Assembly: GCA_023129255.1 (NCBI GenBank)
Contig: JAGMCH010000007.1
Span: 1-43,465 of the forward strand
Source: Dehalococcoidales bacterium
GTDB taxonomy: Bacteria > Chloroflexota > Dehalococcoidia > Dehalococcoidales > BS750m-G39
Direction: 5' to 3'
Length of the DNA: 43,465 nucleotides
Positions 1 to 43,465 of this stretch are shown here, piece after piece. Below the pieces are notes generated by a model that worked only from the letters and a program-made list of their open reading frames with translations, did no database searches and was not told the DNA's origin. Within the stretch, counting starts at the first letter, position 1. The number at the start of each line of letters is the position of its first letter. Position numbers and translations under genes: made by a program.

Positions 1-938
1 AGCTCGGCTATGTCCTCGGCGGTGAGGTCTACCGCTTCCTCGGAGCCGGTCTTTATCAGTAGTAATTCCCTGAGGTATTCCACCACTTCCCGATTAAACT
101 GGCGCAAATCCACGCCATCGCTATTGACGCTGTTTATAGTTGACACTCCGGCGGAAATATCATTATTTACAATGTGCCGAATCAGCTCCTTAGCCCGCTC
201 GTCTCCGGTGATGCCCAGGATAGCTTGAACCTGGCGGAGTTCAACTTCAGTGCCATAGTAGGTGGTCAATTGTTCCAGCAGGTTTTCGGCATCTCGCAGG
301 CTACCGGTAGCGCTTTTGGCGATAAGCCGCAGTCCCTCTGGCTCTATATGAATGCCCTCTGCGCTACAAATACGGGTTAGTTTTGAGACTACATCTGCCT
401 GAGAAATACGCCTGAAGTCGAAGCGCTGACATCGTGATAGGATTGTGGGTGGGACCTTATGGACTTCAGTGGTAGCTAGGATGAAGATAACATAAGGTGG
501 CGGTTCCTCAAGGGTCTTGAGCAGGGCATTGGCGGCTTCCTTGGTCAGCATGTGTACCTCATCTATAATATAGACCTTGTGGCGGGCTTGGTTGGGGGCA
601 TAGTTGACCTTCTCGCGAAGGTCTCTGATTTCATCAATGCCCCGGTTGCTGGCGGCATCAACCTCTATGACATCCAAAGCCCTGCCCTCGGTTATTGCCT
701 GGCATATCTCACAGGTATTACACGGTTCGCCCTTGCCATTGTTAAGGCAGTTCACCGCCTTAGCCAGAATACGCCCGGTGCTGGTCTTACCTGTTCCTCG
801 TGGGCCATAGAAAAGATAGGCATGAGACACGCGACCGCTTTTGAGGGCATTACTCAGAGTCTGTGTTACCTGTTCCTGACCGACTATCTCGGCTAGGGTT
901 TGGGGACGCCACTTGCGATAAAAAACTTGAGATGCCAT
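1..938 (-). CDS. dnaX: DNA polymerase III subunit gamma/tau, 3' end outside the window
   Basis: The gene reads leftward and runs off the window, so the ORF track misses it; I translated it by hand to about 312 residues. It is the clamp-loader ATPase that loads the beta sliding clamp at the replication fork. Visible motifs are the N-terminal VFYRKWRPQT block, a Walker A GPRGTGKT at about 45-52, four zinc-ligand cysteines at about 64, 73, 76 and 79, a Walker B with IIDEVH near 124-129, and the sensor/arginine-finger SRC at about 168-170. These are diagnostic for DnaX rather than HolB, which lacks this exact zinc module. The ATG at 936-938 is the natural start because the conserved N-terminus begins there. 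The C-terminal tau part is not seen. A TATAAT-type -10 lies just upstream on the minus strand. Confidence 0.95.
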   Translation of the reverse strand, partial: MASQVFYRKWRPQTLAEIVGQEQVTQTLSNALKSGRVSHAYLFYGPRGTGKTSTGRILAKAVNCLNNGKGEPCNTCEICQAITEGRALDVIEVDAASNRGIDEIRDLREKVNYAPNQARHKVYIIDEVHMLTKEAANALLKTLEEPPPYVIFILATTEVHKVPPTILSRCQRFDFRRISQADVVSKLTRICSAEGIHIEPEGLRLIAKSATGSLRDAENLLEQLTTYYGTEVELRQVQAILGITGDERAKELIRHIVNNDISAGVSTINSVNSDGVDLRQFNREVVEYLRELLLIKTGSEEAVDLTAEDIAE

Positions 939-951
939 CTTTGTTGCTTCT

Positions 952-980
952 ATTATACTCCATATTGTCTGGTTTCCAAA
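952..980 (-). promoter_or_regulatory. Putative sigma70 promoter of dnaX
   Basis: On the minus strand a perfect TATAAT (952-957) lies 14 bases before the dnaX ATG, with a weak TTTGGA -35 (975-980) at 17-bp spacing. The short distance implies a very short leader. The -35 match is poor, so only the -10 is convincing. Confidence 0.45.
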
Positions 981-1029
981 GGGGGTTTTTGAGCAATTTG
1001 AGCAAATAGACGCCGTTTATTAAATAAAA

Positions 1030-1076
1030 GCCAGCTTTACTAGTTTGACTCTTATATATCTGCTAGTAAAGCTGGC
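1030..1076 (-). terminator. Hairpin terminator downstream of the tubulin-like gene
   Basis: A perfect 14-bp inverted repeat, GCCAGCTTTACTAG (1030-1043) and its complement (1063-1076), has a 19-base loop. On the minus strand it is followed by CTTTTATTTA. It lies 20 bases after the stop of the tubulin-like gene and before dnaX, so it probably ends that transcript. Confidence 0.7.
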
Positions 1077-1096
1077 CAACATGCTTAGATGGCTGA

Positions 1097-2269
1097 TTAT
1101 AGTAATGAGGGTATATCCTTTGCTACTTCTTCTATTTCTCTAAGTTTGCTCTCGGCATCTTTTTCCCTACCTTTGGAGGCGTGAATAAACCGGGTTGCTG
1201 TTTCATAGTATCCCTTTATCTTTTCCACGCTGCCGAGTTCAGACAGGACCAGGGTTACATCTATTAGACTTTTTTCCCTGGGATAGTCGCCATTCCTTAT
1301 CACTGCCTCCGGGGTCATATCTCTCAGGTACTCTCCCAGGTCTTTAACCAGGTCCATATTCATTTCTTTGTGTGGTGCCGAGACGAGGTATAGTGCTCTC
1401 CCCGCCTCCGCAGGATTGCATTTCACTGACAGCTCGCTTAAGGCTTCATCCATCGCCTGAGTTCCACGGTGGGTCTCAGTGCTCTTCTTCCTGAAATTCC
1501 TGCCGAAGGAGAAGAACCTGAAAAGCGGCAATTGTGATTTACCATAGCCTATTACTGTCCAGCCTACCAGGCTTTGTATTATGTCCCCGGCATCAACCAT
1601 CCTTGCCCCAATATGCCGGCGTCTTGTCTCTTCACCGGCGCAAAGCAGGTTATAGAATGGCTCAACCATTAAGGTGTTAATCTGAGACAGGTTATTTCTC
1701 AGTGAGAAGTCCTTCCTGACAAACCTTTGATTGTCAGCAAGAAATATGGCGTCAGCAACGGGGTATAGGGACTTAAGGCAAGTGGCTGCGTTGTAAATAG
1801 TTCTTTCCTCGGTTTCCTCTTCATGAGTGAAGGGAAGAACAGCCAGGGAATAGACCGGCTTATCCAAATAGCGGTCTTTCATCATTTGTGTGATTATTGG
1901 CAGTGCTCCTGAGCCTGTGCCGCCAGCAATACCGGCGATGAGTAAAATGGCATCGGTCTCAAAGAAGCGGTGGGCTGTTCTTAGGGCATCTACAACCTTG
2001 TCGCCATCCTCTCTGGCCACCTCAGCCCCCAACTCGTTTATTTTACCTACGCCGTGACCTCCGGTTCTTCGACCGCCGATGAGGATTCTATGCTGGTAAT
2101 CAGGTCTTATGGTTTGCAGCCCGCTTAAATCAGCGGCATCCGTGTTTACAGCGAAGGCACCGGGAACTATCTCTATCCCGCGCTGACCACGTGCCCTTCT
2201 GTTTAGTCGGGCAAATTCATCGGCAAGCCTGCCACCGCATTGTCCAAAACCTACAACCACCAATTTCAT
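1097..2269 (-). CDS. Tubulin/FtsZ-superfamily GTPase, CetZ-like
   Basis: The 390-residue protein has the tubulin-superfamily GTPase fold. The N-terminus VVVGFGQCGGRLADEF is the first nucleotide-binding loop, NTD at 42-44 is typical of FtsZ/CetZ, and GGTGSGA at 116-122 is the tubulin signature. It differs from canonical FtsZ: the signature context is IAGIAGGTGSG, the middle region is divergent, and it ends in a charged helical tail (about 350-390) without the FtsZ C-terminal peptide. It is therefore best called a CetZ-like or non-canonical tubulin homologue. It would be expected to polymerise with GTP and act in cell shape or as a second cytoskeletal filament. It is monocistronic, with its own promoter (2300-2329) and terminator (1030-1076). 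Confidence 0.8.
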   Translation of the reverse strand: MKLVVVGFGQCGGRLADEFARLNRRARGQRGIEIVPGAFAVNTDAADLSGLQTIRPDYQHRILIGGRRTGGHGVGKINELGAEVAREDGDKVVDALRTAHRFFETDAILLIAGIAGGTGSGALPIITQMMKDRYLDKPVYSLAVLPFTHEEETEERTIYNAATCLKSLYPVADAIFLADNQRFVRKDFSLRNNLSQINTLMVEPFYNLLCAGEETRRRHIGARMVDAGDIIQSLVGWTVIGYGKSQLPLFRFFSFGRNFRKKSTETHRGTQAMDEALSELSVKCNPAEAGRALYLVSAPHKEMNMDLVKDLGEYLRDMTPEAVIRNGDYPREKSLIDVTLVLSELGSVEKIKGYYETATRFIHASKGREKDAESKLREIEEVAKDIPSLL

Positions 2270-2299
2270 TTTTCACCTCGATATTAAGAGCGTTGTATT

Positions 2300-2329
2300 A
2301 TTTTAAGCATAGTTACTAAACAATGTCAA
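2300..2329 (-). promoter_or_regulatory. Sigma70 promoter of the tubulin-like gene
   Basis: On the minus strand TTGACA (2324-2329) and TAAAAT (2300-2305) are separated by 18 bp, about 30 bases before the ATG. The -35 touches the hairpin that ends the upstream gap unit, so terminator and promoter are back to back. Confidence 0.65.
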
Positions 2330-2348
2330 CCCTACCTTTGGGTAGGGT
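2329..2348 (-). terminator. Short hairpin after gap
   Basis: ACCCTACC and GGTAGGGT form an 8-bp stem with a four-base loop, 12 bases after the gap stop codon on the minus strand. The following sequence TTGACATTGTTT is only moderately T-rich, so termination may be partial. Confidence 0.5.
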
Positions 2349-2360
2349 GTCTATTGTTGG

Positions 2361-4389
<2,029 letters not shown>

Positions 4390-4393
<4 letters not shown>

Positions 4394-5247
4394 TGGGGTC
4401 TATCTTTCCGGCTGTAGAGTAGCTCGCAAGGCAGGTATCTCTCCTTGCACCAGGCGTCGCTTATCATTTTAGCCTCCCGCTTACTGTCGCTAGCCCAAAT
4501 TACATGGTAAAAGGGCTGCCTGGAGGGTGAGGCCGGCTTGAAATCCTCAACATACTTGTAGCCCAGACCTCTTAACCCTGCCTTGAATAGCTTCACCAGC
4601 TGGCGTCTCATTTCATCTGGTCCTATTTTACCTTTTAGCCTTTTTTGCTTAATCTCCTGCCATTTGCGGTTTCCATAGAGTCGGGTTATTGAGGCTTGGC
4701 ACTCTGGGCGAGTTAAATTCCGCAGCAGTGCCATCTCCAGGGGGAGGATTATCAGCAGGTCTATCTTGTGACCCTTCCAATCGCTGCCATGAGCCCCCAG
4801 TTTTTTGATTGTTGACCATCGCAGCTTCCTGTAGCCCGGGGGGTCAATAAGGGCGAAGCTGGATGCCGAGCGGGGAATGAGGTCAAAGGCTTGCTGGAGA
4901 ACTTTCTCATTAACCGGGTTGCCAGTTATTATTTTTATATCAGCGGTATCGTGTGGGGCTGTCAACTGCTTTAGGCTGTCGGCGTTCTGGCTGTCTCTTA
5001 CTATAAGTATATATTTGGCGAATTTTGTTTCGGTTCCCAGTGCCCGAAGTGCTGAGTCTTCAATAATGCAGTCGGTGCCCTTACAGATACAGTTGCCACA
5101 TCCAGCATATAGCTCCAGGTAGCAACACTGGCCATTGTCCAGCGCTCTGGTATAGGCTTCAATATATTCAGCAAAGCACTCAAGCTTGTGGCAGGTCCAC
5201 TTTCTAATCTGTTTTGGAATCTTCTCTGATATGTTTAGTTCTTTCAT
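4390..5247 (-). CDS. tcmP: Three-Cys-motif partner protein TcmP-like
   Basis: The 285-residue protein matches the TcmP family pattern: an N-terminal K-W-x-x-x-K-L segment (IRKWTCHKLECFAEYI), a cysteine-rich Rossmann-like first strand YLELYAGCGNC, a central FALIDPPGYRKLRWSTIKKL corresponding to the family's DP-x-G motif, and a C-terminal YHVIWASDS strand. TcmP proteins look like altered methyltransferase folds and are usually found beside a radical-SAM-like three-Cys-motif (Gp37/Gp68, DUF5131) protein, often in mobile or defence settings. No such partner is visible here; the gene sits instead between eno and the HgdB-like gene, with a 3-base gap and an ATGA overlap. Extra cysteines in the first 60 residues (C-C, C-x-x-C) are unusual and could bind a metal. 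Confidence 0.6.
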
Positions 5248-5250
5248 TAC

Positions 5251-7033
<1,783 letters not shown>

Positions 7034-7080
7034 AAGTATAGGAATTATATCACTGGGGCTAAACTATGGCAAAGGGAGAT

Positions 7081-7284
7081 TATTTAGAAAGCTGGTTCCT
7101 CCCCCCTCCCCTGTTATTAGTTGTCTTTTTTCCCGCCCACCCACCCTATGGGGGTTTTGCCCCCAATCTCTTGCTTTATTGGGGCGTCCAAGAGGGGCTA
7201 GCGCCCCTCTTTTAAAAAATCATTCCCCCTTCCCCTTGGCAAGGGGAAGGGGGATAAAGGAGGATGGGGTTAATAAATATTCCC
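7081..7284. repeat. Intergenic palindromic repeat cluster, probable terminator for pth
   Basis: The pth to LOG-like gene gap holds three GC-rich hairpins: TGGGGG/CCCCCA near 7149-7165; AAGAGGGGC/GCCCCTCTT with a TAGC loop near 7190-7211 followed by TTTT; and a perfect 13-bp palindrome CCCCCTTCCCCTT (7225-7237) with arm 7241-7253 and a GGC loop. On the minus strand the last is followed by AATGATTTTTT, so it can terminate pth. The stretch 7111-7150 resembles 10001-10040, and 7241-7285 resembles 32084-32125, which suggests a dispersed short repeat family. Confidence 0.6.
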
Positions 7285-7854
7285 CTAGTTAAACTTATTC
7301 ATGGCTGGGGTCAAACCCTCGGTGAGGAGGCAGAGGATAGCTTCACTGACCCTGGGTATGACCGGGGCGATGGCTTGTTTTTCATCGGGAGTGAAATTGC
7401 TGAGCACGTAGGAAATAATGTCTTCCTCGCTAATCTCAGTCTTATCCGGTCGTCCAATGCCTATTCGGATGCGAATGAAATCCTGGCTTCCCAGCTCTTT
7501 GATGATAGAGTCAATGCCCTTGTGCCCGCCGGAACTGCTGCCAAAGCTTAAGCGGACTTTAGCCAGAGGCAGGTCAAGGTCGTCATGGATGACCAGGAGG
7601 TCGTTAAGGTTAATATTGAACCTCTGTACCAGCCGGCTTACCGGCCGACCGCTTGAGTTCATGTAGGTCTGAGGTCTGGCTAACACCACCTCATTGTTGG
7701 CAACTTTGCCCATGCCAATCCGGGCGAGGCCCTGTTTCCTATCAAATCTTATACCTTGCGCCTTGGCAAAATGGTTGAGGCAGGAAAAGCCGATATTATG
7801 GCGGTTGCGGGCATAAGCCCGCCCCGGATTACCTAAGCCAACGATTAACTTCAT
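7285..7854 (-). CDS. pth: Peptidyl-tRNA hydrolase
   Basis: The 189-residue enzyme releases peptides from stalled peptidyl-tRNA. The N-terminus KLIVGLGNPGRAYARNRHNIGF carries the conserved Asn9 and catalytic His19. LARPQTYMNSSGRPV and the VIHDDLDLP aspartate region complete the active site, and the FGSSSGGHKGIDSII loop is typical. Its ATG lies two bases after the ligA stop, so it is cotranscribed with ligA. A strong hairpin follows it. Confidence 0.97.
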   Translation of the reverse strand: MKLIVGLGNPGRAYARNRHNIGFSCLNHFAKAQGIRFDRKQGLARIGMGKVANNEVVLARPQTYMNSSGRPVSRLVQRFNINLNDLLVIHDDLDLPLAKVRLSFGSSSGGHKGIDSIIKELGSQDFIRIRIGIGRPDKTEISEEDIISYVLSNFTPDEKQAIAPVIPRVSEAILCLLTEGLTPAMNKFN

Positions 7855-7856
7855 AA

Positions 7857-10202
<2,346 letters not shown>

Positions 10203-11519
10203 GTGGCTGAAGTTCATCCCTTCCGGGGTGTGCGTTATAATCAAGAGCTGGTCAAAGACCTGGCTGACGTTATCTGCCCCCCGTATGACATTATTTCCCC
10301 ACAGTTGCAGCAAGAGCTCTATCGCCTCAGCGAGTATAACTTCGTCCGCTTGGAGCATAATCGGGAGTTACCTCAGGATACAGCTACTGACAATAAATAT
10401 ACTCGTTCAGCAGCTATCTTAGAGCGGTGGCTGGAGCAAGGCGTTCTGGTGGTTGACGAAGTGCCGGCTATCTATCTCCACGACCACTATTTCAACTACA
10501 GGGGGAAGGAATGCAGACGCCGCGGTATAATCGCCTGTGTCAGGTTGGTGGAATGGGATGAGATGGTAGTCCGCCCTCATGAGGGCACACTGATTGAGCA
10601 CACCAATGACCGATTGAGCCTGCTATGGGTATGCCAAGCCAATACTAGCCCAATCTTAGCTCTATTTGAAGACCAGGGACAGCGGGTCTCCTCGTTGCTA
10701 GCGGCGCAGGAGCCAAGCCAGCCTATAATTAGCTTGAGTGATACCCGGGGAGAAAGGCATAATGTTTGGGCTGTCACTGAGCCTGAGGTTATCGACCAGA
10801 TATGCGGGAGCTTAGCCCATCAGCCGCTTTATGTTGCCGATGGGCATCATCGCTATGAGAGCGCTCTTACCTACCAGAGAGAGAGGCGCACCTATTCTTC
10901 ATCAGTTTCGGGAGACGAGGCGTTTAATTTCGTGATGATGGAGCTGGTGGATTTCTCCGACCCCGGGCTTATCATTTTGCCGGCTCACCGGCTGGTTCGT
11001 GGTATATCAAGAGCAACCCTGAATGAGTTGACGGCTAAGTTGGGGTCATTCTTTGAAATAGAGAAATTGCCGCTTAATAAACCTGATGTCTGGCAACAAA
11101 TTGACCATTTATTGACGGCAGGGGAGACAAATGAGGTTAGATTGGTTCTTCTTGGTTTGGCTGAGGGGCGTCTTCTCCTGCTTAGGTTGCGCGACTTTAC
11201 TGCCGCCGACCAAATGATGCCTTACTTTCATTCTGAGCTATACAAAAGGTTGGATGTTGATATTGTTGACGATGTCATACTGAGTAAGCTGGCGGGGCTG
11301 GGCAGTGGTGGTGGTGAACTAACCCTGAGTTATAGCTATGACGGAGAGGATGCGGTAAACAAGGTATTAGAGCAAGAATACCAGCTAGCCTTTCTTTTAA
11401 GCCCGGTTAAGGTGGAAGTGGTCAAAGCCATTGCCGATGCCGGCGATAGGATGTCGAAGAAGGCGACCTACTTTTACCCCAAGGTGCCAGCGGGATTAGT
11501 CTTCCATCGGCTGGTGTAG
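10203..11519 (+). CDS. DUF1015 family protein
   Basis: The ORF matches the DUF1015 family, a widespread protein of unknown biochemical function often near serA and aminotransferases. Conserved blocks are VHPFRGVRYN, DVICPPYDIISPQ, YNFVRLEHN, PHEGTLIEHTNDRLSLL, PLYVADGHHRYESAL and DAVNKVLE near the end. The track start at 10134 adds 23 residues not typical of the family. I prefer the GTG at 10203, preceded by AAAGAGGAAACC, which gives 438 residues starting VAEVHPF. It faces serA convergently, next to the serine-synthesis pair. Confidence 0.85.
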   Translation: MAEVHPFRGVRYNQELVKDLADVICPPYDIISPQLQQELYRLSEYNFVRLEHNRELPQDTATDNKYTRSAAILERWLEQGVLVVDEVPAIYLHDHYFNYRGKECRRRGIIACVRLVEWDEMVVRPHEGTLIEHTNDRLSLLWVCQANTSPILALFEDQGQRVSSLLAAQEPSQPIISLSDTRGERHNVWAVTEPEVIDQICGSLAHQPLYVADGHHRYESALTYQRERRTYSSSVSGDEAFNFVMMELVDFSDPGLIILPAHRLVRGISRATLNELTAKLGSFFEIEKLPLNKPDVWQQIDHLLTAGETNEVRLVLLGLAEGRLLLLRLRDFTAADQMMPYFHSELYKRLDVDIVDDVILSKLAGLGSGGGELTLSYSYDGEDAVNKVLEQEYQLAFLLSPVKVEVVKAIADAGDRMSKKATYFYPKVPAGLVFHRLV

Positions 11520-11544
11520 ACACCTTCAAGACAGCCATTTAAGA

Positions 11545-13119
11545 TTACAGCTTTACCAGTTTCACCGTGTAGATATCGGGGATAGATAACAATTGCTGCT
11601 GCCGTTCCTCAGGCAGAGGCTCATCTAGAGCTAGTATCATCAGGGCTTGACCTCTGGGCTTGAGGCGAGACACGTGCATGGCGCTAATATTTATATCGGC
11701 ATCGCCGGTTATCTTGCCTACGGTTCCGATAAGCCCGGGGCGGTCTAGGTGGTCGCTGAAAATGAAATAGCCCCCGGTGGGTACAATATCAATCCAGTAA
11801 CTGTTGATCCGAACGATGTGCGATTCGCTATGTATTACTGTCCCGGCGACGGTGGTTACCCCGGCGCTGGTAGTAACCTCTACAGTAACAAGACTGGCGT
11901 AGTTTTCACAGATGGCTTCTTTTTGTTCCACAACGCTGAGACCACGCCGGGTGGCGAGTATGTTGGCATTGACCAGATTAACCCGCTCCTCGCTTATCCC
12001 CTCAAGTAGTCCCCCAAGAACGGCTGCCTTGAGAGTATTGGTATCATAATTGGAAATCTCGCCTTCATATTTAACCTGGATGGCATTCGTTTGTCCCTCA
12101 GCTAGCTGGCTAGCCAGCCTGCCCAGTGTGGAAGCAACCTTCATAAAGGGTGCCAGAGCCGAGAGGGTTTCAGCCGGGATAAAGGGGGCATTAACCGAAT
12201 ATCTGGGTGGTTGTCCCTTAAATATATCAATAACCTGCTCGGCTACATCCTTAGCTGCCATGACTTGAGCCTCAGCGGTGGAAGCTCCCAGATGAGGGGT
12301 AACGACGATGTTATCATCCTCAAAAAGGATGCTGCTGGTAGCCGGTTCTGTGGCGAAGACATCAATGGCAGCACCAGCCACCCTTTTCTCTTTTACCGCC
12401 TTAGCCAGCGCCTTCTCATCGATTAGCCCACCCCGGGCAGTATTAATGATGCGGACTGTTGGTTTGACCGAAGCCAGCTCTTTAGCCCCAATCAGTCCTT
12501 TGGTTTGAGGTGTTAATGGAATATGGAGGGTGATGAAGTCTGATTCCTTGAGTAACTGTTTTAAGGAAACAAGCTCCACCTGCAGGTTATGGGCATGGTC
12601 AACAGAGATGAAGGGGTCGTGGGCGATGAGCTTCATTTGTAGCCCTCGGGCACGCTTGGCCACCTCTGAACCCACATTGCCCAAGCCTATGATACCTAAG
12701 GTCTTGTCTCTTACCTCGGTACCCATAAAATCAGCCCGTCGCCATTTCCCTGATTTGAGCACAGCATTAGCCTGTGGGATGTGGCGGGTTAAGGAGAGCA
12801 TAAGGGCGATAGTGTGCTCGGCGGCTGAGATAGTATTGCCGGTGGGGGCATTAACCACCACTATGCCTCGTTGGGTTGCCTCATCTACATCAATGTTATC
12901 TACACCGACACCGGCTCGGGCGATGACCTGTAGCTTTTTCCCGGCTTGAATAACCTCGGCTGAGACCTTGGTCTGGCTGCGTACTATCAGCGCTTCATAG
13001 TTGCCAATGGTGGATATTATCTCCTCAGGCGTTAGCCCGGTCTTGATATCCACCTCGGCGTGACCGCGCAGAATATCTATACCCTCCTCAGAAATGGGGT
13101 CAGCAATTAAGACCCTCAT
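11545..13119 (-). CDS. serA: D-3-phosphoglycerate dehydrogenase, long form with ACT domain
   Basis: The 524-residue enzyme oxidises 3-phosphoglycerate to 3-phosphohydroxypyruvate, the first step of serine synthesis. It has a substrate/NAD domain with GIIGLGNVGSEVAKRA near 142-157, catalytic Arg in INTARGGLIDEKAL, and the Glu and His in the region ending VTPHLGASTAEA. The intervening ASB-type domain follows, then a C-terminal ACT domain (about 450-524, RPGLIGTVGKITGDADINISAMHVSR), which usually binds serine as feedback inhibitor. It follows the aminotransferase gene by 12 bases. Confidence 0.96.
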   Translation of the reverse strand: MRVLIADPISEEGIDILRGHAEVDIKTGLTPEEIISTIGNYEALIVRSQTKVSAEVIQAGKKLQVIARAGVGVDNIDVDEATQRGIVVVNAPTGNTISAAEHTIALMLSLTRHIPQANAVLKSGKWRRADFMGTEVRDKTLGIIGLGNVGSEVAKRARGLQMKLIAHDPFISVDHAHNLQVELVSLKQLLKESDFITLHIPLTPQTKGLIGAKELASVKPTVRIINTARGGLIDEKALAKAVKEKRVAGAAIDVFATEPATSSILFEDDNIVVTPHLGASTAEAQVMAAKDVAEQVIDIFKGQPPRYSVNAPFIPAETLSALAPFMKVASTLGRLASQLAEGQTNAIQVKYEGEISNYDTNTLKAAVLGGLLEGISEERVNLVNANILATRRGLSVVEQKEAICENYASLVTVEVTTSAGVTTVAGTVIHSESHIVRINSYWIDIVPTGGYFIFSDHLDRPGLIGTVGKITGDADINISAMHVSRLKPRGQALMILALDEPLPEERQQQLLSIPDIYTVKLVKL

Positions 13120-13131
13120 TTTACTTCTCTC

Positions 13132-14223
13132 CTACCTAGCCCTAAATCCAGCCTGTGGTAATACCTTTTTCAGGGCTGATATTACTATCTCAATGTCGTC
13201 TTCGGTTACCCAGCCCAGGTGACCGATGCGGAATATTTTGCCATCCAGTTTCTGCTGTCCCCCGGCAAGTATAACCTGGTGTTCCTCCCTTAGAATCTTG
13301 AGCATTTTCTTGGTATCCAGCCCATCTGAAGCAGCTATGGCGGTAACCGTATTGGAGGCATGGCTTTCCTCGGCGAAAAGGGATAAGCCCAGTGATTTTA
13401 TTCCATCTCGGGCGGCTTGGGCAACTCTGGCATGTCGGGCGAAGACATTAGCCAAGCCTTCCTTTAATATCATATCCAGTGCCACCGAGAGGGCAAATAC
13501 TACAGAGATAGCCGGCGTCCATGGTGTTTCCCCTTTTTCCAGGTAGCTCTTGGCTTTGCCAAAGTCCCAGTAAAAGCGGGGCATGGTAGCATTCGCATGT
13601 GCCTGCCATGCCTCCTGGCTCACGCTGACCATAGCCAAGCCGGGAGGAACCATCCACCCCTTCTGAGAGCCGGTAATAGCTATATCTACGTTCCAGTCAT
13701 CCACGGGCAGGTTGATTGAGCCTAGGCTGCTGATGGCATCAACCAGCAGCAGTTTATCAAATTCCTTCACCGCTGAGCTTATTGCCTCCAGGTCATTGGT
13801 GACGCCGGTGGAGGTCTCATTGTGGGTAGTCAGCACTGCTTTTATCTTTGGTTCCGTCTTGAGAGCCTGGCGAACGGCATCTACATCAGCCGCTGTGCCC
13901 CATTCAGAACGGAGGGGGACTACCTCGGCGCCAAATTTTTCAGCGATAGTGGCAAAGCGTTCGCCAAAGACGCCGATAGACGCTGAAAGTACCTTATCCC
14001 CTGGGGATAGGGTATTAACGATGGCTGCCTCTAGACCCCCGGTGCCTGAACCAGTGAGCAGAAAGAGGTCATTCTTGGTCTGGAATGATTGTTTTAGTTT
14101 AGCCGTTATCCCGTTTAGTATCTGCCCAAATTCGGGACCCCGATGATTTATCATCTGCTTGGTCATTGACTGAAGAACATCAGTCGGGCAGGGGGTAGGT
14201 CCTGGAACGCGTAGGTGCTCCAT
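13132..14223 (-). CDS. PLP-dependent serine-pyruvate / alanine-glyoxylate aminotransferase family
   Basis: The 363-residue fold-type I enzyme has the class-V aminotransferase layout: N-terminal VPGPTPCPTDVLQSM, TGSGTGGLEAAIVN for the cofactor phosphate, VDAISSLGS with the pyridine-ring aspartate, and the PLP lysine at 188 in GSQKGWMVPPG. Placed directly upstream of serA in one transcript, it probably supplies the transamination step from phosphohydroxypyruvate or glyoxylate toward serine or glycine, as in several anaerobes that lack SerC. The exact substrate cannot be read from the sequence. Confidence 0.88.
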   Translation of the reverse strand: MEHLRVPGPTPCPTDVLQSMTKQMINHRGPEFGQILNGITAKLKQSFQTKNDLFLLTGSGTGGLEAAIVNTLSPGDKVLSASIGVFGERFATIAEKFGAEVVPLRSEWGTAADVDAVRQALKTEPKIKAVLTTHNETSTGVTNDLEAISSAVKEFDKLLLVDAISSLGSINLPVDDWNVDIAITGSQKGWMVPPGLAMVSVSQEAWQAHANATMPRFYWDFGKAKSYLEKGETPWTPAISVVFALSVALDMILKEGLANVFARHARVAQAARDGIKSLGLSLFAEESHASNTVTAIAASDGLDTKKMLKILREEHQVILAGGQQKLDGKIFRIGHLGWVTEDDIEIVISALKKVLPQAGFRAR

Positions 14224-14239
14224 TTTTCTCCTTTACTAT

Positions 14240-14267
14240 AGTGTATCAGTATTTATTACTTTGGCAA
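14240..14267 (-). promoter_or_regulatory. Promoter of the aminotransferase-serA operon
   Basis: On the minus strand TTGCCA (14262-14267) and TACACT (14240-14245) are 16 bp apart, upstream of an AAAGGAG ribosome-binding site and the ATG at 14223. No terminator hairpin or operator was recognised. Confidence 0.5.
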
Positions 14268-14291
14268 AGCGGCGTTTTTGCATTTTAATCA

Positions 14292-15566
14292 TCATCCAAC
14301 CATTTGCACCCAACGGCGTGGCCCTACTTTAATTATGCTGCCTATCTTGATATTACCCTTTGTCTCATAAATTGTCTTGCCATCTATGCGAACAGACTCT
14401 TGTGCTATAAGACGCTTAGCATCACTACGACTTTTAGCTAAGCCTATCTCACATAACAGCAGAGGAACTGATACAATTAACTCCTCAGTTTCAGGCTCAC
14501 CGACCTCTCTGATGCTAGCCGCAAGTCCCTCCTCTTTAAACGAGCGAGCTTTTATTCTTTGTTTTAATTCTTCAGTTATCTTCACTTGCCGTATCTTCTC
14601 AGGCAACTCTCTTTTTTGAAATACCCTAGTAAAGTGTTCCTCAGCCTCAGTGGCTGCCTTTTGGTCGTAGAGCTGGGTGATAATTTCCCTGGCTAGGCGT
14701 TTTTTGAGTGCCATAGGATTAATAGTTGCATCCTTAAGCCCCTGTCTGAATTCCTCCAGTTCCTGGTCAGGGACATCGGTCAGCAATTCAAAGTAGTCCA
14801 TAATCAGGCTATCCGGGATGGACATCACCTTGCCGTATATTTCCTCGGGTGGGTCGGTGACACCAATACAGTTACCCAGGCTTTTGCTCATCTTCTGACT
14901 GCCATCGGTTCCAACCAGCAGAGGAACCATAAAGCATTGTTGAGGAGGCTGCCCCACCATAGACTGAAGCTCCCTTCCCACCAGGAAGTTAAACTTCTGG
15001 TCAGTGCCGCCAAATTCGACATCAGCCTGAATAGCCACTGAATCGTAAGCCTGGAGCAGTGGGTAAAGTAGCTCGGTCAGAGCGATGGGACGCTCGGCTT
15101 TATAGCGGGCGCTGAAGTCGTCTCGAGCCAGAAACTGAGCCACGGTGAACTTGCTGGTGAGCTGGATAATGTCAGTGAGGGTAAATTTATCAAACCACTC
15201 ACTCTGCCACCTTATCTCTGTCTTTTCCTTATCAACCACTTTAAAGAACTGCTGCATATAGGTCTCGGCGTTAGCCTTGACCTGTTCAATGGAGAGCATT
15301 GGTCGGGTGGCTGACATTCCGCTGGGGTCGCCAATCTGGGCTGTCCAATCAGCAACGATGAGAACAATCTGATGACCCAGCTCCTGGAATTGGTGCAGTT
15401 TGCGTAGTGCTACCATATGCCCTAAGTGAATGTCAGGGAAACTGGGGTCGAACCCCTCCTTTAGCCGTAGTTTTTTGCCTGAGCGCAGTAGCCCCAACAT
15501 CTCATCTTCTACTATAATTTCGGCTACCCCACGCTTTAGCAAATAACCGATATCTTGGTTGAACAT
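14292..15566 (-). CDS. tyrS: Tyrosyl-tRNA synthetase
   Basis: The 424-residue class I synthetase charges tRNA-Tyr. It carries HLGH at 47-50 (the HIGH motif), VADWTAQIGDPSG, QAYDSVAIQADVEFGGTDQKFN for tyrosine recognition, and KMSKS at 225-229. A C-terminal S4 RNA-binding domain (about 355-424: AKSRSDAKRLIAQESVRIDG) completes it. Its start is three bases after the ribF stop, so the two are cotranscribed. Confidence 0.97.
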   Translation of the reverse strand: MFNQDIGYLLKRGVAEIIVEDEMLGLLRSGKKLRLKEGFDPSFPDIHLGHMVALRKLHQFQELGHQIVLIVADWTAQIGDPSGMSATRPMLSIEQVKANAETYMQQFFKVVDKEKTEIRWQSEWFDKFTLTDIIQLTSKFTVAQFLARDDFSARYKAERPIALTELLYPLLQAYDSVAIQADVEFGGTDQKFNFLVGRELQSMVGQPPQQCFMVPLLVGTDGSQKMSKSLGNCIGVTDPPEEIYGKVMSIPDSLIMDYFELLTDVPDQELEEFRQGLKDATINPMALKKRLAREIITQLYDQKAATEAEEHFTRVFQKRELPEKIRQVKITEELKQRIKARSFKEEGLAASIREVGEPETEELIVSVPLLLCEIGLAKSRSDAKRLIAQESVRIDGKTIYETKGNIKIGSIIKVGPRRWVQMVG

Positions 15567-15569
15567 AGT

Positions 15570-16502
15570 CTAGTTTCCACCTCGTGTTTTTAATATGGCT
15601 CTTCCCTGTTTTACATCCTCGGCTATCTGTTTCTTCAGTTCTTCCGGGGTATCAAATTTTATCTCGCCACGGAGGCGCTCAATGATATCAATGGTTAGCC
15701 CCTGCCCGTACAGGTCGCCGTGGTAGTCGAGGAGGTAAACCTCGACCACGCGCTGGCTGCCACCGAAGGTAGGGCGCTGGCCGATGTTGGTCATTGAGGA
15801 ATAGGCTTGGTCATCAATATGAACCCGGCTAATATAAACGCCCTCGGCGGGAAGGCCTTGCTCCGCGTTTATGTCCAGATTGGCGGTGGGGAAGCCCAAC
15901 TCTATACCCCGTCCCGCCCCGGGGATTACACGCCCATGAAGGCTGAAGGGACGCCCAACCAGGTTCTGCACCCGTTTCATATCTCCTAAAGCTAATGCCT
16001 TCCTGATAGCGGTGCTGCTTACCACCTCACCATCTACTATTATCGGGGGCACCACAGTTACACTGAAGCCCATTTCCTGCCCCAGTCGGCGCAGGGTATC
16101 GGTATTGCCTCCCCTGCTTTGACCCAGGGCAAAGTCAGGTCCAATTACCAGTCCCCGCATTCTGAGGTATTTCCCTAGTAGACCCAGGAATTGCCGAGGG
16201 CTGAGCTGGGCTAACTCACGGGTAAAGGACAGGGCAATAATAGCCTCAACGCCTTCATTCTTTAGCAGGGTTGTTCTTTGGGCAAGGTCGGTCAAGAATG
16301 GTAGCCTGGTTTGAGGGAATAGCACCTCTTGGGGATGCTGGCGAAAGGTTACCACTCCACTGAGCAGACCCTGCTTTTGGGCAAGCTCTGTTAATTGGGA
16401 AATCAGGTATCTATGACCGAGGTGAACCCCGTCAAAGACACCGATTGTTAGTAGCATATCCTTTTCGGCTGATTGCTTGCCCAGCTCTTCCTCTACCTGC
16501 AC
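15570..16502 (-). CDS. ribF: Bifunctional riboflavin kinase / FAD synthetase
   Basis: The 310-residue protein makes FMN and FAD from riboflavin. The N-terminal adenylyltransferase half has TIGVFDGVHLGHRYL (about 16-30), FRQHPQEVL and VVSSTAIRKAL. The C-terminal kinase half has LHGRVIPGAGRGIELGFPTANLD, GVYISRV and VEVYLLDYHGDLYG. Length is normal. It is the first gene of the ribF-tyrS pair. The region contains many flavoproteins, but ribF is a housekeeping gene and no link is implied. Confidence 0.97.
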   Translation of the reverse strand: MQVEEELGKQSAEKDMLLTIGVFDGVHLGHRYLISQLTELAQKQGLLSGVVTFRQHPQEVLFPQTRLPFLTDLAQRTTLLKNEGVEAIIALSFTRELAQLSPRQFLGLLGKYLRMRGLVIGPDFALGQSRGGNTDTLRRLGQEMGFSVTVVPPIIVDGEVVSSTAIRKALALGDMKRVQNLVGRPFSLHGRVIPGAGRGIELGFPTANLDINAEQGLPAEGVYISRVHIDDQAYSSMTNIGQRPTFGGSQRVVEVYLLDYHGDLYGQGLTIDIIERLRGEIKFDTPEELKKQIAEDVKQGRAILKTRGGN

Positions 16503-16543
16503 AGCTACTTATACTAGCATAACCCTATCTGAGCGTCAACAAT

Positions 16544-16571
16544 TTGACAAGGGGTACTGAGTTGTTAAACT
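16544..16571 (+). promoter_or_regulatory. Putative promoter of the small membrane protein gene
   Basis: TTGACA (16544-16549) and TAAACT (16566-16571) are 16 bp apart, just before the GTG at 16586. The -10 match is only 4 of 6, and the spacing to the start codon leaves little room for a leader. Confidence 0.4.
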
Positions 16572-16585
16572 AGCCTTGGACTGAA

Positions 16586-16864
16586 GTGAGTGTAGCTGGC
16601 TTTTTTATTTTGCTGGCAATTGCCATTTTACTCAGGCTCATTGGCAATAAGCTGGTACCGGTAGTGATGCCCAGCGGGCGGCTTAGAACTATAGGCTTGG
16701 GCTGGGCCGGTGGCTTTTTGGGTAGCCTGCTGGATAGTGTTTTATGGCAGTTTGGACCTGAGGTTGCCGGGATAAACCTGGTGGCGGCTACCATCGGTTG
16801 TGCCCTTTTTATTCTCTTTTTCGGTCTATTCCCATTCATTAAAACATTGCTGGGGAGGATATAA
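16586..16864 (+). CDS. Small hydrophobic membrane protein, function unknown
   Basis: The 92-residue ORF starts with GTG and reads VAGFFILLAIAILLRLIGNKL, then a glycine-rich GLGWAGGFLGSLLDSVLWQFG, then VAATIGCALFILFFGLFPFI. This gives about two or three membrane segments, with the glycine-rich part recalling the YeaQ/GlsB-type small membrane proteins. Codon use and hydrophobicity suggest it is real rather than a shadow. It sits between ribF and the tRNA-Thr remnant and may be cotranscribed with the tRNA. Function is not known. Confidence 0.6.
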   Translation: MSVAGFFILLAIAILLRLIGNKLVPVVMPSGRLRTIGLGWAGGFLGSLLDSVLWQFGPEVAGINLVAATIGCALFILFFGLFPFIKTLLGRI

Positions 16865-16870
16865 TTGGTT

Positions 16871-16906
16871 TTTATCAGCCAATTGATTTTGTGCTATACT
16901 TGGATA
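16871..16906 (+). promoter_or_regulatory. Probable native promoter of tRNA-Thr, now separated from the intact tRNA
   Basis: TTATCA and TATACT are 17 bp apart and end a few bases before the tRNA 5' half at 16909. After integration this promoter reads only a tRNA fragment and the truncated gene beyond it, while the rebuilt tRNA lies 16.4 kb away. Confidence 0.45.
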
Positions 16907-16942
16907 AAGCCAGCGTAGCTCAGGGGTAGAGCAGCGGTTTCG
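16907..16942 (+). repeat. Left attachment repeat: 5' half of tRNA-Thr
   Basis: These 36 bases are identical to 33343-33378, the start of the intact tRNA-Thr(CGT), covering acceptor 5' strand, D-arm, anticodon 5' strand and part of the anticodon loop. Identity ends in the anticodon loop (TTTCG then ACTT here, TAAA there). It is the left boundary of the integrative element. Confidence 0.9.
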
Positions 16943-17592
16943 ACTTTCAGTACTCATTTCCCCAAGGTTTTTGGTATGCCTTAACTGGTCTTGCGGAAAC
17001 TTGGATAAACATACTCCAAGGTATGGCCAATGGAGTTGCTGGCCTACCGCCGATCACGGATGAACCAGAGTCAAACGCACGCCAATGGGCGGACGTCGCC
17101 AATCAGCGGATTGCACATCTATTAGAAACGAGAGCCGGCCCTTTTTGGGGACCAAATTTCTCACAGGCTACAAACCCGAAGTTTCCATTCCCACACGCCC
17201 CTTTTGGGGAATTCCGATTTGTCGAAAAGCGTATAGAGGGTTCTAAGCCAATATTCAAAATTGGAGGACAAGGAGCAGTAGGACTTCAAAGCCTCTGCGG
17301 CATACCGTACCTATTTCATATTCGAAACACTTGTTCACAGCAGAACATTCCATTGCACTGCTGGCCTTTTAACGGTTGGGATCCAGCTGGTCATGCTCAC
17401 GTTTTAGTCGAGTGGTACCCAGCTATCCAGAACCAAGGTCAGAAGTCGGATGAAGAGGATGCCTTAGCTTGCGTTAGATGGGCAAAAATCAAAGATGACC
17501 AAGGAAAGCTATCAGACTTTCTTATCCCTCCTCTTTCAGACTCCAAGAAAACGCAGGCGATTCTCGAGGGTTGGGTTCTTGGGGTTCTATGA
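16943..17592 (+). pseudogene. 5'-truncated DUF429-like (RNase H-fold) gene
   Basis: The reading frame is open from inside the tRNA fragment (stop at 16927) and continues GFDFQYSFPQGFWYALTGLAETW before the ATG at 17023 that the track uses. The GFDFxYSFP segment and the C-terminal VLVEWYPAI, DALACVRWAK and EGWVLGVL blocks resemble DUF429-type predicted RNase H-like proteins. In that family they follow an N-terminal DxxG strand that is missing here. The gene has therefore lost its 5' end exactly at the attachment junction. A 189-residue product from 17023 is possible but would lack part of the active-site fold. The family call is from motif memory and moderate only. Confidence 0.5.
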
Positions 17593-17741
17593 ACGAAATA
17601 GCGTTTTGTTGGCTGATACTTAACCTATGAATGTGCTAAGAGTGCAGCCTCTATTGAAAAATCATTTTCCTACCTGAGATGGTACATGATATGGGACCGT
17701 TCCTGCTAGAAAAGACCTTCTTAACAATTGTGTGGAAATAG

Positions 17742-17782
17742 CCCTTAGGGGTATTGACAGTCGCTCACATAAAGTCTATATT
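17742..17782 (+). promoter_or_regulatory. Strong sigma70 promoter with adjacent palindrome, upstream of the permease operon
   Basis: TTGACA (17754-17759) and TATATT (17777-17782) are separated by exactly 17 bp. Immediately upstream lies CCCTTAGGGG (17742-17751), a palindrome similar to the TAGGG/CCCTA boxes near 23.2 and 26.1 kb. Transcription should begin near 17789, leaving a leader of about 225 bases before the GTG at 18016. Confidence 0.7.
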
Positions 17783-17788
17783 ATTTCT

Positions 17789-17899
17789 AATATGCGAGGT
17801 AGCCTCAAAATAACATATTCTGCTCGTGGGGTGTGGTGATGGGGATGGGACGAGGGCGCTGCAATTGCCTTGGATGGCAGGTGGCAGCGCCCTTTTTGT
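17789..17899 (+). promoter_or_regulatory. Structured leader ending in an intrinsic terminator (attenuator or riboswitch candidate)
   Basis: Within the predicted 5' leader there is a small hairpin GAGG-TAG-CCTC, then CTCGT (17823-17827) able to pair with ACGAG (17850-17854) around a G-rich loop. A perfect 10-bp stem AGGGCGCTGC (17853-17862) / GCAGCGCCCT (17884-17893) followed by TTTTGTT comes next. The CTCGT/ACGAG pairing shares two bases with the foot of the terminator stem, so the two may compete. A terminator inside a leader is typical of attenuation. I do not recognise a known riboswitch class. Confidence 0.55.
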
Positions 17900-18015
17900 T
17901 GGGTAGTTAGGAGTTAAAGACGATAAAATTTAGAAAAGGGGGGATTGAGTATAAGGAAAACTAAAAAGTGATTTTATCAGCCAATTACTAAAATTTTTAT
18001 GAAAGGAGTGATTAA

Positions 18016-19395
18016 GTGGCAAAAGAAGAAAAGGAATTAGCGGGGATGGATGCACTGGTAAGGGACTATGAGAGAGCCCCGGTGCCTGAGGAGAGGCAAA
18101 AGAGCTGGTATAACATGGGTATGGTGTGGGGCGGCGTTGCTGCCTGCGTAGTTTGCCTTTTGGTGGGGGGCATGGTCGGGTTCTGGCTCGATCTTAAGAC
18201 CGCCGCAATCGCAGTAATCTGTGGCAGTCTCATAACCACGGTAATCGGTGCCATTGCTGCAGTGGTAGGGGCACGGCTGAACCTGTCAACGCCGATGATA
18301 GCTAGATTTGCCTTCGGCAATAGGGGGGTTATTGTAGTGGCTGCTGCCATCGCCATTGGCTGCTTTGGCTGGTTCGCCTTTCAGCTCGGATTTTTCGGTG
18401 TGACATTTCAGGCGGCAACGGGGATTATGACCGGGGTTGCCCCGGGGATGGTAGGCTTATGGATAGCTATAGTAATCGGTGGCATACTGATGACAGTTAG
18501 TGCCATCTTCGGCTATCGGGCTTTAGCCTGGCTGAGCTTAGTTACCGTACCCATAATCCTCGCTCTGTGGATATATTCACTGGTTCATGTCTTGGGTCAG
18601 TATTCCTGGAGCGAGCTGCTGGCACACGCACCAGCAGACCCACAGACACTGGCGGTTGCAATCTCATTTGTGGCTGGCGGATTCATGGTTGGCGCGGTGA
18701 TTACGCCCGATGTTAGCCGTTATGCTAAGAGCGCTGGGCATTCGGTTTGGGGTGTGATTCTCGGCTTCTTTGTTATCCAGGCTGTGCTTATGTACATGGG
18801 GGCAATCCTGGCTCATGCCGTCGGTGACTGGAACATGGTAAACGTTATGCTCGGGCTCGGTTTGGGTACCGCTTTTGGTATTATTGCCATGCTGGTATTG
18901 ATTCTGGCCCAGTGGACAACGAATGACAATAACCTGTACTCGGCGGCGTTATCCTTTTCCGTGATATTTAGAGGTGCACGCAAATGGTGGCTAACCGCCG
19001 CTGCTGGCGCGCTCGGCATAATCCTAGCTATGCCGGAGCCTGTGAATATATGGGGCCACTTCCCAGAGTTTATATCGTCTCTCTGCATTTTGATACCACC
19101 TATAGCCGGGGTTTACATAGCTGACTACTTCTTCATAAACCGGGACTTTTACAAATTTGAGAACCTGCCTAAAGTAGCCAACGCTCGGTGGTTGATGCTG
19201 GCATCATGGGCAGTTGCCTCGTTTATCGGTTTCTGTACTACGCCTGCGGGGGCGAGCATAGGCACACTCGGCTGGTTCAACATAACCACAATCCCGGCAA
19301 TTGACACCTTTCTAATAGGCTTTTTCCTGGCATTAATCGCAGGCTGGATGTATAAGAAAGCTAAAGGAGGATGGCCGGAAACTACACCTGCATAG
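18016..19395 (+). CDS. NCS1-family nucleobase/hydantoin-type permease
   Basis: The 459-residue protein is an integral membrane transporter with about 12 hydrophobic segments. The N-terminal cytoplasmic ERAPVPEERQKSWYNMGMVWGGVAACV, the MIARFAFGNRG segment, GFMVGAVITPDVSRYAKS and LAQWTTNDNNLYSAALSFS are characteristic of the cytosine permease (CodB)/allantoin/hydantoin (Mhp1) branch of NCS1. It imports a nucleobase or hydantoin-like compound with a cation. The GTG start has a good GAAAGGAG site. It leads an operon with a racemase, aminopeptidase and DUF917 gene, so the substrate is likely a cyclic ureide or amino-acid derivative rather than a nucleobase. That last step is inference. Confidence 0.88.
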   Translation: MAKEEKELAGMDALVRDYERAPVPEERQKSWYNMGMVWGGVAACVVCLLVGGMVGFWLDLKTAAIAVICGSLITTVIGAIAAVVGARLNLSTPMIARFAFGNRGVIVVAAAIAIGCFGWFAFQLGFFGVTFQAATGIMTGVAPGMVGLWIAIVIGGILMTVSAIFGYRALAWLSLVTVPIILALWIYSLVHVLGQYSWSELLAHAPADPQTLAVAISFVAGGFMVGAVITPDVSRYAKSAGHSVWGVILGFFVIQAVLMYMGAILAHAVGDWNMVNVMLGLGLGTAFGIIAMLVLILAQWTTNDNNLYSAALSFSVIFRGARKWWLTAAAGALGIILAMPEPVNIWGHFPEFISSLCILIPPIAGVYIADYFFINRDFYKFENLPKVANARWLMLASWAVASFIGFCTTPAGASIGTLGWFNITTIPAIDTFLIGFFLALIAGWMYKKAKGGWPETTPA

Positions 19396-19425
19396 TGGTT
19401 TATCTCTAGTTATGGAGGTGGGAGA

Positions 19426-20157
19426 ACGAAGATAAAGGTTATTGTGCCCATCATAGTAAGTGAATTTAACCAGGAAGTGAAGCGGGAATTTGAGCATTTC
19501 GCTGCTGAGGGCACAGAAATAGAGGTAGTAAATCTAGCCAAGGGACCAGCATCTGTTGAGTCTCACTATGATGAAGCCGATGCCACTCCAGACATCCTGA
19601 GCAAGGTAAAGGAAGCCGAGGGGGAAGGATTTGATGGAGTAATCGTTGACTGTTTCGGAGATGTGGGGGTAAAGGCGGCACGCGAGGTTAGCAATATACC
19701 TGTTGTTGGTCCCGGCGAGACATCTATGTTATTTGCCGCAGCCCTGGGTCATCGCTTCTCGGTGATAACTGTGCTGAAGAACCTGGTGCCAATGATGAGT
19801 AATGCGGCTAAGGTTTTGGGCGTCTACGAAAAATTAGCCTCGGTCAGGTATGTTGATATCCCTGTCCTGGAGGTGGCGGATAAGGAGAGATTAAAGAAGG
19901 CTTTATACCAGGAGATGCTTAGTGCCATAGAGAAGGATGGCGCCCATGTTCTCGCTCTTGGCTGTACCGGGATGACGGGTGTGGCTTCAGATTTAAGCCG
20001 AATGCTGAAGGAAAATGGATATGATGTCCCTGTTATAGACCCGTCGGCAGCCTCGCTAAAGTTTGCCGAGGCTCTAGTCAGGATGGAGATAAAACAGAGC
20101 AAGCTCACCTATATGGAGCCTCCGCAAAAGGAGAGAACAGGGCCTGTGGTCACATGA
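19426..20157 (+). CDS. Asp/Glu/hydantoin racemase family protein, probable ACG start
   Basis: The family catalyses racemisation or related reactions with two cysteines. Here they lie in IVDCFGDVGV and LALGCTGMTG, and both are present. The track start is the GTG at 19444 (MPIIVSEFN), but the open frame upstream reads KIKVIVPIIVSEFN, which matches the usual start of hydantoin racemases. GGAGGT at 19414-19419 is correctly spaced for the ACG at 19426 and too far from the GTG. I therefore place the start at ACG (243 residues). The gene follows the permease by about 30 bases and precedes the aminopeptidase, consistent with a hydantoin or amino-acid amide pathway. Confidence 0.82.
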   Translation, partial: TKIKVIVPIIVSEFNQEVKREFEHFAAEGTEIEVVNLAKGPASVESHYDEADATPDILSKVKEAEGEGFDGVIVDCFGDVGVKAAREVSNIPVVGPGETSMLFAAALGHRFSVITVLKNLVPMMSNAAKVLGVYEKLASVRYVDIPVLEVADKERLKKALYQEMLSAIEKDGAHVLALGCTGMTGVASDLSRMLKENGYDVPVIDPSAASLKFAEALVRMEIKQSKLTYMEPPQKERTGPVVT

Positions 20158-20235
20158 GAACTCCGGCAGGGATAATCCGGAACCCAGGGCTGCTACCAAT
20201 TCAATAAGTTAAAAAACATGTTGGAGGTCTACAGA

Positions 20236-21180
20236 ATGAAAGAGGCGGCAAGGATTGTAGTAGAAGACTGCTTGGGGGTCAAAAAGTCGGAAGAGGTGCT
20301 GATAATTGTTGACCAGAAATCTCGCCAGATTGGAACCGCTCTGTTTGATGCTGCCAAAAGCTTGGGGGCGGAAGCAGTGCTGGTTGAAATGGTTGAGCGG
20401 GAGGCACATGGCTCCGAGCCGCCTCGTTTGGTAGCTGAGGCGATGAAAAGCGCAGATGTCGTAATTGCGCCAACCTCCAAGTCTATAACTCATACCAAAG
20501 CCAGATTGGAGGCAACTAAGAGCGGGGTCAGAATTGCCAGCATGCCGACAATAACTGAAGAAATGATGTCTCGGACGATGTCGGCTGATTATATAAAGAT
20601 AAAAGAGAGGAGCCTGAAGTTCCGCGATTTGCTCTCTCAAGGAAACGAGGTGCGACTGACTACACCAGCGGGAACAGATTTGACCTTCTCCATAGTGGGG
20701 AGAGAGGGGATGGCTGATACCGGCATCCTGGATGAGAAAGGTGCTTTTGGCAACCTGCCGGCAGGTGAAGCATGCCTGGCTCCGGTTGAGGGAAAGACCT
20801 CTGGCGTAGCCGTGGTAGATGGGTCAATGGCAGGCGTGGGGGTAATGAAGACACCGATAAGGATGGTGGTAAAGGATGGCTATGTTACCGAGATAACTGG
20901 TGGAGCCGAGGCTAAAGCGCTCTCCGATTTGTTGCGGGATAAGGGAGAGGAGGTAAAGAGTATCGCTGAGCTGGGAATTGGCACCAATGAGAAGGCAACT
21001 CCATCCGGAAGCCCCCTGGAAGATGAGAAGGTGATGGGAACTGTGCATGTTGCTATCGGTGATAACATCGTCTTCGGCGGCAAGGTAAAAGCACCAATGC
21101 ATCTGGATGGAATTATGAAAAACCCAACCCTGGTAATTGACGGTAAAACGGTAATTAAAGATGGCAAACATCTGATTTAG
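20236..21180 (+). CDS. M29-family (thermophilic) aminopeptidase-like protein
   Basis: The protein resembles the M29 leucyl aminopeptidase family: N-terminal ARIVVEDCLGVKKSEEVLIIVD, VVIAPTSKSITHTKAR, a central VRLTTPAGTDLTFSIVGR, FGNLPAGEACLAPVEG with the metal-ligand glutamate, LGIGTNEKA, and a C-terminal MGTVHVAIGDNIVFGG...MHLDGIM. Members bind two metal ions and remove N-terminal residues. In catabolic operons, relatives may cleave amides such as carbamoyl amino acids. The track start is 20218, but GGAGGT at 20223-20228 points to the ATG at 20236 (314 residues). It is followed by DUF917 after 10 bases. Confidence 0.82.
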   Translation: MKEAARIVVEDCLGVKKSEEVLIIVDQKSRQIGTALFDAAKSLGAEAVLVEMVEREAHGSEPPRLVAEAMKSADVVIAPTSKSITHTKARLEATKSGVRIASMPTITEEMMSRTMSADYIKIKERSLKFRDLLSQGNEVRLTTPAGTDLTFSIVGREGMADTGILDEKGAFGNLPAGEACLAPVEGKTSGVAVVDGSMAGVGVMKTPIRMVVKDGYVTEITGGAEAKALSDLLRDKGEEVKSIAELGIGTNEKATPSGSPLEDEKVMGTVHVAIGDNIVFGGKVKAPMHLDGIMKNPTLVIDGKTVIKDGKHLI

Positions 21181-21190
21181 GGGGTTAAAG

Positions 21191-22276
21191 ATGGCAAAAA
21201 GAATATTAGGTAAAGCTGAACTAGAAGATGTAACCTGGGGGTCAACGCTGCTTGGTGCTGGCGGTGGTGGCTCGCCCCATGATGGGTTAAACCTGGTAAA
21301 AGAAATGGAGAACGAGGTAACGCTACTTGACCCGGCTGACCTACCTGAGAGCGCCACTGCCGTAGTGGTGGCTGGAATAGGAGCCCCCAAGGCTATTTCT
21401 GAAAGAGGGTTTGGGCCTGAGGCTATATTTGCCTATGATGCGATGAAGAATATGACGGCTGTGGGTGGGGTCAAAATAGATTACCTGATGCCGGGTGAAA
21501 TAGGCGGTCTTAATACCATTACCCCACTTTATGTAGCCTCACAGAAGAATGTTCCAGTGGTTGATGCCGATGGCAATGGACGTGCTGTTCCTGAGCTTGC
21601 TACCGGGCTTTATCCCATTTACAAAATACCCACCAGCCCGTTAGTACTTGCCAACAAAGCAGGCGATATTATCGTCGCCTATCTAGCCGACCCACTTGAT
21701 ACTACTGCTGCTGAGACGATAGCCAGAACGGCTGCCGTCTCGTTCGGGATGCTGGCAGCATTTGCCACCTGGGTAGTCAATATAGCAACTATCAAAAGGT
21801 GCCTAGTGCCCAACTCGGTATCAAAGACTGAAAAAATAGGTAAGGCAATGAGAGAAGCCAGAGCCAGTGGCAAGGACGCAGTGAAACAGGTTATAACCAT
21901 CACCGGCGGCAAGGAACTGTTTCGGGGTAAAATCCAGAAGATTGAGATGAGGACCGCAGAGGGGTTTGACTTTGGCAGAACAACTATTGAAGGTGCTGCT
22001 AACTACAAGGGCAAAACATTCGTTATTGACTCCAAGAATGAGAATATGATTGCCTGGCAGGAAGAGAGGCCGGTCATAATGGTTCCCGACTTAATAGCTA
22101 TGATGACCACCGAGGGCGAGCCTCTTACCAATGCCGATACCAAGGAGGGCATGGAAATAGCTATTATCGGGATTCACGCTCCAGAGCCCTGGACAAGAAC
22201 CCCTGACGGATTTAATTGCTGGAAGCATATATTAGTGAAACTAGGCTACGACGGTTCTTACGTCAGCTCATTTTAG
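21191..22276 (+). CDS. DUF917 family protein
   Basis: The 361-residue protein matches DUF917: LEDVTWGSTLLGAGGGGSPHDGLNLV near the start, VVVAGIGAPKAISERG, YLMPGEIGGLNTITPLYVASQ, VVDADGNGRAVPEL, and the C-terminal PDLIAMMTTEGEPLTNADTKEGMEIAIIGIHAPEPW. DUF917 proteins occur beside hydantoinases, NCS1 transporters and racemases, and may be structurally related to the C-terminal part of hydantoinase/oxoprolinase proteins. No catalytic role is established to my knowledge. It is the last gene of the permease operon and is followed by a strong terminator. Confidence 0.85.
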   Translation: MAKRILGKAELEDVTWGSTLLGAGGGGSPHDGLNLVKEMENEVTLLDPADLPESATAVVVAGIGAPKAISERGFGPEAIFAYDAMKNMTAVGGVKIDYLMPGEIGGLNTITPLYVASQKNVPVVDADGNGRAVPELATGLYPIYKIPTSPLVLANKAGDIIVAYLADPLDTTAAETIARTAAVSFGMLAAFATWVVNIATIKRCLVPNSVSKTEKIGKAMREARASGKDAVKQVITITGGKELFRGKIQKIEMRTAEGFDFGRTTIEGAANYKGKTFVIDSKNENMIAWQEERPVIMVPDLIAMMTTEGEPLTNADTKEGMEIAIIGIHAPEPWTRTPDGFNCWKHILVKLGYDGSYVSSF

Positions 22277-22331
22277 GTAGCAAAAGGGAAGATTTGAGCC
22301 GCTACCAGTGGCTATCTTTTAGATAAAATGG

Positions 22332-22363
22332 AGAGGGTCTCTATCCTGCCGAGACCCTCTTTA
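22332..22363 (+). terminator. Intrinsic terminator after the DUF917 gene
   Basis: A perfect 10-bp stem AGAGGGTCTC (22332-22341) / GAGACCCTCT (22351-22360) with a 9-base loop is followed by TTTACCTTT. It separates the permease operon from the nitroreductase, whose GGAGGT site follows immediately. Confidence 0.8.
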
Positions 22364-22380
22364 CCTTTGGAGGTTGAGTA

Positions 22381-22911
22381 ATGCAAGTCTTCAGCATCAT
22401 TAAGAAGAGGAGAAGCGTTAGATTCTACACTGACGAGGCTATTGCCGAGGACAAGCTGAAAAAGCTAGTAGAAGCTGCAATTTGGGCACCGAGTGCAGGC
22501 AATATTCATGCTTGGAATATAGTAATACTTGAACGGAAAGAAGACATTGAACGGGTAAAAGCCATTTCTCCAGGAATACTAGGTAACCCTACGGCACTGA
22601 TGATATTGTGTGCCGACAAGAGAAGGGCCTATGATAAGAGAGGGGAGGTGGGAAGGGATGTATTATCCATAATGGATATCGCTATAGCCGCTCAGAATAT
22701 CTGTCTGGAGGCGACAGAACTCGGTCTAGGCTCATGTATAATAAGGTCATTCAATCAAGATGCCGTAAGGGAGCTTTTGGACTTGCCTAAGAACATTGCT
22801 CCTGAGCTACTGGTGTCTCTAGGTTATCCCAGGAGCATCCCAAATTCTCCACCAAGAAGAACGGCGGAAGACACGGTCATTTGCTGGATAAAAGGGGGAA
22901 ACGACCAATGA
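22381..22911 (+). CDS. Nitroreductase family protein
   Basis: The 176-residue FMN-dependent oxidoreductase has the family start FSIIKKRRSVRFYTDEAI, AIWAPSAGNIHAWNIVIL for flavin binding, DIAIAAQNICLEATELGLGSCIIRSF, and a C-terminal VSLGYPR segment. Such proteins transfer hydride from NAD(P)H to nitro compounds, quinones or other small acceptors. The real substrate is unknown. A GGAGGT site lies 7 bases before the ATG. Its stop overlaps the next start (ATGA), so the two are coupled. Confidence 0.9.
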   Translation: MQVFSIIKKRRSVRFYTDEAIAEDKLKKLVEAAIWAPSAGNIHAWNIVILERKEDIERVKAISPGILGNPTALMILCADKRRAYDKRGEVGRDVLSIMDIAIAAQNICLEATELGLGSCIIRSFNQDAVRELLDLPKNIAPELLVSLGYPRSIPNSPPRRTAEDTVICWIKGGNDQ

Positions 22912-23222
22912 AAGGTAACATTGAGGAAGAGAAACTTAGATACGACCTGCTTAAGTTATTTTGTTACATAATTACCAGTGCCAGGGGTTGCATTGAAGAA
23001 CCAAAACTATATGGGCCATTTAGATTGATTGATTCTGTGGAGAGAATCATCACCCTACTTGATAATGAAGGTCTAGCCGATGACTTCCTAAAAAAGGAAA
23101 GGGTAAAAATCGAAGAAAACAAATACCTGGTTATGCAAGATGAGGAGGGTTTTATAAAATTTCTGGATGAATTAGTTATTGACTTTACCAAAAAACTAAA
23201 AGAGGGTGCTGTTAAAAAATAG
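22908..23222 (+). CDS. Small conserved protein, DUF6092-like
   Basis: The track begins at a TTG at 22881, but the ATG at 22908, overlapping the nitroreductase stop and preceded by AAAAGGGGGA, is the better start (104 residues). The sequence YDLLKLFCYIITSARGCIEEPKLYGPFRLIDSVERII resembles a small helical family that I associate with DUF6092, which is found near oxidoreductases. No catalytic motif is visible. It is mostly alpha-helical with a charged C-terminus. Coupling to the nitroreductase suggests a joint role. Confidence 0.6.
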   Translation: MKGNIEEEKLRYDLLKLFCYIITSARGCIEEPKLYGPFRLIDSVERIITLLDNEGLADDFLKKERVKIEENKYLVMQDEEGFIKFLDELVIDFTKKLKEGAVKK

Positions 23223-23231
23223 CCCTGGAAA

Positions 23232-23244
23232 TAGGGACTCCCTA
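23232..23244. promoter_or_regulatory. TAGGG-ACT-CCCTA palindrome
   Basis: This is a perfect inverted repeat with 5-bp arms and a 3-bp centre, between the DUF6092-like gene and the racemase pseudogene. It resembles the boxes at 26111-26125 and 26131-26147. It is a candidate operator for the NarL-type regulator encoded nearby. Confidence 0.4.
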
Positions 23245-23311
23245 GAATGGGGACATATGTATAGTCAGTCTTATCAATGTATCATGGCTAATGACATAAG
23301 CAAGGCAGAAT

Positions 23312-23698
23312 CAGCCTGCAGCCGATTCTGTGCCTAGAGAGGACGATATGGCTACTATCCATCGAATCATCTACAATGAGCTCTGTCAAGGTAGGTTCAA
23401 GTCTTCTTCACGCCGCACTTGTATCGACATTATCAACAGGCTGGTCGGTAGAGGTGCCGAGGGCATTATACTCGGATACACCGAACTCCCCTTGCTTATT
23501 CAGCCCGGTGATATGGATGTCCCGGTATTCGATACTACTCGGCTCCATGCGGAAGCAGCAGTCAACATGGCACTCGCTGAAGGGAATGTTGCACCTGCTC
23601 CTAGGCATTTAACAAAAGGGCGTTTTGTTCAAAGTTCGCATATTGACGTTGTCAATTCACGTCTATTAGTTAGCGAGCAGGTTACACTTAATACTTGA
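23312..23698 (+). pseudogene. C-terminal remnant of an aspartate/glutamate racemase gene
   Basis: The segment MATIHRIIYNELCQG...GRGAEGIILGYTELPLLIQ...VPVFDTTRLHAEAAVNMAL is the C-terminal half of an Asp/Glu racemase (RacD-like). In functional members the motif is ILGCTEIPLL with the second catalytic cysteine; here it is ILGYTELPLL. The N-terminal half is missing and the upstream frame is closed by stops, for example just before 23312. Loss of half the protein and of the catalytic cysteine make this a pseudogene. It may derive from a relative of the hydantoin-type racemase gene at 19.4 kb, but the families differ. Confidence 0.75.
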
Positions 23699-23723
23699 CA
23701 AAGCCTGGTTCTTGCTCTATTTT
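23695..23723 (+). promoter_or_regulatory. Promoter of the histidine kinase gene
   Basis: TTGACA (23695-23700) and TATTTT (23718-23723) are 17 bp apart, and the kinase ATG follows at 23761 after an AGAGGAGGCGG site. A TATAAT at 23729-23734 lies too far from this -35 but could act with another upstream hexamer. Confidence 0.6.
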
Positions 23724-23760
23724 TTACATATAATTTATACATATTAAAGAGGAGGCGGAG

Positions 23761-25413
23761 ATGGGTAGGAAAGAGGCAGCAATTCAACGAGCCGCTAGAG
23801 ATACAGGTTTGGACATAAGCCTGCAGGACGTAGTGGATGGCGTTGAAGATGAGCTTCTGGTCATTGATGATAAGTACTGTGTCCGCTTCGCCAATGCAGC
23901 AATGCAACGCAGGGTGTGTGAAGGCACCGGGGCACCCCTTGGCAGGCGTTGCTATGAGGTCTTCCAGTGCAGAGACAAGCCTTGCAGTTCACCCCTTTGG
24001 GAATGCCCGCTTAGAAGTGTACTAGAAAGGGGGGTGGGGACAACAGTTATTCATCATGACCACTCCTTGGAGGGGGACAAGTATGTCAGGGTTACCGCGT
24101 ACCCGCTTAGGGACAGTAGTGGCAATGTCAAGGCAATACTTGAGCTGAGGAGGAATGTTACCGCAGAAAGGGAGCTGGAGACCCAGATACTGAGGCGACA
24201 TCACCAGCTCTTGGCATTGAGTCACATTTCAAGTGCCGTGAGTGGTCTGCGGGATTTGGACGCTGTCCTAAGGATTGCCTTGGATAATGTGCTAGAGATC
24301 ATTAACGGCGCCATTGGAGGAATTCTGCTCTTGGACAACGATACCAAAACCCTGCGCTATCGTGTACATCGCGGCTTGTCCGCTAAATATGCCGAGGATA
24401 TGCGGACACCCCTCGGCGAGGGGATAGCAGGAAAAGTAGCCCAAACCGGTGAGCCCATGTTGTTGGAAGACATCTCTAAAGATCCGCGTACTGCTCACCC
24501 CGATTTGATAAGTGCAGAGGGTATTAAGGGGTTCATCAGTGTTCCTCTGAAAGCAAAGGATAAAGTGGTAGGTGTGATGAATGTTGCCAGTCATGTGGCA
24601 GGGCGCTTCGGCGCAGATGATGTTTCCCTCCTTAATTCCATTGGGGACTATCTCGGCACTACAATTGAGCAAGCAAGACTATACGAGCGACTGGCAAGGG
24701 CGGGGGAAAGATATAGAGACCTTCTCAAACATGCTCTAACTACCCAAGAGCAGGAGCGAAAAAGGATTGCCCGAGAGCTGCATGATGAGACCAGCCAAGC
24801 GCTTACCAGCTTGACCCTAAGCCTGATGGCTATTATAGGAATGGCGGAAATGAAAGGTTTTGGAGACGCTGAGTTTATGGAGAAGCTTAAGACGACGCAC
24901 TCCTATGCGGTTTATGCCGGCAATGAGATAGTAAAGCTCATGAAGGAACTCCGCCCCACCTTGTTGGATGAGCTAGGAATGCCAGCTGCAATCCACCGGT
25001 ATGCTAAGGATACCCTTCAAGCTCAAGGCATTAATGTATCTGCGGAATTTATAGGCACTGAACAGCGCTTGCCGCCGGAAATTGAAGTAACGCTTTTCCG
25101 CATCGCTCAGGGAGTAATGGGCAACATCCTGGAGCACTCAGGGGCGAAGAATGTCTCAATCAAGCTAGAGTGCAACGCCAGTGAGTGTGTATTAATTATC
25201 AAGGATGACGGCAAAGGCTTTGATGTCAGCAAGCTCACACAGGTGGAGCCTGGTGGTCGGGGCGCGGGCTTATTCACCATGAGGGAAAGATTGAGTTTGT
25301 TGGGTGGCACTGGTCGTATCGAGTCCAAGCCGGGGCAAGGGACAAAGATTATAGCCAAGGTTCCACTGGTGAGGGATGTGGAAGGTGAAGAAGATAAGAG
25401 TATTAATAGCTGA
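23761..25413 (+). CDS. PAS-GAF sensor histidine kinase, NarX/DegS type
   Basis: The 550-residue kinase lacks membrane segments and is probably cytoplasmic. Domains: PAS (about 20-135), GAF (about 150-305), HisKA_3 dimerisation with phosphorylated His341 in QERKRIARELHDETSQ, and HATPase (about 425-540; HSGAKNVSIKL, DDGKGFD, GAGLFTMRERLSLLGG). The PAS contains a cysteine set at about 53, 64, 70, 75 and 82, C-Y-E-V-F-Q-C-(x4)-C-(x6)-C-P-L. This set occurs in sensors of anaerobes and may bind a redox cofactor. It overlaps the response regulator gene by about 30-40 bases. The pair probably controls the downstream C1 genes. Confidence 0.9.
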   Translation: MGRKEAAIQRAARDTGLDISLQDVVDGVEDELLVIDDKYCVRFANAAMQRRVCEGTGAPLGRRCYEVFQCRDKPCSSPLWECPLRSVLERGVGTTVIHHDHSLEGDKYVRVTAYPLRDSSGNVKAILELRRNVTAERELETQILRRHHQLLALSHISSAVSGLRDLDAVLRIALDNVLEIINGAIGGILLLDNDTKTLRYRVHRGLSAKYAEDMRTPLGEGIAGKVAQTGEPMLLEDISKDPRTAHPDLISAEGIKGFISVPLKAKDKVVGVMNVASHVAGRFGADDVSLLNSIGDYLGTTIEQARLYERLARAGERYRDLLKHALTTQEQERKRIARELHDETSQALTSLTLSLMAIIGMAEMKGFGDAEFMEKLKTTHSYAVYAGNEIVKLMKELRPTLLDELGMPAAIHRYAKDTLQAQGINVSAEFIGTEQRLPPEIEVTLFRIAQGVMGNILEHSGAKNVSIKLECNASECVLIIKDDGKGFDVSKLTQVEPGGRGAGLFTMRERLSLLGGTGRIESKPGQGTKIIAKVPLVRDVEGEEDKSINS

Positions 25414-26038
25414 TGACCATACCCTCGTGCGAGATGGAATTCGTGCTCTACTAGCCCTTGTTGCAGATGTAGAAGTTGTCGGTGAGGCAGCAAATGGAAA
25501 GGAAGCTCTTGAGAAAGTAAAAGAGCTTATACCTGATGTGGTGCTCATGGACCTGGCGATGCCCATCATGAGCGGACTGGAAGCAACACGCAGAATACGC
25601 AGGGAATTCCCGAAAACCCGGGTGCTGGTAATAACCCAGTACGACGATAGCGAATATGTCATCCCTATTATCGAGGCAGGAGCCTGCGGGTACGTTACTA
25701 AGATGGCAGCATTTTCAGAGCTTACCTCAGCTATTCACGCCGCCTACAGGGGAGATTCCTTTCTGTCTCCCTCAGCGGCAACAGCCCTTGTTGAGGAATA
25801 TCAGCTGAAAACCAGTGTAGGTGGAGAAAAAGACCCTTACCAGCGGTTGACCGATAGGGAAAGGGAGGTTCTTAAGCTGGTCGTAGAGGGACATACTGCG
25901 CGGGAAATAGCGGATATGCTGGTTGTCAGCCCTAAGACTGTAGAGTGGTACAAAACCAGCCTGATGAACAAGCTGAACATCCACAATAGGACCGACCTCA
26001 TCAAGTTTGCCATACGCAAGCGAATTATAACCCTGTGA
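25385..26038 (+). CDS. NarL/FixJ-type response regulator
   Basis: It has a receiver domain with acidic ADDH, phospho-acceptor Asp in VVLMDLAMP, TQY and the lysine of YVTKMA, then a LuxR-type helix-turn-helix (LTDREREVLKLVVEGHTAREIADMLVVSPKTVEWYK). It is a DNA-binding regulator, partner of the overlapping kinase. The track starts at an ATG at 25376; a GTG at 25385 (VKKIRVLIADD) fits the family start better. Neither has a clear ribosome-binding site, so coupling to the kinase is likely. Palindromes of the TAGGG/CCCTA type just downstream may be its targets. Confidence 0.9.
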   Translation: MKKIRVLIADDHTLVRDGIRALLALVADVEVVGEAANGKEALEKVKELIPDVVLMDLAMPIMSGLEATRRIRREFPKTRVLVITQYDDSEYVIPIIEAGACGYVTKMAAFSELTSAIHAAYRGDSFLSPSAATALVEEYQLKTSVGGEKDPYQRLTDREREVLKLVVEGHTAREIADMLVVSPKTVEWYKTSLMNKLNIHNRTDLIKFAIRKRIITL

Positions 26039-26110
26039 TGGCATAAACGAAACCTCCCCCATTCACCTTACCAGAGTCGCCTCTTGACCGTGACTTACCA
26101 CCTCTGTAAA

Positions 26111-26147
26111 TAGGGGGTTTCCCTAGTGAAAATTCCCTAGGGGAATT
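26111..26147. promoter_or_regulatory. Two palindromes upstream of the flavin/Fe-S/MvhD fusion gene
   Basis: TAGGG-GGTTT-CCCTA (26111-26125) and AATTCCC-TAG-GGGAATT (26131-26147) lie side by side in the 190-base gap after the response regulator. The first shares half-sites with 23232-23244. Two inverted repeats one turn or two apart are typical of NarL-family binding. No strong promoter hexamers follow, which suits an activated promoter. Confidence 0.45.
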
Positions 26148-26228
26148 ACTGCCCATCCCCGTATATTTCCTATTGCCTCCCTGTAACAAAGAGGTACTAT
26201 ATAGTTAGACTCTGATGTTACTACTCAA

Positions 26229-28358
26229 ATGGGGGGCATGATGCATTCACCCGTAAGTGATGCCCATAATTATAGAGCCAATCGAACGGAGAAGTATCTT
26301 GACCACAGCCTCATGCCTCCCTGCCAAGCTGCCTGCCCCTTACATATGGATGTCAGAGGATATGTTGATTTGGTTGCCCAGGGAAAGATCATGGAAGCGT
26401 TGCAGAGCATAAGAAGTGGCAACCCTTTTCCCTCTATCTGTGCCTATGTTTGTACTCATCCCTGCGAGGATGCCTGCCGGCGCTGTCAGGTAGATAAACC
26501 TGTCGCTATCCGGGCGTTGAAGAGATTTGCAGTGGAATTCGGTGGTGACAGGATGGTCCAGGCTGAAGCCGAGACTACACAACAGGAAAAGGTTGCCATA
26601 GTAGGGTCCGGTCCAGCTGGAATGGCTTGCGCTTACTATCTAAGGAAGCTTGGCTATCCGGCAACTATCTTCGAGGCTCATTCAGAGATGGGGGGTATGC
26701 TCAGAGTCGGTATTCCTCAATATCGCCTTCCCCGCCAAGTACTGGATACCGAAGTTCAAAGGCTAACTCAGATGGGGGTTGAAATCAGGCTCAGTACAAA
26801 GGTGGTATCCCTGGACCTGCTATTTGACCTGGGCTACAAGGCTATCTTTATAACCATAGGTGCCCATCAAAGCCTTAGAATGGGTATAGAAGGAGAAGAG
26901 AGCCCGGGGGTAATAGACGGGGCAACCTTTCTCCGTGAAGTAAACCTCGGGCTTAAGCCGTCTCTAGGGGAAAGAGTTGCTGTGGTGGGAGGGGGGAATG
27001 TGGCTATTGATGCTGCCCGCACCGCAGTTCGGCTGGGGACAAAGAGGGTGAATATTCTCTACCGCCGCGGCCGGGCGGAAATGCCAGCGGATCCTGAAGA
27101 GGTAGAACAAGCACTGGGAGAAGGAATAGAGATTCTGTTCCTGGTGATACCGACTAGAATCAAAAGGGGAAATGGGCGGTTAAGCGTAACCTGCGTAAGG
27201 ATGGAGCTTGGCGCACCGGATGCTAGTAGCAGGCGTCGCCCCGTGCCCATCAAGGACAGCGAATTCAATGAGGAATTCGATACTTTAATTACTGCTATTG
27301 GACAAGCACCTCAGACCCCGGGTGGTTTCGACGTTCGCATGGGTAAGGGCAGTACTATTCAGGTTGACCCGACCACGCTCACTACCAATAGGGTGGGGGT
27401 CTTCGCCGGAGGGGATGCTGTAACCGGGCCAGCTACTGTAACCGAGGCATTAGCAGCTGGCAGGCTGGCAGCTTCCCGTATTGACGATTATCTTCAGCAC
27501 AGGTATCCAGTAGCTGGCAAAGCGGAGAGAGAAAAGCTGGTAGGCGACCTACTGCCTGAAACAATAGAAATGATAAGGAAAATCAGCCGACTTGAGCCAC
27601 CAATTCTTCTTCCTGAAGCAAGGGTGAAAGACTTCGAGCCAGTGGAGCTTGTCTATGACTGGGAAACTGCTACCAACGAGGCGAGAAGGTGTCTGCGGTG
27701 CGGTATGGGCGCGGAAATCCTGTTTCAAGATAAGTGCGCCACTTGTCTGACCTGCTTGAAGGTCTGTCCGTATCATGTACCCTGCCTGGATGCCAGTGGC
27801 ACAATCCAGATACCGGCTGAACAGTGCCAGGCTTGCGGTATATGTGTTGCTGAGTGTCCGGCCAAAGTAATTGTTTTGCGCAAACCATATGACCGACGAA
27901 GCATAAATGAAGAGCTGGACCATATCCTCAAGTCTGCAGCAGAATCAAAATCAAAGCCGTTCATTGTCGGCTTTTGCTGCCAGTATGGACTCTTTGGCAT
28001 CGGCACTCTGGCAAACCTATGGAGGGGGGCCAAGGCTGGTGTCTGGATTGTGCCTGTTCTTTGTGTAGCCAAGGTAGAGGCTGAACAGATATTGCGTGCC
28101 TTTGAGATGGGTGCCGAGGGAGTTTTCATCGCCGGCTGCGGAGAACAATGTTCCAGGGAAGACACTGCCTTCTGGGTTCGCCAGCGCGTTGAAAAGGTTA
28201 GAAAAGTGCTAGCGCAGGTTGGCTTTGAGACAGAGCGTCTGCAGACTTTTTTCCCAAGCACTACCAATGAAGACCTTGCCCCGGAGCTGGATAAGTTCGC
28301 TGAACAAATAGGCAGGCTCTATTTAGCCTCAGCAATAATGCAGGAGGTGAAAAGTTGA
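26229..28358 (+). CDS. NfnB/GltD-like flavoprotein fused to two [4Fe-4S] motifs and an MvhD domain
   Basis: The 709-residue protein is a multi-domain electron carrier. The N-terminal Cys domain (Cys at about 32, 36, 71, 75, 79, 83, 86) matches the GltD/NfnB Fe-S region. FAD binding is at 123-150 (VAIVGSGPAGMACAYYL) and NAD(P) binding at 249-280 (RVAVVGGGNVAIDAA). Two ferredoxin motifs follow (C503-C506-C509-C513 and C533-C536-C539-C543). The C-terminal about 120 residues resemble MvhD/FlpD (FCCQYGLFG, VPVLC, AFEMGAEGVFIAGCGEQC). In MvhD the domain passes electrons between hydrogenase or formate dehydrogenase and HdrA. Followed by metV and metF genes, it probably delivers electrons from NAD(P)H to, or links ferredoxin with, methylene-THF reductase. 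ATGs at 26238 and 26241 are alternative starts. Confidence 0.85.
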   Translation: MGGMMHSPVSDAHNYRANRTEKYLDHSLMPPCQAACPLHMDVRGYVDLVAQGKIMEALQSIRSGNPFPSICAYVCTHPCEDACRRCQVDKPVAIRALKRFAVEFGGDRMVQAEAETTQQEKVAIVGSGPAGMACAYYLRKLGYPATIFEAHSEMGGMLRVGIPQYRLPRQVLDTEVQRLTQMGVEIRLSTKVVSLDLLFDLGYKAIFITIGAHQSLRMGIEGEESPGVIDGATFLREVNLGLKPSLGERVAVVGGGNVAIDAARTAVRLGTKRVNILYRRGRAEMPADPEEVEQALGEGIEILFLVIPTRIKRGNGRLSVTCVRMELGAPDASSRRRPVPIKDSEFNEEFDTLITAIGQAPQTPGGFDVRMGKGSTIQVDPTTLTTNRVGVFAGGDAVTGPATVTEALAAGRLAASRIDDYLQHRYPVAGKAEREKLVGDLLPETIEMIRKISRLEPPILLPEARVKDFEPVELVYDWETATNEARRCLRCGMGAEILFQDKCATCLTCLKVCPYHVPCLDASGTIQIPAEQCQACGICVAECPAKVIVLRKPYDRRSINEELDHILKSAAESKSKPFIVGFCCQYGLFGIGTLANLWRGAKAGVWIVPVLCVAKVEAEQILRAFEMGAEGVFIAGCGEQCSREDTAFWVRQRVEKVRKVLAQVGFETERLQTFFPSTTNEDLAPELDKFAEQIGRLYLASAIMQEVKS

Positions 28359-29038
28359 TAGTCGCGGAGCAAAAGTCTTTAGCAGAAATAAGGCAAATGA
28401 TTACCCCTTACCAGAGAGTATTGATTCTCGGTTGTGGCACCTGTATGACAGTTTGTAACGCCGGTGGCGAGCGTGAAGTCTCATTTCTTCATAACGCTTT
28501 GCGGCTCGCAGAGTCAAGGAGCGGAAACGGAATTCACACCTTTTCCGAATACACAGTAAAAAGACAATGCGATTATGAATTCCTGGATTCGCTTGTCGAC
28601 AAAATCGGCGATGTGGATGCCATTCTTTCGCTGGGTTGCGGCATCGGGGTGCAGGCTATAGCCGAACGTCTTCCAGATTTACCCGTTTTGCCCGGTGTTA
28701 ATACCTCTTTCATGGGTATGGCTGAGGAGTGGGGGGTCTGGGATGAGCGGTGCGCTGCCTGTGGCGATTGCATACTGGCAGAGACCGGTGGCATCTGTCC
28801 CATCACCAGGTGCACAAAGGGGATACTCAACGGTCCTTGCGCCGGCACCAAAAACGGTAAATGCGAAGCCAACAAGGATATGGACTGCGCCTGGATCTTA
28901 ATCTACAAGCGCCTGGAAAGACTGGGGCAACTGGACAAAATGCGCCGATATTACCCGTTGAGGAACTTCCGGACAATTCCCAGACCGAGAAGGGTCGCCA
29001 GCAAAGCTAGTATTGATGTAGGAGAGGGCAATGGCTAA
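28355..29038 (+). CDS. metV: MetV-like zinc/Fe-S protein (MTHFR C-terminal domain family)
   Basis: The 227-residue protein corresponds to the MTHFR C-terminal family (PF12225), the MetV subunit that pairs with MetF in acetogens. N-terminal cysteines C27, C30 and C34 lie in LGCGTCMTVC. The diagnostic C-terminal block is WDERCAACGDC...TGGICPITRCTKGILNGPCAGTKNGKCE, with cysteines at about 133, 136, 139, 148, 153, 162, 170 and 178. MetV probably transfers electrons to the MetF flavin. The TTG start overlaps the stop of the upstream gene (TTGA), and its end overlaps metF by 8 bases, so the three genes are translationally coupled. Confidence 0.88.
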   Translation: MIVAEQKSLAEIRQMITPYQRVLILGCGTCMTVCNAGGEREVSFLHNALRLAESRSGNGIHTFSEYTVKRQCDYEFLDSLVDKIGDVDAILSLGCGIGVQAIAERLPDLPVLPGVNTSFMGMAEEWGVWDERCAACGDCILAETGGICPITRCTKGILNGPCAGTKNGKCEANKDMDCAWILIYKRLERLGQLDKMRRYYPLRNFRTIPRPRRVASKASIDVGEGNG

Positions 29039-29933
29039 CTCGTTATTTGAGGAGAAACTCTACTCTGGTGAATTCCTGGTAACAACAGAGGTCGGGCCTC
29101 CTAAAGGCGCGGATATTTCGGAAATGGTTCACCATATAGATTTGCTTAAGGACAAGGTTGACGCCATCAACATCACTGACCATCAAAGCTCCGTGATGCG
29201 TTTCCCCTCGCTGGGTGGCTGCCTATTGGTGAAGGAACGCGGTGGTGAGCCTATCCTTCAGGTGACCTGTCGTGACCGCAACCGCTTGGCGCTTCAAGCT
29301 GACCTTCTTCTGGCATATTCTAGAGGCATCAACAACGTGCTTTGCCTCACCGGAGATTCCGTTGACGTGGGGGACCACAAGGAGGCAAAGCCCGTCTTTG
29401 ACTCGGATTCTGTTCAATTGCTTAAGATAATCAGGACGATGGAATCGGGGACGGATATAGGAGGAAATGAACTCAAAGGTACTCCAAAATTCTGTATTGG
29501 TGCCTCGGTCCACCCCGAAGCAGACTTTATTGAACCGCAACTCATCAAGTTTGATAAGAAGGTTGCTGCCGGGGCGCAATTTTTCCAGACTCAGGGCATT
29601 TTTGACTTACGAAGCCTTCGCCGGTTCATGCAATATGCCTCCCAGTTTGATGTCAAAATTTTAGCCGGGATTATAGTCCTGGCCTCAGCGGGGATGGCTC
29701 GGTATATGAATAACAATGTTCCAGGAATCATTGTTCCTCAAGCCACTATCGATGAGCTTGCCAGTGCGGAGAAGGACAAAAGACTTCAGAAAGGAATCGA
29801 GATTGCTGTGGGCTTGATAAAGACGATAAAGGAGGAAAACCTGTGCCACGGCGTCCATATTATGGCGGTAGGCAATGAAAGGATTGTGCCTGACATTCTG
29901 GAGGCGGCTCAACTAGCAGGTGTTCGTCATTAG
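29031..29933 (+). CDS. metF: Methylenetetrahydrofolate reductase
   Basis: The 300-residue flavoprotein reduces 5,10-methylene-THF to 5-methyl-THF, the last step of the methyl branch of the Wood-Ljungdahl pathway and of methionine supply. Family features are TTEVGPPKGADISE with the catalytic Glu near residue 20, VDAINITDHQSSVMRFPS, CRDRNRLALQADLLLAYSRGINNVLCLTGD, GASVHPEAD, KVAAGAQFFQTQGIFD and VLASAGMARYMNNNVPGI. With metV directly upstream, this is the acetogen-type MetFV arrangement rather than the stand-alone NADH-dependent MetF of enterics. Confidence 0.95.
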   Translation: MANSLFEEKLYSGEFLVTTEVGPPKGADISEMVHHIDLLKDKVDAINITDHQSSVMRFPSLGGCLLVKERGGEPILQVTCRDRNRLALQADLLLAYSRGINNVLCLTGDSVDVGDHKEAKPVFDSDSVQLLKIIRTMESGTDIGGNELKGTPKFCIGASVHPEADFIEPQLIKFDKKVAAGAQFFQTQGIFDLRSLRRFMQYASQFDVKILAGIIVLASAGMARYMNNNVPGIIVPQATIDELASAEKDKRLQKGIEIAVGLIKTIKEENLCHGVHIMAVGNERIVPDILEAAQLAGVRH

Positions 29934-29978
29934 GATGGCGAGCGGGCTAACTAAATCTAACGAAAGGAGGAAAGTGAA

Positions 29979-30794
29979 ATGGGAAACGAACAAAAAATTC
30001 TACTGATAGATGACGAGCCCGATTTTGTAGAAGCTTTCTCGAGGACTTTGGAAGCTAAATCCTATCAGGTAATCACCACTAGCAGGGAACAGGTCCAGGA
30101 AAGGATGAAGGACGAGCCAGATATCGTTGTCCTGGGTACTATCACTCCGGCTGGGGAGGCATTCCGGCTGCATCAATGGCTAAAAGGGCATCCCAGATAT
30201 AAGGACATACCGCTCTTGGTGATTGATGCCCCGTATGAGGAACGAGCTATTAAGGGATGGAGGAGGGAGGAGGGCATGCAGCTCGAGGCGGAGGGCTATG
30301 TAAGCAAGCCAATTGAGCCAGCTGCCCTGGCGCCCCGAATCCAAAGCCTGCTGGAAGGAGCGATTAGGACGATAAAAGTGCTGGTAACAGATGACCATAC
30401 TATGGTCAGGGATGGAATATGTGCTGTTCTCACATTGCAAAAGGACATGGATGTGGTAGGCGAGGCTGTTAACGGGCAAGACGCGATTGAGAAGGTGCTA
30501 CGGCTTTCGCCGAACGTGGTGTTGATGGACATAGTCATGCCAGTGATGAGCGGGCTAGAAGCGACAAAACGGATAACCAAGGAATGCCCTCAGACAAAGG
30601 TTTTGATTTTGACACAATATGACGAGGAAGAGAATATGTTTGTTGCCAAGCAGGCGGGAGCATATGGCTTTATTCCGAAGAGGGCCGCCAGCTCGGATCT
30701 CATAAATGGCATAAGGGCTGTAGGCGCAGGAAGATACTTCCCTCCGGCTTTTGCCTATGTGTCTGCCAACTGGCCGGAAGGGGAGACGCGTTGA
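29979..30794 (+). CDS. Tandem receiver-domain protein without output domain
   Basis: The 271-residue protein has two receiver domains. The first (about 5-125) keeps the acidic pair LIDDEPD and a terminal VSKP lysine, but its phospho-acceptor site reads VVLGTI with Gly53 instead of Asp, so it should be unphosphorylatable. The second (about 132-260) is complete: VTDDH, Asp184 in VVLMDIVMP, TQY, IPKRA. It closely resembles the receiver of the NarL-type regulator at 25.4 kb (TDDHTMVRDGI, VMSGLEATKRI). No DNA-binding domain follows. It may act as a phosphate sink or modulator for the same kinase. A good AAAGGAGGAAAG site precedes the ATG. Confidence 0.85.
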   Translation: MGNEQKILLIDDEPDFVEAFSRTLEAKSYQVITTSREQVQERMKDEPDIVVLGTITPAGEAFRLHQWLKGHPRYKDIPLLVIDAPYEERAIKGWRREEGMQLEAEGYVSKPIEPAALAPRIQSLLEGAIRTIKVLVTDDHTMVRDGICAVLTLQKDMDVVGEAVNGQDAIEKVLRLSPNVVLMDIVMPVMSGLEATKRITKECPQTKVLILTQYDEEENMFVAKQAGAYGFIPKRAASSDLINGIRAVGAGRYFPPAFAYVSANWPEGETR

Positions 30795-31224
30795 GTTTGC
30801 TGCTAGCTTTTTCTAGGCAGTGAACTGGGAATGCTTGAAATCTCCAGCGTAACACTCAGGGAATTCACAATGTGTCTTCTACGTTCTGGCTTGATAGACA
30901 AAAAGGAAAGCTAAATTAAAGTACCTCGGTCTCGTCCACATAGCCAACGGTAGGTCAGCGCCTAAGCCATTGCGGTCTCTACTTGTCTTTGTATTATAGG
31001 CAGGATATGGCTCTCCGGCTAACATTTGTTCAGAATGTTCTTACAGGTGGTGTTGGAACATGTCATTTCCAATAGTGAGCAGTGGAAGGACTATCGAGAT
31101 GGTAAAGGCTTAGAGGTAGCCCGCCTAGCTTTGGACGTGGTAAGACACAGAGGCACCTGTTGAACAAAAGGGTGGGTTGTGCAATACAAGGGAATGCGAC
31201 GGTTTGACCATTTGTGATATGCGA
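30795..31224. other. Intergenic stretch with no convincing gene
   Basis: About 430 bases lie between the tandem receiver gene and the methyltransferase promoter. The only open frame of note is a 42-codon ATG ORF at 31035-31163 (MFLQVVLEHVISNSEQWKDYR...). It has no clear ribosome-binding site and no family I recognise, and may be a remnant. No strong hairpin terminator was seen right after 30794. Confidence 0.3.
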
Positions 31225-31253
31225 TTGCCGTATTGTTGCGGTCTCGCTATAAT
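31225..31253 (+). promoter_or_regulatory. Sigma70 promoter of the methyltransferase gene
   Basis: TTGCCG (31225-31230) and a perfect TATAAT (31248-31253) are 17 bp apart, 35 bases before the ATG at 31289. An ATAAGGAAG ribosome-binding site lies between. Confidence 0.7.
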
Positions 31254-31288
31254 GGCAATAAGAAACCTAAGATAAGGAAGTCAATGCA

Positions 31289-31930
31289 ATGGAAACCTGG
31301 CAGTGGGTCTTGACCTGGGTCGTAGCACTGCTGGTAGTAGCAATCATTCCCTACCTAATTCTGAAATACGCATGTCGTAAGCCGATGTCCAATGTCTGGA
31401 ATTATCTCTTCTGCATTTTCTTCTTTTGGCTGTGGATATTCGCCATATATGAGACTCCTAGGAAGCGAAGGGAGAGGCTAAAGAAAGCAGGGGTTAAAGA
31501 GGGGCAGGTAATTGTGGATCTTGGGTGTGGTCCGGGCCGCTTCACGACTCTCGCCGCAAAGATAGTGGGGCCAGAAGGCAAAGTATATGCCTTAGATATT
31601 CATCCCTTACACACAGCCATTGTTAGGGCCAGGATAGGAATAGGAGGCCCCAAAAACGTGAGTGTCATGCATGCAGATTGTTGTGCAACGCGGTTACCGG
31701 ACAAAGCGATAGACCTTATCTTCATAAACGACGCCTTCCACGAGTTTGCCGATAAAGTTGGCTGCCTGAAGGAGGTAGCAAGGATTCTGAAAGCAGATGG
31801 GATTCTAGCCATAGACGAGCATGAAATGAAAGAGAGCAAATTCTTGGGTATCGTTGAGGGGGCCAACCTCTTCACCCTTGTCGAGAAAGAAAAGAGGCTT
31901 TATAAGTTCAGACCACTCAGTGAAGGCTAA
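31289..31930 (+). CDS. Membrane-anchored class I SAM-dependent methyltransferase
   Basis: The 213-residue protein starts with two hydrophobic segments (about 5-26 and 38-54), then a basic linker RKRRERLKK, then a Rossmann methyltransferase domain. Motif I is VIVDLGCGPGRFTTLAAKIVG, followed by VYALDIHPLH, LPDKAIDLIFINDAFHEF (motif IV region) and EVARILKADGILAIDEH. It resembles UbiE/MenG-type or general Methyltransf_11/25 enzymes. The membrane anchor suggests a lipid or quinone-like substrate. It has its own promoter and a terminator at 31969-32002. Confidence 0.82.
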   Translation: METWQWVLTWVVALLVVAIIPYLILKYACRKPMSNVWNYLFCIFFFWLWIFAIYETPRKRRERLKKAGVKEGQVIVDLGCGPGRFTTLAAKIVGPEGKVYALDIHPLHTAIVRARIGIGGPKNVSVMHADCCATRLPDKAIDLIFINDAFHEFADKVGCLKEVARILKADGILAIDEHEMKESKFLGIVEGANLFTLVEKEKRLYKFRPLSEG

Positions 31931-31968
31931 CAATAGCTTGATTTGTGCAACCCCATACACGAAAAAAG

Positions 31969-32002
31969 AGAGGCTCTCCCACTGATACTTGGGAGAGCCT
32001 CT
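31969..32002. terminator. Bidirectional terminator hairpin
   Basis: A perfect 13-bp stem AGAGGCTCTCCCA (31969-31981) / TGGGAGAGCCTCT (31990-32002) has an 8-base loop. On the minus strand it is followed by CTTTTTTCG, a strong terminator for the convergent 93-residue gene. On plus the tail is weak, but the stem may still stop the methyltransferase transcript. Confidence 0.75.
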
Positions 32003-32069
32003 ACTTCACAACGAGAGACGCTCTGTAGTCAAAATCTGAGCGCTTTTTCAGGATGGTCAATGGTTTGCT

Positions 32070-32125
32070 TGGTAGTCTCCTTTAAGGGAGAGGGGGACAC
32101 CCGGGGTGGGGTTGATAAACAATTT
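32070..32125. repeat. Degenerate copy of the intergenic GC-rich repeat
   Basis: AAGGGAGAGGGGGACACCC...GGTGGGGTTGATAAA resembles AAGGGGAAGGGGGATAAAGG...GATGGGGTTAATAAA at 7241-7275. It indicates the same short dispersed repeat inside the element and in the core region. Similarity is by eye only. Confidence 0.4.
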
Positions 32126-32127
32126 TA

Positions 32128-32409
32128 TCAAGAAGGCCGTTTTGCCTCTCGAGCATAGTAACGCTCGTAGGCTCTGCCCATGGTAAATAAATTCAGTGTG
32201 AGCACCATATTGGCTTCTTTTTTGTCTTCCTCTGACCACTTTGCTACCTTGGCCAATATCCGAAACTGCTCCAGGAGCCAGCGCCGCTCTTCCTCCGATG
32301 GCGGCTCAATGGACTTGGTTTTCTTAAAGAACTCAAGGGTTCGCACTCGGTCCGTTGTCTCTGCCTTCTTTAGTATCTCCTCTAGCTGCCGTCTCAGCTT
32401 GTCATCCAT
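32128..32409 (-). CDS. Small charged helical protein of unknown function
   Basis: The 93-residue product (MDDKLRRQLEEILKKAETTDRVRTLEFF...AYERYYAREAKRPS) is rich in Lys, Glu and Arg and predicted helical throughout. No family is recognised. A GGAGGTG site 7 bases before the ATG and a strong terminator downstream support it as a real gene. It lies next to the integrase, so a role in element maintenance or regulation is possible but unproved. Confidence 0.6.
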   Translation of the reverse strand: MDDKLRRQLEEILKKAETTDRVRTLEFFKKTKSIEPPSEEERRWLLEQFRILAKVAKWSEEDKKEANMVLTLNLFTMGRAYERYYAREAKRPS

Positions 32410-32503
32410 AATTACACCTCCTACTAATATAAGCGATTTAGATGTGCGAAATCTCTACATCAAATTGGCGATTTTTGCTCGGGGAGTGAAAAAGACAAAA
32501 AAG

Positions 32504-32532
32504 GGGGTCGGGGGATTCGAACCCCCGACCCC
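32504..32532 (-). other. tRNA T-arm-like hairpin, possible tRNA/attachment-site remnant
   Basis: A perfect 11-bp stem GGGGTCGGGGG / CCCCCGACCCC encloses the loop which on the minus strand is TTCGAAT, the T-loop consensus. On the minus strand it continues as a 3' acceptor-like GACCCCC then TT. A matching AGGGGTC occurs only 57 bases upstream, too short for a full tRNA. It lies directly before the truncated integrase frame. It may be the end of a second tRNA used by an earlier integration. Confidence 0.5.
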
Positions 32533-32562
32533 AGTATGTTACCTGTAGTATATGACCCCTAG

Positions 32563-33354
32563 TATATTATTAGAAGTCAAAGAGTGCTATCTCAAAGCCT
32601 GAAGTATGCCGTTCGGCAGGGTATCCTGGGACGCAACGTTTGCGAGCTGGTAACTTCGCCATCTTCACGCAAGAAGGCTATGCGCACGCTGACACCTGGT
32701 GAGGTCGAGGTCCTGCTGGAAAATGTATCAAGCAATCAATTCTATCCCGTCGTTTACACTGCGGTGAGTACCGGACTACGCCAAGCCGAACTCCTCGGGC
32801 TGAGGTGGCGTGACCTGGATCTAGACCTAATGAGTATCTCGGTTAGCCAGACCCTGTATAAGCGACGTGGCGTCTGCACGTTCAAGAGCCCAAAGACTAG
32901 TGGCTCCAGTCGCAGGGTCGCTATGACGCCTAAGCTGGCGTTATTCCTCAAAGGATATAGGGCGGAGCGGGAGTCTCTTTATTGGCAGCTGGGTGTGCCT
33001 CTCACTCTCGACGACCTTGTATTCGCCAATCACGATGGGAAGCCGATTGACCCTAGCGTGTTGACCCACAATTTTGGTAGAATATCAAAGCTTGCAGGAT
33101 TGGGAAGGGTTCGATTTCACGATTTGAGGCATACCTTCGCCAGTCTCGCTCTCCTTCGTGGTGCGAAGCCGAAGGTTATCAGTGAGGCGTTAGGCCATGC
33201 GAGCGTTGCCTTTACTATGGATACCTATTCCCATATAATATCTGGTATGCAGGAGGATATGATGGCGTTACTCGACGAGGTGCTGCCGTCAGGGGTGCCT
33301 CAAACGTCAAAGGAACGTCAAAACGTGGGGGTTCACGATAGCAAGCCAGCGTAG
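32563..33354 (+). CDS. Tyrosine recombinase (phage-type integrase), N-terminally truncated
   Basis: The catalytic domain is complete: Arg66 (TGLRQAELLGLRWRDLDL), a Lys in the beta-hairpin (FKSPKTSGSSRR), H179-x-x-R182 (FHDLRHTFAS), His205 (LGHAS) and nucleophile Tyr215 (MDTYSHI), numbered from the GTG at 32584. The N-terminal arm- and core-binding domain is mostly absent. The frame opens at 32563 after a stop and begins with the last helix LSQSLKYAVRQGILGRNVC. It was probably cut at the tRNA-like hairpin just upstream. The stop codon is the TAG inside tRNA-Thr, so the C-terminal KPA is encoded by the attachment site. Activity is doubtful. Confidence 0.85.
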   Translation, partial: YIIRSQRVLSQSLKYAVRQGILGRNVCELVTSPSSRKKAMRTLTPGEVEVLLENVSSNQFYPVVYTAVSTGLRQAELLGLRWRDLDLDLMSISVSQTLYKRRGVCTFKSPKTSGSSRRVAMTPKLALFLKGYRAERESLYWQLGVPLTLDDLVFANHDGKPIDPSVLTHNFGRISKLAGLGRVRFHDLRHTFASLALLRGAKPKVISEALGHASVAFTMDTYSHIISGMQEDMMALLDEVLPSGVPQTSKERQNVGVHDSKPA

Positions 33355-33378
33355 CTCAGGGGTAGAGCAGCGGTTTCG
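33343..33378 (+). repeat. Right attachment repeat
   Basis: These bases are identical to 16907-16942. They contain the integrase stop codon and the tRNA-Thr 5' half up to the anticodon loop. Confidence 0.9.
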
Positions 33379-33415
33379 TAAACCGCCGGTCGTCAGTTCG
33401 AATCTGACCGCTGGC
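33345..33415 (+). tRNA. tRNA-Thr (anticodon CGT)
   Basis: The 71-base cloverleaf has acceptor GCCAGCG/CGCTGGC, D-arm GCTC/GAGC, anticodon stem GCGGT/ACCGC with loop TTCGTAA (anticodon CGT, reading ACG), variable loop CGGTC, and T-arm GTCAG-TTCGAAT-CTGAC. All stems pair perfectly; CCA is not encoded. The 5' half is a copy carried by the integrative element and the 3' half is the original chromosomal part. No separate promoter is visible, so expression may depend on integrase transcription. Confidence 0.96.
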
Positions 33416-33451
33416 TGTATCTATTTGGGGATAGGCGCTTATGAAGAGCAA

Positions 33452-33943
33452 TTATAGGTCGTTAGTCAATTTATCCAGCCCCAGCTCCTGTTGCAGTATA
33501 TCATCAGTCTCGCTGGTATCTTTGCCCCACAGGTGGGCAGCATCTCTCAGTTCAGCCTTACCGCCAGACAGCAACAGGTAAACGGGTTTGGGCGAGATGC
33601 CCGAAATAAAAACGCCGTTATAGCCAGCCCATTTTAACTCAGAACCCCAGAAGCCGCCCGAATTTGAATCCGCCCACGCCCCGGTTAGCGGAGACTTGGT
33701 GACCACGGTAAACCGTCCGCTCCCCGGTGTTGTCGTGCCAGTTAGTGGCCCGGTAACGAAACCGAGCACATTTTCTGGCCCCAGCGGGTCTGCCTTGGGC
33801 TTCATACGTTCATAGAGGACTCTGACCCCCAGCCCGGTTCCCCCAATAAAATCACGGTAAATATTCTCCGGGGGCGTTTCTTTCTTGATTACACCTGTCG
33901 TCAGGTCAACAAATAATATCTTTCCCGTGTAACCACCCGGCAT
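33452..33943 (-). pseudogene. N-terminal fragment of an aldehyde ferredoxin oxidoreductase
   Basis: The 163 residues match the first domain of tungsten-pterin aldehyde:ferredoxin oxidoreductases: MPGGYTGKILFVDLTTGVIKKE, DFIGGTGLGVRVLYE, VLGFVTGPLTGTTTPGSGRFTVVTKSPLTGAWADSNSGGFWGSELKWAGYNGVFISG. Family members are about 600 residues and carry [4Fe-4S] cysteines after residue 280; these are missing. The frame ends 36 bases from the tRNA-Thr, so the 3' part was probably lost in a rearrangement at the tRNA. It is unlikely to be functional. Confidence 0.85.
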
Positions 33944-34042
33944 TGTGCTTGCCTCCCTTAATATAAATCAAAGCTGGCCTAATTATGCCAGAATCGCCAA
34001 GCCGTGTAAATCGTCAGCAGAAATGGGTTCAATAAATCGTGG

Positions 34043-34071
34043 TTGACTCCATTTAATGCCAATGGTAATAT
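34043..34071 (+). promoter_or_regulatory. Sigma70 promoter of the URO-D-like gene
   Basis: TTGACT (34043-34048) and TAATAT (34066-34071) are 17 bp apart, 30 bases before the ATG at 34102. A CGGAGG ribosome-binding site lies between. Confidence 0.7.
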
Positions 34072-34101
34072 ACTCCCACATAGACTGCGGAGGTAATAAA
34101 A

Positions 34102-35439
34102 ATGGAAAAGAAATGGGAAGAGTTAACGCCGGATGAAAAGCAGGAGGCGCTTTTTCAGAAGTGTCTTTCGACAGAGGGCATAGAGTTTGCCAGCCCCCAG
34201 GCTGAGAAAGCGTACAAGGAGAGAGCAACCAGACTAAAAGATGCTATTCAGCTAAAGAAATTGCCAGATAGGGTGCCGGTGCTACCCGTTATCAACTTTT
34301 TCCCCGCTTTCTATGCCGGTCTAACCCCTCAAGAAGTGATGTATGACTACGACAAATGCTGCATGGTATTTAAGAAATTCATCCTGGACTTTGCGCCGGA
34401 TGTTAACGTTGGAGCCGGTATCCCTGGTTCGGGAAGGGTCTTTGATATTCTTGACTACAAGCTATATTCCTGGCCCGGCCATGGGGTCTCGCCTCAACAC
34501 CCGTACCAGTGCCGTGAAGGCGAATACATGACGGCGGATGAATATGACGCCTTGATTCAAGACCCGTCTTATTTCTTCACCAGCACCTACTTCCCGCGTA
34601 TATTCGGCAAGCTGGAAGCCTTCAAGATGCTGCCCAATCTGTCCACCACGCAGGAATTACCGTTCGTCGGTCCCAATGTTATTCCCTTCGGCCTGCCCCC
34701 TGTCCAGGAAGCCTACAAGACCCTCTTTGAAGCCGGCGCTGAGGCCCTGAAATGGGCGGAGGCTGTCGGCGCCTTCGGTAAGGAGATGACCGAGCTCGGG
34801 TTTCCCAGCTTGTTCGGCGGCTTTAGCAAGGTACCTTTTGACGTAATTGGCGATACCCTCAGGGGAACCAGGGGGATAATGGTGGATATATACCGCCAGC
34901 CCGATAAGCTCCTTGAGGCCTTGGATGCCATAACACCGATGATGATTAATATGGGGATTTCGGCGGTAAAAATGAGCGGAAGTCCTGGGGTAATGATACC
35001 CCTGCATAAAGGGGCTGACGGCTTCCTCTCCGATGAGCAGTTTAAGACCTTCTACTGGCCCTACTTTAAGAAGCTCCTCATGGGCTTAATTGATGAGGGC
35101 TGCGTGCCGTTTTCTTTTGTTGAGGGAGGCTATAACACGCGTCTGGAAATTATCCGGGACATACCTAAGGGTAAGACATTATGGAGTTTTGACCAGACAG
35201 ATATGACTAAAGCCAAGGAAATACTGGGCGGTGTTGCCTGCATCGGTGGCAATGTACCCACCGATTTGCTTAGCGTAGGCACACCCCAGGATGTGAAAGA
35301 CTACGCCAAGAAACTCATTGATACTGCCGGCAAGGGCGGTGGTTATATCATGGCCAACGGGGCGGCACTTGATGAGGCCAAGCCGGAAAATCTCAAGGCC
35401 ATGATTGACTTCACCAAGGAGTACGGCGTATACAAATAG
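34102..35439 (+). CDS. URO-D-like (uroporphyrinogen decarboxylase/corrinoid methyltransferase superfamily) protein
   Basis: The 445-residue protein has the URO-D/MtbA TIM-barrel pattern: DRVPVLPVINFFPAFYAGLTPQEVMYDYDK near 55-85, FTSTYFPRIFGKLEAF, and C-terminal CIGGNVPTDLLSVGTPQDVKDYAKKLI...PENLKAMIDFTKEYG. Methyl-corrinoid:CoM-type members bind zinc through H-x-C and a later Cys. Here these positions read VEGGYN and NGAAL, so zinc ligands are absent. It is longer than HemE (about 350). A role in transfer or demethylation of a methoxylated or other one-carbon substrate is only a guess. It converges on the FAD-oxidase operon. Confidence 0.8.
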   Translation: MEKKWEELTPDEKQEALFQKCLSTEGIEFASPQAEKAYKERATRLKDAIQLKKLPDRVPVLPVINFFPAFYAGLTPQEVMYDYDKCCMVFKKFILDFAPDVNVGAGIPGSGRVFDILDYKLYSWPGHGVSPQHPYQCREGEYMTADEYDALIQDPSYFFTSTYFPRIFGKLEAFKMLPNLSTTQELPFVGPNVIPFGLPPVQEAYKTLFEAGAEALKWAEAVGAFGKEMTELGFPSLFGGFSKVPFDVIGDTLRGTRGIMVDIYRQPDKLLEALDAITPMMINMGISAVKMSGSPGVMIPLHKGADGFLSDEQFKTFYWPYFKKLLMGLIDEGCVPFSFVEGGYNTRLEIIRDIPKGKTLWSFDQTDMTKAKEILGGVACIGGNVPTDLLSVGTPQDVKDYAKKLIDTAGKGGGYIMANGAALDEAKPENLKAMIDFTKEYGVYK

Positions 35440-35452
35440 AAATAGTATAGCT

Positions 35453-37015
35453 TCAGGATACTCCCTGTTGCTGCTTGCCCTTTATATAGCCCGAAGAGTC
35501 TGATACTTCATTGGGGTCGAACGCCTGCTTCAATCTCCTCTGCCACACATTGTAATTAGATGCATGTGGCCCAAACATGTCGTGCATATCCGGTGCCATA
35601 CCCGACAGGCTATGTGGCACGCCGTAGCGGTTATCTATCGCCATTTTCATGGCCGCTTCGGAAAAGCCCATTATGGCGTCTATTGATTCTGGGGTCTGGC
35701 GGAACTGAATGAGTATTTCGGCATGTCCCAGGTGTCCGTGTTCATGCGGCCAGGTCAGATAGTATCCGTCGTCATCCCGCAGTATGCCCTTCTTTATCAA
35801 GTCTTTCTTCAGTTTGGACACCGCCTCCATGTAAGCGACTTCTTCGCCGTAGGGGTGAGTACCTCCCAGAGCGGCACTGAAGGCGCCACCAGCCCGGAAG
35901 CACTCTCTGATAGAAGCCGTAATCCTGATACTGCGCCATATCAGGGCCCCGGCGATTTTGGGGTCCTCCACTGGTTTCAGGGACTCCCCCTTGGTCTCCC
36001 TGATGATTTGCTCCAGCACCTGCTTTTTATATTCAAAGTCCTGCGGAGAGTTACCCATCAGTATCACCTGGAATCCCGGCCCCTGTATCAGCTTGCGGAA
36101 CTGCTCGAAGTAGGCATAGTCCTCATCGTTGCTGGTGCCCATATTTGAAGCCAGCATGGCGATGTTAAAGCCCATCACCTCGAAGGCGATTTCGCTCTCT
36201 CCGATGCGGCGCTGAGCCTCAACCATCTCTTTGGCTGAGGGGAACGAGTAGTAGCGGTAGAAGAAGTTAGGCGGTATCTCGCTGGGGGCATATTGTGGCG
36301 ATACCCCCTCGATGGGGAAAATGGGTGGCCCCGCCCAGTGATAGATCTTGGTCGCCGCTTTGGTAAAGACTCCTATACCCCCGCAGGGAGCAGCATGTCC
36401 CACGGTTATACCCCTTAGAGACGGTCCCGGCCCATCCCCACAGAACCACTCACCCAGCGAGCCTAATGAGCCCAGCTTAACTATCTCTCCTTCGGGGGTT
36501 ACCCATTCCACAGCCAGGATATTGCGCTCGCGGAGACTTGTGCTCTCGCCCATGTGTCCGCCGCCGTAGTGAGCGGCATAGGGGTGCGCTGAGCAGTTAC
36601 CGCCGGCGCCGATGATGTTGCAGTTTAAGCCTCTTTTCATTAACTCAGCCTGCAACTGGACGCTGATGACATAAGGTTCAACCACGGCGTACATATTTTT
36701 CTCGTTTATCTCTATAATGCGGTCCATCCTTCTTAAGTCCATTTTGATCACCTCGGGACCGCCGGGATTGCTCATGCTTCCCCAACCGGTACTGGATGCC
36801 TTGAACTGTATACCGTACTTGTTGCAGAGCCTGACTATTGCCTGCACCTCGGCGGTGTCTTTGGGGAGGGTGATAGCGGCAAACCTCTGGCCGAACGTTT
36901 CCGTTTGCGGGCCCCAGCGGTAAGAATAGGAGTCCAGTATGGCTGGGTCGTCGGAAATATTGTCTGGCCCCACCACATCTTCAAACGCTCGGTAAATATC
37001 CTTGTCTAAAGCCAT
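35453..37015 (-). CDS. FAD-linked oxidase, VAO/PCMH-type (second oxidase of the cluster)
   Basis: The 520-residue flavoprotein has the vanillyl-alcohol oxidase/p-cresol methylhydroxylase layout: an FAD-binding segment FAAITLPKDTAEVQAIVRLCNKYGIQFKASSTGWGS at about 45-80, NMYAVVEPYV, and a C-terminal HASNYNVWQRRLKQAFDPNEVSD as in the family. Relatives oxidise phenolic, hydroxy-acid or glycolate-type substrates and pass electrons to a partner. An adjacent two-CCG Fe-S protein and a second oxidase suggest a membrane-free complex like GlcDEF. The gene is last of the operon, 15 bases after the Fe-S gene. Substrate unknown. Confidence 0.82.
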   Translation of the reverse strand: MALDKDIYRAFEDVVGPDNISDDPAILDSYSYRWGPQTETFGQRFAAITLPKDTAEVQAIVRLCNKYGIQFKASSTGWGSMSNPGGPEVIKMDLRRMDRIIEINEKNMYAVVEPYVISVQLQAELMKRGLNCNIIGAGGNCSAHPYAAHYGGGHMGESTSLRERNILAVEWVTPEGEIVKLGSLGSLGEWFCGDGPGPSLRGITVGHAAPCGGIGVFTKAATKIYHWAGPPIFPIEGVSPQYAPSEIPPNFFYRYYSFPSAKEMVEAQRRIGESEIAFEVMGFNIAMLASNMGTSNDEDYAYFEQFRKLIQGPGFQVILMGNSPQDFEYKKQVLEQIIRETKGESLKPVEDPKIAGALIWRSIRITASIRECFRAGGAFSAALGGTHPYGEEVAYMEAVSKLKKDLIKKGILRDDDGYYLTWPHEHGHLGHAEILIQFRQTPESIDAIMGFSEAAMKMAIDNRYGVPHSLSGMAPDMHDMFGPHASNYNVWQRRLKQAFDPNEVSDSSGYIKGKQQQGVS

Positions 37016-37030
37016 AACTTTTGACCTCCT

Positions 37031-38299
37031 CTAGATTGCTTTCTCCAGTAGTTCAACGACATCATAAACCTTGAGGCTGCTGCCACATTCTTTAATAGCC
37101 TGGTTAAAATTCTTCTCGCACCAGGGACAGGCAGTGACGAGCGCCTCAGCCCCGGTAGATTCGGCTTCAGCGATTCTCTCATCGGCTGTCCACAGGGAGA
37201 ACTCGGGGTTTGACTCATTCACCCCACCTCCGGCACCGCAACACCAGGCGTATTCCTTTATCCTGTCCATTTCCACCAGTTTTAAGCCGGGAATACTCCT
37301 GAGGACATCCCGTGGTGGTTCATAAATGCCATAGGTGCCCCGCATCAGCTCCTTTGGCGGGTCAAACCGGCGCTGGAACCCGGGAATCTCTTTACCTTCC
37401 CAGTGTATGTACGGCTCGCCCAGCCGGCCAAGGTGACAGGGGTCATGATAGGTTACCTTCATAGCAACCTTCTTCCTTGGCTTAAGCCTGCCCTCTTTTA
37501 TTAAGCGGTCAAGGTACTCGGTAATATGCAGTACCTCCAGGTTTCCCTTCAGACCAAATTTATCGTAGAGCACCTTGAAGGCATGATAACAATCAGCACA
37601 GGCGGTAACTATTGTTTCCACGCCGCACTGCTTGAACAGCGCCATGTTGTTTTGAGCCTGTCGGATAAAATCGGTTTCATAGCCCATCTGGTATGCCCGA
37701 CCGCCACAGCATGACTCGTTTTCGCCGCCGATGCCGAAGTCAACACCGGCTTTGTTTAGCAGGTTTACGGTAGCTCTGGCTGTCTTCCACATATCTTTGT
37801 CGTAACTCGTCAGGCAACCCACATGATAAACAACCTTCGTCTTCTGCCTGGTAAAATCTTTTAACCCCAGCCCCTTAGCCCATTCTCCTCTTTTGGCTTT
37901 CGCCCCCGGTACCATGGTGCCCTGTTTCCTCAGGCTGTTAATCACCTTATCCAGGGCGGGGTTGGTATGACCTTCCTCGACTGCCTTAATCCTGAATTCA
38001 TATATCGGCTCCAGCACTTCCATGTCCATGGCGTACTTACAGGAGACATCGCAGGCGCCGCACATCTGACAGTTGTAGATGATATGAAGCAGCTTATCGG
38101 TGTACTCAAGTCTGTTATCCAGCATGGCCATGCCGATGTTTACTCTGCCGCCGCCGGAGTAAGCATTGAAATTATACTTAGATATGCTGGGGCAGACATT
38201 TGCCGGCTGAACCCCCTTCATCTTTTCCAGGGGGATAAATTTGCAGATTGAGCACTTGGCGCACAGCTCCATGTCTTTTCGGTAGTCTTCTAATGCCAT
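37031..38299 (-). CDS. GlcF/HdrD-like Fe-S protein with two CCG domains
   Basis: The 422-residue protein has two ferredoxin-type clusters near the N-terminus (C13, C16, C19, C36 and C77, C80, C83, C87) and two cysteine-rich CCG domains, ESCCGGRAYQMG near 197-207 and YAWCCGAGGG near 360-370. Each domain has a preceding CxxC-type cysteine (VGCLTSYDK, CHLG) and a following one (CADCYH, CPWCEKNF). This is the GlcF/HdrD architecture that takes electrons from a flavin dehydrogenase and passes them to quinone, ferredoxin or heterodisulfide. It lies between two FAD-oxidase genes and is the likely electron hub. Confidence 0.85.
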   Translation of the reverse strand: MALEDYRKDMELCAKCSICKFIPLEKMKGVQPANVCPSISKYNFNAYSGGGRVNIGMAMLDNRLEYTDKLLHIIYNCQMCGACDVSCKYAMDMEVLEPIYEFRIKAVEEGHTNPALDKVINSLRKQGTMVPGAKAKRGEWAKGLGLKDFTRQKTKVVYHVGCLTSYDKDMWKTARATVNLLNKAGVDFGIGGENESCCGGRAYQMGYETDFIRQAQNNMALFKQCGVETIVTACADCYHAFKVLYDKFGLKGNLEVLHITEYLDRLIKEGRLKPRKKVAMKVTYHDPCHLGRLGEPYIHWEGKEIPGFQRRFDPPKELMRGTYGIYEPPRDVLRSIPGLKLVEMDRIKEYAWCCGAGGGVNESNPEFSLWTADERIAEAESTGAEALVTACPWCEKNFNQAIKECGSSLKVYDVVELLEKAI

Positions 38300-38331
38300 C
38301 TCTTTGCCTCCTTAACTTTATCCCGACAGGG

Positions 38332-39798
38332 TTAGAAACACAATTTCCCTGGATTCATAACATGGTTAGGGTCTAATATTGACTTAACCTTCTTCAGGGC
38401 GGCAACGCTGGCGGCGTCGCGATTGATGATAATATCGGTGCTTTCGCCGTAAGGTCGGGAGAAGAATGCCCCCTTAGCCATCAGGTTATTGATGGTGCTG
38501 GTGGCCAGCTTCCTCACCCTCTCCGACTGGCTCGGATTTTCCGGGTCATAGAACAGGTTAAATTCGCAGTGGCAGTTGACCCCCTGTACTATCGGCTGGA
38601 GGTAGATACCCATATCTGAAGCCGGGTAGCCAGCCTCATCAGCCATATCATACATGGCTGAAATCAAACCGGGGAGCTTATCATTGATGGTGATAAAGAA
38701 TATGTCGTGGCAGCCTCCCTGGTAGCGGAGCTTCCAGTACGGCTCTTTGGAAGGGCGCTGTACGGCTTTTAATAATTCAAGAGCTGAAACCCTGCTGACG
38801 GCTCCCACCGGTTCTAAGCCGGTTCGCTGGGCGATATCGGTCGTGTCCTTTATCTGGTAGCTGATTCTCTTCTCGGGCAGGTATTCGTAGCCGGCGATGT
38901 TGAAGAAAAGTGTCCAGGGTGGCAGACTGTCCTTGATGTCCTGGTAATCGTCGGGAAATTTCTTAGCCATAATGGCTGCTAGATTAATATTGTTTAATAT
39001 AAAGCACTCGTTGACCAGTTGCAGTCTGGTCAGCCAGTGAACCAGCTCTAGCAGTTTATCCAGCTGTGAGGAGCCGACCAGGAAAGGCTCTTCAATGCTG
39101 GGGAGCAGTTCGCACCTCAGTGAAGCCCAGGTAACGATGCCCATTGTACCCTGTGCCCCCTGAATAAGCCGGTGCCAGGAAACTTGAGCCGGCCCTGCCG
39201 CTTCCTTTTGCGATGCTCCCACCGCCCATTGCTCTTCGATGGTGCCGGGACCGGCGGCGGCTCCAGTCCTGAACATCTCGCCAGTGCCGAAGATGACCTC
39301 AACACAAGCCAACGGGTCGGATATATCCCAGTGGTACTTAGGCATTACCACCGGCTCTCTCTCCAGCATGCTGCCGATGACTGACTTCGACTTTCTGGGC
39401 AGCAGCGGCATATTAAGCCTCAGTCCTTCTTTTTCTACCGCTGGTATTAGTTCCTCGAATGTTACCCCCGGTTCAACCATGGCCACCCGGTTCATTCGGT
39501 CAACCCTGATAATCCTTTTCATATCGCTTAAGTCTACGATAACTGCCCCCCCGATGCCGGGGATGGTATCGCCGCGAAAGTGGGGTGCCCCCGAGCTTAC
39601 CGGTACCAGCGGCGTTAGCGTCTCTTTAGCCAGGTTAACCAGCTTGTCTATATCTTTGGCATTTCTCGGCTTGACCACATAATCCGGCTTTATGGGCTTA
39701 ACGAAGCTCATATCCCCGGCGTATTCCTCTAATGTCGCCGGGTTATGGCTCACATTAGTCGCCCCGACTATCTTGGCCAGCTTCTTTTCATCAATCAT
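38332..39798 (-). CDS. FAD-binding oxidoreductase, GlcD/VAO-type (first oxidase of the cluster)
   Basis: The 488-residue flavoprotein has an FAD_binding_4 domain with PDYVVKPRNAKDIDKLVNLAKETLTPLVPVSSGA at about 38-75, GGAVIVDLSDMKRIIRVDRMNRVAMVEPGVTFEEL, and the terminal KVKSILDPNHVMNPGKLCF. It is a paralogue of, but clearly different from, the oxidase at 35453-37015, and may form a heteromeric complex with it and the Fe-S protein. The start ATG is followed 46 bases upstream by the NTF2-like gene stop, in the same transcript. Confidence 0.83.
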   Translation of the reverse strand: MIDEKKLAKIVGATNVSHNPATLEEYAGDMSFVKPIKPDYVVKPRNAKDIDKLVNLAKETLTPLVPVSSGAPHFRGDTIPGIGGAVIVDLSDMKRIIRVDRMNRVAMVEPGVTFEELIPAVEKEGLRLNMPLLPRKSKSVIGSMLEREPVVMPKYHWDISDPLACVEVIFGTGEMFRTGAAAGPGTIEEQWAVGASQKEAAGPAQVSWHRLIQGAQGTMGIVTWASLRCELLPSIEEPFLVGSSQLDKLLELVHWLTRLQLVNECFILNNINLAAIMAKKFPDDYQDIKDSLPPWTLFFNIAGYEYLPEKRISYQIKDTTDIAQRTGLEPVGAVSRVSALELLKAVQRPSKEPYWKLRYQGGCHDIFFITINDKLPGLISAMYDMADEAGYPASDMGIYLQPIVQGVNCHCEFNLFYDPENPSQSERVRKLATSTINNLMAKGAFFSRPYGESTDIIINRDAASVAALKKVKSILDPNHVMNPGKLCF

Positions 39799-39844
39799 TT
39801 GTGCCTCCTCTCGAAGGGTTCTTCAGCTTGCCTTGCGTCAGATT

Positions 39845-40492
39845 CTAGTCTTTATATGGTTCCGGTGGTGGCGGAGGGAATACGTTTATTCTGTATCGGC
39901 TGTAGGGCAGATAGTTGGTGGCTGGTTTGTCCGGCGTATTATCCGGCAGACCGGCGATACTTCCAGTTATCGGCTCTTCCACCCAGTTCGAATCAACCGG
40001 GCACATGTAGGCGATGTTGTAGGCAAGCTTGAAGAATTTCCACTCGCCGTCTTCCTTAACATATTCCATGTCGTACTTACCCAGGCACCACATGCAGTCC
40101 AGCTTGCCTTTGCGCATCCCGCTGACGCTGCCGTGGGAGAACCAGACCCCCTTAGCTCTGGTCCCGTCCTTGTTTATCTCGATGATAGGATTCTGCGTCA
40201 TATGTATTGCCAGCCAGCCCGGCGCGCCGCGGTAGCGCTCTTCGCTCAAGACGGTGTTCCAGAACCGCTTGACACCTTTGATACCCTCGTAGATGCCGGC
40301 ATCCTCTATTGCCATATAGACGCCGGGCGTCTTCTGGGCAAAAAGGGAAGGTATCTCCGAGTTCCGGAGCATGAAGTACAGGTGGGCGTAGCGTGACTGC
40401 AGCTTACATATCTCTATGTAGTCCTTGACTTTGGATAGCTCGGCCATCTGCTTTTTCAACTGGGCTACTTCGGCTTTCAGGTCGTCAGTCAT
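39845..40492 (-). CDS. NTF2/SnoaL-like protein
   Basis: The 215-residue protein starts with a short coiled-coil-like helix (LKAEVAQLKKQMAELSKVKDYIEICKLQSRYA) typical of SnoaL-like (PF13577) proteins. A cone-shaped NTF2-like fold follows (IKRFWNTVL, PGWLAIHMTQNPIIEI, AKGVWFSHGSVSGM, WCLGKYDMEYVKEDGEWKFFKLAYNIAY). Relatives bind or transform hydrophobic, often aromatic or polyketide-like ligands. The proline-rich C-terminus is unusual. It is first gene of the FAD-oxidase operon with a strong promoter. Confidence 0.75.
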   Translation of the reverse strand: MTDDLKAEVAQLKKQMAELSKVKDYIEICKLQSRYAHLYFMLRNSEIPSLFAQKTPGVYMAIEDAGIYEGIKGVKRFWNTVLSEERYRGAPGWLAIHMTQNPIIEINKDGTRAKGVWFSHGSVSGMRKGKLDCMWCLGKYDMEYVKEDGEWKFFKLAYNIAYMCPVDSNWVEEPITGSIAGLPDNTPDKPATNYLPYSRYRINVFPPPPPEPYKD

Positions 40493-40553
40493 TTTTGCCT
40501 CCTCTCACTTCGTAAGGAAATTCAATTTCTTTAGTGTGGGGCTACCGCTGCTT

Positions 40554-40582
40554 ATTATGTATCCTTATCATCTGGCTGTCAA
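40554..40582 (-). promoter_or_regulatory. Promoter of the NTF2-like/FAD-oxidase operon
   Basis: On the minus strand TTGACA (40577-40582) and CATAAT (40554-40559) are 17 bp apart, about 60 bases before the ATG at 40492. An AGAGGAGG site lies directly before the start codon. Confidence 0.7.
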
Positions 40583-40601
40583 TAACCTGGCATTAACAGC
40601 A

Positions 40602-40630
40602 TTGACAAAATTAGGGTAACAAATCATAAT
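40602..40630 (+). promoter_or_regulatory. Divergent promoter of the cupin gene
   Basis: TTGACA (40602-40607) and CATAAT (40625-40630) are 17 bp apart on plus. Hexamers and spacing are the same as in the divergent minus-strand promoter 20 bases away, which points to shared control. Confidence 0.65.
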
Positions 40631-40720
40631 AGCCACGCACTTGGTCTCGGTACTGTCCGTATATTTAAGGTATATCAACCTGTTCCCGGATGAAAAATAA
40701 AAGAAGGAGGGCATAAGAAA

Positions 40721-41212
40721 GTGGCTGAGACAAAATACGGGAAATATATCATAAGAGAACCCTTAGAAAAAGGATTGACACCGATGCTACACATATGTGG
40801 TGAAGAAGGTTGTCATGGAGCCAAGTTTCCCAACTTTCCGGTTGAAGTCCAACTACTTTGCGTCACCGAACCGCTCGCATTTCCTCATCCGCCCCACGCA
40901 CACGACGCCGACGAACTCTTTTTCATCTTTGGCAGTAACCCTCAGAATTACTACGATTTTGACGCCGAAATCGAGATATCTTTGGGCAAGGAAGGAGAAA
41001 AACATATAATTAACACCACATCCATTGTCTACATCCCTAAGGGGTTAGTACACGGTCCGATTGCCATTAAGAAGGTGAATAAACCTTTTCAATGGATGCA
41101 TGTTCTCTTTACTCCTAAATACGACATGTCAGTAGGTGACGTTTCGCAGCACCCTACACACCCTCGTGAGCGCTATTCGCCTGAGGAAATAAAAAAGCTA
41201 AAGGGGCGCTAG
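40721..41212 (+). CDS. Cupin-like protein
   Basis: The 163-residue protein resembles a single-domain cupin. PHPPHAHDADELFFIFG supplies two histidines and a glutamate of motif 1 and YIPKGLVHGPI the histidine of motif 2, enough for metal binding. Start is GTG with AAGGAGGG upstream. Its N-terminus AETKYGKYIIREPLEKG is nearly the same as that of the cupin at 41229-41642 (AETKYGKHVMKAPIGLG), which is on the other strand, so the two are paralogues. Function is unknown; it may sense or modify the pathway substrate. Confidence 0.75.
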   Translation: MAETKYGKYIIREPLEKGLTPMLHICGEEGCHGAKFPNFPVEVQLLCVTEPLAFPHPPHAHDADELFFIFGSNPQNYYDFDAEIEISLGKEGEKHIINTTSIVYIPKGLVHGPIAIKKVNKPFQWMHVLFTPKYDMSVGDVSQHPTHPRERYSPEEIKKLKGR

Positions 41213-41228
41213 CCTTAAAGTCAAAGGG

Positions 41229-41642
41229 CTATTTGGACTTCGGCTTTCTTGTGTATTCGGGCGCCAGGAAAATATCCAGGTGACAAACGGGCTTGTCTAC
41301 CCTTTTATAGTTAAGGGGACAGTGAACCAGTCCCTTGGGGATGTGGACGATGCTGGGGGTGGTGATTACATGCTTCTCCCCTTCTTCACCCAGCGATAGC
41401 TCAATTTCAGCGTCAAGATTATCTATATTATTTGGGTCGCTGCCAAGAAAACAAATGAATTGGTCGAAATCGTGGGCGTGGGGCTCGTCCACCATGAGTA
41501 TAGGTTTTAAAATGGGGACATACACAATCCCCAAATTGACCCCCAAAGTCTTGCCGGTGAAGAATAAAAGCGGTGCCTGAGCTCCTTTTCCCAGTCCTAT
41601 GGGTGCCTTCATTACGTGTTTCCCATACTTTGTCTCCGCCAT
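41229..41642 (-). CDS. Cupin-like protein, paralogue of the convergent gene
   Basis: The 137-residue protein aligns with the cupin at 40721-41212 over most of its length: AETKYGKHVMKAPIG, EPHAHDFDQFICFLGSDPNNIDNLDAEIELSLGEEGEKHVI, VHIPKGLVHCPL. The first motif keeps both histidines, but the glutamate is replaced (DQFICFLG), so metal binding may differ. It follows the DUF169 gene closely on the minus strand. The two genes meet tail to tail with only 16 bases between. Confidence 0.75.
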   Translation of the reverse strand: MAETKYGKHVMKAPIGLGKGAQAPLLFFTGKTLGVNLGIVYVPILKPILMVDEPHAHDFDQFICFLGSDPNNIDNLDAEIELSLGEEGEKHVITTPSIVHIPKGLVHCPLNYKRVDKPVCHLDIFLAPEYTRKPKSK

Positions 41643-41661
41643 TTTTCTATATCCCCCTTTT

Positions 41662-42399
41662 TTATTTTTCGTATTCCTGCCTTAACTCGTTAACTGTCTT
41701 TTGAAGCTGATTCTGTTTCTCCTCATCACTTAACCTGTGCAGAGGCGGAACCCATTCCATATCCTGCAGGTTTTCTACCAGCATGGGCAGCGAGTCGTAG
41801 GGGATGGAGATGAGCATTAAGCCTTCCGGGAGTATCCCGCGTGCTTTCATGCCGAAACCAAGACCGGTGACTACATAATTCAGTTCGCCGCTTACATATG
41901 GATAAATATAAAGCCAGGTGCATATCAGCACCGGCGTGCTCCTGGTGGTTAACATCTTGCCGGTGGTATAGCAGTACGCCCTCAGTAAAACTTCGGCCTG
42001 GCTGGGGGTGGCGGTAATAATTAATACGTCTGGCTCGAACGAAAGTTTGTCCATAGGAGAGAAGGCAACATATCTAACGGTACCCTTGGCCAGCTTTGGG
42101 ATGTAATTATAGATTCTGCGGTTGGCACGCGCTTCTTTATATATACCATCCTTAGGGCCCACCTGCCCACTCTCGAAAATGGGGTCAGGCTGCTCCATAC
42201 CCAGCACTACCGGCCCCATGCAGGTGAAATTTTCCCTCGCGGCGTAAAAAGGCGGGCTTTTCTGGGCCTCTCCCAGCATCTCGCAAAAAGCTAAACCCTT
42301 ATCCAGCTTCTTGATGTCGGCCGGTTTGTTGAGCAGAAACTTGACGCCTACCGGCGGTATCTCAAAATTGAACTTGTTAAATATTGATAAGTCGCTCAT
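41662..42399 (-). CDS. DUF169 family protein
   Basis: The 245-residue protein has the DUF169 pattern: PPVGVKFLLNKP near the start, FCEMLGEAQKSPPFYAARENFTCMGPVVLGM, FSPMDKLSFEPDVLIITATPSQAEVLLRAY, and a cysteine-containing VLICTWLYIYPYVSGELNYVVTGLGFGMKAR. DUF169 proteins are common in anaerobic archaea and bacteria. Their function is not established, though conserved cysteines suggest a redox or cofactor role. It is transcribed with the downstream cupin (19-base gap), separately from the FAD-oxidase operon. Confidence 0.82.
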   Translation of the reverse strand: MSDLSIFNKFNFEIPPVGVKFLLNKPADIKKLDKGLAFCEMLGEAQKSPPFYAARENFTCMGPVVLGMEQPDPIFESGQVGPKDGIYKEARANRRIYNYIPKLAKGTVRYVAFSPMDKLSFEPDVLIITATPSQAEVLLRAYCYTTGKMLTTRSTPVLICTWLYIYPYVSGELNYVVTGLGFGMKARGILPEGLMLISIPYDSLPMLVENLQDMEWVPPLHRLSDEEKQNQLQKTVNELRQEYEK

Positions 42400-42487
42400 A
42401 TTAGCCTCCTTGTAGAAAGTCCTTCTTCATGCATAAAAGACCGTGAGTATGCCCAAGGGAAAGGAGAGTGTCCTAACCGGCGCTAAT

Positions 42488-42676
42488 CTAGCCACCCCTC
42501 ATCATGCTGGGGAGCCAGAGACTTATCTGGGGAAAAGCTATTAAGATAGCCAGGAAGATAAAAAGTACAATCAGGAAAGGCAGCACTCCCCGGATAAGCT
42601 TATCCACCGGGATATCAAAGGCAGTTCTCATTAAAAACACGTCCAGTCCCATCGGCGTGGGTAATAGGGTCTTGCG
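42488..42676 (-). pseudogene. C-terminal remnant of a TRAP transporter large permease (DctM)
   Basis: Reading the minus strand gives TLLPTPMGLDVFLMRTAFDIPVDKLIRGVLPFLIVLFIFLAILIAFPQISLWLPSMM, the typical last two segments of DctM. It ends with a stop at 42488-42490. Upstream the frame is closed by stops (for example TAA near 42680), so only about 60 residues remain. The ORF track does not list it because it has no start. It indicates that a solute uptake system was once linked to this cluster. Confidence 0.7.
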
Positions 42677-42721
42677 TTAGCGAAAGCAGTTTATAAGTCG
42701 TAGGCTTGGTGGGTTTACAGC

Positions 42722-42749
42722 TTGACACACGGCTATTATAGCATATCAT
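42722..42749 (+). promoter_or_regulatory. Promoter of the HAD hydrolase gene
   Basis: TTGACA (42722-42727) and TATCAT (42744-42749) are 16 bp apart, giving a leader of about 145 bases before the ATG at 42902. Nothing else is recognised between 42680 and 42900. Confidence 0.5.
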
Positions 42750-42901
42750 GTCAACTTACCGTCTCTTGGATTATTGCTATGTTATTACTACCAACCATAA
42801 CTTAATGGAACCTTTATCTTCACCTGCTTTACAGCTGAGGTTGTTTCGGTTACAATGCTATGATTACTACGCTCACTCATTACTTCATGGGAGGGAGCTC
42901 T

Positions 42902-43465
42902 ATGATTAAAGCGGTCTTTTTTGATCTCTATAATACCTTGGTTGGCTATGCCCCGCCCCGTGAAGAGCTTGAGGCAAGGGTGCTTAAGGACTTGGGCATA
43001 GATGTGAGCCCAGAGGCTTTTCGCCGTCCCTTGGTCGTCGCCGACGAGTTCATCTATCGGGAGCATGCCCGTTACCCGTTGGGTAAACGGTCTAAAGAGG
43101 AAACGATAGCTCTCTATGCGCAATATCAGGGGATAGTGCTCAGGGAGGCAGGGATAGAAGCATCCCAGGAGCTCATCGCCAGCATACTGGGCAAATGGCA
43201 GCAGATTAAGTTTAAGATGGTGCTCTTTGATGATGTCATGCCCGCCTTGACCCACCTTGGGGAGCGGGGGCTGATCTTGGGGCTTATTTCCAATGTGGAC
43301 CGTGATATAACTCCTCTTTGTCAGGAGCTGGGGCTCTCAGCCTGGCTTCAAGTGGTGGTCACCTCTCAAGAATTGGGCTTTAATAAGCCTCAGCCTGAGA
43401 TATTCCAGGAGGCGCTAAAACAGGCTGGGGTGAAGTCCTCAGAGGCAATCTATGTCGGAGACCAG
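42902..43465 (+). CDS. HAD-superfamily hydrolase, 3' end outside the window
   Basis: The gene runs off the right edge, so the track does not list it. The visible 188 residues begin MIKAVFFDLYNTLVGYAPP, where motif I is DLYNT with the nucleophile Asp8. They continue with a helical cap (about 16-105), motif II LGLISNVD, motif III lysine in LGFNKPQPEIF, and motif IV YVGDQ at the edge. This is a subfamily I (haloacid dehalogenase/phosphoglycolate phosphatase-like) member; substrate unknown. GGGAGGGAG precedes the ATG. The minus-strand ORF 42788-43255 in the track is its shadow. Confidence 0.9.
   Translation, partial: MIKAVFFDLYNTLVGYAPPREELEARVLKDLGIDVSPEAFRRPLVVADEFIYREHARYPLGKRSKEETIALYAQYQGIVLREAGIEASQELIASILGKWQQIKFKMVLFDDVMPALTHLGERGLILGLISNVDRDITPLCQELGLSAWLQVVVTSQELGFNKPQPEIFQEALKQAGVKSSEAIYVGDQ

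Follow-up and report, generated by a model that had tools for sequence, protein, structure and literature searches.

A dispersed family of leader cassettes in Dehalococcoidia, with a tiny upstream ORF beside an intrinsic terminator, as candidate ribosome-gated attenuators

In Bacillus subtilis, read-through into vmlR is decided by initiation on a three-codon upstream open reading frame (uORF; Met-Ile-Asn), the peptide of which can vary (MDN, MDK, MRK) (PMC9226507), and in the bmrB leader of the bmrBCD operon of the same species the loss of leader translation raises termination (PMC4191407). The leader family described here shares with vmlR a very short uORF bearing a Shine-Dalgarno (SD) sequence ahead of an intrinsic terminator (PMC9226507), and with bmrB an intrinsic terminator that lies inside the leader ORF (PMC4191407).

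Layout of the leader before the NCS1-type permease

The window, by which we mean the whole stretch of 43,465 nucleotides analysed here, comes from a 1.3-Mb Dehalococcoidia MAG. The features of the leader and of its surroundings are given below, with two related genomes, G002 and G010, as references.

17754–17782, + strand: promoter, with the -35 TTGACA at 17754–17759, a 17-nt spacer and the -10 TATATT at 17777–17782
17785–17813, + strand: AU-rich 5' box, TTCTAATATGCGAGGTAGCCTCAAAATAA in the window and nnCCAACATGTGAAATAACCTTAAAA in the family consensus, defined from alignments of the copies with the consensus taken relative to the -10
17828–17838, + strand: Shine-Dalgarno-like G-rich segment, GGGGTGTGGTG, assigned from its duplex with the anti-SD and from the family-wide SD enrichment
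17839–17910, + strand: short uORF from ATG 17839 or the in-frame ATG 17845, M-G-MGRGRCNCLGWQVAAPFLLGS-stop, running across the terminator
17852–17897, + strand: intrinsic terminator, with the 5' arm at 17852–17862, an inner hairpin TTGCC/GGCAG, the 3' arm at 17884–17894 and the T-tract at 17893–17897
17901–18015, + strand: distal 5' UTR reaching the permease start, 92% identical to that of G002 and partly common to the cassette-less G010
18016–19395, + strand: NCS1-type permease (PF02133), the first gene of the operon and the putative regulated gene

The near-perfect promoter that an earlier note on this DNA had pointed out is present, TTGACA-17-TATATT giving 11 of 12 matches, and so is the GC-rich hairpin with a T-tail that it placed well before the permease. 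The hairpin lies about 70 nt past the -10, is formed by GGGCGCTGC/GCAGCGCCC at 17854–17862 / 17884–17892, counts 11 pairs including an A-U and G-U foot, and is directly followed by TTTTT (17893–17897). Compared with dinucleotide shuffles, the folding of the window leader reaches a z of -2.2, with 3 of 200 shuffles equally good. The AU-rich 5' box lies just past the probable transcription start. The SD segment is G-rich, not AGGAG, and at the uORF start that the script selected its anti-SD duplex amounts to -9.1 kcal/mol; the uORF ATG stands 15 nt (17839) or 9 nt (17845) ahead of the terminator arm, like most copies of the family. A search of the + strand from the terminator to the permease start found no promoter-like site. 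Behind the permease the operon continues with an Asp/Glu racemase, an M29-like protein and an S-Me-THD (DUF917) protein. On the other hand, the pairing of CTCGT (17823–17827) with ACGAG (17850–17854), also put forward in the earlier note, is not supported: G002 reads CTCGT/ACAAG, which breaks one pair, and the helix is not conserved in the family.

A small palindrome, CCTNAGG, at 17742–17752 (CCCTTAGGGG in the window, CCTCAGGGG in G002) adjoins the -35 and might serve as an operator. Within the distal UTR, the stretch 17923–18016 contains a second SD-like site and a mini-ORF (17945–17971, MSIRKTKK) that starts with TTG in the window and with ATG in G002; this region resembles the start region of the permease, which would fit a duplication of the initiation region.

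Searches of genome contigs for further permease orthologues returned only those of G002 and G010, and a close copy of the leader precedes the gene only in G002, which belongs to another genus of the same family. The leaders of the window and of G002 are 85.5% identical, a value that as evidence alone is not exceptional among the other intergenic regions of both genomes, and the coding sequences are 81% identical; the similarity ends about 50 bp upstream of the promoter. The G010 permease, a 70% identical protein, is preceded only by a promoter and the distal UTR, with no cassette, so that this orthologue does without the leader, which argues against a riboswitch for the NCS1 permease. With only two sequences, covariation between the window and G002 remained at chance level. 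A two-sequence antiterminator, in which CCUC/GAGG becomes CCUU/AAGG, offers one compensatory pair but was dropped as no better than chance (2 observed against 3.1 expected), and a leader peptide starting at ATG 17792 was discarded since a stop interrupts it in G002 (ATG TGA).

At the DNA level, the permease gene of G002 matches that of G010 better (90.6%) than that of the window (81%; L022 and L023 against 18016–19395). The leader, common to G002 and the window and absent from G010, disagrees with this gene tree and was therefore either lost in G010 or exchanged. By eye, positions ~3000–3260 of L022, on the other strand and before a gcvT-like gene upstream of the G010 permease, resemble a tandem glycine riboswitch.

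Spread and anatomy of the leader family

A covariance model built from the window copy and the G002 copy (R1, two sequences) gave full-length matches in many genomes of the order, with E-values down to 4e-7 besides its own seeds; a second locus in the window's own genome was matched at 4e-7, and in the aligned matches the similarity extends beyond the terminator. Of the 156 genomes (85 genera) of the order, 59 (45 genera) carry leaders of ~120 nt according to the model R2, which was rebuilt from 41 copies and leaves the promoter outside. The window's genome has 7 copies and G107 at least 23. In the sample of the class the leader also occurs in the families f51 and f81. The phylum sample of 271 genomes yielded no match outside the class, and the complete genomes of family f9 contain no copies. 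The earlier note had recognised no known class, and the Rfam search agrees with it: Rfam 15 gave no match at gathering score in the window or in 15 further loci, permissive searches were likewise empty, and no published description of the family was found in the open-licence literature. Two cassettes are 68% identical when they come from one genome and 58% when they come from different families; the flanks of copies in one genome are unrelated (score 0.38, random 0.375), which together with the similar cassettes defines a dispersed unit of ~150 bp with sharp ends. That the leader belongs to a dispersed, apparently undescribed family of cassettes across an order of Dehalococcoidia is well supported, and the case is strong for the family, its cis position and its terminator.

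The cassette consists, in this order, of a TTGACA promoter, the conserved AU-rich 5' box, an SD with the start codon of a tiny ORF and the intrinsic terminator, the family consensus being gGTATTGACAAA...AGGAcTAnAnT, CCAACATGTGAAATAACCTTAAAA, a purine-rich segment, the start codon and AAGGGCACTGGAACCGCTA...GGCGGTGGCTGGTGCCCTTTTT. A perfect TTGACA stands at the expected distance in 92 of 119 copies, mostly with 17-nt spacing, and as the promoter lies outside R2 this result is independent of the model. An ATG 4–22 nt before the terminator arm is found in 114 of 124 copies against 63.8 expected in shuffles, and such an ATG with an SD pairing at least -5 kcal/mol strong in 96 of 124 against 33.3, although the relatedness of the copies remains in these expectations and the ATG, being inside the modelled consensus, is not independent of the search. 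The commonest start position is 9 nt before the arm, and the three frames are used 68, 26 and 27 times. The peptides vary widely: some are as short as MK or MRK, others reach MKQGHWNR or beyond, and stop codons fall before the arm, in the loop or past the terminator. MKQGHWNR itself was considered as a conserved peptide and rejected: it is common, yet in many copies a stop comes early or another frame is used. Since peptides and stops vary and the place of the start is kept, the conserved feature is the initiation site beside the terminator, not the peptide.

Conserved covarying structure is confined to the terminator hairpin, with 10 two-sided changes against 2.9 in shuffles among 41 copies; in the same 41 copies RNAalifold returned no conserved helix outside the terminator, an alternative antiterminator included. 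Of the check proposed in the earlier note, by homologues and covariation, the first part thus came out positive, with a family across the order, and the second for the terminator hairpin only. Lack of conservation in relatives, which that note had named as speaking against its proposal, is contradicted by the family of copies.

In 95 of 119 copies the gene that follows is co-oriented; it starts at most 150 nt from the leader end in 89 of these 95 and at most 60 nt in 60, a gap too short to hold another promoter after the terminator. Among 84 downstream proteins 106 Pfam families were counted, none in more than 5 proteins, and no common pathway emerged from the Pfam assignments. Many of these proteins are lipoproteins, and the others include FAD oxidoreductases, LRR and TPR proteins and the NCS1 permease; recurring ones form 13 clusters of relatives, most but not all of which span different genomes. 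Control by premature termination, as proposed in the earlier note, is supported by this conserved and repeated unit of promoter, leader and terminator directly upstream of co-oriented genes. The evidence does not support a riboswitch for the NCS1/DUF917 operon, as the leader stands before many genes of unrelated function and shows no conserved aptamer-like structure beyond the terminator. Indeed, a riboswitch calls for a covarying structured aptamer and for targets in one pathway, and the family offers neither.

An AGGA just ahead of the -10 (17771–17782 in the window) occurs in 52 of 101 leader promoters against 1 of 32 other TTGACA promoters of the window's genome, the two promoter sets being drawn from different genome mixes; it could be a promoter-specific DNA element or reflect shared ancestry. 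Moreover, among the 101 copies in which the -35 is good, 63 carry an ATG very near the 5' end of the RNA, 8–17 nt past the -10, and in 50 of these 63 a stop follows as codon 2 or 3 (ATG-TGA, ATG-AAC-TAA, ATG-AAA-TAA), ATG 17792 of the window being an exception. A match of the 5' box to the tsaD coding sequence in G152 and G020 was at chance level.

A possible ribosome gate and its alternatives

Judging from the sequence, attenuation by the leader is likely. As expected of an attenuator, the gene is preceded by a leader that has its own promoter and an intrinsic terminator, and the SD and start codon are, on the sequence level, placed so that a ribosome there could affect the terminator; a ribosome-controlled antiterminator, also typical of attenuators, has no counterpart among the 41 copies, in the form of a conserved helix outside the terminator. 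The best current explanation, we infer, is a ribosome gate. RNA polymerase would start at the TTGACA promoter and by default stop at the terminator; a ribosome or 30S subunit on the uORF would cover the foot and the 5' arm of the terminator, the hairpin could not form and the gene would be transcribed. Direct occlusion of the terminator by the ribosome would then take the place of an antiterminator structure, and transcription of the gene would be set by ribosome loading, or by ribosomes stalled at the uORF start, and not by a peptide or a metabolite aptamer. That the family consists of cis-acting transcription attenuators gated in this way by ribosome loading on a tiny uORF has, in our judgement, an even chance of being correct. 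In Escherichia coli a terminator 30 bp past a start codon was only ~10% affected by translation, as the ribosome arrives late (PMC4824070), so that a ribosome gate needs a pause of the polymerase or slow transcription; no RNA polymerase pause signal was identified. The model also leaves the strongly conserved AU-rich 5' box unexplained, which may be a binding site for a factor or a mask for the SD.

The 5' box is the starting point of two other explanations. A cis attenuator could be read there by a factor acting in trans (an RNA-binding protein, a NusG-like antiterminator or a small RNA), the uORF being secondary or a helper; conservation of the box without conserved structure, and its place within the first nucleotides of the RNA, would suit contact with a protein or an RNA. 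We regard this as unlikely, as it leaves the SD and start codon beside the terminator in nearly all copies unexplained and no candidate factor emerged. Alternatively, the box could sequester the SD, CCUUAA pairing with a UUAGG-like SD until a small molecule, an ion, temperature or another signal frees it, a mode that would be riboswitch-like in a broad sense. Paired with its own SD, the box does form a slightly stronger duplex (-8.10) than after an exchange of partners (-7.78, sd 0.20), but the effect of ~1.6 sd can arise from the relatedness of the copies, RNAalifold shows no helix between box and SD, and the targets share no pathway, all of which makes such a mask very unlikely.

Two further readings dispense with regulation of the downstream gene. 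Since a promoter, an SD, a start codon and a terminator belong to every unit and a genome can contain many of them, the short transcripts could themselves be the product: small RNAs of ~110 nt, or mRNAs for micropeptides, whose position before genes is incidental; the strong bias towards co-oriented genes, with the short distances given above, and the lack of a conserved peptide render this highly improbable. The cassette could also be chiefly a DNA repeat, mobile or copied, by which a promoter is spread, its terminator blocking read-through from upstream. The higher identity within one genome than between families, the sharp ends and the unrelated flanks would fit, but the copies are old and diverged, the promoter lies upstream of the terminator and not after it, and several of the associations with genes are found again in other genomes; we hold this reading to be the least probable of those considered.

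For the ribosome gate, a wider role can be proposed tentatively, as a possibility that we would rather doubt than assert: a slow-growing lineage may have spread one cassette before dozens of unrelated genes per genome, with the initiating ribosome as antiterminator, tying transcription to translation capacity. If true, this would be a regulon-scale attenuator family, absent from Rfam, in a little-studied class of bacteria from the subsurface and cold seeps, linking ribosome availability to many unrelated genes with no aptamer, antiterminator hairpin or specific peptide. Short leader transcripts ending at the T-tract would be its testable signature in metatranscriptomes.

Comparison with described leaders

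Riboswitches and T-boxes in Rfam 15 resemble the family in that genes for metabolism or transport follow a leader that contains an intrinsic terminator, whereas the family has no Rfam match and no conserved aptamer fold. Amino-acid attenuators of the trp/his type likewise place a uORF before an intrinsic terminator; unlike them, the family has no run of regulatory codons (the window peptide included), no conserved antiterminator and no common amino-acid pathway. The bmrB leader differs by its longer peptide (bmrB has 162 nt), a predicted antiterminator, its single locus and the sensing of antibiotics (PMC4191407). The vmlR leader relies on anti-antiterminator and antiterminator hairpins and serves one resistance gene under antibiotic induction (PMC9226507); in the family, on the contrary, conserved hairpins of this kind are absent, the uORF borders on the terminator or overlaps it, and the cassette stands before many unrelated genes in one genome.
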